From Candidatus Palauibacter poriticola (GTDB lineage: Bacteria > Gemmatimonadota > Gemmatimonadetes > Palauibacterales > Palauibacteraceae): a stretch of DNA of 64,000 nt. The stretch spans positions 1 to 64,000 of the forward strand of contig JAAXHJ010000067.1 of assembly GCA_012270965.1 (NCBI GenBank). The letters are read 5' to 3'. Positions 1-64,000 of this stretch are shown one piece after another (positions within the stretch are counted from its first letter, which is position 1; every line of letters begins with the position of its first letter). Below the pieces are notes generated by a model. That model did not search any database. It saw only the letters and a list, made by a program, of their open reading frames with translations, and had not been told where the DNA came from. Position numbers and translations under genes: made by a program.

Positions 1-2892
1 GTGCCGCGTCGTACAGACGAAGCCGGTGATCCGGTCCCCGTCCACGACGAGCGCCCCGTCCCCTGGCCGGTGGGCGACATCACGAGCGGTGGGCCGGTGG
101 GCGACGCCACGAGCGGTCCCGGTGCCCCCGTCGCCCGCAGGGTCGTCGACCCGGAGTCCCACGAGCTTTAGCCGCCCGGACTGCCCCTCGCAGTGGCGCA
201 GGGCCGCGGCGCCCACCTTGCCGGAGGCCGTGTCCTCGCGGTCCCAGAGCCAGCCCATGCCGATGTCGATGAGGGTGACGCGCTGCTCGGACTCCGTCCC
301 GATGATCACGTGTCCCTTCTCGGCCCGCAGACAGTTCTGCGCTTCGAGCCCGAACGGGCGGATGCCGTACTCCGAGCCGGCCTCCCACAACAGATGCCAC
401 ACGTACCGGGCGTAGCTCGCGCGCACGTGCAGTTCATAGGACAGCTCACCCACGAACCCGAGTCGCAGGCACCGCGCGGCGACTCCGCTTCCCACCTCGA
501 TCTCGCGACAGCCGAGGTACGGGAACGCCTCGTCCGACAGATCCGCGCCCGTGATCTTCCCCAGCACCCGCCGCGCATTCGGTCCCGCCACGTTGATGGA
601 GGCGAGGGCGTCGGTGAGGTTCACGAGGTTGTAGTCCCACCCGTCGTACCGCGTGTGGAAACGGAGCCACTCTACCGTGACGCCCGCCCGGTTCGAGCTC
701 GTCGTGAAGTAGAACTCGTCCTTACCCGTCCGCACGACGATGCCGTCGTCGATGATGTTGCCCGTGTCGTTGCACATCGCCGAATACGTGCAGTGGCCGG
801 ACCGGGTTCGCGTCATGTCGGAGATGTAGACGCGCTGGAGCGCGCGCAGGGCGTCGGGGCCCCAGATCCGGAACTTCCCCAGCGGCGAACTGTCGAGGAG
901 TCCGACGTTCCGCCTCACGTTGCGGATCTCCTCGAGACACTGCCGGTCCGCGCTGAAGTAGCGCGCCCGCAGCCAAGGCCCCGCCCGGCGGAACACCGCG
1001 CCCCGCGAGGCTTGGTCCTCGTGGAGCGGGGTCCGCTTGTGGATGTCGTGGTTCGGACCCGCGAGCGTCGCGAGGGAGGGAGGGATGACCGGCGGGCGCA
1101 CCGTGGTCGCGGGGAAGCTGCCGGCTGGCCGCCCCGCGATCTCGGCCATCGCCATGGCGAGGTTCTGGCCGGGCACCCGGTACTGCCCGGGGCCGAGGCC
1201 GAAGTTCCCGAAGCGCTTCGCGAGTTCGGGCACGTCGAAGCCGTAGGCGGCGCTCTGGGCCGCGTTCTTCCACGTACCGTCCTCGTCGAAATCGAGGAAC
1301 GCCTTGCGGCCGGGGGCGAGGCGCCGTCCGGCGGCCGGTCCGCGAACGATCGAGGAGCCCCGGGCGGGCCCCGGCAGGTCGGTCAGCCGCGCGCGCTCCC
1401 GAGTTAGCGGGCTCCCAACGCTCGCGCCACACGCCGCGGCGGCCTGGAGCCCCGCGATGCGCCCGGAACATGTGAGAGCCTCGAGATCGGTGAGCCGCAG
1501 CACGCCGCCCGCGGCGAACACGTCGGGCGGGAGGCGCTCAAGCTCGAAGGTCCGGGTGCGCTCGCCGTGGCGGAACCGCGCGCCGGCGCACGAGAGGACT
1601 CCGATGTCCGGTTGCCGCCCCGCGCTCGCCACCAGCAGGTCGCCCGCCACGCGCAGCGGGTCGCCCGCCGCACCGCTCCCCGCCCGGACCGCCAGTTCGA
1701 CGCCCCGCACCCGCCCCCGCCCGCGCACGCGGGTCGCGGCCCAGCCGGGCCGGAAGTCGATTCCCGCCGCCGACAAGGCGTCCACCAGTTCCGGGTCGTG
1801 CCCCTCGCGCCGGGCGTCGGCGACGACGCGCACTTCCACTCCGAGCGCGGCCAGATCCACCGCCGCCTCGATCCCGAGGTCGTCGGCCACGCTGAACGCG
1901 GCGGCCGCACCCGGCCGAACGCCGTACGTCCGCGCGAGCCGGATCGCCGTGTCGGCCTGCATCACGCCCGGACGATCATTGTGTTCGAACACGAGCGGCC
2001 GCTCGATCGAGCCCGTCGCAGCCACGATCGCCCGCGCGCGGCACTCCCAGTGCCATTCCCGCCGCTCCCCGTCGAGCGGCGCGCCGGGTCCGGCGAGCTG
2101 GAAGCCCGTGAGCAGGTTCTCCCCCCAGATTCCCGTCGCCGGCGCGTGCCGGAACACGCGCACGGACTCCATGCGCCCAAGCCGGTCGGCGAGGGCGGAC
2201 ACCTCGCCGGCAAGCGGACGGCCGTCCCGCACACGCCAGTCGAGATGTCCCCCCAGCCACGGTCGGCGCTCGAACAGGCATACGCGGAGACCGAGCCGAC
2301 CGGCCTCGAGCGCCGCGGACATCCCGGCCGGACCGCCGCCCACGACCGCCACGTCCGCGTGCAGGTAGCGCTCCGCTGCTTCCACCGCGCCCGCCCGGTC
2401 CGGCTCGGCCGACTCCACCGCGCCCGGCCGGTCCGCCGCGTCCGGCCGCAACACGCCCAGGCCGGCCAACCCGCGCATCCGTTCCTGGAAGAACCGCGCG
2501 GCCCACGCGGGGCGGTGCAAAAGCCGGTAGTAGAAGCCGGCCGGCATGAACCTGTCCAGCCGGTCCAGGAAACCGAGCGCGTCAAATCGCGGGTCGCCGC
2601 GCACGTTCTGCGCGCCGACCGCCATCCCCTCGCGCAGCGGCGTCGTTCCCGCCGACTGGTTCGGAACGCCGTCGATCGAGACGAGCTGGCTCGACCCTTC
2701 TCCCTCCAGGTCGTAGAGCCCCCGGGGCCGGTGATACTCAAAGCTTCGGCCAAGGGTGCGGACTCCCGCCCCCCAGAGCGCGGATGCGACCGTATCCCCC
2801 TCGAACCCCTCCAGCGCGCGCCCGCACCAGCGGAAGCCGAGCGGCCGCGAGCGGTCGATCCGCTCCGTCGAAGAGGGAGGCAGCCGGCTCAC
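1..2892 (-). CDS. soxA: Sarcosine oxidase alpha subunit-like (FAD/NAD-binding plus C-terminal GcvT aminomethyltransferase domain), partial at left edge
   Basis: Minus frame from GTG 2892, overlapping the soxD stop (GTGA), appears open to base 1 (spot-checked, not exhaustively translated). Contains SFEYHRPRGLYDLEGEGSSQLV, VVGGGPAGM, and a GcvT-type region (NVGLLDSSPLGKFRIWGPDALRALQRVYISDMT...INVAGPNARRVLGKITG). Missing from the ORF track, probably because it has no stop in the window. Confidence 0.88.
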   Translation of the reverse strand, partial: MSRLPPSSTERIDRSRPLGFRWCGRALEGFEGDTVASALWGAGVRTLGRSFEYHRPRGLYDLEGEGSSQLVSIDGVPNQSAGTTPLREGMAVGAQNVRGDPRFDALGFLDRLDRFMPAGFYYRLLHRPAWAARFFQERMRGLAGLGVLRPDAADRPGAVESAEPDRAGAVEAAERYLHADVAVVGGGPAGMSAALEAGRLGLRVCLFERRPWLGGHLDWRVRDGRPLAGEVSALADRLGRMESVRVFRHAPATGIWGENLLTGFQLAGPGAPLDGERREWHWECRARAIVAATGSIERPLVFEHNDRPGVMQADTAIRLARTYGVRPGAAAAFSVADDLGIEAAVDLAALGVEVRVVADARREGHDPELVDALSAAGIDFRPGWAATRVRGRGRVRGVELAVRAGSGAAGDPLRVAGDLLVASAGRQPDIGVLSCAGARFRHGERTRTFELERLPPDVFAAGGVLRLTDLEALTCSGRIAGLQAAAACGASVGSPLTRERARLTDLPGPARGSSIVRGPAAGRRLAPGRKAFLDFDEDGTWKNAAQSAAYGFDVPELAKRFGNFGLGPGQYRVPGQNLAMAMAEIAGRPAGSFPATTVRPPVIPPSLATLAGPNHDIHKRTPLHEDQASRGAVFRRAGPWLRARYFSADRQCLEEIRNVRRNVGLLDSSPLGKFRIWGPDALRALQRVYISDMTRTRSGHCTYSAMCNDTGNIIDDGIVVRTGKDEFYFTTSSNRAGVTVEWLRFHTRYDGWDYNLVNLTDALASINVAGPNARRVLGKITGADLSDEAFPYLGCREIEVGSGVAARCLRLGFVGELSYELHVRASYARYVWHLLWEAGSEYGIRPFGLEAQNCLRAEKGHVIIGTESEQRVTLIDIGMGWLWDREDTASGKVGAAALRHCEGQSGRLKLVGLRVDDPAGDGGTGTARGVAHRPTARDVAHRPGDGALVVDGDRITGFVCTTRH

Positions 2893-3206
2893 GACGAATC
2901 TCCCCCGCTCGCCTCGTTCCCGCTCGTCTCGGCGCCGCCGGGCCGCGCTTCCCGGTTCGTGGCCGGGTCGCGCCACGTCGAGAACCAGACGCCGCAGCCG
3001 GCTCCGTGATACCACCACTCCTCGCGCGGATCCGGACGGTTCATGCGGAACTGCGCCCAGCGAAAATGCGCCTCCGCCGCGGCCCCGGGATCCGCTCTCT
3101 CCGCGGCATCCCCCTCGGCCGGTCTCGGCCCCCGCTCCGGTCCTCCGTACGTGAACTCATACACGTCGCGCTTCCCGCACACCGGGCAAGTCAAGCGGAA
3201 CGTCAC
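2889..3206 (-). CDS. soxD: Sarcosine oxidase delta subunit-like
   Basis: 105 aa, MTFRLTCPVCGKRDVYEFTYGG...RMNRPDPREEWWYHGAGCGVWFSTWRDPATN: zinc-binding SoxD pattern between soxB and soxA. Confidence 0.9.
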   Translation of the reverse strand: MTFRLTCPVCGKRDVYEFTYGGPERGPRPAEGDAAERADPGAAAEAHFRWAQFRMNRPDPREEWWYHGAGCGVWFSTWRDPATNREARPGGAETSGNEASGGDSS

Positions 3207-3234
3207 GGCGCCGGCAGCACAGTCGCGTCCACCG

Positions 3235-4572
3235 TCAGTCCCACTGTCCGTACTTCATGGCAACGGCCGTCTCGCCCATGTAGCGGTTCTCGAGGAAACG
3301 GCTCAGCGCGAAGGGCTTGAGAATCTCCGGCGCCTCTCCGCGCGCCATGAACTCGGCCATGTACTTTCCGGCCACCGGCCCGGACTTGAACCCAAAATAT
3401 CCCCACCCCGCGTCCAGGTAGAGTCCGTCGTGGGCGAAGTTGCCGTCGAGGATGGGCGCCATGTCCGGCGTCATGTCCGCCAGCCCCGCCCAGACTCTCA
3501 GGAAACGCACGCCCCTCAGGCACGGCATGAAGTCGGTCAGCGCCTCCGCCTGGTGCTTGAAGTAGCGCGCCGTGACGTCCGTCGTGTAGTTGACCTGCGG
3601 GTCCATGTGCGCGCCCGTCGCGATCTCCCCCTTCAGCGTCTGGTTCGCGTAGACATCGTACGCGCCCGAACTCACGACGTGGTGCAGGAACGGCTTGAGC
3701 GGTTGCGTGACCATCGCTTGAATCGTGAGCGGGTTCAGCGGCAGCTCGATGTCGAGCATCGCCGCGACGGCGGGCGCGTACCCTCCCGCCATGATCCCGA
3801 GCTTCCGGCATCCGATCCGCCCCGCGTTCGTCCGCACGCCCGTCACTCGCCCGCCCTCCGTGTCAATCCCCCGGACCTCGACGCCCTGATGGATGGCGGC
3901 CCCGTGCAGGTTGGCGCCGCGGGCCAGTCCCCACACCACCGCGTCGTGGCGCACGACGCCGCCCGGCGGGTGGTACATCCCCGCTTGGATCGGGTGCGCG
4001 GGCCGATCCGACACATCCAACGCCGGGACCAGTTCCCCGCACTGCCGCGCGTCGAGCAGTTCCAACCTTACGCCGCAGAACCCGGCCGTGTTGATCGAAA
4101 GCCGGAACGCGGCGACTGCGGCTTCGCTGTGCGCGAGGTTGAGGTTGCCGCAGTTGTGGAACATGAGGTTGAAGTCGAGTTCGTCCGTGAGGATGGGCCA
4201 CAGCTTCAGGCCCTCGTCATAGAGCGGGACGTTCTCCTGCGTGCGCTGGTTCGCCCTCACGATCGCGGTATTCCGCCCGGATCCGCCGAAGCCGATATAC
4301 TGGCTCTCGAGCACGGCGACATCTTGGACGCCGTGGTCCTTGGCGAGATAATAGGCCGTGGCGAGCCCGTGGATGCCGCCCCCGATGATCACCACGTCGT
4401 AGTGGCGACGGAGGGGCCTCTCCTCCCACAGGCGGCCCGGCCGTAAGACCCCCGCTCCAAGCGCGGACCTCAGTCGCCCCAGCGGTCTAACCGGCCGTGG
4501 CGAACGCCCCGATGCGTTCGAGCGCCGCCGTATCACGCCCGAAACTCTCCGCTCCGACGCGGGTTTCGCCAC
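3235..4572 (-). CDS. soxB: Sarcosine oxidase beta subunit-like FAD-dependent oxidoreductase
   Basis: HYDVVIIGGGIHGLATAYYLAKDHG Rossmann motif; YIGFGGSGRNTAIVRANQRT; C-terminal DAGWGYFGFKSGPVAGKYMAEF. Start may lie further downstream. Confidence 0.9.
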   Translation of the reverse strand: MAKPASERRVSGVIRRRSNASGRSPRPVRPLGRLRSALGAGVLRPGRLWEERPLRRHYDVVIIGGGIHGLATAYYLAKDHGVQDVAVLESQYIGFGGSGRNTAIVRANQRTQENVPLYDEGLKLWPILTDELDFNLMFHNCGNLNLAHSEAAVAAFRLSINTAGFCGVRLELLDARQCGELVPALDVSDRPAHPIQAGMYHPPGGVVRHDAVVWGLARGANLHGAAIHQGVEVRGIDTEGGRVTGVRTNAGRIGCRKLGIMAGGYAPAVAAMLDIELPLNPLTIQAMVTQPLKPFLHHVVSSGAYDVYANQTLKGEIATGAHMDPQVNYTTDVTARYFKHQAEALTDFMPCLRGVRFLRVWAGLADMTPDMAPILDGNFAHDGLYLDAGWGYFGFKSGPVAGKYMAEFMARGEAPEILKPFALSRFLENRYMGETAVAMKYGQWD

Positions 4573-4616
4573 GGCCTGTCAGGGTTCACGGAACGCGAGT
4601 CGATGGGACTGGGGCG

Positions 4617-5936
4617 TCAGCCGATGACCGAGTAGGACGAGTCGGGATTCATCGTCCGGAGCCGGCTGAAGAACCCGATATCGCAGTCCCGCCTCGTATA
4701 CTTCATGTGGAACCGTACCGGATCGGCGTCATGGTCGCGCCCGCCCTCGACCTGTTCGATGAGTTCGGCCATGAGTTGGCCCGCGACGGGCGCGTTCTTG
4801 AACTGGTTCCCCGATGTCCCCACCGCCATGTAGAAGCCGGGCAGGTCCGACTTGTCATAGATGGGAATCCAGTCGTCCGACACGTCGTAGAGGTCGACGA
4901 GTCCCTGCCGCGCCTCCGGCACGGGGAGTCCCCTCACCCGCTGCGCCTCGCGAAGAACCTGCGTTCTCCATTGATAACTGAACGTATTGTCATAGTCGTC
5001 CGGATCCTCCACCCACTCCAGATCATCGCAGGGCGGATCTTCCGACCCGATGAGAATGTGGTTGCCGACTTCGGGCCGCGAATAGCACCCGATATCGCTG
5101 TCCGAGATCAGCATCCCGACGACGTTATAATCCACGCCCTCGGGCGCCGGGACATGACAGACCTCCTGCTTCAGGGCGCGCGTCTTGATGTTCATCCCAT
5201 CCTCGACGCCCGCCATGCGGTTGATGACGAAGGAATGAGGACCGCCCACGTTCACCACGACGGGCGCCCGCATCTCGGACCCGTCGCTGAGGCGCACGCC
5301 GGCCGCTCTCCCGCCGTCCCGGAGGATCTCCGTCACCTCCGCGTTGAAGCGGAACTCGCCGCCCCGAGCCTCGCAGCCGAGCTGGACGTTGTGGCAGCAC
5401 AGTTGCGGGTCGTTGATGTACCCGGACTCCGGGATGTAGAGGGCTCCCGCCACGTCGCCCCCCTTCGGCCGGCCGAACCCCGGGTCCTCCTCCGTGACGG
5501 GGGGCCCGAACCGCCGCGTGTCGAGGACGGAGAGCTTCTCCCTCATGCCCGCCGCGTCGAGGTCCTCGTAGGCGACGTGCAGCTCGTCCAGACTCTCCCT
5601 CACCCGCCGCAGGTAGTGGTTCTTCTCCGTCTTCGTAACGAGGCAGCCGGTGTTGACATAGCGGGCGAGCCCGGAAGGGTCCGGCACGCCGACGTACTTC
5701 CCCCAGTCGAGCCAGTAGAAGTAGGACTCGCGCGCCATGGCCACGCCGTCCGGCGTCGAATAGTGAAGACGGATGATGGCGCAGGTGTTCGAGGTCGAGC
5801 CGTACCCCGCAGCCGGGAGTTTATCGACGTTGAGCGTCCGGAACCCGCGCTTGGCCAACTCGAAGCCGGTGCAGACGCCGATGACGCCGGCCCCGATGAT
5901 GATCGCGTCGTAGTCGTTGGACACCGCGGCCCTCAC
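4617..5936 (-). CDS. FAD-dependent oxidoreductase, DAO family
   Basis: NDYDAIIIGAGVIGVCTGFELAKRGFRTLNVDK; C-terminal MAVGTSGNQFKNAPVAGQLMAELIE. Confidence 0.88.
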   Translation of the reverse strand: MRAAVSNDYDAIIIGAGVIGVCTGFELAKRGFRTLNVDKLPAAGYGSTSNTCAIIRLHYSTPDGVAMARESYFYWLDWGKYVGVPDPSGLARYVNTGCLVTKTEKNHYLRRVRESLDELHVAYEDLDAAGMREKLSVLDTRRFGPPVTEEDPGFGRPKGGDVAGALYIPESGYINDPQLCCHNVQLGCEARGGEFRFNAEVTEILRDGGRAAGVRLSDGSEMRAPVVVNVGGPHSFVINRMAGVEDGMNIKTRALKQEVCHVPAPEGVDYNVVGMLISDSDIGCYSRPEVGNHILIGSEDPPCDDLEWVEDPDDYDNTFSYQWRTQVLREAQRVRGLPVPEARQGLVDLYDVSDDWIPIYDKSDLPGFYMAVGTSGNQFKNAPVAGQLMAELIEQVEGGRDHDADPVRFHMKYTRRDCDIGFFSRLRTMNPDSSYSVIG

Positions 5937-7534
5937 CCGCCGATGCGCTCGTACACGGCGTGCGAGACGCGCTCGTTCCCGTTCGCGTCCGTGCTCCGGT
6001 ACTCGTTGTCGATCCGGTTTCCGTCCTCGGACAGGACGTTGATAATGACTTGCGTGACGCGGCCGTCCCGCCGGCTCGTGATCCGGTTCGTGAACTCATC
6101 GACGACCTCCACCGCCGTCTCGACGCCGTCCCGTCCCATCACGGGCCGGAATTTGCCATCGAACATCGTGTCGTAACTCCACTTCGACTCGCCGCCGCGG
6201 GCGTTCGTGGACTCGACGGTGATCCTCATCCCGCCGTCGCCGCGCGGCTCGTACGTCATGATGTTGATCGCCGGGCGCGGCGCGTCGGAGCGCAGCTTCC
6301 ACACCCCGAAGCGCGGGTTGTCCCCGCGGGCGGACCCTCCGGCCGAGGCCAGGCCGGGATTCGCCGCCGACCCCGAGCCGGCGTCCCCCGGGTTGAACAG
6401 GAAGTAGTCGTAGATGGCGCGGGAGATTTGGGCGATCGTGGCCTCGCGCGCCGGGACGGGCCGGTCGGAGTCTTTCACGAACACCACCGTGATCACGTGC
6501 CCGGCCCCGTCCGGAAGGTAGATGTATCCGACGTCGTTGGTGGTCCCGCCGATCGTTCCCGTCTTGTGGCCGACCGGCGTCCCGGGGGGCAGCACGCCCT
6601 TGATGCGGCCGGTGCCGGTCTGGACGCGCAGCATGATGTCCTTGAAGACCTCCGTGCTCATCGAGCCCAGCGCCTGCCCCGCCCAGGTCATGGCCAGGAG
6701 GTGCGCCATCGCGCGGGGCGTGGACGTGTCGCGGGGATCCGTGGCGAACGTTGCGCGCGCCGCCTCCCGATCGGTGGGGGAAACGTTGCCCGCGAGGTCG
6801 CGGAACTCCGACAGCGAAATGCGGCCATCCGCGGGAGTCTCGACGCCGGAATAATCCCCGATCAGCGACGATGTCGGCCGGTCCACGCTCAGGCCGTCGA
6901 CGCGCAGTTCCGCCATGCGCGCGTTCACGGCGTCGGGTCCGCCGGCTGCGGTGAGAGTGAGATCCGTCGCGCTGTTGTCGGAGATGAGGAGCATCAGCTC
7001 GAGCAGGTTTCGGAGGGAGAGCGCCACTCCGGGGTCGTCGAACAAATTCGAGATCGTGCCGCTGCCGGGATGAATGTCGGCGGGTTCGAGTTCGACCATG
7101 TCCGCAAGCGAGATCTCGCCGCGGTCGACCCGGGACAGGAGCTGCACCGCGATCGGAACCTTGTAGGTGGACGCCATGGGAAAGCGCTCGTCCTCGTTGA
7201 ACCACACCGCGCGACCCGTTTCGATGTGAACCGCCCCGACGCCCACCGCGCCCCCGCTGTTGGGTGCCAGGCGCTCGATCTCCGCCAGCAGACGCCCGAG
7301 GCCGGCGTCCCCCGCGGGCGTGACGGACTGCGCCGCGAGGGGGGCGGCGACACACAGTCCGACCGCCAGAGTCGCGACGGTCAAGGCCGCCGTGGCCAAG
7401 GTCGCCGTGGCCAAGGTCGCCGTCGTCAAGGTCGCGGAAGGCGCAGCTCGACTTCCTGCGGAGCGAGTTGAGGCGGCGGCCGCCCGCCTCGTGGCGGCCA
7501 ACCCGGTGAAGTGATGTCGTGTCCGAACGCGCAT
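5933..7534 (-). CDS. Serine hydrolase with class A beta-lactamase fold plus C-terminal lipocalin-like extension
   Basis: STYK (SxxK), SDN and KTGT motifs; signal-like N-terminus; ~150-aa C-terminal extension. Overlaps the downstream oxidoreductase start. Confidence 0.82.
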   Translation of the reverse strand: MRVRTRHHFTGLAATRRAAAASTRSAGSRAAPSATLTTATLATATLATAALTVATLAVGLCVAAPLAAQSVTPAGDAGLGRLLAEIERLAPNSGGAVGVGAVHIETGRAVWFNEDERFPMASTYKVPIAVQLLSRVDRGEISLADMVELEPADIHPGSGTISNLFDDPGVALSLRNLLELMLLISDNSATDLTLTAAGGPDAVNARMAELRVDGLSVDRPTSSLIGDYSGVETPADGRISLSEFRDLAGNVSPTDREAARATFATDPRDTSTPRAMAHLLAMTWAGQALGSMSTEVFKDIMLRVQTGTGRIKGVLPPGTPVGHKTGTIGGTTNDVGYIYLPDGAGHVITVVFVKDSDRPVPAREATIAQISRAIYDYFLFNPGDAGSGSAANPGLASAGGSARGDNPRFGVWKLRSDAPRPAINIMTYEPRGDGGMRITVESTNARGGESKWSYDTMFDGKFRPVMGRDGVETAVEVVDEFTNRITSRRDGRVTQVIINVLSEDGNRIDNEYRSTDANGNERVSHAVYERIGG

Positions 7535-7747
7535 CGATCATGCTCCCTGTTCGTTCTGGCTGGCAGTCCGTGGCGAAACCCCGCTGCGTTCGAGCGGCGC
7601 TGCGTCCCGCCCACGGACTGCTGGGCTCTCCTTTGTGCCGGTACGGTAGCCGTTGTGCAACTCGCGGACGAGGCCATCCGAGCCGGGTCGCCCCGGCAGG
7701 CCCGCCGGTGGCATACTCCGCGATTCACGCAGGTGGGAGGGAGGACG

Positions 7748-9157
7748 ATGTCGGGCAATCGGAACAAGGCTGCCGCGAGACGTTCCCGCGGGAACGCGGC
7801 GAGGACTGGCGCGATTTCACCCCAGGGCGCCGCGAAGGCGGAGCCGGCCGGGAACGTGGAGTCGGTCGGGAGCCGGGGGCCGGCCGCGAACGGCGGCGCG
7901 CTGACCCGTGAGGAGCGCCGAGTCGCGGACGCCGTGGACCCGCGGCGACTCCTCGCGCTGCTTGCCGATCTCGTCGTGATCGAGAGCGTCGCGAACCGCG
8001 AGACGCCGGCTCAGGAACGCGTGGCCAAGGAGATGCGGGCCATCGGTCTCGAGACCGATGTGTGGGACATCGACTTCGAGCGGCTGCGCCGACACCCCGC
8101 CTACACCGCCGACGTGGACCGCCGCGAGGGTTTGGGAGTCGTCGGAACCGTGGGGCGGGGAGAGGGCCGCACGCTGATCCTCAACGGCCACATCGATGTC
8201 GTACCCGCGGGGGAGATCGAGCGCTGGACGCACCCGCCCTTCGAACTCACGGAGCGCGGCGGGCGTCTGTTCGGGCGCGGGGTGGTGGACATGAAGGGGC
8301 AACTGTGCAGCGTGTTGGCGGCCGCGCGGGCGCTACGCGATGCGGGGATCGAGGTGGCCGGCGCTCTCCAGATCCAGAGCGTGATCGGCGAGGAGGATGG
8401 AGGCTCCGGGATGCTGGCCACGATCGAGCGCGGCCATACGGGGGACGGCGCGATCATCGTCGAGCCGACCGAGTTCGTCATCGGGCCCGCGCAGGCCGGC
8501 GCGCTCAGCTTCCGGCTCACCGTTCCCGGTCTGGCCGCGCACGGGGCGATGCGGGAGGAAGGGGTGGATCCGGTTGAGAAGTTCATCCCGATCTTCCAGC
8601 GACTCCGAGTTCTCGAAACGGAGCGCAACCGCGACGTGGCCGACCCGCTCTTCCGCGGGGAAGCGCTGCCGTACGCCCTGACCATGGGGCGGCTCCGGGC
8701 CGGGATCTGGCCCTCGACGGTGGCGGAGAGCCTCGTCGTCGAGGGCCGCTACGGCATCGCGCCCGGGGAGGACGTTGCCGGCGCGCGCCGTGCGCTGGAG
8801 GACGCCGTGGCCGAGGCCGCCGCCGGTGACGCCTGGCTGCGCGACCACCCGCCCACCGTCGAGTGGGCCGGGGCGCAGTTCGCGGCCGCCCGCACGGACG
8901 CGCGCGACCCCGTGGTCGGCACCCTGGCCGGCGCCGTGCGTTCACTCGGCGGCACGGAACCTCGCGTCGGGGGCGTGCGCTACGGCGCGGACATGCGGCT
9001 CCTCGTCAACCAGGGCCACGTGCCCACGGTGCTCTTCGGCCCCGGCGACGTCCGGGAGGCCCATCGCCCCGACGAGAGCATCCGCGCCGGCGCCCTCGTC
9101 GAACTGGCCCGCATCCTCGCCGTCACCGCGATCCGCTTCTGCGGAACCCGGCGCTGA
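7748..9157 (+). CDS. M20 family metallopeptidase (ArgE/DapE-like deacetylase)
   Basis: LILNGHIDVVPAGE, GRGVVDMKGQL, SVIGEEDGGSGM; start chosen at MSGNRNK inside the longer 7511 ORF. Confidence 0.88.
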   Translation: MSGNRNKAAARRSRGNAARTGAISPQGAAKAEPAGNVESVGSRGPAANGGALTREERRVADAVDPRRLLALLADLVVIESVANRETPAQERVAKEMRAIGLETDVWDIDFERLRRHPAYTADVDRREGLGVVGTVGRGEGRTLILNGHIDVVPAGEIERWTHPPFELTERGGRLFGRGVVDMKGQLCSVLAAARALRDAGIEVAGALQIQSVIGEEDGGSGMLATIERGHTGDGAIIVEPTEFVIGPAQAGALSFRLTVPGLAAHGAMREEGVDPVEKFIPIFQRLRVLETERNRDVADPLFRGEALPYALTMGRLRAGIWPSTVAESLVVEGRYGIAPGEDVAGARRALEDAVAEAAAGDAWLRDHPPTVEWAGAQFAAARTDARDPVVGTLAGAVRSLGGTEPRVGGVRYGADMRLLVNQGHVPTVLFGPGDVREAHRPDESIRAGALVELARILAVTAIRFCGTRR

Positions 9158-9176
9158 CCAGCAGCGCCCCGGTCTG

Positions 9177-9596
9177 CTACCCCGCCCCCGCCGGAGCCGA
9201 GGGGCCCAGGACCGGCACCCCTGTGGGCTCGAAGTGTCGAACATTGCGCGTGACGACCGTAAGCCCGCGCTCCAGAGCCGAGGCGGCGATCAAGAGATCC
9301 GCATCCGGGCGGCCCAGGGTTTGGGAGAGGCGTCCCCGGCGCCTGGCCGTAGGACGATCCACGGGTAGGATACGGTCCCCGTACAGTCTGATGATGTCGT
9401 CGAGTCACCTTCCCAGCGCGTCGGTGAAATCCGGATTGCGGCGCCGCTGTTTCTCGATTCCCCGTTCGATCTCGCCGATGGAGACCACGCTGAGGTACAG
9501 GTCGACCGTACGCCGGCTCGCCTCCCACCGGATGATCGAACGACTGCGTTCGCGCTGACGGAGTGCCGAGAGAACGTCGGTGTCGACCAGAAACAT
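9177..9596 (-). pseudogene. PIN-domain (VapC-like) toxin interrupted by an in-frame TGA
   Basis: ORFs 9405-9596 (MFLVDTDVLSALRQRERS...EIERGIE) and 9177-9362 (GRPDADLLIAASALERGLTVVTRNVRHFEPTGVPVL) are in the same frame, separated by ...DALGR-TGA-LDDIIRLYGDRILPV. Confidence 0.8.
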
Positions 9597-9645
9597 TCAT
9601 GTGTGTACGGTGGAGTACGTCATGGGCATTGCACGAGGAGCCGAC

Positions 9646-11265
9646 ATGTCACGGACACACTCCATCATGAAGAAGCTTGGCGCCGCTCGAACGCGCGCGT
9701 TCGCCGGACCGGCATGGTCCCTCACCCTGACCTTCGCGCTCGCCGCCGCCGGTACTCCGCTCGGGGCGCAGACCTTCCAAGTCGAGGAAACCACGATCGC
9801 GCAGGTCCACGCCGCTTTCCAGTCGGGCGACCTCACCTGCGAGGGTCTGGTCGAGAGCTACTTGGCCCGCATCGATGCCTACGACAAACAGGGACCGCGG
9901 TTCAACGCGATCGCCGTCGTCAACCCGCGAGCCCTCGAAGAGGCCCGAACCCTCGACGCCGCCTTCGCGTCCGGCGGCCTCACGGGACCGCTGCACTGCA
10001 TCCCGGTCCTCCTCAAGGACCAAGTCGAGACTCGCGACATGCCGACGACCTACGGGTCGGCGCTCTTCGAGGGCTACGTGTCGGAGCGCGACGGGACCAT
10101 CGTCACGCGAATGAGGGAGGCGGGCGCTCTCATCATCGCCAAGACGAACATGGGGGAGTTCGCCTCGCGCTACGTCGGGTCGGGGTTCGGGATCATCCGC
10201 AACGCCTACGACCCGCGGCGGAACCCGAGCGGCTCCTCCGGCGGCACCGGATCCGGCGTGGCGGCGAACCTCGGTCTGATCGGCATCGGCGAGGACACGG
10301 GCGGTTCCATCCGCGGACCGGCGGCCGTGGCCTCGCTCGTCGGCCTACGTCCCACGCTTCCGCTGGTGAGCCGTTTCGGGATGATGCCGGCCAACCCCAC
10401 CACCGACACGATGGGTCCGATGACCCGCACCGTGATGGACGCGGCCATCCTCCTCGACGTCATCTCCGGCTACGACCCCAACGACCCGGTGACGGCGTAC
10501 TCCGTGGGACAGGTTCCGGACTCCTACGCGGCCGGACTCGAAGCGGGGGCGCTGGCGGGCGCCCGGATCGGCGTCATCCGCGAGCCGATGGATCGTTCGG
10601 TGGACACGACGTCGGAGGGATTCCGCCAGGTACGCGCCCAAATGGAGGCGGCGATCCGCGCGCTCCGCGACCTGGGGGCCGAGGTATTCGACGTCGCCAT
10701 CCCCGGAATCGAGCAGGTAAGCGCCGTCTTCCGCGCCAACTCCTACGAGACCGAGGAGGTGACCGACGCCTACCTCGCCGAACTCCGCGACCCGCCGTAC
10801 CGCTCGCTCGCTTCGATCCTCCTCTCCGGCCGGGTCAACCCGTGGCGGGCCGCCGGCATGGCCGATCTCCTGGGAAAGACGACCCGCGACTTGGGCTATC
10901 TCGAGTACCTGCTCGCGCGTGACCACGTCCGTGAGGATGTCATCGCGACAATGGCCGAACACGACCTCGACGCCTTCGTCTACGCCACCTTCGATCACCC
11001 GCCGGCCCCCATCGCGGACGATGTGGAGACGAACTCCGCCCCGGACGACCGCTACGCCCTCGGCGACAACCGCTCGCTGAGCCCGCTGACGGGCTTTCCG
11101 GCGCTGACGGTGCCCGCGGGATTCACGGACGACGGCCTCCCGGTGGGACTGGAGTTTTTGGGCCGCCCGTTCACGGAAGCGATGCTCCTCGGCTTCGGCT
11201 ACGCCTACGAGCAGGCGACGAACCACCGCCGCCCCCCTCCCGCGGCCCCGCCCCTCGGTGGTTGA
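9646..11265 (+). CDS. Secreted amidase (amidase signature family), full length
   Basis: KTNMGEFA...NPSGSSGGTGSGVAANLGLIGIGEDTGGSIRGPAA amidase signature; signal peptide. Confidence 0.9.
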   Translation: MSRTHSIMKKLGAARTRAFAGPAWSLTLTFALAAAGTPLGAQTFQVEETTIAQVHAAFQSGDLTCEGLVESYLARIDAYDKQGPRFNAIAVVNPRALEEARTLDAAFASGGLTGPLHCIPVLLKDQVETRDMPTTYGSALFEGYVSERDGTIVTRMREAGALIIAKTNMGEFASRYVGSGFGIIRNAYDPRRNPSGSSGGTGSGVAANLGLIGIGEDTGGSIRGPAAVASLVGLRPTLPLVSRFGMMPANPTTDTMGPMTRTVMDAAILLDVISGYDPNDPVTAYSVGQVPDSYAAGLEAGALAGARIGVIREPMDRSVDTTSEGFRQVRAQMEAAIRALRDLGAEVFDVAIPGIEQVSAVFRANSYETEEVTDAYLAELRDPPYRSLASILLSGRVNPWRAAGMADLLGKTTRDLGYLEYLLARDHVREDVIATMAEHDLDAFVYATFDHPPAPIADDVETNSAPDDRYALGDNRSLSPLTGFPALTVPAGFTDDGLPVGLEFLGRPFTEAMLLGFGYAYEQATNHRRPPPAAPPLGG

Positions 11266-11640
11266 CCGGGCGCGGGCGAGTCGAGAGGGCAAGTCTCTCG
11301 GACAGTGGTTGCGTGAAGCTACCGATGAGAGGATGGCCGCCACCCGTCCACGCAAGTTCACCTTGAGGAACTTAGCGAGTTCGACGCGGCGTGCGATGCG
11401 CGGCGGTCCGCCGTCCCTGCACCCGACTGGCCCGAGGTGAAAGCGAGTGATTTCTGAGTCCAGACTCTCCGGGATCGAGACCACGTGATCTTCGTAGACG
11501 CGACCGTCTTCACGTATCACGTCGGTCGCCAGCGTCCGCTACGTCGGGACGCGCGAGTTCACCGCTCCATCGTTGGCGCGCCATGACCATCTCGTCACTT
11601 CTGCGGAAGTAGTTCCAGGAACTGCTCAACTTCCCCGGGG
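11266..11640 (+). pseudogene. Decayed antitoxin/PIN toxin pair homologous to 14528-15201
   Basis: Remnants GKSLGQWLREATDERMAATRPRKFT (compare KKSLGQWLREAADEKLEAARPRLFT) and IFVDATVFTYHVG...HLVTSAEV (compare IFVDANVFMYFIG...RLVTSAEV), with frame breaks. Confidence 0.72.
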
Positions 11641-11839
11641 TCGCATGCGCGCGGGCTCCGTCTGACCGGCGGGCCGGAAAACGATGGGCGCCTGCGGTGC
11701 CAAAAAGATCGCACTCGCGGGCCGCGCGGTCACGGCCCCCGCGCCTCTCGAGCGAATCGCAACCGGCGGGGGGGGTTGGGTGCGGGCCGGCGTGACGGGC
11801 AGCCGTGCCAGTGTGTGGACCGGTCGGGGCTCAACCCTC

Positions 11840-12005
11840 CCCGTAGAACCGGGCGACGGCCCCGCGTCCGGGCAAGCTCGGCGCGGGGCGGGCGGGCATC
11901 GGGCGCTCTACCACCGTCCCGCGACCTGCACGGCCGACACGTTCGCGCCGGAGGCCACGAGGTTTCGGGCCATGCCGACCCGTGCGGAGTGTCCGAGAAT
12001 CCGTC
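11840..12005 (-). pseudogene. Tyrosine recombinase (integrase) C-terminal relic
   Basis: Minus-strand reading LGHSARVGMARNLVASGANVSAVQVAGRW* then, in another frame, GRGAVARFYGEG*: resembles the GHS-RVG...AGRWKS...RGAVARYY tail of tyrosine recombinases. Confidence 0.65.
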
Positions 12006-12140
12006 GCCGGGCTAAACGGATCGGCGGTCACGGGGAAAAGGGGGGTTGCGGAACCGGAGATGCGCGGAGCATTGTTGTCTCCGGAAGGGGTGGAAGACCG
12101 GCGGTGGATGCAAACCCGAACCGGGAAGGCGGTCGAACGA

Positions 12141-13193
12141 ATGCGGACTCGCACGGTTGGAATAGCTGTGCTGGTGTTGTGCGGCGTGTTGCTCGCGGCG
12201 TGTGCGGAACGGCTCGCCGTCGCGCCGGAGCCGGAGGTGAGTGCGCGGGCCGGATGGCTGGGTGACAACTTTGAGGCCATGCATCCGCCGACGTATATCG
12301 AACGCGAGCAGTTGCTCGCTCGGCTGGACGCTCCGGGCGGCGAGGAGTGGGCGGTGTCGCAGGGCTTCCGCAGGGAGTGGTTGCCGAAGTGGCGGCGGTG
12401 GCTCTCCTGGCACCTGACTTCGGAGATTCTCCCGCCGAACCGGGCGGATCCGGAGGTTCGGGCTCGATTGCTGGCCCGGCTGAACGCTCCGGGCGGTGAG
12501 GAGTGGGCGGTATCGGATGGCCTCCCCGCCGATCAAGTTGAAATGTATCGGCGGTATCTGTCCGCGCCGGAGCCGCCCCCCCTCAAGCCTCTCCCAATGG
12601 AACCGGCCGAAGCGGAGGCGGTGTTCGGAAGGCCTCCGTGGAGCGAGCCTCCGCCTGCGGATCGTTGCGAGCCCGGGCTCGTTGTGTGGCGTATCGAACC
12701 GGCACTTGATCACGTCCTCGAAACGCAGGGGAGCAAAACGGCCTTTTGGCTTAGAGCCAACGCATGGCAACAACCGACGACCCGTATGGATCAACGGGTG
12801 ATGTTGGGAATGGACATCATCGCCTTGGATATCGACACTAAAGACCTATTCTGTACGCGGGCCGTGGCTGGAGCGGCCGTGAACCAGAAGTGGCCCCGAC
12901 CAGAGGAGGACGAAACTCGCTGTGGTAGTGTAAATAGTGGGCATTGGGGGTGGACCGACACCGATTCGTGGTACGGAGAACTTGGAGGCCGGCGTTGTGT
13001 TGACCTTCCCGGCCTCCCGGTCGGCCCGGGAGGGTGTCCTCCCGGCGGCGATTGCGGCGACGGAACGGAGAACGTCGGCTCGAACGATGATGATGAGGGC
13101 TTTGACGACGATGACGACGAAGAGGAGGAGGAATGTTGGACGGTCATAACCAAACCCGATGGAACAACGGAGCTTACTCGGTGCGATGGGTAA
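12141..13193 (+). CDS. Uncharacterised lipoprotein A1 with two PGGEEWAV repeats, an acidic tract and a C-terminal CWT-x13-C hairpin
   Basis: Lipobox-like VLLAAC; ARLDAPGGEEWAVSQGFRREWLPKWRRWLS and ARLNAPGGEEWAVSDGLPADQVEMYRRYLS; NDDDEGFDDDDDEEEEECWTVITKPDGTTELTRCDG. Confidence 0.75.
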   Translation: MRTRTVGIAVLVLCGVLLAACAERLAVAPEPEVSARAGWLGDNFEAMHPPTYIEREQLLARLDAPGGEEWAVSQGFRREWLPKWRRWLSWHLTSEILPPNRADPEVRARLLARLNAPGGEEWAVSDGLPADQVEMYRRYLSAPEPPPLKPLPMEPAEAEAVFGRPPWSEPPPADRCEPGLVVWRIEPALDHVLETQGSKTAFWLRANAWQQPTTRMDQRVMLGMDIIALDIDTKDLFCTRAVAGAAVNQKWPRPEEDETRCGSVNSGHWGWTDTDSWYGELGGRRCVDLPGLPVGPGGCPPGGDCGDGTENVGSNDDDEGFDDDDDEEEEECWTVITKPDGTTELTRCDG

Positions 13194-13209
13194 GACAAGG
13201 GGGGGCATA

Positions 13210-13635
13210 ATGTCACAGAAGAGCATCGCATCTGTTCTGGGAGTGTCGGTATTCGCCGGGATCGCGACGGGTTGCATGGACGGCACCGGATTGCTTGTTT
13301 CCGATGGTCGGGGCGCGCACGAGGCTCGCGCGCCCGCTTCAAGTCAAGCGGTGGAGATCCTGCCGAATCATTACGTTGTCCATAAGCACGAAATGGGGCG
13401 AGTGGGTGATGCTCAATACATGTTGGGTACTGGTCCCTACCCTCGTGTGGGCGGGGCGATGCTCAACGGCCCGGACCCGGACTGTGCGATATCGTACGAC
13501 GACTTGGCCGACGAGGAAAAGCTGAAGGCCTACAACGCATGCGTGACGGACTTGCACAACAGCCCGGATTGCGCGGTGGTGGTGCAGGAGAACATCAAAG
13601 CGGCCCGCATGCACCATGCGCACTGTCTAGCCTAG
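13210..13635 (+). CDS. Uncharacterised small lipoprotein B1, four conserved cysteines
   Basis: Starts 16 nt after A1; signal/lipobox GIATGC; C-x18-C-x9-C-x17-C; C-terminus IKAARMHHAHCLA. Confidence 0.75.
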   Translation: MSQKSIASVLGVSVFAGIATGCMDGTGLLVSDGRGAHEARAPASSQAVEILPNHYVVHKHEMGRVGDAQYMLGTGPYPRVGGAMLNGPDPDCAISYDDLADEEKLKAYNACVTDLHNSPDCAVVVQENIKAARMHHAHCLA

Positions 13636-13640
13636 CCTAG

Positions 13641-13663
13641 CCGCCGGGGCCTATCCCCGGCGG
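13641..13663. terminator. Terminator-like hairpin after B1
   Basis: Perfect 9-bp stem CCGCCGGGG-CCTAT-CCCCGGCGG, 5 nt after the B1 stop; no T-tract on the plus strand. Confidence 0.45.
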
Positions 13664-13695
13664 TAGTAGTCGGCGACGGCCCCGCGTCCGGGGTG
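13641..13695 (-). pseudogene. Second tyrosine recombinase C-terminal relic
   Basis: Minus-strand reading GRGAVADYYRRG*; shares the exact 21 bp GGCGACGGCCCCGCGTCCGGG with 11852-11872. Confidence 0.5.
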
Positions 13696-13875
13696 CGGCC
13701 GGGGCGGTGGGGATCGTGTGGCTCACGCGGGCGATCCTGCGGTGGAGCCCCCGGAAGGTCCGGTCGACCCCCGGCGCGGCGGGGAGGCCGTCGAGGAGGT
13801 CGGCGGGAGCCTACGCCCGGGAGCGCTCCCAAACCCCGGCGTAGGCCCGACGGGTGAATGGCGCGGGCGAATCGG

Positions 13876-14464
13876 GGCCGATGCATTCGACGTCGCGATC
13901 CCCGGGATCGAGCATGTCGGCACCGTCTTCGGCGCCAACTCCTACGAGACCCACGAGGTCACCGACGCCTACCTCGCCGAACTCCGCGACCCGCCGTACC
14001 GCTCGCTCGCTTCGATCCTCCTCTCCGGCCGGGTCAACCCGTGGCGGGCCGCCGGCATGGCCGATCTCCTGGGAAAGACGACCCGCGACTTGGGCTATCT
14101 CGAGTACCTGCTCGCGCGTGACCAGGTCCGTGCGGACGTCATCGCGACGATGGCCGAACACGATCTCGACGCCTTCGTCTACGCCACCTTCGATCACCCG
14201 CCGGCCCCCATCGCGGACGATGTGGAGACGAACCCCGCCCCGAACGACCGCTACGCCCTCGGCGACAACCGCTCGCTGAGCCCGCTGACGGGCTTTTCGG
14301 CGCTGACGGTGCCCGCGGGATTCACGGACGACGGCCTCCCGGTGGGACTGGAGTTTTTGGGCCGCCCGTTCACGGAAGCGATGCTCCTCGGCTTCGGCTA
14401 CGCCTACGAGCAGGCGACGAACCACCGCCGCCCGCCGTCCACCGCGCCGCCGCTCGGTGGTTGA
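13876..14464 (+). pseudogene. Truncated duplicate of the amidase 3' end
   Basis: FDVAIPGIEHVGTVFGANSYETHEVTDAYLAELRDPPYRSLASILLSGRVNPWRAAGMADLLGKTTRDLGYLEYLL... matches 10686-11265 at a constant offset of 3199 bp; lacks the catalytic amidase signature. Confidence 0.88.
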
Positions 14465-14488
14465 CCGGATCGACATGCATCATCATTT

Positions 14489-14513
14489 TGTGCATGTGTC
14501 ATAATATTGCACA
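14489..14513. promoter_or_regulatory. Probable autoregulatory operator/promoter of the toxin-antitoxin operon
   Basis: TGTGCA-N13-TGCACA inverted repeat around a CATAAT -10-like element, upstream of the antitoxin ATG at 14528. Confidence 0.5.
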
Positions 14514-14527
14514 CTGCAAGAGGGGTC

Positions 14528-14797
14528 ATGTCGAGGATTCACTTCGTCGTCAAGGAAAGCGCCAAGGTCCGCTACCAGGCCCAGGCGGAGCGTGAGAAGA
14601 AGTCGCTCGGGCAGTGGCTGCGCGAAGCCGCCGACGAGAAACTTGAGGCCGCGCGTCCACGCCTGTTCACCGTCGAGGAACTCAAGGCGTTCGCCGCCAA
14701 GTGCGACGCGCGCCATCCCCCTGGCGCCAAGGAACCGGACTGGCCCGAGATCAAGAAGATGCTCGTGGAGACCCGGTTTCCGGATCCCGGCGTATGA
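14528..14797 (+). CDS. Putative antitoxin of a PIN toxin-antitoxin pair
   Basis: MSRIHFVVKESAKVRYQAQAEREKKSLGQWLREAADEKLEAARPRLFTVEELKAF...; ATGA overlap with the downstream PIN ORF. Confidence 0.78.
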   Translation: MSRIHFVVKESAKVRYQAQAEREKKSLGQWLREAADEKLEAARPRLFTVEELKAFAAKCDARHPPGAKEPDWPEIKKMLVETRFPDPGV

Positions 14798-15201
14798 TCT
14801 TCGTCGACGCCAACGTCTTCATGTATTTCATCGGTGGCGACCACACCCTAAGAAGAACGGAGGCCCGGGCGTTCTTCTATCAATCGCAGCAACGAGATCG
14901 ACGCCTCGTGACCTCGGCGGAAGTCCTGCAGGAACTCCTCCATACCTACGTTCGCAGAGGTGATCGGGCCTCCATTGAGGTAGCCTTCGAACTTGTGGAG
15001 ACCACCGTGGCGGAAGTTTGGCCCGTCGAGAGAGAAGATGTCGAGCGCGCCCGGTATCTCTCTACGCCCCACCCGGAACTGCAGGCCCGCGATCTTGTCC
15101 ACCTTGCCTGCTGCATCCGGCGGCAGCCCGACGACCTGATGACCTTCGACCGGGCGCTGGCCGCCGCCTGGCGCTCCCGATCTTCGCGCGGAAACCCTTA
15201 G
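14794..15201 (+). CDS. PIN-domain toxin (VapC family)
   Basis: MIFVDANVFMYFIGGDH...SAEVLQELLHTY...ARDLVHLACCIRRQPDDLMTFDRAL: PIN acidic residues and layout. Confidence 0.85.
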   Translation: MIFVDANVFMYFIGGDHTLRRTEARAFFYQSQQRDRRLVTSAEVLQELLHTYVRRGDRASIEVAFELVETTVAEVWPVEREDVERARYLSTPHPELQARDLVHLACCIRRQPDDLMTFDRALAAAWRSRSSRGNP

Positions 15202-15338
15202 CCCGTGCCCGCCGAGTTCGGCGCGTCCACCATCCCTCCGGCACCTCCGAGCCCTGTCTGGCCCGTGCCTGCGGGGATAGCGTATCCGGCGAGGTCTCCG
15301 CACAAACCGGTCGGCGAGCCAAGAAGGAGAGCAGCGAG

Positions 15339-18300
15339 ATGAGGGATTCATCCGGGCAACACCCGTCGTGCGCGCAACTGGTGCTCGTTTGGGGCGTCTT
15401 GATGGCGGTTCCCGGCCTCCTTCCTTCGGAGATGGCCGAGGTTCGGGCCCAGGAGGTCGATCCGTCGCTCGTGGCGGAGGTCGTGGCCGGCCTCCCGTTG
15501 CGCGAGATCGGCCCCGCGGTCATGGGTGGCAGGATCGCGGACGTTGCCGTGCATCCGCACCGAAGCAGCACCTGGTACATCGGGGTCGGCTCGGGCGGGG
15601 TGTGGAAGACGACGAACGCGGGCGTGACGTGGGATCCCATCTTCGAGGACCAGCCCGTGTACTCGATCGGCGACCTCGCGATCGATCCCAACCACCCGGA
15701 CGTGGTTTGGGTGGGAACGGGGGAGAACGTGAGCGGGCGCCACGTCGGCTGGGGGGACGGCATCTACCGCAGCCGGAACGGCGGGGAGACGTGGGAGAAC
15801 GTCGGCCTCCGGGATTCGCAGCACATCGGGAAGATCCTCATCGATCCTCGCGACAGCGACGTCATCTTGGTGGCCGCCGAGGGGTCGCTCTGGGCCGCGG
15901 GCGGCGACCGGGGCGTGTACAAGTCCACCGACAGCGGCGAATCATGGCGGCTGGTGCTCGAGATCGATGAGAACACCGGCGTCACCGACATCGAGTTTGC
16001 GCCCGGCAACCCGGACATGGTCTACGCGGCGGCGTACGAGCGTCGCCGCAAGATCTGGGGGCACCTCGCCGGCGGACCCAACTCCGGCATCTACAAGTCG
16101 ACCGACGGCGGCGAGAATTGGCGCCGGATCACGGCCGGACTCCCGAGCGGAGACGTGGGAAAGATCGGTCTCGCCGTCACGCCCGCGAACCCCGAGGTCG
16201 TGTACGCGACCATGGAGGCGAACGACGAGGAGCGCGGTTTCTACCGGTCCCTCGACCAAGGGGAGAGTTGGGAGCGGCGGAACTCTTACATCTCCGGCGG
16301 CACGGGCCCGCACTACTACCAGGAGATCGAGGCCTCGCCGCACGACGCGGACGTCGTGTACCAGATGGACGTCTTTATTCAGGTCACGCGGGATGGCGGC
16401 GCGACCTTCGGCAACCTCGAGACGGGGCGCGAGAAGCACAGCGACAACCACGCGCTGTGGATCGACCCGGAGGACGCGCGGCACCTGATCGTCGGCACGG
16501 ACGCCGGGCTGTACGAGAGCTTCGATGACGGGCGCACGTTCCGGCACTTCCCGAACCTGCCGATCTCGCAGTTCTACAAGCTGACGCTCGACAACGCGGA
16601 GCCGTTCTACCACGTGCTCGGCGGTGCGCAGGACCTCGGCACCCTGTGGGGCCCCGCGCGCACCACGAACATCGAGGGCGTGCGGAACCGCGACTGGTAC
16701 GTGCCCATGGGAGCGGACGGGTATGCGGTCCAGATCGACCCGCGGGATCCCGACATCCTCTACCTGCAGACGCAGCAGGGGAACCTCTACCGCTACGACC
16801 GGGAGAGCGAGGAAGCGCTCGACATCCAGGCGCAGCCCGAGCCCGGCGACCCGCCCGAACGCTGGAACTGGGACGCGCCGGTCCTCATCAGCCCCCACGA
16901 CCCCGACCGCATCTACCACGGCTCGCAGCGCCTGTGGGCGAGCGACGACCGCGGCAACTCGTGGACGGCGATAAGCGACGACCTGACGACGAACGTGAAC
17001 CGCTACGAGCTGGAGTTCATGGGCCGCGTATGGAGCGTTGACGATCTCATCGACAATGGTGCCATGTCCAAGTACGCGACCCTCACCGGCATCTCCGAGT
17101 CGCCGGTGACGGCGGGCGTGATCTACACGGGGAGCGATGACGGACTCATCCACGCGACGGAGGACGGTGGGGCGAACTGGCGGCTCGCGGGCGCTCTCCC
17201 CGGCGTGCCCGAACGGGCGTTCATCAACGACGTGGAGGCGTCGCAGTTCGACGCGACGACGGTTTTCGCCGTGGCGGACAACCACAAGGAGGGCGACTTC
17301 CGCCCGCTCGTGTTCGAAAGCAACGACGGGGGCCGCACGTGGCGGTCGATCGCGGGAGACCTGCCCGATGGGACGATTCTGTGGGCGATCGAGCAGGACC
17401 ACCTGAATCCGAGCCTTCTGTTTCTGGGGGCGGAGTTCGGGATGTACGCGAGCGTGAACGGCGGCGTGAACTGGCACATGCTGCCCGGTCCCACCATCCC
17501 GCACCGGGATCTGGAGATCCAGCGTCGCGACAGCGACGTGGTCGGCGCGACCTTCGGCCGCGGCTTCTACGTGCTGGATGATTACACCCCGTTGCGCGAA
17601 CTGGCCGGCGGCGCGATCACGGCGGCGGCCGCCGCGGAGGGAGGGGGGCTGTTCCCGATTCGCGATGCGTGGTGGTACATCCCCTCGGTTCCCATGCAGG
17701 CCCGCGGCAAGCCGACGCTGGGGTCGGACGACTACACGGCGCCGAACCCGGCCTTCGGGGCCGCGCTGACGTACTACCTGCCGGAGACGCTGACGACGGC
17801 CGCGGAGCTGCGGCGCGCCGCCGAGGCGGAGGTGCGAGCGGCCGGGGGAGATGTGCCGTTCCCCGGCTACGACATCCTGAACGAGGAGTCGACGGAGAGC
17901 GGACCCCGGGCGTTGATTGCGGTCGCCGACGCGGACGGGCGGACCGTGCGCTGGATCGCCGGTCCCGCCGGCAAGGGGCTGCACCGCGTGAGCTGGGATC
18001 TGCGGGCCCCGCCGCCCGATCCGGTCGACCTCACGGTCCCGGGCTTCACGCCGCCGTGGGTGGGACCGCCCCAAGGGCCCCTCGCCGCTCCCGGGGACTA
18101 CTCCGCGCAGCTCGTCGTCGTCGCGGCGGACGGCGCGCGGGAGGTCGGGATGCCCCAAACCTTCACCGTCAAGGCGGTGCCCACGGCCGAGGCGGGCACG
18201 GACTTCGGGATCGTGGTCGCCTTCCAGACCGAGGCCTCGGAACTGAGACGCCGCATCGCCTCGGCGGGCGAGGAGGTGGGCCGCGCCCGCGATCGGTTGC

Positions 18301-18671
18301 GCCACATGCGGGGTGCGCTCTTGGAGGCGCCGAACGCCCCGCTGGAACTGTTCGGGGGTCTCGATGCGCTCGGCGCGAGCCTCCAGGACTTCTCGATCCG
18401 TCTCTTCGGCGACCCCGCCCGGCAGCGCCTCAACGAGTCCACCGCACCCTCGATCTCGAACCGCGTGGGACGGGTGATCGGCGGCCATTGGGACACCCGC
18501 CAGCTGCCGACGGCGACACATCGCCGCAACCTGGAGATCGCCGAGATGGATTTTGGCGCGTGGCTGTTGGATTTCCGAAACTTTATGGACGGTGCCTTCG
18601 CCGGCGCCGAAAACGCGCTGGAAGCAGCCGGAGCCCCGTGGACCCCCGGCCGCCGCCTCCCCGGCGACTAA
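15339..18671 (+). CDS. Secreted BNR/VPS10 (sortilin)-like beta-propeller protein
   Basis: Repeated GVWKTTNAGVTWDPI, GIYRSRNGGETWENV, GVYKSTDSGESWRLV, GIYKSTDGGENWRRI; signal peptide. Confidence 0.9.
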   Translation: MRDSSGQHPSCAQLVLVWGVLMAVPGLLPSEMAEVRAQEVDPSLVAEVVAGLPLREIGPAVMGGRIADVAVHPHRSSTWYIGVGSGGVWKTTNAGVTWDPIFEDQPVYSIGDLAIDPNHPDVVWVGTGENVSGRHVGWGDGIYRSRNGGETWENVGLRDSQHIGKILIDPRDSDVILVAAEGSLWAAGGDRGVYKSTDSGESWRLVLEIDENTGVTDIEFAPGNPDMVYAAAYERRRKIWGHLAGGPNSGIYKSTDGGENWRRITAGLPSGDVGKIGLAVTPANPEVVYATMEANDEERGFYRSLDQGESWERRNSYISGGTGPHYYQEIEASPHDADVVYQMDVFIQVTRDGGATFGNLETGREKHSDNHALWIDPEDARHLIVGTDAGLYESFDDGRTFRHFPNLPISQFYKLTLDNAEPFYHVLGGAQDLGTLWGPARTTNIEGVRNRDWYVPMGADGYAVQIDPRDPDILYLQTQQGNLYRYDRESEEALDIQAQPEPGDPPERWNWDAPVLISPHDPDRIYHGSQRLWASDDRGNSWTAISDDLTTNVNRYELEFMGRVWSVDDLIDNGAMSKYATLTGISESPVTAGVIYTGSDDGLIHATEDGGANWRLAGALPGVPERAFINDVEASQFDATTVFAVADNHKEGDFRPLVFESNDGGRTWRSIAGDLPDGTILWAIEQDHLNPSLLFLGAEFGMYASVNGGVNWHMLPGPTIPHRDLEIQRRDSDVVGATFGRGFYVLDDYTPLRELAGGAITAAAAAEGGGLFPIRDAWWYIPSVPMQARGKPTLGSDDYTAPNPAFGAALTYYLPETLTTAAELRRAAEAEVRAAGGDVPFPGYDILNEESTESGPRALIAVADADGRTVRWIAGPAGKGLHRVSWDLRAPPPDPVDLTVPGFTPPWVGPPQGPLAAPGDYSAQLVVVAADGAREVGMPQTFTVKAVPTAEAGTDFGIVVAFQTEASELRRRIASAGEEVGRARDRLRHMRGALLEAPNAPLELFGGLDALGASLQDFSIRLFGDPARQRLNESTAPSISNRVGRVIGGHWDTRQLPTATHRRNLEIAEMDFGAWLLDFRNFMDGAFAGAENALEAAGAPWTPGRRLPGD

Positions 18672-18673
18672 CG

Positions 18674-20995
18674 GTGGGGCTGAGAGAACCGAGTCCCGAA
18701 AACGGAACCGCTAGCTCCGACGGACGGCCCCGTCTCGGAGCGGTCGCCTTCGCGCTCGCGGCCATTTCCTGGGCCTGCGTCGGCGGGAACACGCGCCCGA
18801 CTCCGGAGCCCGGGCCATCGCAGGAGCTGCTGGCCACACGGATCCGCACGATCATGACCGGCGAGGCTCGGCCCGAACAACAGGAAGCCTTGCAGGGGAT
18901 TGCGGCGATCGAGCCAGCTGAGGTGAGCTCGGATCTAAGGGCCGCGATGGCGGAAGCCCTCGCGTACGCGACCATGCGCGGCGGCACGGAGTTCGAGGGC
19001 GTGAGACTAACGCTCGAGCATCTTCTGGCGCCCCTCTATTCGACGAGCGAGTTGGCGATGGCACTCTCCGGCATCCCATCGCGTCGGGGGCCCACCGGCG
19101 AAGAAACAACCGCCGCCCTTCTGGCGGCGCGACTACCGGCCTCGGATGTGAGCGACTCGCTGCATGCGGCCATGAACCATGCCGTGTCCGCCATATCGGG
19201 AGAAAGGTACTCGTACGCGTTGCCCGACCGGGTGCTGGTGGGGACCCTCGCGGAACTGTTCACGGAAGAGGAACTGGCCCGGGTTATCGGCTCCATCGAG
19301 ACCGTTCCTCTGACTTCCGAGCAGATCGCGGCCATCCGCGTAGCGTTCCGGCGCTGGGGCCATCCCGCCGAGGATCGGGTTCGGGACCTCCCCGGCGATG
19401 CGCTGCGGTCGGCGATGATGGGCGCGGCGGTACGCCTCAACGAGATCCACAACAACGAGGAGTCGGAGATCCAGCGACTCGAGGCTGCCGGCGACAGGGC
19501 GGGCCAGGAGGCGATCCGGCGGCAACGGCATGGGAGGGGTTGGAGTCGGGGACCGACCCGCGCCGCCGAACTGTCGCAGGTGTTCCGCACCATCGGCGAT
19601 CCAGCGGCTCTGCCCGTCCTCGCAGGCGCCCGAAGACACAGCCGGGCGGATCTTGTCCCATTCGGCGAAGCGGCGGTTGCGCCTGCGGTGGCCGCCATCC
19701 GGAGCCCGTCGGCGCACCGCGCCCAGATGCGGTTTCTTCTTGCCGATCTGGCTAGGATCGCCTCAACCCCGCTTGCCGCCGAGAACAGGAGAGTCCTCGG
19801 CACGGTCGCCCGCGGCTTCCTGAGCGGCGAGACGTTGGCGCGAAAGGGGATGTCGGCCGGGCAGGGCTTCATCATCGAGGCCGCCGCCGACCTCGCGCTT
19901 GCCTTGGACGACCCATCTCTCGCGGCAATGGTGGACCGGCTGGCCGCCGACCCCGAGGAACTGGTTGGCATCGGAGTGGTGCCCCGAAGCGCGGATGAGT
20001 CGGCTTGGCGGTTACGCGAACGAATCGCCTGGTCGCCGGTCGTCCGGTCCCCCGAGCAACTGATCGCGATATTGCGCGCGATTCCTTCCAGTCCCCGTCC
20101 CACCCTCTCGCAAAGGGAAGCGGCGGAGCAACTGGAACGGATGCCCACAGAAGAGATCGACCACGAACTCCGTTCGGCGATGATCGACGCGTGGACGCAC
20201 ACGAGAATCCCCTCCGTGGAAGGGCGCTGGTACCATGTGCGCACGCCGCTGACAAACGCGCTCGTGGCCGGGTACGCGCCGGCCGATGTCGCGCGGCACA
20301 TGCGTGCGCTCATCGAGGGGGAGGGCGGTCCCGATCAGGACTTGGCGATCAAGGCCGTCCGCCGGTGGCGGGATGAGACGCCGGAAGAGGCGCGGGTGGC
20401 GCTGATCGAGGCGTTGGAGCACCTGAACGGCGAGGCTCGGGAGACGGGCCGGCCGGCGTACCGCACTCGCCACTATTCGCTGGCCGATGCCGTGAATCGT
20501 CTGGACGATCCAAGGGGAGTGCCCGCCCGAATTCGTGCCGGGACGGGCCTCACGTGCGGTGGGACGACGCCGGCTCTCCTCGAAGTGTCGGTCGAGGAGA
20601 TGGCTCGGGCGGTCATCGAAGACGGGGTGCCTGGCTGGCTCGTCGCCGACGGCCTGCGGGAGTTGGGCTACATCAGCGCGGGCGGAGGGCTTCGCTGGCG
20701 GCCGGAACGGATTCGCGCATTGATCCTCGATACCGCGATCCTCTTCCTGGACGGTAAGCAGCCAACCCTGTCCTCGTCGGTATCCGCGGAGGATCGGATC
20801 TCCATCCTTGAGGCGGCGCTCTACCTGGCGGTGGCCACGGGCGACGAGCGTCTTTCCGATCGAGTGAATGATCTCGCTACCGACGCGGCTGCGGTGGAGG
20901 CACTGGGTCCGGATCCGGCCGAGGCGTCCGACGTGAGCGCCTACGCCCGCGAACTACTTGCCGCACGACCCCTCCTGGGCCTCTCGGACTGCTGA
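18674..20995 (+). CDS. Uncharacterised lipoprotein, helical-repeat-like
   Basis: GTG start just after the previous stop; LGAVAFALAAISWAC lipobox; long alpha-rich sequence with no motif I recognise. Confidence 0.65.
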   Translation: MGLREPSPENGTASSDGRPRLGAVAFALAAISWACVGGNTRPTPEPGPSQELLATRIRTIMTGEARPEQQEALQGIAAIEPAEVSSDLRAAMAEALAYATMRGGTEFEGVRLTLEHLLAPLYSTSELAMALSGIPSRRGPTGEETTAALLAARLPASDVSDSLHAAMNHAVSAISGERYSYALPDRVLVGTLAELFTEEELARVIGSIETVPLTSEQIAAIRVAFRRWGHPAEDRVRDLPGDALRSAMMGAAVRLNEIHNNEESEIQRLEAAGDRAGQEAIRRQRHGRGWSRGPTRAAELSQVFRTIGDPAALPVLAGARRHSRADLVPFGEAAVAPAVAAIRSPSAHRAQMRFLLADLARIASTPLAAENRRVLGTVARGFLSGETLARKGMSAGQGFIIEAAADLALALDDPSLAAMVDRLAADPEELVGIGVVPRSADESAWRLRERIAWSPVVRSPEQLIAILRAIPSSPRPTLSQREAAEQLERMPTEEIDHELRSAMIDAWTHTRIPSVEGRWYHVRTPLTNALVAGYAPADVARHMRALIEGEGGPDQDLAIKAVRRWRDETPEEARVALIEALEHLNGEARETGRPAYRTRHYSLADAVNRLDDPRGVPARIRAGTGLTCGGTTPALLEVSVEEMARAVIEDGVPGWLVADGLRELGYISAGGGLRWRPERIRALILDTAILFLDGKQPTLSSSVSAEDRISILEAALYLAVATGDERLSDRVNDLATDAAAVEALGPDPAEASDVSAYARELLAARPLLGLSDC

Positions 20996-21086
20996 TCGCG
21001 ACCGTGGAACCGGCGGACCTTCGGGTTCCACCTGGCAACCGCCTGCCCCGCGCGGCCGGATAGTCCGGGACCGCGACCCTGCCTCG

Positions 21087-22796
21087 TCAGTGGCCGATGG
21101 CGAGGCCGTCCTTGCGGGGATCCGAGGCTCCGGCCCAGCCGCGCTCCAGCTTCATGACGAGCTGACCGCCGCCGAACGAGGCGCTCTCCCAGTCCACGAG
21201 TTCGTGGCCGAGCGCGCTCATGCCGGCTTCGAGTCCATCCGTGAGCCTCTCGACCGCCACGCGGAGCCCGCCCATGTGGCGGAAGCGGGCCGCGTCGATC
21301 GCCTGCTGCGGGTCCATCCCGAACTCGATCATGTTGAGCACGACCTGCGCGTGCCCCTGCGGCTGCATCGATCCGCCCATGACTCCGAACGCCATCAGCG
21401 GCTCTCCGTCCCGCGTCACGAACCCCGGGATGAGCGTGTGGAAGGGCCGCTTGCCGGGCGCGACTTGGTTCGGGTGCCCGTCCTCGAGCGTGAAGCCGGC
21501 GCCCCGGTTCTGCAGCACGAAGCCCGTCCCCGGGACGACGACGCCCGAACCGAACGAGCCATAGATGGAGTGGATGAAGGAGACCATGTTTCCGTACCGG
21601 TCGGCGACCGACAGGTAGATCGTCTCCGTGGCGGTCGCGAACTCGCCGGGCTCGACCCGCTCGGCGGCCACTGCCGGGTTGATGAGCGCCCGCCTCGATG
21701 CGAGATAGTCGGGGTCGAGGAGCTGTTTCGGGTCGATCTCCATGTGATCGGCGTCCCCGACATGCCGGGCCAGGTCCGCGAAAGCCACCTTCTTGGCCTC
21801 GATCAGGTGGTGGAGATACTCGGGCGAGTTATGCCCCATCCCCGCCAAGTCGAACGGTTCGAGCATCCCCAGCATCTGCAGGGCGGCGACTCCCTGGCCG
21901 GCGGGCGGCAACTCCCAGATCCTCCACCCCTTGTAGTCCATCGACAGCGGCTCCACCCAGCGCACCTCCATCGCCGCCATGTCCTCCGGCGTCAGGTAGC
22001 CACCGAGTTCCGCGAGTCCCTCGGCCACCCGCGTACCCAGTTCGCCGCCGTACATGGCGACCGGGCCTTCCGCCGCGATCGTGCGCAGGGAGCGCGCGAA
22101 GTCGGGGTTCCGAAACCACTCGCCCGCTTCGGGCGCCCGCTCGCCGTCGATCAGGTAGGTCGCCGCGGCCCCCGGATCCGCTTGGAGCTTGCGCAACTGC
22201 CCCCGCCACTGGCCCGCAATGATCGGGGTGACGGGGAAGCCCTCCTCCGCCAGGGCGATGGCCGGCGCCACGAGTTCGGCGAGCGGGCGGCTCCCGTACT
22301 CTTCGTTGAGGGCGCCCCAGCCCGCGATCGCCCCGGGCACGGTCACCGCCCCCGGCCCCGAGCCCGGCACGCGGTCGTAGCCGTCCGCCCGGATCCGTTC
22401 CGGCGTCATGTGGGCCCCCGCGCGGCCGGTCGCGTCCAAGCCGACGAGACGGCCCTCCTCCGCGGACCAGAAGAGCGCGAACAGATCGCCGCCCAGCCCC
22501 GTCATGTGCGGCTCGACGAGCGAGAGCACGGACGAGGCCGCGATCGCCGCATCAAAGGCGTTGCCTCCGTCGCGCAGCACGCCGAGCGCGACGCTCGACG
22601 CCATCGGCTGACTCGTCGCGACCATTCCGTTCGGCGCGTAGACGGTGGATCGCCCGGCCATGGACCCCGGAGCGTTCATCGCGGCCTCCTGACTTGGCGA
22701 GTTCCTCAGGCTCTCCGCATCCGCCGCGCCGCAGGCGGCGGTAACGGGGAGAACGGCGAGGACGAGAGTCGCGGCAACGTCGCGCATGCACATCAT
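21087..22796 (-). CDS. Gamma-glutamyltransferase family protein
   Basis: MASSVALGVLRDGGNAFDAAIAASSVLSLVEPHMTGLGGDLFALFW; TIYLSVADRYGNMVSFIHSIYGSFGSGVVVPGTGFVLQNRGAGF. Confidence 0.92.
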   Translation of the reverse strand: MMCMRDVAATLVLAVLPVTAACGAADAESLRNSPSQEAAMNAPGSMAGRSTVYAPNGMVATSQPMASSVALGVLRDGGNAFDAAIAASSVLSLVEPHMTGLGGDLFALFWSAEEGRLVGLDATGRAGAHMTPERIRADGYDRVPGSGPGAVTVPGAIAGWGALNEEYGSRPLAELVAPAIALAEEGFPVTPIIAGQWRGQLRKLQADPGAAATYLIDGERAPEAGEWFRNPDFARSLRTIAAEGPVAMYGGELGTRVAEGLAELGGYLTPEDMAAMEVRWVEPLSMDYKGWRIWELPPAGQGVAALQMLGMLEPFDLAGMGHNSPEYLHHLIEAKKVAFADLARHVGDADHMEIDPKQLLDPDYLASRRALINPAVAAERVEPGEFATATETIYLSVADRYGNMVSFIHSIYGSFGSGVVVPGTGFVLQNRGAGFTLEDGHPNQVAPGKRPFHTLIPGFVTRDGEPLMAFGVMGGSMQPQGHAQVVLNMIEFGMDPQQAIDAARFRHMGGLRVAVERLTDGLEAGMSALGHELVDWESASFGGGQLVMKLERGWAGASDPRKDGLAIGH

Positions 22797-22852
22797 TCGG
22801 CTGATCCCCGTAAGCGTTGACGGTGGCCCCGAAGCCGGGCACCGCAGGCACA

Positions 22853-23752
22853 CTACGGTCTCCATGCGGCCATGGCATCCCAGCGCGGGTGGCGCGTGAT
22901 GTTCACCGGCTCCGATCCGTCCGCGCCCATCGCGTAGATCTCGGAGTTCCCGTCCCGCTTGGTCGAGAACAGCACGTACTCGCCGTCCGGCGACCAGCGG
23001 GGCAGTTCGTCCACACCGGCGCGTCCCGACAGGTTGGTCTGGCCGCTGCCATCCGCCCCCATCACGTAGATTTCGGCGTCGCCGATGTCCCGGTAGGACG
23101 TGAAGACGATCCGCGATCCATCCGGCGACCAGGAGGGGGAACGCGCGCCGCCCTCGGCGGGGAGCCGCGCGAGCCCCGTCCCATCGGCCCGCATCGTCCA
23201 CAGCGAGAACCGCCGGCCCCCGCCGCGATCCGAGGCAAAGACGATCCGGCTGCCGTCGGGCGACCAGTCGGGATCGACGTCGAAGGACGATGGGCTCCTC
23301 GTGAGGTTGACGGGATTCAATCCATCCACGTCGATCATCCAGACCTCCGGATCCCCCGTACGCTCGGAGACGAAGACCACGCGCTTCCCGTCCGGCGACA
23401 GGCGCCCTGAACGGTCGTTGGCCGAGTCCCGCGTCACCGGCCTCGCGTTCGATCCGTCCGCGTCCATCAGGAAGATGTCGGGGTTCCCGTCGCGCCAACT
23501 CGTGAACACGATCCGCGCACCGTCCGGCGTCCAACTGGGCTCAAGATTCGTCTCCCCTTCCAACGTCAGTGGCCGCTGTCCCGTTCCGTCGGAGTTCGCC
23601 ACCCAGATGCGCATGAATCTCTCGCGGATCGCGGTGAAGACGATTTCGCCCGCCGCGGGCGGTTCGGGACCCGCGGCGTCCCCACAGCCGAGCGCCGCCG
23701 GCGATGCAAGCATCACGCAAAGGAGCCGGCACGGCGCCTTCCAAGCGTTCAT
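22853..23752 (-). CDS. TolB-like PD40 beta-propeller lipoprotein
   Basis: Repeats of SWTPDGARIVFTS, DWSPDGSRIVFAS, SWSPDGSRIVFTS, RWSPDGEYVLFS; lipobox AALGC. Confidence 0.88.
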   Translation of the reverse strand: MNAWKAPCRLLCVMLASPAALGCGDAAGPEPPAAGEIVFTAIRERFMRIWVANSDGTGQRPLTLEGETNLEPSWTPDGARIVFTSWRDGNPDIFLMDADGSNARPVTRDSANDRSGRLSPDGKRVVFVSERTGDPEVWMIDVDGLNPVNLTRSPSSFDVDPDWSPDGSRIVFASDRGGGRRFSLWTMRADGTGLARLPAEGGARSPSWSPDGSRIVFTSYRDIGDAEIYVMGADGSGQTNLSGRAGVDELPRWSPDGEYVLFSTKRDGNSEIYAMGADGSEPVNITRHPRWDAMAAWRP

Positions 23753-23867
23753 GGCGTCCGTCCTCCGGGACTCGGGAGATCTCGCGTGGTCCAGTTCCTT
23801 CGTTGCGTCCCGCCGTGGCGCGGACGAGCTTGCGCCACAGCCGTTCGGATCGACCACGGAGTCAAAG

Positions 23868-25172
23868 ATGAGACAACTTACGCGCTCGCACCAAACCCTC
23901 GTGCCCGCTGCGTCCCTTTTCCTCGCCCCGTTTCTCGCTCTCGGTTGTGGAGCACCGGCAGACGATGCGGGAGCTGCGGCGGGTGGGGAGCCTTACATGG
24001 ACGAGGCCGAACTCGAACGGCGTGCGCGCGAGATCCACGAAAGCGTGCTCACGATCGACACGCACGACGACATCCCCTTCAACTTCGCCACTCCGGAGGT
24101 GGATCCGCTCAACGCCGACCGCCAGGCGAATCTCGAGAAGATGCGGGCCGGCGGGCTCGATGTCGGCTTCTTCATCGTTTACGTGGGACAGACCGAGCGC
24201 ACGCCGGAGAACTACGAGGCGGCGAAGCAGGGCGCGATCACGAAGTTCGAGGCGATCCACCGCATGGCGAACGAGATGTACCCGGAGCGGATCGGGCTCG
24301 CCCACACCGCGGCCGACGCGGAGCGGATCCATGCCGAGGGCCGGCTCGTGGCCGCGATCGGGATCGAGAACGGGTACGTGATCGGGACGGACCTCTCCCT
24401 CCTCGAGCGGTACCACGAACTCGGTGCCCGCTACATCACGCTGGCTCACAACGGGAACAACGACATCGCCGATTCGGCCCAACCCAACTTCGCGTTCGGC
24501 GACACGCCGGAGGAGAACGGGGGAATCAGCGATTTTGGCGAACAGGCGATCGCCGAGATGAACCGGCTCGGGATCATGGTCGACGTCTCCCATGTCTCGA
24601 AGGCGGCCAGCCTCGAGGCGATGCAACTCTCCGAGGCTCCGGTCATCGCGTCGCACTCCGGCGCCCACGCGGTGAACGCCCATCCCCGCAACATGGACGA
24701 CGAGCAGCTGCACGCCCTGCGCGAGAACGGCGGCGTGATCCAGACCGTCGCCCTGGGGGCCTTCGTAAAATCGCCTCCGGAGAAGCAGCAGGCGGAGGTT
24801 GCCGCGCTCCGGGAGTTGATCGGTTTCACGAGCTTCTCGCAGATGACGGACGAACAGCGCGTCGCCTTCCGCGAGGGGATGGCCGAGATCCGGTCGCGGT
24901 ATCCGGCCGTGAACGTGGCGGATTTTGTCGACCACATCGACCACGCCGTCAACCTGATCGGAATCGACCACGTCGGAATCAGCTCGGACTTCGACGGCGG
25001 CGGCGGGATCGAGGGGTGGAGCGATGCCTCGGAGACCCTCAACGTCACGCTCGAACTCGTGCGCCGCGGCTATTCCGAGGACGAGATCCGACAGCTCTGG
25101 GGCGGAAACACCCTCCGCATCTGGCGCGCCGCCGAAGAGGTCGCCGCGGATCTACGGCGGGCCGGGAGCTGA
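23868..25172 (+). CDS. Membrane dipeptidase (M19 family), lipoprotein
   Basis: TIDTHDDIPFNF metal site; IGIENGYVIGTDLSLLERYHELGARYITLAHNGNNDIADS; MVDVSHVSKAASLEAM; HVGISSDFDGGGGIEGW. Confidence 0.93.
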   Translation: MRQLTRSHQTLVPAASLFLAPFLALGCGAPADDAGAAAGGEPYMDEAELERRAREIHESVLTIDTHDDIPFNFATPEVDPLNADRQANLEKMRAGGLDVGFFIVYVGQTERTPENYEAAKQGAITKFEAIHRMANEMYPERIGLAHTAADAERIHAEGRLVAAIGIENGYVIGTDLSLLERYHELGARYITLAHNGNNDIADSAQPNFAFGDTPEENGGISDFGEQAIAEMNRLGIMVDVSHVSKAASLEAMQLSEAPVIASHSGAHAVNAHPRNMDDEQLHALRENGGVIQTVALGAFVKSPPEKQQAEVAALRELIGFTSFSQMTDEQRVAFREGMAEIRSRYPAVNVADFVDHIDHAVNLIGIDHVGISSDFDGGGGIEGWSDASETLNVTLELVRRGYSEDEIRQLWGGNTLRIWRAAEEVAADLRRAGS

Positions 25173-25180
25173 TCCTCGGC

Positions 25181-26944
25181 ATGCGAGAACCATATGCGCG
25201 GGTCCGCCGACCGCTGACCGCCGGTCCGGGTGTCTTGGGCGCGCTCGTCGCGGCGGCGCTCACGACCGCGGCCTGCAGCGAATCGCCGCGGGAGCCCGCC
25301 GGTGCCGACGCTCCCTTCCGGGTCGGCGCGACGATCGACGTGGGGGCGGCCCCGCACGGGATCCGGTTCAGTCCGGACGGGGATACGGCCTGGGTGGCGT
25401 TGAGCGGCGAAGGCCGGATCGCGGTCGTGGATCTCTCCGAGTCCGCCGTCTTGGCGCGCTGGGACGCCGGGGACGCGCCGCTCGACCTCGCCCGAGTCGA
25501 AGGCGGCTGGCTGGTGAGCCAATTCCGGGATTCGACGCTCATACTGCTCGACGACGAGGGCCGGATCGTCCCCGGTGCCGTGTGGGGCGTCGGGGAGGGG
25601 CCGTCGCTGTTCACGCCCGGGACGGTGCGCGGAGAGACTTGGATCACGACCGAGTTCTCGGACCGGCTGTGGACGGTGGACACGCGCGAGGGCGCGCCGC
25701 AGGCGTTCCACGCCACCGGCGATCGTCCCTATCCCGCGGACGTGATGTGGGATGGATCCCACGCCTTCGTCCCCAACTTGGACGCGGGGTCGGTCTCCGT
25801 CATCGACCTTCTGAACGGCGAACTGGATGCCACGGTCGAAGCGTGTCCCGGCCCGCCGGGGGGCGCGCTCACGCCCGACCAGGTCACGTACATCGTCGCC
25901 TGCGGCGGATCCGACGAGGTGGCCTTCATCAACACCGCCTCCTTCGCGATTACGGGCCGGATCTCGGGGGGCATCGGCCCCCGGCCGTTCTCGGTTGCGG
26001 TGCCCGGCGATGGTCGCCACGCGCTGGTCAACAACGCGGGCGGGAACACCGTCTCCGTCGTCGACCTCGAGTCCCGCGCCGTCGTGCAGCGGCTGGAGGT
26101 CGGTGAGCAGCCCATCGTCCTCCGCGCGCACCCGGACGGCGAGCGCGTGTTCGTGGCGAACGAGATCTCGGGTACCCTGGTCGAACTGGCGCCGGCCCCG
26201 GCAGGGCCGGATTCACCCGCACCCTCCGGGGAGGAGGCGACGCTGAACGAGGTCGTCGTGCTCGGGATGATCCACTCGGGCCACGAGTCCAGCGCGACGT
26301 TCAGTCTGGAGGTCGTGCGAGATCTGGTGCGGGAGATCGATCCGGACTACTGGCTGACGGAGATCCCACCCAACCGCTGGGACCGGGCGTGGGCCGAGTT
26401 CGAAGCCACCGGGGCGGTCGAGGAGCCCCGGGTTCGCCGCTTCCCCGAGTACATGGAGGGACTCTTTCCCCTCTCCCGCGAATTGGACTTCGAGGTCATT
26501 CCGACGGCGGGGTGGACCGAGCCGATGTCGGACTTTCGGGCAGCGTATCTGGACGCCTATTCCCGGGACCCGGAGCGGGCCGAGGGCTGGGCGGAATACC
26601 GCGCGGCGGCCGACGCTTCAGCCGAGGCGCTCGCCGCGGCCGCGGCGGACGACCCGCGCTGGATCCACACCGATGCCTACGACGAAGCCTACGACATCCG
26701 CATGAGTGCGTACGCCCGCCTGTTCGACGCGGAACTGGGCCCCGGAGGGTGGGAGGCGATCAACGCCTCCCACTGGGCCTACATCGAAGACGGGCTGGAC
26801 CGGCATCGAGGCGAGGGGGTCCGTTTCCTCCTCACCTACGGAGCGGGGCACAAGGGGCCCTTCCTGCGTGAACTCCGGAGGCGCGACGACATCGTGCTCT
26901 TGGACGTGGGGCCGTTCCTCGACCGAGTGGCCGCCGCCCGCTAG
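25181..26944 (+). CDS. YVTN beta-propeller lipoprotein fused to a C-terminal TraB/ChaN-like domain
   Basis: PHGIRFSPDGDTAWVALSGEGRIAVVDL; HALVNNAGGNTVSVVDLESRAVV; then VVVLGMIHSGHESSATFSLEVV...RFLLTYGAGHKGPFLRELRRRDDIVLLDV. Confidence 0.75.
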   Translation: MREPYARVRRPLTAGPGVLGALVAAALTTAACSESPREPAGADAPFRVGATIDVGAAPHGIRFSPDGDTAWVALSGEGRIAVVDLSESAVLARWDAGDAPLDLARVEGGWLVSQFRDSTLILLDDEGRIVPGAVWGVGEGPSLFTPGTVRGETWITTEFSDRLWTVDTREGAPQAFHATGDRPYPADVMWDGSHAFVPNLDAGSVSVIDLLNGELDATVEACPGPPGGALTPDQVTYIVACGGSDEVAFINTASFAITGRISGGIGPRPFSVAVPGDGRHALVNNAGGNTVSVVDLESRAVVQRLEVGEQPIVLRAHPDGERVFVANEISGTLVELAPAPAGPDSPAPSGEEATLNEVVVLGMIHSGHESSATFSLEVVRDLVREIDPDYWLTEIPPNRWDRAWAEFEATGAVEEPRVRRFPEYMEGLFPLSRELDFEVIPTAGWTEPMSDFRAAYLDAYSRDPERAEGWAEYRAAADASAEALAAAAADDPRWIHTDAYDEAYDIRMSAYARLFDAELGPGGWEAINASHWAYIEDGLDRHRGEGVRFLLTYGAGHKGPFLRELRRRDDIVLLDVGPFLDRVAAAR

Positions 26945-26986
26945 CGCTAGCCGTGCGGTCGCCGCAATCGGCTGGAGCGGTACTCC

Positions 26987-28837
26987 CTAATCCCCGAGCA
27001 GGTCGAGGATGGCGGACTTCGAGATCAGCTCCGAGAAGACGTGCGGCTCGCCGCGCGGCCGGTAGAGCACGTAGAAGGGGATGCCGTAGCGGCCGAAGTC
27101 GGCGAGGTAGCGGCTGATCGAGTCGTCGCGCCGCGTCCAGTCGGCCCGCATCGCGATGACGCCGTGCTGCTCGAACGCCCCCGCGATCTCCTCGGTCTCC
27201 AGGAAGAGCGTTTCGTTGACCTTGCAGGTGAAGCACCAGTCCGCCGTCACGTCGACGAACACGTAGGTGCCCGCGGCCGCAAGTTCCTCGGCCCGCGCGC
27301 GATCAAAGGGTTGCCACGCGATCAAGCGGTCCTCCGGCGCGACGCCGATCGTCGAGGGACCCGCTTCGGACCGCCCCCCGGCCACGGTGGAGACGGCCAC
27401 GACGGTCAGCCCCGCCGCGGCGACCCCGGCGAGGCGGCGCGCCGGCCGACCGCGTGCCGACCGGCCGGAGAACCACACCGCGAGGGCCACGGCCAGCAGC
27501 CCGATCTCGAAAAAAGCCACGCGCGGTGCCGACACCAAGCCCGACATGACGAAGAGTAGCCACACGAGCGTCGCCGCGAGCAGGAAGCCCATCACGACGC
27601 GGAAGGTCGCCATCCACGGCCCCGGCCGCGGCAGCACGCGCCCCGCCGCCGGGAACGCCGCCAGGAGCAGGTATGGAGAGGCCATGCCGGTACCGATCGC
27701 CCCGAACATCGCGGCCGTCGTGCCGGAGTCCTGCGTGAGCGCGAAGCCGAGCGCGGTCCCCAGGAAGGGGGCGGAGCAGGGCGTCGCCATCAGCGTGGCG
27801 AAGAAGCCGGTCGCCAAGTGGCCCGCGAGCCCCTCGGATGGACTCGACGAGCCCACCTTCGCAAGCCTCCCCGGGAGATGGATCTCGAACAGCCCCCACA
27901 TGTTGAGCGTGAAAAGAAGGATCACGACCGCGAGCGCCCCGACGAACACCGGCTCCTGGAACTGGATCCCCCAGCCCACCGCCACGCCGGCCGCGCGCGC
28001 CCCGATCGCCGCCCCCGCCAGCAGCAGGAAGGAGAGGATGATGCCGGCCGCCGTGGCCAGCCCCCCCGCCGTGACGGCGCGCCGGCCCCCCTCGGCGCTC
28101 TTCACCAGCCCGAACACCTTCAGCGACAGCACGGGAAGCACGCACGGCATCGCGTTCAGAATCAGCCCGCCCACGAACCCCAGGAGGACGAACCAGAGCA
28201 AGCCCCGTCCGGAGCCCCCGGCCTGAGTGCCCGGGCTGACCGTTGCGGCTGGTGCCGCCGCGAAGAACTCGGGGTTCGCGCCTTCACCTCCGGCGGCGAT
28301 CGTCAGTCCCACCGTCGCCGGCGTCGTCACCGGCGCGAGACACATTTTGTCGTCGCACGCCTGGTAGGTGACGTTCGTCCGAATCGGGTACGTGCCGGCA
28401 GCCGCTCCCGGCGGCGTCGGCAGCGCGGTCCGGATGAAGATCTCGCCCTCGTACACGGAGATGGCGGTGGGCGCAAACTCGAAGCGCTTCATCTCGCCCG
28501 GGGGATAGCGAGGCGTCTCCGGCACCGGCCAGTCGGGCGGCGCCTCGATGTCGATCTCCGTCGCGATCAGGTAGTCGTAGGTCGGCTCGTAGCTGTTCGT
28601 GTGCCAGCCGTCCTCGATCGTGAGGCGCACCGCGAGTTGCGCGGCCTCGCCGGCCAAGTAGGCGGTGCGGTCGAGGGCGACGGCGAGGTCCCCCTTCTCG
28701 AGATCCAGCGCCCCCTGCGGGGGGAGCTGCGCCACCCCCGGGCCCGGGAGGAGGAATCCCGCGACCGCCGCCAGCAGCGCGGCGCGCGCCGGGCACATTC
28801 CGCCTCCGTATGTTCTGCCTCTCGAACCGACCGCCAT
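26987..28837 (-). CDS. DsbD-family thiol:disulfide interchange protein
   Basis: N-terminal DsbD-like domain (VTYQACDDKMCLAP), transmembrane core (LNAMPCVLPVLSLK, ATPCSAPFLGTALGFAL), thioredoxin-like CFTCKVNE. Start could be 28798. Confidence 0.9.
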   Translation of the reverse strand: MAVGSRGRTYGGGMCPARAALLAAVAGFLLPGPGVAQLPPQGALDLEKGDLAVALDRTAYLAGEAAQLAVRLTIEDGWHTNSYEPTYDYLIATEIDIEAPPDWPVPETPRYPPGEMKRFEFAPTAISVYEGEIFIRTALPTPPGAAAGTYPIRTNVTYQACDDKMCLAPVTTPATVGLTIAAGGEGANPEFFAAAPAATVSPGTQAGGSGRGLLWFVLLGFVGGLILNAMPCVLPVLSLKVFGLVKSAEGGRRAVTAGGLATAAGIILSFLLLAGAAIGARAAGVAVGWGIQFQEPVFVGALAVVILLFTLNMWGLFEIHLPGRLAKVGSSSPSEGLAGHLATGFFATLMATPCSAPFLGTALGFALTQDSGTTAAMFGAIGTGMASPYLLLAAFPAAGRVLPRPGPWMATFRVVMGFLLAATLVWLLFVMSGLVSAPRVAFFEIGLLAVALAVWFSGRSARGRPARRLAGVAAAGLTVVAVSTVAGGRSEAGPSTIGVAPEDRLIAWQPFDRARAEELAAAGTYVFVDVTADWCFTCKVNETLFLETEEIAGAFEQHGVIAMRADWTRRDDSISRYLADFGRYGIPFYVLYRPRGEPHVFSELISKSAILDLLGD

Positions 28838-29030
28838 TCGTCCCGATCCCCTGAACTCGCGCTTCCGGACCACCCGGCGAAAAAACTTCCGACAAACCCG
28901 GCAGCAAATTAGCCTTCCGGCCCCCGCGTCAAAACACCCGCCCCGCCCATCGCGATTGACGCCAGCGAATGCGGCGGACCACTCTTGAAGGAAGGAGAAG
29001 CGTCCCGCGACACCGGAACCGGAGGCCGAC

Positions 29031-29438
29031 ATGAAGCGCTGGGGTCTGCTGCTGCTGAGAGTGAGCACGGGGTGGCTGCTGGTGATGTGGGGGATCGACA
29101 AGTTCGTGAACGTGGAGCACGGCCAGCGCGTGGCCGAGAGCTTCTATCTCGGGATCGGTTCGCAGGCGGTCGTCCAGAACGTGTTCGGCGGTCTGGAGAT
29201 CCTCCTCGGCCTGCTCGTGGTGTTGGGCCTGTGGAGGAAGCGGGCGTACCCGGTGGCGTTCGCCGTCCTCTTCATCACGGCCCTCGCCGTGTGGAAGTCG
29301 ATCCTCGATCCGTGGGGCTGGGTCCTCGACGGATCGCAGGTCCTCTTCTATCCCTCGATCATCATTTTGGCCGGGGCCATGGTCCTCTGGGGCACGATGG
29401 ACGAGGACGAGCTGACGCTCGACGCCCGCATGGGCTGA
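29031..29438 (+). CDS. DoxX-like integral membrane protein
   Basis: Four predicted TM helices, RVSTGWLLVMWGIDKFVN...GGLEILLGLLVVLGLWRKRAYPVA. Confidence 0.65.
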   Translation: MKRWGLLLLRVSTGWLLVMWGIDKFVNVEHGQRVAESFYLGIGSQAVVQNVFGGLEILLGLLVVLGLWRKRAYPVAFAVLFITALAVWKSILDPWGWVLDGSQVLFYPSIIILAGAMVLWGTMDEDELTLDARMG

Positions 29439-29563
29439 GATCGGTCGAGGGTCGGCTGAAGCTCGATCGGGGGGTCGGCTGGAGGTCCGTCGAGGAGTCG
29501 GCCCGCGCACGGGCACCGGCATGATCCCCGTTGCTGAAGGGTCGGTCGAAGGTAAGCCGAGGG

Positions 29564-31099
29564 TTAGCCGTGCTCCGGCTCGGGCCGCCGGACCCGTCCG
29601 AGGCGCCACACTCCCACGCCGACCAAGATGGCCACGAGCGGCAGGCCGGCCGTTCCCGTGAGGACGATGAGAGAGGCCATCGCGAACGCGCCGCCGGCGG
29701 CGATGAACCCCGTGAGGAGCCAGCCGCCCAGCACGACGAGGATGCCCGTCACGCGCTGGCCGGCGTCCGTCGCGCTCCACGTCCGGTCGCCCAGTGAGGC
29801 ACCCATCGCGGCCATGAAGGTGATGTAGGTCGTCGACAGAGGCAGCCGGTTGGCCGTGCCGATGGAGATGAGCAACGCAGCGACCGTAAGATTCACGCTC
29901 GCGCGCAGCAAGTCGTAGGGAGGATCCGAGGGATCGAGCGGTGGCGGTGCCGTGCGGCCCTCGACCCGCGCCCGGACGCCGCTCGGCGTCAGACGCCGCG
30001 CCACGCGCAGGCCGGCGTGGCCCATCGTCGCGACGGCCGATCCGAGCAGGCTTGTCCGAAAGCGCTGCCGCGTGTGGGCTTGCGCGGCAAGCCGGATCTC
30101 CGTGTCCGTCACGCTCCGGGCCTTGCGGGACCGGATGAGCGCGGCGGTCATGATGACACCGGCCAGCAGCAGCGCCCACGGCGGCGTCGCGACCCGGCCG
30201 GAAAGGTCGATGCCGTCAACGAGCACCGCTTGGAAGGCGGCGACGGAGGGGCCGATGAAATTGACGAGGTCGTTCCCGGCGAAGGCCATGGACAGCGCCC
30301 CCGTTCCCGTGAGCACGATGGCCGCGATCACCTTCGTGGGACGGCGTCTGAACACGACTGCGAGCCCGCCGGACAATACGAAGACGCCCGCGAGGATCAG
30401 GCCGATCCGGTCGCGAAGCACCGACATCGTCTCCTCGCCGAGGAGCGCCGCGCCCTGGAGACCCTTGTACACCACGAAATACGTCATCGCCGCGAACGAG
30501 GCGCCGGTCCAGAGCCAGCCCCAGCGCCGAAAGCTCGTTTCGAGGTCGAATCCGTACAGGACTCGCACGAGGAACATCACGACGGCCGCACTCAGAAACG
30601 CGGTGATCACGGAGAGGAAGATGGCCGAGTAGATGCCGAGTACGGGTCCGGTGTTGATCACGTCCAGCGCGCCGCCCAGACCCCCCGCGCCCGTCCAGAA
30701 GGCGACCGCGATCGAGGCGCCCACGAGTTCCGACACGATCGACACGGTCGTGCTGGTCGGAAGCCCGAAGGTGTTGAAGAGGTCCAAGAGAAGGACGTCC
30801 GCCGCCATGACCCCGAGGTAGAGCGCGAGAATCGAGGTCAGGATCACCGTCCCCTGATCGTTGACGAAGAAGCTGGGGTCGAACACGCCCCGGCGGGCCA
30901 CTTCCATGAGTCCGCTCGACGTGAAGGCGCCGAGGAGGATCCCGACCGTGGCGATGGTCATGATCACGCGCCGCCGGGCCACGCGAGACCCGAACGCCGA
31001 GTTGAGGAAGTTCACCGCATCGTTCGCGACCCCGACCCAGAGATCGAAGGTGGCAAGCCCGAGGATCAGAAGGAGGGCGGTGGTTTCGAATAAACTCAT
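29564..31099 (-). CDS. Inorganic phosphate transporter, PiT family
   Basis: GVANDAVNFLNSAFGSRVARRR; LLDLFNTFGLPTSTTVSIVSELVGA; NRLPLSTTYITFMAAMGASLGDRTW. Confidence 0.9.
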   Translation of the reverse strand: MSLFETTALLLILGLATFDLWVGVANDAVNFLNSAFGSRVARRRVIMTIATVGILLGAFTSSGLMEVARRGVFDPSFFVNDQGTVILTSILALYLGVMAADVLLLDLFNTFGLPTSTTVSIVSELVGASIAVAFWTGAGGLGGALDVINTGPVLGIYSAIFLSVITAFLSAAVVMFLVRVLYGFDLETSFRRWGWLWTGASFAAMTYFVVYKGLQGAALLGEETMSVLRDRIGLILAGVFVLSGGLAVVFRRRPTKVIAAIVLTGTGALSMAFAGNDLVNFIGPSVAAFQAVLVDGIDLSGRVATPPWALLLAGVIMTAALIRSRKARSVTDTEIRLAAQAHTRQRFRTSLLGSAVATMGHAGLRVARRLTPSGVRARVEGRTAPPPLDPSDPPYDLLRASVNLTVAALLISIGTANRLPLSTTYITFMAAMGASLGDRTWSATDAGQRVTGILVVLGGWLLTGFIAAGGAFAMASLIVLTGTAGLPLVAILVGVGVWRLGRVRRPEPEHG

Positions 31100-31119
31100 C
31101 GATGTCGAGGTCCTGTCGG

Positions 31120-31270
31120 CGCTGACGTAACAGGGGATCAACGCCTGGCTGGGGCTGGTCTGGATCCGAAACGCCACCATGGCGACGTCACGCGGGCGGC
31201 ACCTCTCAGCGCCAACCCTAGGGCCTTTCGGCGGGCGGGCAAGCGCCGTGACCAGACTGTTACGTCAGCG
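31120..31270. repeat. Perfect 14-bp inverted repeat pair upstream of the PiT gene
   Basis: CGCTGACGTAACAG at 31120-31133 and its exact reverse complement CTGTTACGTCAGCG at 31257-31270. Confidence 0.8.
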
Positions 31271-31559
31271 GCCCTCGGCCTCGCCTTCACTCAGGCGATC
31301 CGCCGGCTCCGGCGGCTCCCCGCCGCTTCGCTTCAGAAGCCATCGCGCCGTCTGGATGTGGGCTTCCCCCGACCGCTCGCCCAAATACTCGGCCGTTCGC
31401 ATGGCCGCGATCTTCTCCGCCGCAGCGGCGGCCATCCCTTGAAGAGACTCCTGCGGCGCAGCGACCATGCGCTGCGTGGGAGCCCGGAATATACTCTCGT
31501 ATTCGACCACGAGCGTCATCCCGGTACGATGAACTTGACGGACGATGAAGGAGGAGCGG

Positions 31560-32681
31560 ATGCGGGTTCCCCCATTCCTGATGGAGCGGTGGCAGTCGAC
31601 GTTCGAACACCGCGTGGATTACAACATATCCGAGAGCGGCGTGCATCCGCTCACCCTCTCGGAACTCCTGGACCTCATCGGCTTGGATCCGGCGGACGTT
31701 CACCTGGAGTACGGCCAGAGCGACGGTTCCGATCCGCTCAAGGCCGTGATCGCGGATCTGTACGCGGGGGCGGTTCCCAAGAACATCATTGCCACGACGG
31801 GCGGGGCCGAGGCGAACTACGTGGTCCTCTGGCGCCTCGTCTCCGCGGGAGATCGCGTGGTGGCGCTGGAGCCGACCTACGGCCAGACGCCGGGACTCGC
31901 GCGCGGGTTCGGCGCGGATGTCGTCTCGTGGCCGTTGAGGGAGGATCTCGGCTGGCAGCCCGAGCCGGGAAGCGCAGCCGACATCATCACGCCTGGGACG
32001 CGTCTCGTCATCGTCACCAACCCCAACAATCCGACGGGATCCGTCCTCACCGGCACCGCGATGGATGAGATCGTCGAGGCGGCGGAGGCGGCCGGGGCTT
32101 GGATTCTGGCGGACGAGGTCTATATCGGGGCGGAGGTCGAGGGTCCGGAGACGCCGAGCTTCTGGGGCCGCTACGACCGGGTGATCGTGACGGGCTCGCT
32201 TTCGAAGGCCTACGCGCTTCCGGGGCTCCGGCTCGGCTGGATCACCGCGCCGGCCCACATGCACGAAGAGTTGTGGAGCCGGAAGGACTACACGACGATC
32301 ACGCCGGCCACGCTCTCGGACATCGCGGCGCGCCGCGTCCTGAGCGCCGATGTGCGCCCCCGCGTCCTCGAGAGGACCCGCGCCATCATCCGCGCCAACC
32401 TCTCCCGCGTCACCCGCTGGCTCGACGACCGCGCGGACCTGTTTTCGTACTGGGCGCCGGATGCCGGCGCGATCTGCTACGTGCGCTACGGTCTCGACAT
32501 CAACTCGACCGAACTGGCGGAGCGACTGCGGGCCGAGAAGGGCGTCCTCCTCGTGCCGGGAGACCATTTTGGCATGGATCGATACCTGCGGATCGGCTTC
32601 GGAAACCCGGCCGCGGAACTCGACGAGGCGCTCGACCGGGTGGCGGCCCTTCTCGAGGAGGCCTGCGTCGCCGTGGCGTGA
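31560..32681 (+). CDS. Class I/II PLP-dependent aminotransferase
   Basis: TTGGAEANYVVLWRLV; LVIVTNPNNPTGSVLTG; ILADEVYIGAE; TGSLSKAYALPGLRLGWI. Confidence 0.9.
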   Translation: MRVPPFLMERWQSTFEHRVDYNISESGVHPLTLSELLDLIGLDPADVHLEYGQSDGSDPLKAVIADLYAGAVPKNIIATTGGAEANYVVLWRLVSAGDRVVALEPTYGQTPGLARGFGADVVSWPLREDLGWQPEPGSAADIITPGTRLVIVTNPNNPTGSVLTGTAMDEIVEAAEAAGAWILADEVYIGAEVEGPETPSFWGRYDRVIVTGSLSKAYALPGLRLGWITAPAHMHEELWSRKDYTTITPATLSDIAARRVLSADVRPRVLERTRAIIRANLSRVTRWLDDRADLFSYWAPDAGAICYVRYGLDINSTELAERLRAEKGVLLVPGDHFGMDRYLRIGFGNPAAELDEALDRVAALLEEACVAVA

Positions 32682-32691
32682 GGGTCGTACG

Positions 32692-34206
32692 GTGTCCGCG
32701 ACGGTCGAGGTTGAGGTCAAGCTGACGGGAAGCCCCGGGGAGTTGTCCTCGGCTTTCGACGACTTGGGCGGGACGCGGCCGGTTCGTCGGCGACTCCTGA
32801 CGGTCTACTACGACACCCCGGAGGGCCACCTCCGGCGCCGCGGTTGCGCCATCAGAATCCGGGGTCGGCGCGGCTCCCGGGAACTGACCCTGAAGAGGGA
32901 CGAGGGGGATGGGCTGACCCGCGGCGAATGGACTTCAACCCTGCCGCCCGCGACCCGGGACGATGGAGTGCCGAGGCTCGAGGGGGCGCCGAAGCTCGAT
33001 CAACTCCCTCCCGAGGCCCCCGTCGACGATCTCGGGATCGCGGAGGCCGATGCGCTGAACCCCACCTTCCTCACGGACATCGAGCGCACGAAGAAGGAGA
33101 TCCGGACAGGCGACGCCTTGGTCGAGGTGTCGCTGGACGCGGGACGGATCTTGGCCGGAGAACGTAAGGCGCGGGTAGCCGAACTGGAGTTGGAGCTGCT
33201 GAGCGGACCGGTGGGAGACATGCTGGCGGGTGCGCGCGCGCTCCTAAAGAAGCGTCGCCTCGCGGTCGGGACGCGCTCCAAGGCGGCGAGAGGCACCGAC
33301 CTGCTGCTCGGCACCTCGCCGCCCGCGGTCCGGGCGACCCGAGTGAAACTCGATGCGGGGGATTCGATCGACGGTGCGCTCGCGAAGGTCGTCCGCGCGA
33401 CGTCCAGCCAGGTGACCGGGAATCTCGCTCCGGTTCTGGAGGCCGGCGATCCCGAAGGCATCCATCAACTGCGGGTCTCCCTGCGGCGGCTGCGCTCGGC
33501 GCTGCTCTTCCTCAAGCCCCATCTCGGATCTCGCGCCGGCGCTCTGAACCGCGAGGCCCGGCGAGCGCTCAAGCGGTTGGGGCCGGCGCGCGACCTCGAT
33601 GTCTTTCTGCTCGAGACGCTGCCTCCCGTGATCTACGCGAACCCGGGAGCCTCCTCGTTGCTGCGGCTTCGCGACGCCGCTCGGGAACGGCGGGACGCGG
33701 CCCGTGCATCGGCCCGAAGGTTGATCTTGGGCCGGCGGTTCAACCGGTTCGTCCTCGATCTGCTGTGGGTGGCGGAGGGCGGCGGACTCGTCGCGCGGGA
33801 CGCCGGCGAGCCCCTCTCCACGACTGCGGAACGCAGGCTGAACGGGAGATACCGGAGCCTCATAAAGGTAGGGAGCGGCTTCGCTCACCTGAGCGAGCCG
33901 GAGCGCCACCGGGTCCGCATCGCCGTCAAGAAGCTCCGCTACGTCTGCGATTACTCGCGGAGCCTCTTCCCGGGGCCGGCGGTACGCGTCTATCTGGCCT
34001 GCCTCTCGACCCTGCAGGACGATCTCGGCCGCCTCAGCGACGCGTCCGTCGCCCGCGGGATCTCGCGAGAGCTGGCCGCGACCGATCCGTCCGCGGTCGA
34101 GGGAGCGTCGCGGGTCGGCGACTGGTACGATCGGTGGGCCCACGCGGCCGAGCCCGGATTGATCGAATCGTGGCGGAGCTTCGTCGCGGCGAAACCGTTC
34201 TGGTAG
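32692..34206 (+). CDS. CYTH and CHAD domain protein
   Basis: VEVEVKLTG...LLTVYYDTPEGHLRRRGCAIRIR (CYTH); GIHQLRVSLRRLRSALLFLKPHL...RHRVRIAVKKLRYVCDY (CHAD). Confidence 0.9.
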   Translation: MSATVEVEVKLTGSPGELSSAFDDLGGTRPVRRRLLTVYYDTPEGHLRRRGCAIRIRGRRGSRELTLKRDEGDGLTRGEWTSTLPPATRDDGVPRLEGAPKLDQLPPEAPVDDLGIAEADALNPTFLTDIERTKKEIRTGDALVEVSLDAGRILAGERKARVAELELELLSGPVGDMLAGARALLKKRRLAVGTRSKAARGTDLLLGTSPPAVRATRVKLDAGDSIDGALAKVVRATSSQVTGNLAPVLEAGDPEGIHQLRVSLRRLRSALLFLKPHLGSRAGALNREARRALKRLGPARDLDVFLLETLPPVIYANPGASSLLRLRDAARERRDAARASARRLILGRRFNRFVLDLLWVAEGGGLVARDAGEPLSTTAERRLNGRYRSLIKVGSGFAHLSEPERHRVRIAVKKLRYVCDYSRSLFPGPAVRVYLACLSTLQDDLGRLSDASVARGISRELAATDPSAVEGASRVGDWYDRWAHAAEPGLIESWRSFVAAKPFW

Positions 34207-34286
34207 CCTTTCCCCGGCAGGCCGTGACGGAACCCCGCGTCAGCGCCACTCGAACGCAGCGGGATTCCCGCTGCGGCCCGCTCCCC

Positions 34287-35597
34287 TCACGAGGCCATGC
34301 GCGGCCCCAGCGAACGGCGATGGTTCCGGACGCCGCGCGCGAAGAGGAGCAGGGTGAACAGGAGCGCGGCCCCGCCGATCAGGAGCCGCACCGGATTGTC
34401 CGAAACTCGGTTTCCGGGATTGTCGAGCAGGGCGTCGAAGAGGGTGGGCGGATCGTACAGGATCCCGCCCTTGCCCACGCGGGAAACCGTCTGCGTAAGC
34501 GAAACGTCCAGCCGCGGGTCGCTCTCGAGAATGAGGAAATCCCCCAGCTTGCCCGGCTCCAGCGTGCCCCGCGAATCTTCGAGCCCCAAGTGGTGGGCCG
34601 CTTCGCGGGTGGCGGCGTAGAGGGCGTCCTCCGCCGTCAACCCGGCCGCGACGAGGGCGTCCATCTCCTCGTGCAGCGCCAGCCCGGGAGCGAGCGCGCC
34701 GTTCGTGGCGGTGGAGACGGATCCTCCGGCGGCGTGGAACTCCCGCACGAACTCGCGGAGCACCTCCAGCGCCGCGCTCAACTGGTCCGCCTCGGCGGGC
34801 GTTCGGTCGGGAAGGAGCCGGTCCTGAATGCGGGCCGTGACCATCGCGTACTCGACGAGGCGGTTCATCCCGTGCGGCAGTCTGTAGGGCTCCGCCCAAC
34901 GCTCCTGCTCTAGGAGGCGCGGCGCGAACGCGACGCCCCGAGCCCCCATCGCACGGGCGGAGTCTAGCAGCGCCTCGCGGTCGGCGAGCGTGGCTCGCGA
35001 TCGCGCACGGAACTGAACGTCTCGCGTCTCGCGGCCGAGCGGCCCGCTCAGGTCGAGTGGCCCGCTCGCGTCGGGTGGCCCGCTCGCGTCGGGTGACCCG
35101 CCTGCGCCGGGTGGGATGGTGGCGGCGAGCGCCTGGCCGAAGAGCCCGAGCGGGTACGGCGGCTCCTCGACGGGGGTCGCCGGCCGCGGGGCGGGAATCC
35201 GCGCGTCATCGCTGCCCGTCGGCGGCAGCGGCTCCCCCTCGGGCCCCTCCGGGATCTCCGGGACGGCCGCCGTCGTGACGCCGAGCAGAAAGGCCAGGTA
35301 GGCGACCTGCTCGTTGCTCGGCACCTCCGCGGCCTCCCTCACATCGATCAGCCCCGGGACCACCCAGAAGCCATCGGCGTCGAGCACCTCCACGCCCGTC
35401 GGCGCGGGGCAGTCGGCCCGCCCCCCCACGCACGTCACGAGGCCGTCGGCCACGACGAGGCGCCCGCTCGACCACACGGCCCCCGTGCCGTCGATGATGT
35501 TCCCGTTGTCGACCACGATCGACCCGGGCCCGCCGCATGCCGCGAGGCCGGCCAGAAGAGCCGCCACCGCCGCCGGATAGCGTTTCGTTTCCGTCAT
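34287..35597 (-). CDS. Amidohydrolase-like lipoprotein lacking the canonical HxH metal motif, C-terminal TM helix
   Basis: DADGFWVVPGLIDVREAAEVPSN; DALYAATREAAHHLGLEDSRGTLEPGKLGDFLILESDP; terminal LLIGGAALLFTLLLFARGV. Confidence 0.78.
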   Translation of the reverse strand: MTETKRYPAAVAALLAGLAACGGPGSIVVDNGNIIDGTGAVWSSGRLVVADGLVTCVGGRADCPAPTGVEVLDADGFWVVPGLIDVREAAEVPSNEQVAYLAFLLGVTTAAVPEIPEGPEGEPLPPTGSDDARIPAPRPATPVEEPPYPLGLFGQALAATIPPGAGGSPDASGPPDASGPLDLSGPLGRETRDVQFRARSRATLADREALLDSARAMGARGVAFAPRLLEQERWAEPYRLPHGMNRLVEYAMVTARIQDRLLPDRTPAEADQLSAALEVLREFVREFHAAGGSVSTATNGALAPGLALHEEMDALVAAGLTAEDALYAATREAAHHLGLEDSRGTLEPGKLGDFLILESDPRLDVSLTQTVSRVGKGGILYDPPTLFDALLDNPGNRVSDNPVRLLIGGAALLFTLLLFARGVRNHRRSLGPRMAS

Positions 35598-36391
35598 GAC
35601 GTCTCTGTTCCGTTCAGGATCTCCATCGCCTCTCTGTGGAGTTCCGGCGCGGCCGCCACCGTCGACGCGCCGCCGATCGGATCGTCCCCTTCCCACGTTG
35701 TGATCACGCCGCCCGCGCCCCGGATCACCGGGACGAGCGCCGCAATGTCCCACGGATGCATGACCGGATCGAGCATGATGTCGGCTCGTCCGGTCGCGAC
35801 CAAGAGATATCCGTAACAGTCGCCCCAGCCGCGGTACAGCGCCGTTCTCGACCACAGCGCCTCGAACCCGGCGAGGTTCCGATGCCGGCCGACCGCCCCC
35901 GGATCCGTCGTCAGGAGCGTCGCCTCCGACAGCGAGCGGTCTTCGCGCACGCTTACCGACTTCCCGTTGAAGGTCGTCCCCGACCGGGTGCCGATGGCCA
36001 ACTCGCGCGTGATCGGTTGATGGATCACCCCCAGAATCGGCTCCCCGTCGCGCAGCAGCCCGATGAGCGTTCCGAACAGGGGGACTCCGGCGACGAAGGA
36101 GATCGTCCCGTCGATCGGATCCAGCACCCACACGTACTCGGCGTCGTCGTTGTGCGGGCCGAACTCCTCCCCGACGATGCCATGGTCGGGAAAGCGCTCC
36201 ACAATCCGCTCGCGCAGGAGCGTCTCGGCGTAGCGGTCCGCCACGGTGACGGGCGACCTGTCCGCCTTGGATTCCACGGCCAGGTCCGGGTGGCGGAACA
36301 TGCCCGCGATCGCCCGGCCCGACTCCTCGGCCAGCTCCGCGGCGAATTCTCTCAGCGAATCGGGGTCCAACCTCTCCTCCGGTTTCGGCAT
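35594..36391 (-). CDS. Inositol monophosphatase family protein (HisN-type histidinol-phosphatase-like)
   Basis: GIVGEEFGPHNDDAEYVWVLDPIDGTISFVAGVPLFGTLIGL; MHPWDIAALVPVIRGAGGVITTWEG. Confidence 0.88.
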   Translation of the reverse strand: MPKPEERLDPDSLREFAAELAEESGRAIAGMFRHPDLAVESKADRSPVTVADRYAETLLRERIVERFPDHGIVGEEFGPHNDDAEYVWVLDPIDGTISFVAGVPLFGTLIGLLRDGEPILGVIHQPITRELAIGTRSGTTFNGKSVSVREDRSLSEATLLTTDPGAVGRHRNLAGFEALWSRTALYRGWGDCYGYLLVATGRADIMLDPVMHPWDIAALVPVIRGAGGVITTWEGDDPIGGASTVAAAPELHREAMEILNGTETS

Positions 36392-36434
36392 TCGAGTTTG
36401 AGCGCGATCCGGCCCATAGGATAGTTTGCCGGAC

Positions 36435-37421
36435 ATGCTCAGGCTTCACCCGTACGAATACCACATGCCGCGCGCGCTCGACGAGGCGCTGTCGTTGCTC
36501 GCCGCCCATGGCGACGACGCGATGCCCATTGCGGGCGGGACCGACCTCGTGCCCAACATGAAGCATGGGCTGTTCACGCCCAGCCACCTCGTCGCGCTGA
36601 GCCGGGTGCCGGAAATGCGCGGCATCGCCTCCACCGCCGAAGAGATCCGCATCGGGGCGGCCGAGACGCTGGCTTCGGTCGCGACCCACCCGGAAGTGCT
36701 CGCGCGGATCCCCAGTCTGGCGCGCGCCGCCCAACTCGTGTCGGGTCCGCAGTTGCGGCGGGTCGGCACCATCGGCGGCAACATCTGTCTCGACACCCGG
36801 TGCGCGTACTACAACCAGACGAGGTTCTGGCGGAAGGCGCTCGGCTACTGCCTGAAGAAGGACGGCGACCTCTGCCACGTCGTGAAGGGCGGCACTCGCT
36901 GCGTCGCGGCGCACTCGGCGGATACGCCGCCCGTGCTAGCGGTGCTCGATGCGGCCCTCGAAGTCGCGGGCGAGGACGGGGCGCGCGACGTGCCGGTAAG
37001 GCGATTCTTCACCTCGGACGGGATCTGGAACCGGTCCATCGGGAGGAACGAACTGGTCGTCGCGATCCGCATTCCGCAGCCGCCTCCGGGTACGCAGGTC
37101 GCGTTTCAGAAACTCCGGCCCCGCGCGGCCATCGATTTTCCGCTGGCCAACCTGGCGGTGCGCGTCGGACGCGACGAGAGTGGCCGCGTATCCGATTTGC
37201 GCCTCGTCGTCTCCGCGATGGGTTCGTACCCCCGCCAGGTGGGGAAGGTCGGGGACGCCGCCGTGGGGAACCGCCTCGGGCCCGGCGTGATCGAGGCGGT
37301 GGCCGAGCAGGCGTTCCGCCAGTGTCACCCGCTCTCCAACATCACGACCGACCCGGAATGGCGCCGCGCCATGATCCCCGTCTTGGTCCGCCGCGCCCTC
37401 AACGAGATCGCCGCCGCCTGA
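36435..37421 (+). CDS. FAD-binding subunit, xanthine dehydrogenase/4-hydroxybenzoyl-CoA reductase beta type
   Basis: MPIAGGTDLVPNMKHG; GTIGGNICLDTRCAYYNQTRFWRKALGYCLKKDGDLCHVVKGGTRCVA (extra cysteines as in HcrB). Confidence 0.85.
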   Translation: MLRLHPYEYHMPRALDEALSLLAAHGDDAMPIAGGTDLVPNMKHGLFTPSHLVALSRVPEMRGIASTAEEIRIGAAETLASVATHPEVLARIPSLARAAQLVSGPQLRRVGTIGGNICLDTRCAYYNQTRFWRKALGYCLKKDGDLCHVVKGGTRCVAAHSADTPPVLAVLDAALEVAGEDGARDVPVRRFFTSDGIWNRSIGRNELVVAIRIPQPPPGTQVAFQKLRPRAAIDFPLANLAVRVGRDESGRVSDLRLVVSAMGSYPRQVGKVGDAAVGNRLGPGVIEAVAEQAFRQCHPLSNITTDPEWRRAMIPVLVRRALNEIAAA

Positions 37422-37454
37422 AGCTCCGTCCGCTCCGTAGGCGAAGACGTGGGC

Positions 37455-38600
37455 TCAGTAGGCGAAGACGTCGGCGAGCGGAACGTAGGCCTCTCCGGCG
37501 AAGGCGAGCACGTCGTCGATACCGAACAGGATCTCATCGAGGGCCGCGAGTTCGGAGTGAGTGAATCCCCGTCCCGCGGCGTCGATGAATACGGGTGCCT
37601 CAACCGTGCCCTCCACGAGAGCCTCCACCCGTCCCGCCTGGCGGATCTCTCCCTCCTGCGCCCCGTTCACGACGGCGAGATCGACGAGCGTCCGCCCGCC
37701 CGCGCCATCGATGTCCATGCGGAAGAGGAGATCCGCGCGCGCCCCGTCCGCCGAAAGCTCGCCGCCGACCCGCAGCCGTACGTCGGTGGCCTCGGCCGAT
37801 AGCACGCGGTGCGTCGACGTGACATGCGTCATGCGGGCCGCGTCATCGAACTCCAGCAACTCGTCAAGTTCGAAATCGAAGCGCCCGTGCTGGTCTTCCA
37901 CGAAACCCTCGGCGAGCAGGCTCACCGACACGCCGTTCGCGTAGGATGCGAAGGCACCGTCCACAAGGTAGTCCGCGACGCGCCGGGTACCGCCTCCGCT
38001 CGTATCGAAGGCCCGCACGCGCAACCGCGCGGACACCGCGTCGCTCTCGTCCATGAGATCCACGAATCCGAACGGCTGCGGCGGTAGCGCGGGAAGACCG
38101 GACGAAAGGTCCACCACGTACAGTTCGAATCGGACCCCGTTTTCCGGACCGCCGTCGCCGTGCTCGACATACGCGTCGATGGACGCATCGAAGATGAACT
38201 CCTTGCCGAGCACGTTGATCGGGAAGAGCGGGACCTTCGCGCCCCGTGCCCGCCGCGCGTGGACGTTCGCCACCGCCCGTTCGAGCGAACGCGGCTCGAG
38301 GGCGCGGAGGAGAGCGACCCGGTCGGACGAGCCGCGGAGCTGCGAGTGGACCGCTCGAGTCGCCCGGGGTTCGGACAGCCCGAGCACCTCGGCGATCGTC
38401 CGGACCTGCGCCACGATCGCGTTGTCCGCCGCGAACCGGAGTGAGTAGATGGAGTTCGCCGCCAACTCGGGATCGAAGGGAGGATCGGGCAGCGGCCGTC
38501 CGACGATGCCCCGTTCCTCCGCGCAACCCGCGGCCGCCAGTACGAGCAGCCCCACCGCTAGGGCACGACATCTTCCCGCCACTGCGATCCCTCCCCTCAT
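37455..38600 (-). CDS. Uncharacterised lipoprotein
   Basis: Signal plus lipobox VLAAAGC; no recognised domain. Confidence 0.65.
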   Translation of the reverse strand: MRGGIAVAGRCRALAVGLLVLAAAGCAEERGIVGRPLPDPPFDPELAANSIYSLRFAADNAIVAQVRTIAEVLGLSEPRATRAVHSQLRGSSDRVALLRALEPRSLERAVANVHARRARGAKVPLFPINVLGKEFIFDASIDAYVEHGDGGPENGVRFELYVVDLSSGLPALPPQPFGFVDLMDESDAVSARLRVRAFDTSGGGTRRVADYLVDGAFASYANGVSVSLLAEGFVEDQHGRFDFELDELLEFDDAARMTHVTSTHRVLSAEATDVRLRVGGELSADGARADLLFRMDIDGAGGRTLVDLAVVNGAQEGEIRQAGRVEALVEGTVEAPVFIDAAGRGFTHSELAALDEILFGIDDVLAFAGEAYVPLADVFAY

Positions 38601-38822
38601 GGTTGAAGCGACTGGACAGGAGAGAGACGAGACAGGCGCGAAGCGCGTCACGACGGGCGGGGACGGCGGGTCATGGCCGGAGGGAGACGGCGGGTCCCTC
38701 CGGCGGGCGGGGGACGGCTGGTCACGGTCCCCACCGCGCGCATACTTTGCCGAAAGCGTTGAAGGATTCAGTCTTCGCCACGATGGCCCCCGGCCTGGGG
38801 CTCTTGATTTCGAGGAGGTACG

Positions 38823-39434
38823 ATGCACGCCTTGCCCGACCTGCCGTACGCCCCCGACGCGCTCGAACCGACGATCGACGCGCGCACGATGGAGATCCAC
38901 CACCGCAAGCATCACCAGGTGTACGTGAACATGCTGAACGGTGCCCTCGAAGGTCACGACGACCTCGCGGGCCTCTCGTTGGAGGCCCTCCTCCGCGGCA
39001 TCGCCGACGTGCCCGAGTCGATCCGCGGGGCGGTGCGGAACCACGGCGGCGGACACGCGAACCACTCGATGTTCTGGACGTCGATGTCACCGGATGGGGG
39101 CGGGAGTCCGTCCGGCGACCTCGCGGCCGCCATCGACCACGCCTGCGGCTCCTTCGACGACTTCAAGGCGGCGTTCCAGCTGGCGGGGCTCACCCGCTTC
39201 GGCAGCGGATGGGCGTGGCTCGTAGCCGGGGTCGGCGGCGAACTCTCCGTCTACTCCACCGCGAACCAGGACAGCCCGCTGATGCAGGGAGACACGCCGC
39301 TCCTGGGCGTGGATGTGTGGGAGCACGCGTACTACCTGAACTACCAGAACCGCCGGGCGGACTACCTCGCCGCGTTCTGGGATGTCGTGGACTGGGCCGC
39401 CGTGGCCGCCCGCTACGCCGCCGCCACCGGGTAA
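38823..39434 (+). CDS. sodA: Superoxide dismutase (Mn/Fe)
   Basis: [60 protein letters not shown]. Confidence 0.95.
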
Positions 39435-39464
39435 CCGCCGCGAATCAGACGCCGCCGGACGCCG

Positions 39465-39615
39465 GAGTCAGTCGCCGAGGCCGACCCCGAGTTCAGTCGC
39501 CGGGGCCGACTCGCGAGCCAGTCGCCGCAGGCCGACCCGCGAGTCCGTCGCCGGGGCCGACTCGCGAGTCAATCGCCGCAGGCCGACCCGCGAGTCAGTC
39601 GCCGAGGCTGACCCC
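39465..39615. repeat. Minisatellite: six imperfect 24-26 bp units overlapping the pfk stop codon
   Basis: Units like GAGTCAGTCGCCGAGGCCGACCCC; the last includes the pfk stop (TCA, 39595-39597). Confidence 0.88.
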
Positions 39616-40761
39616 GAGCGCTTGGGCGGTCATCACGATGTCGCCGTCCACGGGCACGACCTTGGGTCGGGCGAGCGCCTCGGCGAGCGGGATCGCCCGC
39701 ACGTGCGGCGGATCGAGTGCGACCATCGTCCCGAAGCGGCCGCGGGCCACGCACCGCGCGGCGGCCGCGCCGAAGCGCAGCGAGATGACGCGGTCGTAGG
39801 AGGTTGGCGTGCCGCCGCGCTGCAGGTGGCCCAGCGTTAGCGAGCGCGTCTCCTTCCCGGTGCGCCGGGCGATCTCGCGGGCCACCAAGTCGCCCAGCCC
39901 GCCCAGCCGCTCTTGGTCGTCCGCGCCGCCGTGGACGGTCTTCGTCACCATCTCACCTCCGGCCGGCGTTGCGCCCTCCGCCACGCAGACGATGCTGAAG
40001 TCGCGGCCCGCAGCCTCACGCTCCCGAATCTTGTCGCAGACTCGTTCGATGTCGAAGGGAATCTCGGGGATGAGGATGACGTCGGCCGAGCCTGCCAGCC
40101 CGCCGTAGAGCGCGATCCATCCGGCGTGTCGTCCCATGACTTCCACCACCATGACGCGCCGGTGGCTCTCCGCCGTGGAGTGCAGCTTCCCGATCGCGTC
40201 GGTCGCCGTCTCGACCGCCGTGAGAAACCCGAACGTCAGGCTGGTTCCGCAAAGGTCGTTGTCGATCGTCTTCGGTACGCCGACCACTGGAAGTCCCCGC
40301 TTCGACAGCCGGTGCGCGAGATGGAGGCTGCCGTCCCCCCCGATCGCGATCAACGCGTCGATGCCATGCCGCCGGAAGCTCTCGATGACTTCGCCGGACC
40401 GGTCGCGCTCCTCGATCGAACCGTCGGGCAGGCGCACCGGCCACGCGAACGGGTCGGAGCGGTTGGTCGTCCCCAGAATCGTCCCGCCGCGGTGCGTGAT
40501 CCCCCGCACGTCATCGCTCCCCAGCGGGATCACCCGCCCGGGATCATCCGAGAGCAGCCCCCCGTAGCCGTGCTCGATGCCCATCACGCTCCAGCCGCGG
40601 TGGAGGGCGCTCAACACGATGGCCCGGATCACCGCGTTCAGCCCCGGCGCGTCGCCTCCGCCGGTGTTAATCGCAATCTTCCGGATCTTTCCCGCTCCGC
40701 CCCCGAGCGGCGCGGTCGCCGCGGAACCGTCGTCGCCGGGTATCGCCTTGCTCTCGGTCAT
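39595..40761 (-). CDS. pfkA: 6-phosphofructokinase
   Basis: NTGGGDAPGLNAVIR; IGGDGSLHLAHRL; VPKTIDNDLCGTSLTFGF; EVMGRHAGWIAL; LGHLQRGGTPTSYDR. Confidence 0.92.
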   Translation of the reverse strand: MTESKAIPGDDGSAATAPLGGGAGKIRKIAINTGGGDAPGLNAVIRAIVLSALHRGWSVMGIEHGYGGLLSDDPGRVIPLGSDDVRGITHRGGTILGTTNRSDPFAWPVRLPDGSIEERDRSGEVIESFRRHGIDALIAIGGDGSLHLAHRLSKRGLPVVGVPKTIDNDLCGTSLTFGFLTAVETATDAIGKLHSTAESHRRVMVVEVMGRHAGWIALYGGLAGSADVILIPEIPFDIERVCDKIREREAAGRDFSIVCVAEGATPAGGEMVTKTVHGGADDQERLGGLGDLVAREIARRTGKETRSLTLGHLQRGGTPTSYDRVISLRFGAAAARCVARGRFGTMVALDPPHVRAIPLAEALARPKVVPVDGDIVMTAQALGVSLGD

Positions 40762-40879
40762 GGACCGATTATCGATGTCCCGGCAGCGCGTGGCAAAGCC
40801 CCCCGCGCGTGGTAGAACCCCGACGACGAAGGCGTAGCGGGGTTGACGCTACGCCCGCGGGTCGGCACCCTCGCTCCCC

Positions 40880-41539
40880 ATGTCGCCGCGCCGCCCGCTG
40901 GAAACGATCCTGTTCGACCTCGACGGTACTCTCGTGGATTCGACCGACCTCATCGCCGAGTCCTGGCGCCACACGATGAGGACCCACTTCGAGGATCCCC
41001 CGCCGGACGAGGTGTGGTTGAGGACGCTCGGCCAGCCGCTGCGGACCCAGCTCGGCTATCTCGTGGATTCGGCCGAGGAGGTGCAGGCCATGGTCGCCAC
41101 CTACCTCGACCACAACCTCCGGGAACACGAACGGCTCATCCGTTCGTTTCCGGGCGTCCGCGAGACGGTCGGACGGTTACGCGAGCGGGGGGTGCGTCTC
41201 GGCGTGGTCACGAGCAAGGCGAGTGCCGGAACGGCCCGAAGCTTGGCGGCCTGCGGGCTGGATCAAGCGCTGTTCGACGTGATCGTCACGTCCGATGAGC
41301 CCGTGCCGCACAAGCCCGACCCGGCCCCCATCCGCTTGGCGTTGGAGCGGCTGGAAGCCGCCGCCGAGACGGCCGCCTACGTGGGGGACTCGGTGTGGGA
41401 CATGCGAGCGGGGCACGCGGCCGGCGTGACCACGGTTGCGGCGCTCTGGGGCCCGTTCTCAGAGCGGGAACTGGTGATCGAACGCCCCCACATCATGCTC
41501 GACGCGATCGAGGACATCGTCGGATACGCGGCCGGTTAG
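40880..41539 (+). CDS. HAD-superfamily hydrolase (phosphoglycolate phosphatase/PpaX-like)
   Basis: LFDLDGTLVDSTDLI; VVTSKASAGTARSL; HKPDPAPIRLAL; YVGDSVWDMRAGHAAGV. Confidence 0.9.
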   Translation: MSPRRPLETILFDLDGTLVDSTDLIAESWRHTMRTHFEDPPPDEVWLRTLGQPLRTQLGYLVDSAEEVQAMVATYLDHNLREHERLIRSFPGVRETVGRLRERGVRLGVVTSKASAGTARSLAACGLDQALFDVIVTSDEPVPHKPDPAPIRLALERLEAAAETAAYVGDSVWDMRAGHAAGVTTVAALWGPFSERELVIERPHIMLDAIEDIVGYAAG

Positions 41540-41552
41540 CGCAGCGCAGCAG

Positions 41553-44213
41553 CTAGCCCGAAGCCTCCCGCCCGTTCTCCGAAAAGGCGAGCGCCCCTCC
41601 CTCGAGCGAGCCGTTGACCAGCGCTGCGGCGAGCGCCTCGTCGAGCGTCTCCACCAAGTGGAATGCAAGCTGCTCGCAGACGTGATCCGGAAGATCCTCC
41701 AGATCGCCCTCGTTGACCGCCGGGAGAATGATCTCGTTGATCCCCGCGCGGGCGGCGCCGAGCACCTTCTCCTTCACGCCGCCGATCGGGAGCACGCGTC
41801 CGGACAGCGTGATCTCGCCCGTCATCGCGACGTCGTGCCGCACGGGGTGGTCGCCCAGGGCACTCACGAGCGCCACCGCCATGGCGATGCCCGCCGACGG
41901 TCCTTCCTTGGGGATGGCCCCGGCCGGGACGTGAATGTGAACCTCGTGATCCCGCAGCCGTTCCTCCGTGAGAGCGAGCCCGTTCGCATGGCTGCGCGCA
42001 AAGGTGAGGGCGGCCTGCGCGCTCTCCTTCATGACATCGCCGAGCTGCCCCGTGAGGACGAGCCCCTCCCTGCCCCTCAAGACCCTCGTCTCGACGAGCA
42101 TGATGTCGCCGCCCACCGGCGTGTAGAACATGCCCGTAGCCACGCCGACCGTGTCCTCCTCCATCTTTTCGGCGGCATGCACCTTCGGTCGGCCCAGCAG
42201 TTCACGCAGGTCGTCCGCGCTCACCGCCGCCTCGGGTGATCCCGTCGCGATCTTCCGTGCGGACTTCCGGCACACGGACCCGAGTTCGCGTTCGAGCTGC
42301 CGCACGCCGGCCTCGCGCGTGTAGCGCGTGATGATCGCGCGAATCGCGCCCTCATCGACCTCGAGCTGCTCCGGAAGGAGGCCGTTCCGTCGCTTCTGCC
42401 GGGGCAGGAGGAAGCGGCGCGCGATCTCGAGCTTCTCGGCTTCCGTGTAGCCGCGGAACTCGATCGACTCCATCCGGTCGCGCAGGGGTCCGGGGATCTG
42501 CTCAAAGACGTTTGCCGTGGCGATGAAGAGCACCTGCGAGAGATCGAAGGGCACTCCGAGGTAGTGGTCCACGAACGACTCGTTCTGCGCCGGATCCAGC
42601 ACCTCCATCAGCGCGGCCGACGGGTCGCCTTGGAAAGACACCCCCAGCTTGTCGATCTCATCCAGGAGGAAGACGGGGTTCTTCGTTCCCGCCCGCTTCA
42701 GCCCCTCGATGATGCGGCCAACCATCGCGCCCACGTAGGTGCGGCGATGTCCCCGAATGTCCGCCTCGTCGCGAGCCCCGCCCAGCGACACGCGGACGTA
42801 CTTGCGGCCCATGGCGTCGGCGATGGAACGGGCGATGGAGGTCTTGCCCACGCCCGGCGGTCCCACGAAGAGCAGCGTCTCCCCCGCGCGGTCGTCTTCG
42901 TATCCCGGTACCTCGTCGGTCCCGGCCTCGTCGGTCCCGGCCGCGTCGGATTCCTCCCCATCGCGGGCCTCAGAGGCATCGGGAGCATCGGGGGCATCCG
43001 AAGCCTCGGAGGCCGTCGCCTCCGCCTCCGCCGCCTCATCCGTCTCGGCCGCCGCGCCGTCGTCGTCCTCGGATTCGCGAGCCTCCCGCAACCTCGCCTC
43101 TTCCTGAAGCTTGCGAACCGCGAGGAAGTCGAGCACCCGGTCCTTGACGTCGCGAAGTCCGTAGTGGTCGCGTTCCAGGATCCCTTCGGCGCGGGCGATG
43201 TCGAGTTGTTCCTCGGTCGTCTCGGACCAGGGGAGGTCCGCGACGATCTCCAAGTACGTTCGCACGACCTGCGCTTCGGCGGACTCGCGCGGGATGCGTT
43301 CGAGACGCCGCAGCTCGCGGTCGACTTCTTGGCGCGCCTCCTCGGGCAACTCAAGCGCCTCGATGCGTTCGCGGAGATCGTTCGTCTCCTGGAAGTCGAT
43401 GTCCTCGCCCAGCTCCTTCTGGATCGCCTTCATCTGCTCGCGGAGGAAGATCTCGCGTTGCCGCTCCCCCAACTCCTCCTGGACCTGCTCGCGGATCTCC
43501 TCCTGCGCCTCGAGCAGACCGATCTGCTTCTGCAGATGCACGAGAAGCGAGCGCAGCCGCGCCTCTACGGAGAGCGTCTCGAGGAGTTCCTGCTTCTGCT
43601 CCACCTCGAGTTCGGTGTAGAAGGCAACGAGATCAGCTAGTTCGCCCGGCGTCGACACCCCGCCCAGGAGGTGATCGACGATTTCCTTCGGGACGCCGCG
43701 CAGGCGGCTGACGTCCGCGGCTCTCTCGTGGACCTCCTTGTAGAGAGCCGCGAAGGCCCGCTCGTCGGGGTCGAGCGGATCCATGTCGTCCATGCCGCGC
43801 GCGACGACCTCGAGGTATCCGTCGCGCTCGGCGTATTCGAGGGCGGCGGCACGAGTGTCGCCCTGAATGACCATCTGGATGCCGCCGGGCACCTTCTGCA
43901 TCTGCGCGATTCGGCACACGGTCCCGATGCGGTACAGGTGCTCCGGGTCCGGCCGCTCGATCTCGGCATCGAGCTGGGCGACCGCGAAGAGCAGCTTGTC
44001 CCCCGCGATCGCCCGGTCGATGGCCTTCATGGTCTTGTCCCGGCCCGCGGCGATCGGCGCGGCCACGGCGGGGAATACGACCGTACCCCGGAGGGGAAGT
44101 ACCGGCAACCGCAAGCGCTTGGAATCGGTTCGGCGCCGGGATCCCGTCCCTTCGGTGCCCTCCACCTCGGCGCCCTTCCCCTCGGCGACCTTCATCTCGT
44201 TTTCCTTGCTCAT
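41553..44213 (-). CDS. lon: Endopeptidase Lon (ATP-dependent)
   Basis: LPVLPLRGTVVFP; LFVGPPGVGKTSIARSIADAMGRKYVRVSLGGARDEADIRGHRRTYVGAMVGRI; GPSAGIAMAVALVSAL. Confidence 0.95.
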   Translation of the reverse strand: MSKENEMKVAEGKGAEVEGTEGTGSRRRTDSKRLRLPVLPLRGTVVFPAVAAPIAAGRDKTMKAIDRAIAGDKLLFAVAQLDAEIERPDPEHLYRIGTVCRIAQMQKVPGGIQMVIQGDTRAAALEYAERDGYLEVVARGMDDMDPLDPDERAFAALYKEVHERAADVSRLRGVPKEIVDHLLGGVSTPGELADLVAFYTELEVEQKQELLETLSVEARLRSLLVHLQKQIGLLEAQEEIREQVQEELGERQREIFLREQMKAIQKELGEDIDFQETNDLRERIEALELPEEARQEVDRELRRLERIPRESAEAQVVRTYLEIVADLPWSETTEEQLDIARAEGILERDHYGLRDVKDRVLDFLAVRKLQEEARLREARESEDDDGAAAETDEAAEAEATASEASDAPDAPDASEARDGEESDAAGTDEAGTDEVPGYEDDRAGETLLFVGPPGVGKTSIARSIADAMGRKYVRVSLGGARDEADIRGHRRTYVGAMVGRIIEGLKRAGTKNPVFLLDEIDKLGVSFQGDPSAALMEVLDPAQNESFVDHYLGVPFDLSQVLFIATANVFEQIPGPLRDRMESIEFRGYTEAEKLEIARRFLLPRQKRRNGLLPEQLEVDEGAIRAIITRYTREAGVRQLERELGSVCRKSARKIATGSPEAAVSADDLRELLGRPKVHAAEKMEEDTVGVATGMFYTPVGGDIMLVETRVLRGREGLVLTGQLGDVMKESAQAALTFARSHANGLALTEERLRDHEVHIHVPAGAIPKEGPSAGIAMAVALVSALGDHPVRHDVAMTGEITLSGRVLPIGGVKEKVLGAARAGINEIILPAVNEGDLEDLPDHVCEQLAFHLVETLDEALAAALVNGSLEGGALAFSENGREASG

Positions 44214-44328
44214 GCTCGCGTAGCTTCTATGTCCTCGCGCGACGCACGCGCGTCCGTCGGATTCGCGTCTGCCGGAATTCGCGTCTGCCGGTGCAGGTTT
44301 CGGGCCCGTCGGTTTCGCTCCGCCGCAC

Positions 44329-44346
44329 CCCACATCGGCCGATGTG
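44329..44346. promoter_or_regulatory. 18-bp perfect palindrome upstream of lon
   Basis: CCACATCGGCCGATGTGG, ~115 bp upstream of the lon start. Confidence 0.4.
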
Positions 44347-44434
44347 GCGCACCAACGCTTCTAGAGGTCTGCCGAAGCGGGCGGTGTGCGTCAAGACGGC
44401 AGCCGGCGCGCGGGCTCCGCAGCTGGCGGCCCTT

Positions 44435-44515
44435 GCTCGGCAAACCGGGGGCGCTGGCTCGGCAAACCGGGGGCGCTGGCTCGGCAAACCGGGGGCGCTG
44501 GCTCGGCAGCCGGCG
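44435..44515. repeat. 22-bp tandem repeat, three exact copies plus a diverged fourth
   Basis: GCTCGGCAAACCGGGGGCGCTG repeated between lon and ispH. Confidence 0.92.
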
Positions 44516-44558
44516 GCGGTTGTTTGGCAGCCGCACGGGACTTCGCCATCTTTAGGGC

Positions 44559-45812
44559 ATGGCGAAACAGACGCTGAGTTCGGGCGGCCGCAAGGCGTCG
44601 GCCGCGGAGGAACGATACTACCGGCGCGGGCTGGGTCTGAAGAAGGAGATCCAGCCGGTGATCGATTTCGAGTACGGGAGCGACATCGTATCCCTCATCC
44701 GCGAACGGGGGAACGAACTGCGCGTGGACCGCCTGCACCTCCGTCTCGCGAAGAGTTCGGGGTTCTGCTACGGCGTCGACCGGGCGGTGGATTACGCGTA
44801 CGAGTCGCGCCGGAAGTTTCCCGACCGGCGGATCTTCCTCGTGGGCGAGATCATCCACAACCCGCACGTCAACGGCCGTCTCCGGGAGATGGAAATCGAG
44901 TCCATCTACCCCTCGGCGGAGGGCGAGTTCGACTTCACTCGGGTCGATCCCGAGGACGTCGTCATCATCCCGGCCTTCGGCGTGACCTTGCACGACTTCC
45001 GGACGCTGCGGGCGCTCGGCTGCATCCTCATCGATACGACGTGCGGGTCGGTGCTCAACGTATGGAAGCGGGTGGAGTCGTACGCTCGCGATGGGTTCAC
45101 GTCGGTCATCCACGGCAAGTACCGTCACGAGGAGACGCGCGCCACGAGTTCCCAGGTGAGGAAGTACGAGGGGGGGAAGTTCCTCATCGTGCGGGACATG
45201 GCGCAGGCGGAGGCGGTCTGTGCGTACATCCGCGGGGACGGGGACCGCGCCGCTTTCGTGGAGGCGTTCGAACCGTCCATGTCGGAGGGGTTCGATCCGG
45301 ACCGGGACCTCGGCAGGATCGGCGTCGCGAACCAGACGACGATGCTCGCCTCCGAATCGCTCGACATCGCCGCCCGGCTGGGCGAAGCGGTCTTAGATCG
45401 CTGGGGCCAGGAGCAGGTTGCGGAGCGGTTCCGGAGTTTCGATACGATCTGCTCGGCCACGCAGAAGCGCCAGGATGCCGTCAAGGAGATGATGCGGGAT
45501 CCGCCCGATGTCATGGTCGTGATCGGCGGCTACAACTCCTCGAACACCGTACAGTTGGCGCACCTCTGTTCGCTGCACGCGACGACGTATCACATCGAGG
45601 ACGCCGCCTGTATCGATACCGTGAGGGGCCGCATCAGTCACAAGCGGATCGGCGGCGACGAGATCCTGACCACGAACGATTGGCTTCCGGCGGGCGACGT
45701 GACGATCGGCATCACGGCCGGCGCGTCGACCCCGAACTCGAAGCTCGGCGAGGCCGTGGAGCGGATCGTCCGCGGTGCCGGTTACGACCCCTCCGGTCTC
45801 CTGCGCCACTGA
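44559..45812 (+). CDS. ispH: 4-hydroxy-3-methylbut-2-enyl diphosphate reductase, long type
   Basis: KSSGFCYGVDRAVDYAYE; VGEIIHNPHVNGRL; IDTTCGSVLNVWKRV; IGITAGASTPNSKLGEAVERI. Confidence 0.94.
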   Translation: MAKQTLSSGGRKASAAEERYYRRGLGLKKEIQPVIDFEYGSDIVSLIRERGNELRVDRLHLRLAKSSGFCYGVDRAVDYAYESRRKFPDRRIFLVGEIIHNPHVNGRLREMEIESIYPSAEGEFDFTRVDPEDVVIIPAFGVTLHDFRTLRALGCILIDTTCGSVLNVWKRVESYARDGFTSVIHGKYRHEETRATSSQVRKYEGGKFLIVRDMAQAEAVCAYIRGDGDRAAFVEAFEPSMSEGFDPDRDLGRIGVANQTTMLASESLDIAARLGEAVLDRWGQEQVAERFRSFDTICSATQKRQDAVKEMMRDPPDVMVVIGGYNSSNTVQLAHLCSLHATTYHIEDAACIDTVRGRISHKRIGGDEILTTNDWLPAGDVTIGITAGASTPNSKLGEAVERIVRGAGYDPSGLLRH

Positions 45813-45960
45813 CACCGCCGCACTCAAGACCGCACACGCTCGGCCCATGATCTGCGCGCACCCGCCTCATGCTCGTTTCTCACAGAACAAGACTCGGCCT
45901 GCCTTTCCTCCGGCGTCAGGCTACTCTCGTCGTTCGACCCGTTTCGGAGGAGGAGGAACC

Positions 45961-46341
45961 ATGCAGCCGAACCGTCGGAGGGCGCTAGGGATCTTGCTCG
46001 TGATTGGGCTAGCTGCGGCGTGTGCCGACCGCTCGGGGCCCGTCTCGGACCCGGAGCCAATACTGCCGACGCTAGCGGAAGTGTCTCCACACCCCGATCG
46101 ACCGGGCCGCGGCAGGTTTCGTCCTACCGGTCCGAACGCGGACGAGATCCGTCAGAAGCTCCGTGAGATCGTGGAGGGTCCCGGCGGTGTGGAGTGGGCG
46201 GTAGACAATGGTATGCGACCGGATCGGGTGGCCGATTACCGGCGCTACTTGGCGGATCCGGAATCGGAGTGCTGGACCATGCAACTCAATCGCGATCGCA
46301 CGTTTCAGATTGTCTCATGTGTACCTAAGCACAGGAGGTAG
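45961..46341 (+). CDS. Uncharacterised lipoprotein A2 with one PGGxEWAV repeat and CWT-x13-C hairpin
   Basis: Lipobox IGLAAAC; LREIVEGPGGVEWAVDNGMRPDRVADYRRYLADPESECWTMQLNRDRTFQIVSC; paralogous to A1. Confidence 0.75.
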   Translation: MQPNRRRALGILLVIGLAAACADRSGPVSDPEPILPTLAEVSPHPDRPGRGRFRPTGPNADEIRQKLREIVEGPGGVEWAVDNGMRPDRVADYRRYLADPESECWTMQLNRDRTFQIVSCVPKHRR

Positions 46342-46348
46342 GAACTTC

Positions 46349-46760
46349 ATGTCGAGGAAGATGATGGTTTGTCGTGCTCGGTGCCGCGCTGTTCGGGTGT
46401 TCGGAAGCGCAAGCGCCGATGGAAATCACGGATTCACCGGAGGCCAAGATCACGGCCATTGAAATCGAGACTCGTCGCCCGGGACAATACGTTATCGTCA
46501 AGGGTCCCTACGCGTCGTCGACGCCGTACGAGATGGGAACCGGCCCCTTTGCCAACATGCACGCCGTGCCGCTGCCCGGCGTTTTCGCAGATGGACCCGA
46601 CCCCGAGTGCTCCATCGCTGAAGGTGACGTTGATGACGACGAGGCGTTCAGTGCTTGGAACAAATGTGTTCAGGCTCTCATGGACGACGATAGCTGTGGT
46701 ACCGTGATATTGGAGTACATCAAGGCGGCGAAGACGTACCACGCACACTGCTTGGAGTAG
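46349..46760 (+). CDS. Uncharacterised small lipoprotein B2, paralogue of B1; N-terminus apparently frameshifted
   Basis: AGGAGGT 9 nt upstream of ATG 46349 (MSRKMMVC), but the conserved body (VLGAALFGCSEAQAP...IKAAKTYHAHCLE) is in another frame from GTG 46374. Confidence 0.68.
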
Positions 46761-46974
46761 AGGCCGCCGGGCACCGGCGCAAGGTTTGATCTGAACGGCT
46801 GTACGCGCACGGTATTCGCTTGACACACGACCCCGCCTAGGCCACCCCATCCGATGGCACTGATTCGATGTCCGCCCCTTCACGCGGCATGCGATCACGC
46901 GTCACGTTGGGGGAGCCGGTCGAGGGCATTATCCGGGGTGTCGACGGCGATCCAACCAATTCACTGCGCCAACT

Positions 46975-47457
46975 GACACGCATGGCGGGTCGGGCCGACA
47001 GCAGCTTCACGCCGTGAAGTTCCGCTGCGGTTCGATCGAGGGTGGAGAGGCTGTCGGCGCGGGATCCGCAGCGGCTAGGATCATCCGATCCGCGAACTCG
47101 GCGCCTCCCATGCGATAGTCGCTTGCGGACCTCGCGACGTCGTCTGCCGATTCGACCACAAGCCCCCCCGTCACCACGAGCTGTTCTAGGACTGCTGAGA
47201 TTTCGCCCCGCCCAAGACCGTCGGCTCTCTCCAGCACCCAGACGAGTTTGAGGATGACTTCCCTCCGCACATAGCCCGGCTGGTCGGGCGAGAGCGTTCC
47301 CAGCAGGGAGCGGGCAACCTCGGCCTGTCCGGCATCGTCGCGCACGAGGTAGCGCACCAAGCCGTTCGGGTCGAGTGCGATCATCCGTCGCGGGCCGCCT
47401 CGCCAACGCATTGGGCAGCGTCGCCTGCCCCTTCTTCGTGAGTGTGGATTCGATCAT
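46975..47457 (-). pseudogene. Decayed VapBC-type locus
   Basis: MIESTLTKKGQATLP then truncation; PIN-like MIALDPNGLVRYLVRDDAGQAEVARSLL...REVILKLVWVLERA...GGAEFADRMILAAA then frame loss; STLDRTAAELHGVKLL in another frame. Confidence 0.75.
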
Positions 47458-47473
47458 GGTCTACGCCTTCCGC

Positions 47474-48094
47474 TCAGCCGCACCCGAGAGCGGCGCGGAA
47501 GCGGTCGCGCAGGAGCGGTCCCTCCCGTGGCGGGAACGAGTCCGGCCCATCCGTGAGAGAGACCTTGGCGACGCACAGCGCGGGCCCGGCCGCCTCGAAC
47601 AGCGCATGGGCGAGCGCCTCGACGGCCGGGCGTCCCCGCAGCGGGCGCGCCCCCTCTCCCTGCGGCAGGAGTTCGGAGTCGACCGTGAAGGCCGAAGCGA
47701 TCCCCGCGCCCCGGGCCATCGCGGCGATATCCGTCGATTCTCCGCTCAGTCCCGCCTGGCGTCCCGTCTCTCCGAACGCCTCGTTGTCGAGCACGAGGAT
47801 CGCGAGATTCCGCGGCGCCTGGGCGGCGATCGTCGCCAGGCTTCCGATGCCCATCAACGCTTCCGCATCGCCGGTGATCACGAGTACTCGACGGCGGGGC
47901 TGCGCGAGCGCGACGCCGAGTCCGAGCATGGCCGCGCCGCCCATCCCGCCCCACAGGTAGAAGTTGAGCGGGGAGTCGCCGGCGGCATGACAGTCCCACG
48001 ACGGCGAGCCGAGTCCGGCGATGATGGCGGCGTCCTCCCGATGGCGCAGCAGCTCCGCGACGAGTGCTCGACGATCCAGTCCGCCACGCGGCAT
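47474..48094 (-). CDS. Sulfopyruvate/phosphonopyruvate decarboxylase beta-type TPP-binding subunit
   Basis: LNFYLWGGMGGAAMLGLGVALAQPRRRVLVITGDAEALMGIGSLATIA: GDG-type TPP region. Confidence 0.8.
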   Translation of the reverse strand: MPRGGLDRRALVAELLRHREDAAIIAGLGSPSWDCHAAGDSPLNFYLWGGMGGAAMLGLGVALAQPRRRVLVITGDAEALMGIGSLATIAAQAPRNLAILVLDNEAFGETGRQAGLSGESTDIAAMARGAGIASAFTVDSELLPQGEGARPLRGRPAVEALAHALFEAAGPALCVAKVSLTDGPDSFPPREGPLLRDRFRAALGCG

Positions 48095-48735
48095 CAGGGG
48101 TGGCCCCCCGGACGCGACTCCCGGCCGCCGGACGACCCCTGCCCGGGAGCCGGCCCGTGCCCACGGGAAGGTGCGTGCTCCTCCGCGAACGACTTGACCC
48201 CGATGATCCGCTGGCTAACGAGAACGGCGACCGGGCCTCCGGTGCCGCACGCGCAGGCCTCCCGCGCCCAGGCCAGGGCCTCCGCGCAGACCGGCCCGAC
48301 ATCGGCCGCGGTCTCGGGGCGCAACACGCGCACGCCGAGCGCCCCCAGCACATCGGGAACCGCGCGCCCGACCGGCACCTGCCACGGATTCCGCTCCTCC
48401 GCCTCTCCGCGCATGGAGACGAGGAGAAGACACGGGATGCGGCACACGTTCGGGAGCCCGAGCATGTTCACGACGTTGCCGACGCCGCTGGATTGCATCG
48501 CGACGACCGCGAGTTCACCTCCCAGCCACGTACCGCAGGCGAGGGCGATCCCCTCCTCCTCGGTCGTGAGCGTGATGAGGCGAACGCCGGGGTCGGACTC
48601 GCAAAGCTGGAGGAACCGCCCGAGCCCGCCGTCCGGAACGGTCGCGACATGACGAACGCCCCGGCTTCGGAGTGCCTCAAACGCGTCCTCGCTCCAGTCG
48701 GGGCGCGCGTCTCCGGATGGGTTGGTGCCCTCCAT
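48094..48735 (-). CDS. Sulfopyruvate/phosphonopyruvate decarboxylase alpha-type TPP-binding subunit
   Basis: VRHVATVPDGGLGRFLQLCE; LTTEEEGIALACGTWLGGELAVVAMQSSGVGNVVNMLG; adjacent to the beta subunit. Confidence 0.8.
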   Translation of the reverse strand: MEGTNPSGDARPDWSEDAFEALRSRGVRHVATVPDGGLGRFLQLCESDPGVRLITLTTEEEGIALACGTWLGGELAVVAMQSSGVGNVVNMLGLPNVCRIPCLLLVSMRGEAEERNPWQVPVGRAVPDVLGALGVRVLRPETAADVGPVCAEALAWAREACACGTGGPVAVLVSQRIIGVKSFAEEHAPSRGHGPAPGQGSSGGRESRPGGHP

Positions 48736-48934
48736 GGCCGCAATATGCTCCCCGACTCCGGCCGGTGCCATCGCGGCGGCCGTCGGCAACTCTTACCGTC
48801 CGTCTCCAGCGTCGATACCCCGCGCCGCGGGAGGGGCCCACGGCTGGCTTACTGTCGGCCGGGTCCCGTTCAAGGCGCGGCGCGGGGGAAGGGGCTTGGC
48901 TTGAAGACCGAATCGGGAAAGGGGGGGCGGACGC

Positions 48935-50098
48935 GTGTTCGCGGGCCATGACCACGGCTACGACGAGATCCGCGATGGGGTGCGGGGTCTGTGCGAGCGC
49001 TTTCCGGGGGAGTACTGGCGGGACCGGGACCGCGAGAGCGCGTACCCGACGGCGTTCATAGAGGCGCTGACCGAGGCGGGATATCTCGCGGCGCTCATCC
49101 CCGAGGAATACGGAGGCGCCGGACTCGACCTCAAGGCGGCGTGCGTCATCCTCGAGATGATCCAGCGCACCGGGTGCAACGGAGCCGCCTGTCACGCCCA
49201 AATGTACATCATGGGCACTCTGCTCCGGCATGGCGGCGAGGCGCAGAAGCGGCGGTATCTGCCCCGGGTTGCGGCGGGAGAGTTGCGTTTGCAGGCCTTC
49301 GGCGTGAGTGAGCCGACCTGCGGCACGGACACGACCCGAATCGCGACAACGGCCGAACGGAACGGCGACGAGTACGTGATCCACGGACAGAAGACTTGGA
49401 TCTCCCGCTCGGAACACTCCGATCTCATGCTCCTGCTCGCGCGCACGACGCCTCGCGAGGAGAGCGCGAAACCCACGGCGGGGATGTCCGTCTTCCTCGT
49501 GGATCTGCGGAACGAAGTCGGCGAGTCCGTCACGATCCGGCCCATCGAGACGATGATCAACCACTCCACGACCGAGGTGTTTTTCGACGGATTGCGGGTG
49601 CCCGCGGCGAACCTCGTCGGTGATGAGGGGGAGGGGTTCCGCTACATCCTCGATGGACTGAACGCCGAGCGCGTACTCATCGCGGCCGAGTGCGTGGGGG
49701 ACGCGCGGTTCTTCGTGGAGCGTGCCGCGGAATACGCAAGGGGTCGCGAGGTGTTCGGACGCCCCATCGGACAGAACCAGGGCATCCAGTTTCCCATCGC
49801 CGAAGCCCACATGAAGACGGAAGCGGCGGCGCTCATGGTCGAACGGGCGGCTTCACTGTTCGACGACGGGGCGCCGTGCGGCGCCGAGGCGAACATGGCC
49901 AAGTACCTCGCATCGGACGCCTCGTGGGCCGCGGCCGACATGTGCATGCAGACATACGGGGGCTTCGCCTTCTCCACCGAGTACGGCATCGAACGCAAGT
50001 TTCGCGAGACGCGGCTGTACCAGATCGCGCCGATCTCCACGAATCTGATTTTGTCCCACGTGGCGACCCATGTCCTGGGTCTCCCGAAGTCCTTCTGA
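48935..50098 (+). CDS. Acyl-CoA dehydrogenase
   Basis: LIPEEYGGAGLDLKAACVILE; FGVSEPTCGTDTTRI; EVFGRPIGQNQGIQFPIAEAH; MQTYGGFAFSTEYGIERKFRETRLYQIAPIS. Confidence 0.93.
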   Translation: MFAGHDHGYDEIRDGVRGLCERFPGEYWRDRDRESAYPTAFIEALTEAGYLAALIPEEYGGAGLDLKAACVILEMIQRTGCNGAACHAQMYIMGTLLRHGGEAQKRRYLPRVAAGELRLQAFGVSEPTCGTDTTRIATTAERNGDEYVIHGQKTWISRSEHSDLMLLLARTTPREESAKPTAGMSVFLVDLRNEVGESVTIRPIETMINHSTTEVFFDGLRVPAANLVGDEGEGFRYILDGLNAERVLIAAECVGDARFFVERAAEYARGREVFGRPIGQNQGIQFPIAEAHMKTEAAALMVERAASLFDDGAPCGAEANMAKYLASDASWAAADMCMQTYGGFAFSTEYGIERKFRETRLYQIAPISTNLILSHVATHVLGLPKSF

Positions 50099-50115
50099 AA
50101 CGGCGAGGACCGGCG

Positions 50116-50946
50116 ATGGAAGGCGGGGCGGGCGGCGTCGGGCGCACCGAGGAGGTTGTGGATCGGGCCTCGGCGACGCTCGCGAGCGCCATGCTGGCCA
50201 CGCTGGACCGGGACTCGCGGGCGCTGGGCGACGGCGACCCTCTCCCGCCGCTCTTTCACTGGATGTACTGTCGGGAATTGGCGCCGGGCCGTCAGCTCGA
50301 CATCGACGGCCACCAGAAACGCGGCGACTTCCTGCCGGCACTGCCGTTCTCCCGCCGGATGTGGGCCGGCGGACGGATCGCCTTCGAAGGGAGCCTGCGG
50401 ATCGGAGAGCGCATCCGACGCCGCTCGACCGTCCGCTCGGTCACGCCCAAGAAGGGGCGCAGCGGGCCGCTGGTGCTCGTCGCGGTCGAGCACCGGATCT
50501 CGGGCAACGACGGCGAGATCGTCGAAGAACAGGACTTGGTCTTCCTCGAGCGGCCTACGGAACCGCTGGTGCTGCCGGACGTTTCGGCCCCCGAGGACGA
50601 GATGGAGTGGTCGGAGTCCGTGACGCCGAACGCCGCCGTGCTGTTCAGGTTTTCCGCGCTCACCTTCAACGCGCACCGCATCCACTACGACCGGGACTAC
50701 GCGTGTGATGTCGAGATGTATCCCGATCTCGTCGTGCACGGGCCGCTTACGGCGCTGCTCCTCGCGGATCTCGCGACCCGGCGCTCCGGGCGGGCCCTGC
50801 GAACACTGACCTTCCGGGCCCGCCGACCCATGTTCGTCGATCGGGCGATCACCCTTCAGGGAAGGCCGTCGGGGGACGGCGTCGATCTGAGGGCGCTCGA
50901 CGAAACGGGCGCCGTCGCGATGTCCGCCCGCGCCGGGCTGGCCTGA
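50116..50946 (+). CDS. MaoC/HTD2-like hydratase (mesaconyl-C4-CoA hydratase-like)
   Basis: GDPLPPLFHWMYC; LPFSRRMWAGGRIAFEG; LFRFSALTFNAHRIHYDRDYA; VVHGPLTALLLADL. Confidence 0.86.
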   Translation: MEGGAGGVGRTEEVVDRASATLASAMLATLDRDSRALGDGDPLPPLFHWMYCRELAPGRQLDIDGHQKRGDFLPALPFSRRMWAGGRIAFEGSLRIGERIRRRSTVRSVTPKKGRSGPLVLVAVEHRISGNDGEIVEEQDLVFLERPTEPLVLPDVSAPEDEMEWSESVTPNAAVLFRFSALTFNAHRIHYDRDYACDVEMYPDLVVHGPLTALLLADLATRRSGRALRTLTFRARRPMFVDRAITLQGRPSGDGVDLRALDETGAVAMSARAGLA

Positions 50947-51229
50947 CGAGCGGACGCCGACCGGATGCCGAACGTCCGGCAGCCCGGCCGTCCGGAAAAG
51001 TGCTCGCGGGGCGTGTCCGCCGGGCTCGCGTCGGCCCGGTTCCGGGCGCTCCGGTGCCGTTGCGGCTCGCGGTCGAGGACCGTGCTCTCGACCCCGTTCG
51101 AGCGGCGCGGGCATGTCGCGTCGCCGTGACGGTCCGGAAGTTCCAGGACGGGCTCTTCCCGCGAGGCGGAAGCGCCGGCGGCACTGGCCCGCGATCCGGC
51201 GGACGCTCCTGCGGATGGCCGGCCCCGAT

Positions 51230-51575
51230 GCGGAGCTCGGCGAACAACTCCCTCACCTTGCGGTGCCCGTGGGTCGAGTAGTTGTTCAGGATGATGTTGA
51301 TCCGCAGGTTCCTCGGCACCTCCCCCGCCGCCTTGCGGAGGAGCCGGAGAAGCTCTTGGTGGGGGTGCCTCCGGTAGGTCTCGGAGACCACCCCGCCCGA
51401 GGCCACGTCCATTGCCACGGAGAGCGACGTGGTGCCGTGGCGCTTGTAGTCGTGCGTCATCGTCCCGCAGCGCCCCTTCTTCAGCGCAGCCCCGGCTGCG
51501 TCCGGTCGAGCGCCCAGACCGAGCTCTTCTCGTCGAAGCTGAACACGACGGCGTTGTCCGGCGGGTCAAGGTACA
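51230..51575 (-). pseudogene. IS630-family transposase fragment
   Basis: [28 protein letters not shown] then frame change to GTMTHDYKRHGTTSLSVAMDVASGGVVSE...IILNNYSTHGHRKVRELFAEL; both ends missing. Confidence 0.82.
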
Positions 51576-51675
51576 GCGCCACCGCCCGCGCCGGGCTGGC
51601 CTGAACGAGCAGAAGCCGACCGGATGCCGGACCCTTCCGGAAGCGCAGCGGTCCGGAAGCCCGGCCGTCCCGGAG

Positions 51676-52068
51676 CTACGCCTGGAGGGCGTGGCTTAGG
51701 ACGAGGATCCCGCACCCCAGCGCGAGCGTGCCGGCGGTTCGCCAAAGTCCGGTGCCCAGCCGAAGCCCCATCTCGATCCGCTTGAGTCCGATTTTGGGGA
51801 ACAGCGCTTGGAAGGTGCCCTTGAGGAGCGCAGCCCAGCCGTAGACCGTCGCGATCGTCGGGACGCCGCCCCAAATGTTGTGGAACGCGACGATGAAGGA
51901 GCCGACGCCGACGCCGATGAGGCCGACGATCAAGCTGGCCGCCGTCCCCTTCGACTGGAGATGCTCTAGGAACGCCCTCCAATCCGCCGGCCGCAGGAGG
52001 GTTGACGCTCCGAGAACGATGAGGTTGATCGACACGAACACTTCCACCGCCCGAGTGAGGTCTTCCAT
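51676..52068 (-). CDS. Small integral membrane protein
   Basis: Four hydrophobic segments; 130 aa; no named family recognised. Confidence 0.65.
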   Translation of the reverse strand: MEDLTRAVEVFVSINLIVLGASTLLRPADWRAFLEHLQSKGTAASLIVGLIGVGVGSFIVAFHNIWGGVPTIATVYGWAALLKGTFQALFPKIGLKRIEMGLRLGTGLWRTAGTLALGCGILVLSHALQA

Positions 52069-52146
52069 CGGTTTCCTCCCTTCTCAGCTACGGGCCATGC
52101 TCGACCGCTTCCGGCCGCCACTTCCTTTACCATACCGCTTTACCTT

Positions 52147-53433
52147 TCATATCTTGGCCAGCGCCGCCACCGCGCGTTCGTTGTCCTCGAGCGTGTTGTA
52201 GAAGTGAGGAGAGAAGCGAACGAGGGACCCGCGATGGTCGACAATCACGTCGCGCGCGGCCAACTGACGCACGGTGCCCGCCGCGTCGCCGTCATGCTCG
52301 ACGAGGACGAGGGCGGATCGCGCCTCGGGATCGGAGGCTTGGTGCAGCTTGTAGCCGAGGTCCGACAACCTATCCCGCAAGTCGTTGGCCAAAAGCCGGT
52401 TCCGGTGTTGGATGGCGGGGATCCCGTACTCGAGAACGATGGACAGCCCTCCCGCGGCCGTGTACGCGACGCCGGCGGCGGGGGTCCCCAGTTCAAAGCG
52501 TCTGGCGTCCGCCCGGGGGGTCGCAGCGCGAATGTCGAAAAGAAACTGGTTTTCAACGCCGAACCACGAGAGCGTGACCGGATCGAGGCGCACCGACGGG
52601 CTCACGTGGAGGTAGGCCATGCCCGGTCCGCCGCAGAGCCATTTGAGGGCCCCGCCGACGAGGAAATCCACCCCCAGTGCTCCCGCATCGATCACCAATT
52701 GTCCATTTGATTGATACGCGTCCAACAGAATGAACGCCCCGGCGTCGTGCGCGATACGGGTGAGTTCGGCCGCGTCCTGCGTGTTGCCGCTCGTAAAGAA
52801 GACGTGCGATGTCGCGAGTAGCGCGGTGCGTTCGTCCACGGCGGCGCGGATCGATTCGAGAGGCACGTGAATCCCGTCGTGACTCGGCACGATCTCCACC
52901 TCGAGACCGTTCGCCCGCTGCGAAAGGAAATGATGGCCGACCGTGGGGAAGTCGAGTTCGGTGAGTACGACCTTGGTGCGGTCCGTGCCCCGGACGCTGG
53001 CCGCGATGGCCCCCCAAACGACGGCCACGGCCGCCGAAACGCTCGACATGAGGGCGATCGTGTCGGCGTCGGCCTCGATCGTGTTCCCGAATTGAGTCCG
53101 GACTTCCTCGAGCTTGGCGACCCAGATCTCATACCAGGCGCCCGCGCCCATCTCGTGCCACAGATCCTCGAAGCGCCGGCGTTCCTCGACGGAGCGGAGC
53201 GAGAGCGCGCCTAGGGAGTTGGAGTTGAGATATGTCTTGCGGGAGAGGATCGGGAACTGGCTCCTGATCTCGGCGAAGCGATCGTCGAGTGGCAGTGCCG
53301 ACTCCGCGATTCGCGCCGGTGACGCGGGGTTCCGCCACGGCCTGCTGGCCGATCCGAGCTCGGCCGGGGTAGCCGGTCCAAGTTCGGCCGGGCTGGCAGA
53401 TTCAGGCTCGGCCGGAATATCCTGTTTGGCCAT
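52147..53433 (-). CDS. Class V aminotransferase family (kynureninase/cysteine desulfurase-like)
   Basis: TYLNSNSLGALSLRSVEE; FILLDAYQSNGQLVIDAGALGVDFLVGGALKWLCGGPGMAYLHV. Confidence 0.88.
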   Translation of the reverse strand: MAKQDIPAEPESASPAELGPATPAELGSASRPWRNPASPARIAESALPLDDRFAEIRSQFPILSRKTYLNSNSLGALSLRSVEERRRFEDLWHEMGAGAWYEIWVAKLEEVRTQFGNTIEADADTIALMSSVSAAVAVVWGAIAASVRGTDRTKVVLTELDFPTVGHHFLSQRANGLEVEIVPSHDGIHVPLESIRAAVDERTALLATSHVFFTSGNTQDAAELTRIAHDAGAFILLDAYQSNGQLVIDAGALGVDFLVGGALKWLCGGPGMAYLHVSPSVRLDPVTLSWFGVENQFLFDIRAATPRADARRFELGTPAAGVAYTAAGGLSIVLEYGIPAIQHRNRLLANDLRDRLSDLGYKLHQASDPEARSALVLVEHDGDAAGTVRQLAARDVIVDHRGSLVRFSPHFYNTLEDNERAVAALAKI

Positions 53434-53680
53434 GGATGATCCGTCGCACTCGGCCCCGGAGACCGGGCCGCTTCTCGATTTCGAGGCAGGCCGGACGCTC
53501 GAACGGCGCGACCGCAAGCACGCCGGTCCCGGCGGCGAACCGGACTGCCCCCGGTGCGAGACCCGCATGGTGCGCCGCGTCGAGCAACACCGGGCGCCCC
53601 GCTCCGACGATTCGCCGTTCCGGGTCCGACTCGCGTGCCCGTCGGCCGGCTGCGGCGCGTGGACATCCTACAATTGGTAG
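53432..53680 (+). CDS. Small zinc-ribbon-like protein
   Basis: 82 aa with PDCPRCETRM...RLACPSAGCGAW; divergent start overlapping the class V aminotransferase start. Confidence 0.55.
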   Translation: MDDPSHSAPETGPLLDFEAGRTLERRDRKHAGPGGEPDCPRCETRMVRRVEQHRAPRSDDSPFRVRLACPSAGCGAWTSYNW

Positions 53681-53708
53681 GAGAGGTCGAGCCCCGACAA
53701 CCCGGACG

Positions 53709-55076
53709 CTACCACTCCATCTCGGGCAGCACCTCCCCTTGGAGCCGGAACATCTCATCGATGGTGTGCACCGCGGTGCGGTAGGAATCCGTCGTCGGAT
53801 CGAGCAGCAGCGCCTGGAGCAGCGTTCCCCGGGAGCCGTCGGCGAAGGCCTCAACGAGGAGGCGGTTGATCGACGTCTGGGTTCTGAGCAGTCCCAGGAT
53901 CCCCTCCGGCAGGCGCGCCATCGTCGAGGGCCGGAGGCCGCTCGCGTCGGCGCGGGCCGGCACTTCCACCACGGCGTCCTCCGGCAGGCCCGGCACGTAT
54001 CCGTCGTTCGGCACGTTCACCGCGTCGAGGTAGGTGTCGACCCCGCACAGGACTCCCTCGAGCAGCGGCACCGCCAGCTCCCCGGACGGGGCGAGATCCG
54101 CGGTGTCCGGTCGCTCGTCCCGCACCCGGGGGAGCGGGGACTCGGGGAACACCGGCACATCGGTCGGATTCTCGCCGAGGTTGTAGAGCCAGGTGGGGGT
54201 CTCTCCCGTTTCCCACGGGGCTCCGCGCACGGGGTCGTAGAAGAACTGGAGGAGACTGCTGCCGAGGAACTCCCGCGCCCAGCCCAGATACTCGCCGATG
54301 TGGTTCGCCCCGGGGCTGGGATACAGGCCAAAGACCCGAAACAGGATCCGGCTCAGCGCGATCTCGTCCCAGTCGTGGAGCCAGTGCGCCTCCCCCTCGC
54401 GGCGCCGCAGCCTCGGGTAGAGATCCTCGCCGGTCTCGCGGTCGCGTACGGATTCGAACCAAGTGAAGTGGTTGAGCCCGCTCGCCCGGGCGTCGAGCCG
54501 CTCCACTGGCAACTCCAGGAGGCGCGCCATCTGTTCCATCCCGTGGAAGACGCCGTGGCAGAGCCCGACGACGCGCACCGACGAGAGCCGGCTCTGGGCT
54601 TCGCACAGCTTCGTGAGCGGGTTCGTGTAGTTGACGAGCCACGCCTCGGGGCAGCGGACCTCCATCGCCCGCGCCAACTCGACCGCCGGACCCATGTTGC
54701 GAAGGGCGTGGAAGAGGCCTCCCGGCCCTCCGTTTTCTCCGTAGATCTGGGAGGAGCCGAACATGCGCGGGACGTGGAAGTCCTGCGCCCAGTGGAAGTA
54801 GCGCTTGATTTCGATGGAGAGGATCACCGCGCGGGCACCCGGCAGCGCCGCTTCGAGATCCGTCGTTGCGGACACGGCGACGCGCCGGCCCAGCCGCTCC
54901 GCGACCGTCTCCGCGTATGCCCGACTGCGGGGCAGTCCCGAGGGGTCGATGTCGACCAGCACCAGACTCAAGTCCCGATCACAGAGGGGATCGCTGAGGA
55001 GCAGGTCACGGATCGAGGCGGGGCCGAACTCGCGGCTGCCGGCCCCCACGAGGACGATCCTGAGGTCGTCGTTCAC
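53709..55076 (-). CDS. Glycoside hydrolase family 4 (alpha-glucosidase/galacturonidase-like)
   Basis: RIVLVGAGSREFGPASIRDLL; YGENGGPGGLFHALRNMG; AWLVNYTNPLTKLCEA; GLCHGVFHG; GLNHFTWFESV. Confidence 0.92.
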   Translation of the reverse strand: MNDDLRIVLVGAGSREFGPASIRDLLLSDPLCDRDLSLVLVDIDPSGLPRSRAYAETVAERLGRRVAVSATTDLEAALPGARAVILSIEIKRYFHWAQDFHVPRMFGSSQIYGENGGPGGLFHALRNMGPAVELARAMEVRCPEAWLVNYTNPLTKLCEAQSRLSSVRVVGLCHGVFHGMEQMARLLELPVERLDARASGLNHFTWFESVRDRETGEDLYPRLRRREGEAHWLHDWDEIALSRILFRVFGLYPSPGANHIGEYLGWAREFLGSSLLQFFYDPVRGAPWETGETPTWLYNLGENPTDVPVFPESPLPRVRDERPDTADLAPSGELAVPLLEGVLCGVDTYLDAVNVPNDGYVPGLPEDAVVEVPARADASGLRPSTMARLPEGILGLLRTQTSINRLLVEAFADGSRGTLLQALLLDPTTDSYRTAVHTIDEMFRLQGEVLPEMEW

Positions 55077-56875
55077 GGCGAAATCCCGGAGTCCGCGGGG
55101 GGTGTGTCGGCGTGCGCGATGCGGACGGTGATCGCGCCGGCGGCCAGCGACACGGCGAGCAGGAGCGCGCCCACGCCGGCTCGGCCGGTGAGCATGTGCC
55201 CGATGCCCAAGAGGCTGGCGTAGACGAAAAGCGCGCCGAGGAGGAAGCCCGGCCACATGCGGCTCGCCGGCGGATCGGCGGAGCGGACGCCGGTGCGCGC
55301 GGCCACATGGTCCCACCAGCCGCCCGGATGCACCCGCCGGTGGAAGCGGTCCAGCACTTCGTCCGACTCGGGCCGGGTGGCGAGCGCGACGGCGAGCCAG
55401 AGCGCAGTGCATGCGACGAGGATGACCACCCCCCGAATGAGATCCATCTCCGGCGCGTAGAATCCGTCGGCGGCCCGGATCGCCGCGGCGGGCAGGACGG
55501 GCTCGAGCACGCCAATCAAGACGCGCCCGTTTGCCAGAAGCACCGAACCGGCCATGGCGGTGATCTCCGCCCACGCGTTCACCCGCCACCAATACCAACG
55601 TAGGAGCCAGACGAGCGCGACCCCCGCCGTGAGTTCGATGATGTAGATCCACCCTCCCCGGATCGAGTCCATCTGCCAGGCCACGCCCGCGGCGACGACC
55701 GCGAGCAGCACGACCGTGATCCGCGACGCCGCGACGTAATGCCGCTCGGAGCGGTCCCTCCTCAGAAAGCGGCGGTAGACATCGTTGACCATGTACGACG
55801 CCCCCCAGCACAGGTGCGTGTCCATCGTGCTCATGAACGCGGCCAGGAAGGTGGCGACCATCAGCCCCCTGAGCCCGGCCGGCATGAGTTCCCGGATCAT
55901 CATCGGGTAGGCGAGTTCGGGGTCGGCGGCGAGCGCCGGGTCCATGGCCGCCGGCGGGAAGACGAGGAGCGACCCGAGTCCCACCACGATCCAGGGCCAC
56001 GTCAGGAGCACGGTGCCCGCGAAGGCAAACCACAGCGAAGCCTTCACGGCCTGCCGCTCGTCCCGCGTCGCGAACAGACGCTGGGCCACGTAGCCATCGC
56101 CCTGCCCGCTCCTCAGCCAAAGGATGCCGATGAGGCAAAGGAAGGAGACGACTTCGAGTGAGGACGCGGTCGCGCTGGACGGCACGAGATCGAGGACACC
56201 GGGCGGCGCCTCCGGCACGTCGCGCACGGCGTCGGCCATCGCCGCCGGACCGCCGAAACGCGTGAGCACGATCCCCGCCAGCGTCATCGCCCCGAGCATG
56301 CCGGCGACGAACTGGAGGAGGTCGGTCACGACGACGCCCCAGAGTCCCGATGCGACCGTGTAGGCCAGCGCGAGTCCGACGCAGACGGCCAGCGTCACGG
56401 CGGGATCCCAGCCAAGCAGCACGCGGCTGAACTTCACCATCGCAAGCATGACCCAACCCATCACGACAGCGTTCTTGAGGAGGCCTTGGTAGACCGCCGA
56501 AAAGCAGCGCAGCGCCCGAGCCGGGGCGCCGCCGTAGCGGATCTCGATGACCTCGGCATCGGTGAGGATGCCCGCCCGCCGCCACAGACGCGCGTAGAAG
56601 AAGGTCAGCATGAGGATCCCCGCCGCCTCGTACCACCAGAGCCAGTTGCCGTACACGCCCTGCCGGCGCACGAGAGCGGCCGTCGCGAGCGGGGCGTCCG
56701 TTGCGAACCAAGTGGCGGCGATAGAGGTGCCCGCGAGCCACCAGGGAAGCGAGCGGCCGGCGATGAAGTAGTCCTCGACGCTGCCGCCCGCCCGCCTCGC
56801 GAAGCCGAACCCGATGGCGAGCACGATCACGCCGTAGACGCAGACGACGATCCAGTCGAGCGCGGTCAGCGCCAC
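55073..56875 (-). CDS. Sodium:solute symporter (SSS family)
   Basis: GSVEDYFIAGRSLPWWLAGTSIAATWFATDAPLATA and multiple TM helices. Confidence 0.92.
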   Translation of the reverse strand: MALTALDWIVVCVYGVIVLAIGFGFARRAGGSVEDYFIAGRSLPWWLAGTSIAATWFATDAPLATAALVRRQGVYGNWLWWYEAAGILMLTFFYARLWRRAGILTDAEVIEIRYGGAPARALRCFSAVYQGLLKNAVVMGWVMLAMVKFSRVLLGWDPAVTLAVCVGLALAYTVASGLWGVVVTDLLQFVAGMLGAMTLAGIVLTRFGGPAAMADAVRDVPEAPPGVLDLVPSSATASSLEVVSFLCLIGILWLRSGQGDGYVAQRLFATRDERQAVKASLWFAFAGTVLLTWPWIVVGLGSLLVFPPAAMDPALAADPELAYPMMIRELMPAGLRGLMVATFLAAFMSTMDTHLCWGASYMVNDVYRRFLRRDRSERHYVAASRITVVLLAVVAAGVAWQMDSIRGGWIYIIELTAGVALVWLLRWYWWRVNAWAEITAMAGSVLLANGRVLIGVLEPVLPAAAIRAADGFYAPEMDLIRGVVILVACTALWLAVALATRPESDEVLDRFHRRVHPGGWWDHVAARTGVRSADPPASRMWPGFLLGALFVYASLLGIGHMLTGRAGVGALLLAVSLAAGAITVRIAHADTPPADSGISP

Positions 56876-56878
56876 CCG

Positions 56879-59680
56879 TCAGCGGTCTCCATCCGGAGCG
56901 GGCGTCGCTGCCCCGCGAGGCGTGAGGAGGTTGGAGAGGATGCGGTAGGCGCCCGGCACTCCGTACGGCAACTGCCGGTGGAGGGCGAGCGCGAGATAGG
57001 TGTAGCGTCCCTCGCCCACGCGAGCGGTGAGCCAAACGCCCTCCTGCGCGGCTTGGCCGGTGTCGTGCGTCTCCACGAGCGGCGTGTAGGCCGGATCCCA
57101 GTCGGAGAAGAACTTGGAGCCGCGCTGCTCGATCCACCCGTCGAAGTCGGCTTCGGTGATGCGGTTGGGTGCGGCCAAGAAAGGGTGGTCGGGCCGGAGC
57201 AGGCGGACGGGCGCGTCCTCCTCCGACACTTCCTCCGCGCCGCGGGGGAGGGAAGCCGGATACGGCGCCATCGCCGACGGCACGTACTCCTGTGTCTGGT
57301 AGAGGAAGACGAGGTGCCCGCCGCGGCGGGCGTACTCCAAGAGACGCCGGTTGGTTTCGATGAGGTCTTCGCGCACGGCGTAGGCGCGCGTGCCCACGAC
57401 GATTGCGTGGAACCCCGCCTCTTCGCCGGAATCCGCGCCAGCGACTGGATCCAGTTCCAGTTCCGTAAGGGCGGCCTCGTCCAGGAGTTCGACCGTGGCG
57501 CCGAGCGCCTCGATCGCGGCCGGGACTTCATCGCCGACCCCCATCACGTAGCCAACCCGGACGCCCTCCAACTGGGTGACGGGAACGGACCGAACCCGCA
57601 TGCGGGCGGGGCGCCAAAGCCGCGCGAGCGGCAGGTCCCGGTGCTCGATGGTCCGGTATCCTCGGCGATAGTCCACTCCTCGCGCGCGGACCACGGCCGC
57701 GATCTCCGCTTCGCCTCGCCATCCGGCTGGAGGCGCGATGAGGAACGCCGCGTCCACGATCTCGCCCGAGCTGCGAAAGTCGTGCTCCACGATACGGGGT
57801 GTGCCGGGGGCCGTGGTCCACCCCTCCGGCAGTTCGAGACGAACGGCGGCCGAGAGGGGCGCCGCGTTGGCCGCCACCCGCGCCCGCACTTCCATCGCCG
57901 CCGCCGCGGCGGGTTCTCCGGACGAGCCGACGCTGCCGCCCGCACCGTCGTCGCCCCCACCGTTGACGGGCACGATGCCCACGCCCGGTTCCAAGGAAAC
58001 GGAGAGTGCCGGCAGCGTCTCCACCCTCCGGGTCACGGCACCGTAGGGCAGACGCGCGACGGGAGCCGTCACCGGAACCGTGTGCACCATGACGTGGCCC
58101 CCCGTGGCGAGTTCGACCTCCGCCGCCAGCGCCGGCCGCCGCCACGGAAGGTGAAGGTCCGCCGAGTCGGATACTTGGTAGTGATTCTCCAACACGTCCC
58201 GGCGACCGAAGTACGGTGCAGCGGGCGTGGGGGGAACCCGGACCTCAAGCGCCTCGGTCAAGCCGTCCGGCCGAGGGGCGACGCGGTTCGACCGTGCCAG
58301 GATCTCGCCGCCGCGGCTCACGATCCGGGTCGCGACCCCGTCGCTCTCCGCGGACTCCGGCGGCTCGACCCGGAGGTGGATCGCGGCTGTCCGACCCGGC
58401 GCCAAGACGGCCTCGCCGCCACCGGCCGCGCCACCCACAAGCTCCGCGGACACCGTCGTCCCGCTCGCCGCCAGAATGGCTTGCTCGAACTGTCGTTCCT
58501 TCAGCGCGAGGTGAAACCGCGTCTCCGGAGCGTCCGGCAGCGCTGCGATCGCCGCCCGGATCCATCCCAGTCCACGGGCCAGGTCGGCAACGACGCGCTC
58601 CGGGTCGCGGAAGTCGAACGCCTCCGCCACGGAACCCAAGAGCCGGTCCAATTCGGCGAGGAGCGAATCCGCCTCGAGAGAGGCCGTCTCGTCCAGAAGC
58701 GCCGGGAGTCCTCTCAGCGTCGTGTCGAGTCCCGCGAAGAACGAACCCGCGACTCCCATCGTCGTCTCCGGCCCGTCGCCGTCGCCGTCGAGCTGCTCGT
58801 AGAAATAGCGGCCGCCTCCCGTCCGCACGCGTCCCGCCGTCTGGGAGCGCTGAAGGCCCAGCCCCCGGTTGGCCCAGCGCTGGTACGTATTGCCGAGCCA
58901 GGGGCTCATTCCCGTCGCATCCACCTCCACATCGTATGGCTCGTCGACGCGAACTCCCCCGCGGAAGGTGCGGAGAACCCGCCACGGCCGGAGTCCCTCT
59001 TCGGTGATGTGGCGCGGAAAGCGCGCCGGATCGGCCGCCGCCGCCACGGCTTCCGGCGTGAGCAGCCCCGCCGCATGGTGGTGGCCGTGCCCATCGCGCG
59101 GCGACCCGTGAAAGCGGCTCACGACGACGAGCGGCCGGTTGAGGCGGATGATGCGGACCATGTCCTCGAGCACCGCCTCTCGGTCCCAGCTGCGGAAGGC
59201 TTCGTCCACCGACTTCGAGTAGCCGTAGTCGACCGCCGTCGTGAAGTAGAGGTCGTCGAGACCGTAGTAGCGGCCGGAGAGGACGAGTTCGCGGGTCCGG
59301 ATCAGCCCGAGGGCGTCGAAAAGTTCCGGGCCGATCGCGTTCGCACCGGCCTCGCCGCGGTTGAGGCTGAGGAGGGCGGTCCGGGCACCCCACCCCCGGC
59401 TGGCCAGCGTGAGCATGCCGGCGTGCTCGTCGTCGGGGTGGGCGGTGACGTGGAGCAGGCTGGCGGTCGTGGCGAGCTTCCGGACGCGGTGCCAGGCCCC
59501 CATGGCGCCGCGGTCCACGTCCAGCCGTTCCTCTCCCACCGGGCCCGGAAGGGCGAGGACGCGATCCGGCGCCTCGCCGGCGCGGGCCGATTGCGCCGCC
59601 GCCGCGCCGGCTCCCGCGAGGGCCGCCAGGGCCGCTACCGGAAGGCCGGCGCCGAGTCCGACTTGCTTGCGAGCGATCAT
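56879..59680 (-). CDS. PIG-L family deacetylase, secreted, with long C-terminal extension
   Basis: HVTAHPDDEHAGMLTLASRGWGARTALLSLNRGEAGAN; FHGSPRDGHGHHHAAG. Confidence 0.92.
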   Translation of the reverse strand: MIARKQVGLGAGLPVAALAALAGAGAAAAQSARAGEAPDRVLALPGPVGEERLDVDRGAMGAWHRVRKLATTASLLHVTAHPDDEHAGMLTLASRGWGARTALLSLNRGEAGANAIGPELFDALGLIRTRELVLSGRYYGLDDLYFTTAVDYGYSKSVDEAFRSWDREAVLEDMVRIIRLNRPLVVVSRFHGSPRDGHGHHHAAGLLTPEAVAAAADPARFPRHITEEGLRPWRVLRTFRGGVRVDEPYDVEVDATGMSPWLGNTYQRWANRGLGLQRSQTAGRVRTGGGRYFYEQLDGDGDGPETTMGVAGSFFAGLDTTLRGLPALLDETASLEADSLLAELDRLLGSVAEAFDFRDPERVVADLARGLGWIRAAIAALPDAPETRFHLALKERQFEQAILAASGTTVSAELVGGAAGGGEAVLAPGRTAAIHLRVEPPESAESDGVATRIVSRGGEILARSNRVAPRPDGLTEALEVRVPPTPAAPYFGRRDVLENHYQVSDSADLHLPWRRPALAAEVELATGGHVMVHTVPVTAPVARLPYGAVTRRVETLPALSVSLEPGVGIVPVNGGGDDGAGGSVGSSGEPAAAAAMEVRARVAANAAPLSAAVRLELPEGWTTAPGTPRIVEHDFRSSGEIVDAAFLIAPPAGWRGEAEIAAVVRARGVDYRRGYRTIEHRDLPLARLWRPARMRVRSVPVTQLEGVRVGYVMGVGDEVPAAIEALGATVELLDEAALTELELDPVAGADSGEEAGFHAIVVGTRAYAVREDLIETNRRLLEYARRGGHLVFLYQTQEYVPSAMAPYPASLPRGAEEVSEEDAPVRLLRPDHPFLAAPNRITEADFDGWIEQRGSKFFSDWDPAYTPLVETHDTGQAAQEGVWLTARVGEGRYTYLALALHRQLPYGVPGAYRILSNLLTPRGAATPAPDGDR

Positions 59681-59813
59681 GGATCATCCGGACAGGAGGG
59701 TCCCCGCTCGCATCGTGCCCGCGGGCGGAAGTCCCGGCAAGGAGGCCTTGCGGGCGAGCCCAACCCGCCGATACTCAACGGATCGTCCCCACGGCCGCCA
59801 ACTCCCGGACCCG

Positions 59814-60101
59814 ATGACAGATCCCGACATCCAGATCACGGTTGAGGGAACCCCGAACCCGAACGCGGCGAAGTTCGTGCTGGACCGCGACATCCCCGGC
59901 GAAGGGAGCCGAAGCTATTTCGATGCCGAGTCCGCCGCCGAGGACCCCCTGGCGGCGCGACTGTTCGAGGTGGACGGAGTCCGGGCCCTGCTCATCGTCG
60001 AGAACTTCATCACGGTGACCAAGACCACCGCGCTCGGTTGGCCGGATCTCCTCGACGAAATCGAGGAAGCCATCCTGAAGGCGCTGGGCACGCTCCGGTA
60101 A
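59814..60101 (+). CDS. NifU N-terminal (Nfu scaffold) domain protein
   Basis: ITVEGTPNPNAAKFVLDRDIP...DPLAARLFEVDGVRALLIVENFITVTK. Confidence 0.85.
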   Translation: MTDPDIQITVEGTPNPNAAKFVLDRDIPGEGSRSYFDAESAAEDPLAARLFEVDGVRALLIVENFITVTKTTALGWPDLLDEIEEAILKALGTLR

Positions 60102-60184
60102 CCCAGCCGTGCCGAAAGCTCTCTCCCCAGAGGGGCCCCTGCCGAAGAGGGGTCGCTGCCGAGCGTCTCACCGCCCCCGGCGCT

Positions 60185-60260
60185 GACGGGGGCTCTCGGC
60201 GCCGACGCGGGCTCTCGGCGCCGACGCGGGCGCTCGCCACCGACGCGGGCGCTCACCACG
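60185..60260. repeat. Four tandem 19-bp units
   Basis: GACGSGGGCKCTCGGCGCC-like units at exact 19-bp spacing. Confidence 0.85.
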
Positions 60261-60436
60261 GCCAGCTGGTCCGCTCCCCTCGTTTCGGGGGAACGAGTGT
60301 GCTTGAAGAGCTTGCCCGCGCGCCCATATCGTCTTATGGCACAACGTGTTGATACCACATACATATCTGACCCGTAAGATAGTTTCCGGGCGACGGGCCC
60401 ACCGGTGCCACGTCCATCTCCGCGGGAAGGAGGAAC

Positions 60437-63400
60437 ATGCTCACGCTGCGCTGCTTCGGCGAGGTTACGGCCTCGGACGCACGCGGAGCGACGATCCCGC
60501 TGCGGTCACGGAAGCACATGGGCCTCCTGCTGTATCTCGTTGCGCACCCCGGAACCGTTCACATGCGGGAGACGCTCGCCGATCTGCTCTGGGATAGTCG
60601 CGACAGGAAAGCGCGACACTCGCTCAGCCAGGCGCTATACGACATCCGGTCGTCCATGGGTCCGGTGATCACCGTGGACGTCAACACCGTTCGGCTCGTG
60701 CCGCAGCGGGTCGCATACGAACTCGATGCCTTCGAACGAGCGTTCCAAGCCAGGGACCACGAGACCGTCATCGATCTGTACCGGGGCGACTTCGCCCCCG
60801 ACCTCCTCAGCCTAGGCGCCGACGAGTTTGAGCGCTGGCTGGACGGCGAACGGGAGCGCTGTCGCGTCCTGGTCGCCATGGCGCTCAGGAACGTGCAGGA
60901 GGCCGCGGAAGAGACCGGCGACTGGGACCGGACGTGCCTGGCCGCGCTCCGGCTCGTTAGGCAGAACGAGTTCGACGAACACGCGCACGGCACTCTCATG
61001 CGCGCATTATGCATGAAGGGCGACTACGCCTCCGCCCTTGCATACTACCGAGCGCTGGAGAAGTGCGGTTGGGTCGCCAGCGCCACGACGCTGACGGAAA
61101 CGGCGGCGTGGGCCCGGGATCAGCTTGACGCCCCCACGCCCGTCGTCCGCGAGCGCTTCGAACCGCAGATGTCGGATCGAGGAGGAGAGTTCCGCCAACT
61201 GCGCGTTGCTCTCCGTTCGTCCCGCGCCGCGTCCGTACGGTTGGTCGTAGCCGGTGAGCGCGGTCTTGGGCGGGAAGATGTCGTGCGGAGCTTCGCCAGC
61301 CTCGTATACAGCGGTGGAGGGTTGGTGCAGTGGCTGCCGCCGGATCTTGCGGGGACGCGAGAGAAGCTGGCCTCGGAGTTGGGCCGATACCCTCGGAGGA
61401 ACCGGCTCATCGTCATCAGAGCCGGTGTTCGGGACTGGGTCGCCGTGGATGAGGTCCTGAGGAGGGCGGATTTCTCGGGCGCGATGGTGGTCGGTTTCTC
61501 GAACCCGGAGGCGGCTCGACAGGCGGAAGCGGCGCGTCTGGTCGACTTCGTGATCCCCTTCGATCCACTCACCACAGAGGCGTGCGCGGCGTCGCTTCAG
61601 ACCACCGAGAGGGGCTGCAGTCCCGCGCAGGCGATCGAGAGCGCGAGGCTCTCCGGCGGCAATCCGGGTCTGGCTCGGGCCATCCTCAGGGCGTGGATGC
61701 GTCACGGCTTCGGCCCCGCTACCGCCGGCGACCGAGAATCGGGCGGACGATTGGCCTACGAGCGGTCTGCCGAGGTTCGGTCGCTCGTCGACGATCAACT
61801 TGAGACCCTCTCGCTCTCCGAGGGACGACTGGCGACGACGCTGGCGCTGCTCACGCGGGCGGCGCGGGCCCACGCGGAGTTGATCGTGGCCCGACGCTCG
61901 AGTCGGAATGCCCTCGAGGGACTCCGGGCCAAGGGCTGGTTGCACTCGGAGACCGACCAATGGACGCTGAGCCGCCCCCTGGCCGGTGCCGTGCTTGCGT
62001 GGAATCTGTCGCCGGACGAGAGAACGAAGATACACCTGGCAGCGGCCGGAGTCCTTGAGAGCGCGGGTCTCGACGCGCGTGCGGCGGCCGCTTCCGAGTT
62101 CGCCGCGGCCGGGGCGTCCTCTCGCGCCTTCGGCCTAGCCTGCAAGGTGGCGAGGGTGGCTCTCCGGGAAGGCCGGTCGCCGATCGCGGGACGGGCGGCG
62201 GCGTTGGCGTTCGAGCATGCCACCGCGGGGGCCGAGCGCCTGCGCTCCGGCCTTCTCCTCTCGGAGGCCGAGTCTCAGCGGGGACGGTTTCGGCGGGCCA
62301 TGGGCGTGCTGCACCAGATTGCCGCCGTCGCGGATACCGGGAACGATCTGAGCCGCGTCCAACTTGCGTTGGGGCGGGCGGCGGTCGCGGCGGGAGACCG
62401 ACTCGCGATGGGCCTGCAACAGCGGAATCTGGCGGAGGCCCGCAGACACGCGACCGATCCGGCGCTCATCCGCGCGCTGACGGTGCAAATGGCCGTATTT
62501 GAGGCAACGGACACCGTGCCCGGCCGCGTGGGGAAGCCCGGTCTCGAGAGGGTCCGCACGCACCTCCGCGGGATCGTCCCGGAGGACGCGGACTACGCAG
62601 GGGTCTGGTGCGACGCGTTTCGGCTCCTCTTCCATCAGGTTGGAGGCCAAAGCGGTCTCACGGAGGCTCGCTTGGTTCTCGAAACCTACCGCCACGGGCT
62701 CGGCCGGCTCGGCTACGAAGGCCTCAGAATCGCCACCGCCGCGGAGTTCTGGGTGGCCATGCGAGGTGCCCGTCTTCATGACGCCCTCCAGTTGCTGGAA
62801 GACACCTCCGAGACCCTCAACGAGAACCGCCACGAGTCCGCGACCCTCAATAACCTTGGCGCGGTCCTGCTGGAACTCGGGAACTTCGAACGGGCGCTCG
62901 CTGCACTCGGCCGCTGCCGCAAGATGGACGACGCGCTCGAGAGTCCGCCCGAAGCGCGGGCCTACGCCCTGCTGAATCAGGCGCAGTGCGTCTTCTTCAA
63001 GGGGGACTACGCCCGTTGCCGAGTGTACATGGAGCAGTTGCTTCGGGTTCCCGGGAACACCGGTCAACATCCGTTCTGGGCACAGGCGTGGGCCCTCACC
63101 GGCCTCTTGGCGATAACCGACGACGATCAGCGCGAGGTAGAGGTTTGCCTCGAGTCGCTGGAGGATTGTTCCGATCAAGTGGGGGAGAACGACCTCTACC
63201 TGGTGACTTGGTTTCGTGCCGCGGCGATGGGGACTCGCGATCGGCGGAACACCATCGCGGTTCTCATCGAAGCGGCAGATCATACGGCCGAGATAGACCG
63301 GTTGAGCGCCGAGAAGCTGAGAGTGTTGGCCGGCACCTACTCCCCACCCAACCGACCCGGCGATCAACGGGAGGCCTGCGGCTTCCTGCGGTCCGCCGGC

Positions 63401-63445
63401 GCCTCCTGGTTCGTGCGCTTCGCACACAACTGGCTGCGCGCGTAG
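60437..63445 (+). CDS. SARP/BTAD-type regulator with degenerate NTPase region and C-terminal helical repeats
   Basis: LTLRCFGEVTASDARGATIPLRSRKHMGLLLYLVAHPG...LADLLWDSRDRKARHSLSQALYDIR; BTAD region; VVAGERGLGREDVVRSF in place of Walker A. Confidence 0.82.
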   Translation: MLTLRCFGEVTASDARGATIPLRSRKHMGLLLYLVAHPGTVHMRETLADLLWDSRDRKARHSLSQALYDIRSSMGPVITVDVNTVRLVPQRVAYELDAFERAFQARDHETVIDLYRGDFAPDLLSLGADEFERWLDGERERCRVLVAMALRNVQEAAEETGDWDRTCLAALRLVRQNEFDEHAHGTLMRALCMKGDYASALAYYRALEKCGWVASATTLTETAAWARDQLDAPTPVVRERFEPQMSDRGGEFRQLRVALRSSRAASVRLVVAGERGLGREDVVRSFASLVYSGGGLVQWLPPDLAGTREKLASELGRYPRRNRLIVIRAGVRDWVAVDEVLRRADFSGAMVVGFSNPEAARQAEAARLVDFVIPFDPLTTEACAASLQTTERGCSPAQAIESARLSGGNPGLARAILRAWMRHGFGPATAGDRESGGRLAYERSAEVRSLVDDQLETLSLSEGRLATTLALLTRAARAHAELIVARRSSRNALEGLRAKGWLHSETDQWTLSRPLAGAVLAWNLSPDERTKIHLAAAGVLESAGLDARAAAASEFAAAGASSRAFGLACKVARVALREGRSPIAGRAAALAFEHATAGAERLRSGLLLSEAESQRGRFRRAMGVLHQIAAVADTGNDLSRVQLALGRAAVAAGDRLAMGLQQRNLAEARRHATDPALIRALTVQMAVFEATDTVPGRVGKPGLERVRTHLRGIVPEDADYAGVWCDAFRLLFHQVGGQSGLTEARLVLETYRHGLGRLGYEGLRIATAAEFWVAMRGARLHDALQLLEDTSETLNENRHESATLNNLGAVLLELGNFERALAALGRCRKMDDALESPPEARAYALLNQAQCVFFKGDYARCRVYMEQLLRVPGNTGQHPFWAQAWALTGLLAITDDDQREVEVCLESLEDCSDQVGENDLYLVTWFRAAAMGTRDRRNTIAVLIEAADHTAEIDRLSAEKLRVLAGTYSPPNRPGDQREACGFLRSAGASWFVRFAHNWLRA

Positions 63446-63506
63446 CGCGGGGCTTCCCGCCCGTGTCCGAATCGAAGTCCCTCGGACGTTGCTACTACGT
63501 ACCTAG

Positions 63507-63536
63507 TTGACAGCGGCACGCGGCGCGTTGTACTCT
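63507..63536 (+). promoter_or_regulatory. Candidate sigma70-like promoter of the BlaI-type gene
   Basis: TTGACA-N18-TACTCT upstream of the BlaI-like ORF. Confidence 0.35.
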
Positions 63537-63608
63537 CACTCGGGAAACGACGCGGCGCTCGGTCCGCCGACCGTCCGAATGGCGGCCGACCCCGCGCGGG
63601 TGACGCCG

Positions 63609-64000
63609 ATGGTTCGGGACGAAAGGAAAACCGGTCTCGTGGAGATCAAGTTCACGACGCGGGAACTCGACCTCATGGCGGTGCTGTGGGAGAGGGGGGC
63701 CTCGACCGTCTCGGAGGTGCGGGAACGCCTCGGTGACGAGTTGGCTTACACCACGGTGCTCACGATCCTCCGAACGCTGGAGGAGAAGGGGTACGTGGGG
63801 CACACCCAGGAGGGGAAGGCCTACCGCTATCACACGCTCGTCGGGCGGGAATGCGCCGGCGCGAGCGCGGTGCGCCGACTGGTTCAGAAGATGTTCCAAG
63901 GATCGCCCGAACTGCTGCTCACCCACCTCGTCTCCGGTCGTGCGCTCTCGAAGGATGACCTCGAGAACCTGCGCGGCCTGGTAGACAAACGCCTCAGCTC
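63609..64000 (+). CDS. BlaI/MecI/CopY-family transcriptional regulator, partial at right edge
   Basis: VEIKFTTRELDLMAVLWERGASTVSEVRERLGDELAYTTVLTILRTLEEKGYVGHTQEGKAYRYHTLV; open to window end. Confidence 0.87.
   Translation, partial: MVRDERKTGLVEIKFTTRELDLMAVLWERGASTVSEVRERLGDELAYTTVLTILRTLEEKGYVGHTQEGKAYRYHTLVGRECAGASAVRRLVQKMFQGSPELLLTHLVSGRALSKDDLENLRGLVDKRLS

Follow-up and report, generated by a model that had tools for sequence, protein, structure and literature searches.

Two adjacent lipoprotein genes at positions 12141-13635 of a Candidatus Palauibacter poriticola contig raise the question whether they form a conserved unit of the cell envelope or an accessory addition to this genome, and what such a pair could do. 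An earlier note on this DNA had taken them for a candidate undescribed system. In the following, the window denotes the whole stretch of 64,000 nucleotides that was analyzed.

Gene pairs, paralogues and protein families

The first gene, A1 (12141..13193, + strand), encodes a lipoprotein of 350 amino acids with the lipobox LAAC, as delimited by its open reading frame, lipobox, repeat alignment and AF2 model. It combines two repeat units of three helices each with a long middle part of low confidence, a run of acidic residues and, at the C-terminus, a CWT...C hairpin. After a spacing of 16 nt on the same strand follows B1 (13210..13635, +), a small lipoprotein of 141 amino acids (lipobox ATGC) whose C-terminal domain (residues ~88-141) carries four conserved cysteines and the motif HAHC. 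Open reading frames and lipoboxes thus agree with the gene order that was first described, and so does its recurrence at 45961-46760, consisting of A2 (45961..46341, +), a short paralogue that has a single repeat unit besides the CWT...C tail, and B2 (46374..46760, +). Alignments and gene order likewise bear out the paralogy of both genes and their same-strand coupling at two places. The start region of B2 is frameshifted relative to its natural ATG (46349), which lies one base off the frame of the remaining ORF, due to either a frameshift or a sequencing error. Since B2 as assembled lacks a complete signal peptide, the second pair may be decaying.

In total, the 3.6-Mb genome contains three A and three B genes. 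A3 (C32:743-1318, - strand) has two repeat units and can be read through only if the frame is changed twice; no B was found beside it in the 565-740 bp readable downstream up to the contig end. B3 (C22:93453-93929) is solo and intact, with a divergent MBL-fold hydrolase gene upstream, a BNR-type gene downstream and no A. A fourth B, B4, again solo and intact, occurs in a genome from a different family of the same class (G096). An SPII-type signal with a lipobox cysteine can be read directly in A1, A2, A3, B1, B3, and B4 and, only via a one-base frame change, in B2, so that all seven genes feature a lipobox.

The repeat unit measures about 42 amino acids with 12 invariant columns and is present twice in A1 and A3 and once in A2. 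In A1, the units were located by repeat alignment at 12291..12416 and 12441..12566 (both +) and are 86% identical over 58 nt at the DNA level. Two repeats had been recognized in A1 before, which is correct, although their length had been given as ~30 amino acids. A1, A2, and A3 have the N-terminal lipoprotein and repeat part in common and diverge further on; between A1 and A2, the similarity covers the signal region, a single repeat unit and the CWT...C tail. B2 and B3 align with B1 over their length at 34-39% identity, including the four cysteines and the terminal HAHC, and these residues are invariant in B1-B4 despite an overall identity down to 26%. B1 had also been called Cys-rich; it is a lipoprotein, but with four conserved cysteines besides the lipid-bearing one it is not especially rich in them.

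That these are spurious ORFs in GC-rich DNA is hardly conceivable. Little beyond the missing family matches would speak for it, and it was ruled out by the signal peptides, repeats and cysteine patterns conserved across the paralogues. Moreover, the B paralogues differ from one another at 0.59-0.74 of third codon positions vs. 0.31-0.56 of first and second positions, and this excess of third-position change supports that the B genes are coding. The recovery of B4 in another family at E 3.3e-7, by a profile built without B4, also argues against spurious frames.

Neither A nor B belongs to a named family, as the earlier note had supposed: searches against four profile libraries (Pfam, NCBIfam, PADLOC, and PHROGs) gave no match above chance, and those against PDB sequences only chance matches. 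A similarity of A2 to Rz-like spanins (E 0.031) was rejected because it is restricted to the signal region. The AF2 models, calculated from shallow alignments of 3-4 sequences, are mostly of low confidence. For B1, a moderately confident beta-alpha-beta-beta domain was predicted at residues 91-141 (pLDDT about 62-81), and for A1 helices at 52-93 and 104-141, corresponding to the two three-helix units (pLDDT up to 90), as well as strands at 333-337 and 343-347; confidence is low outside these parts. Foldseek searches of the A1 and B1 models against PDB, and of B1 also against BFVD, revealed no match at E <= 0.001. Both families are undescribed, although accessory orphan lipoproteins as such are nothing unusual.

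Inserted DNA and distribution of the genes

Both pairs reside on inserted, compositionally foreign DNA, which had escaped the earlier note. The stretch 11634..13871 with A1-B1 has no counterpart in six same-genus genomes, where the flanking genes are contiguous and an amidase gene is followed by vapBC-like genes and then by a BNR gene. Similarly, the segment around A2-B2 (approximately 45803..47470) is missing downstream of ispH in the six genomes, in which ispH is directly followed by the gene at 47471. The flanks of the B3 locus are contiguous, separated by tens of bp, in 12 of 14 genus-mates examined and lie about 660 bp apart here. Codon usage is foreign in all six A and B genes: their codon adaptation index (CAI) amounts to 0.42-0.57 vs. 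0.60-0.77 in a set of 15 further genes from the window, and their GC3 to 0.66-0.77 vs. about 0.87 for the neighbors. The source of the inserts is therefore probably outside this lineage.

The A1-B1 insert is bordered by a copy of an amidase 3' end (13874..14468, +) which is 95% identical to its source, the amidase gene at 9580-11265. A decayed vapB-like piece at 11265-11529 matches the vapB region 14507-14838 (about 69%), and a duplicated amidase-vapBC block (9580-15201) surrounds the insert. Besides, a 50-bp repeat of 82% identity flanks A1-B1 (11825-11901 and 13645-13716) and has no further copy in the genome at E <= 0.001; its two copies possibly delimit the inserted DNA. The second insert holds, next to A2-B2, a weak PIN-domain ORF (47007-47411, - strand; PF01850, E 0.02), and the ORF upstream of it begins antitoxin-like, which suggests a toxin-antitoxin remnant. 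Further downstream lies a transposase-like fragment (50849-51460, - strand), whose DDE_3 match (E 0.0036) falls short of the curated cut-off and which is probably an IS remnant.

With regard to integron cassettes, whose marks would be an attC site or an integron integrase nearby, a hairpin occurs only after B1 and a weak recombinase-like fragment near A3. The latter, at the start of the A3 contig (L020:2-220), 0.5 kb from A3, resembles the C-terminus of a tyrosine recombinase (PF00589, E 0.011, below the cut-off). The hairpin (13640..13663, +) lies just past the B1 stop and had been noted before as strong; it is present with a folding energy of -31.4 kcal/mol, a stability also reached by 15 of 200 shuffles, but a T-tract is lacking, and none was found 3' of B2. 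Rfam gave no match at 11500-14500. Neither terminal repeats nor an integrase could be firmly tied to the inserts, and no end sequence is shared among them. An integron-like or terminal-repeat origin accordingly found no support, the inserts being alike only in their A and B coding sequences, apart from the 50-bp repeat around A1-B1.

Searches of 16 same-genus genomes yielded neither A nor B. Among 35 genomes of the family and about 390 of the phylum, no other A was detected and B4 was the only other B; matches in G014, G260, G436, G060, and G392 as well as weak repeat matches were inspected and judged to be due to chance. Nothing was returned by pattern searches through the contigs of GTDB r220 and through viral contigs, nor by tblastn against phages and plasmids. 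Given the large number of sister species without A and B, gain in this lineage is more probable than repeated loss. The notion of a conserved A-B unit is not supported by this distribution, since only two adjacent cases exist, A3, B3, and B4 are solo, and the pairs are absent from the 16 same-genus genomes. Non-neighboring homologues, which the earlier note would have counted against a unit, thus occur for part of the family, while A1-B1 and A2-B2 are adjacent. The pairing is consequently real, but not obligatory.

This mixed picture would also fit A and B being unrelated cargo lipoproteins which share inserted pieces without any joint function, a reading that is somewhat unlikely but deserves serious consideration. 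The solo A3, B3, and B4 comply with it, as does the location of B4 in an amine dehydrogenase operon without an A, and co-duplication of one ancestral pair would give the repeated order in the absence of joint function. Nevertheless, two diverged pairs have retained order and strand, and two such rare families would hardly become neighbors by chance in a genome of 3.6 Mb.

The operon in question encodes a quinohemoprotein amine dehydrogenase (qhp; L027:2832-11766 in G096), with clear alpha subunit, gamma subunit and radical SAM maturase genes; qhpB and qhpG score below curated cut-offs and were named partly by place. B4 is located between qhpB and the ABC exporter gene, and its GC3 is lower than that of qhpA, qhpD, qhpG, and the ABC gene. 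While B4 thus sits in such an operon as known from the literature (PMC7876137), a separate gamma-subunit gene (L027:6376-6780) already belongs to this operon, and B4 matches none of the NCBIfam qhp models. Around B1-B3, which stand in other contexts, qhp genes were not observed. A function of B in amine dehydrogenase maturation was rejected as a general role because the neighbors of the other B copies are unrelated.

Possible roles at the cell envelope

We consider it about an even bet that A and B are accessory envelope lipoprotein genes, recently acquired by horizontal transfer and inserted between genes at several sites in this one lineage, and that the pair acts as a surface binding module. 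Accordingly organized genes of one pair would be co-transcribed, and their products exported by Sec and lipidated. Both proteins would be held in the outer membrane, because no aspartate follows the lipid cysteine in any copy. A may form an arm of one or two three-helix repeats with a variable outer part that is closed by the small C-terminal hairpin, and B a flexible linker bearing a small domain of the beta-alpha-beta-beta type with two stabilizing disulfides, in which the invariant HAHC could be structural or metal-binding. Side by side at the cell surface, A and B would then constitute a strain-variable binding module, with B possibly able to act alone. Such a strain-variable surface module, with putative joint action at the outer membrane, is the plainest reading of these genes.

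Small periplasmic lipoproteins of the lysozyme-inhibitor type, MliC/PliC, resemble B in being small and disulfide-bearing. In contrast to these, B matches no solved structure by sequence or fold and is predicted to adopt a beta-alpha-beta-beta arrangement instead of a beta barrel.

Alternatively, A could act as a lipoprotein effector, exposed on the envelope or transferred from one envelope to another, and B could be a small periplasmic lipoprotein neutralizing it, a reading that we regard as rather improbable. The accessory, inserted nature of the genes would be in line with such a function, and so would the common N-terminal lipoprotein and repeat part of A1, A2, and A3 with its differing remainder. 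Furthermore, B3 and B4 are intact alone, and the sole A without a B, A3, carries frameshifts, which would be expected were A harmful when unpaired; still, the frameshifts of A3 could be sequencing errors in G runs, B2 is damaged next to an intact A2, and the counts are tiny (3 A, 4 B). A precedent exists in the SitA lipoprotein toxins of myxobacteria with their paralogous accessory cassettes (PMC5562445), in which SitB, carrying a type I signal, precedes SitA, and SitI1 is a SUKH-like immunity protein (PMC5562445, PMC8546572). The likeness is that the cassettes are accessory, paralogous and made up of two or three genes, with a type II lipoprotein that has a common N-terminal part and a variable remainder (PMC5562445, PMC8546572). 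Unlike SitA, A is devoid of a nuclease domain match; no toxin domain of this type was recognized in A1 or A2 with Pfam, NCBIfam or PADLOC. The second gene, moreover, follows A and encodes a lipoprotein, which SitI proteins are not described to be. The most far-reaching version of this idea, an undescribed mobile pair in which the repeat arm would serve to deliver A at or between outer membranes while B, with its disulfide-pinned HAHC domain, would shield the producing cell and persist in solo copies as orphan immunity, seems improbable indeed. To our knowledge, a lipoprotein antagonism system has not been reported in this phylum, and an effector-protector function, if true, would add one to the Gemmatimonadota.

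On present evidence, A-B is another accessory lipoprotein pair. As a clear-cut example of a single lineage acquiring undescribed lipoprotein families through small inserts, while the sites are empty in many sister species, it offers a good opportunity to study the arrival and spread of ORFan envelope genes.
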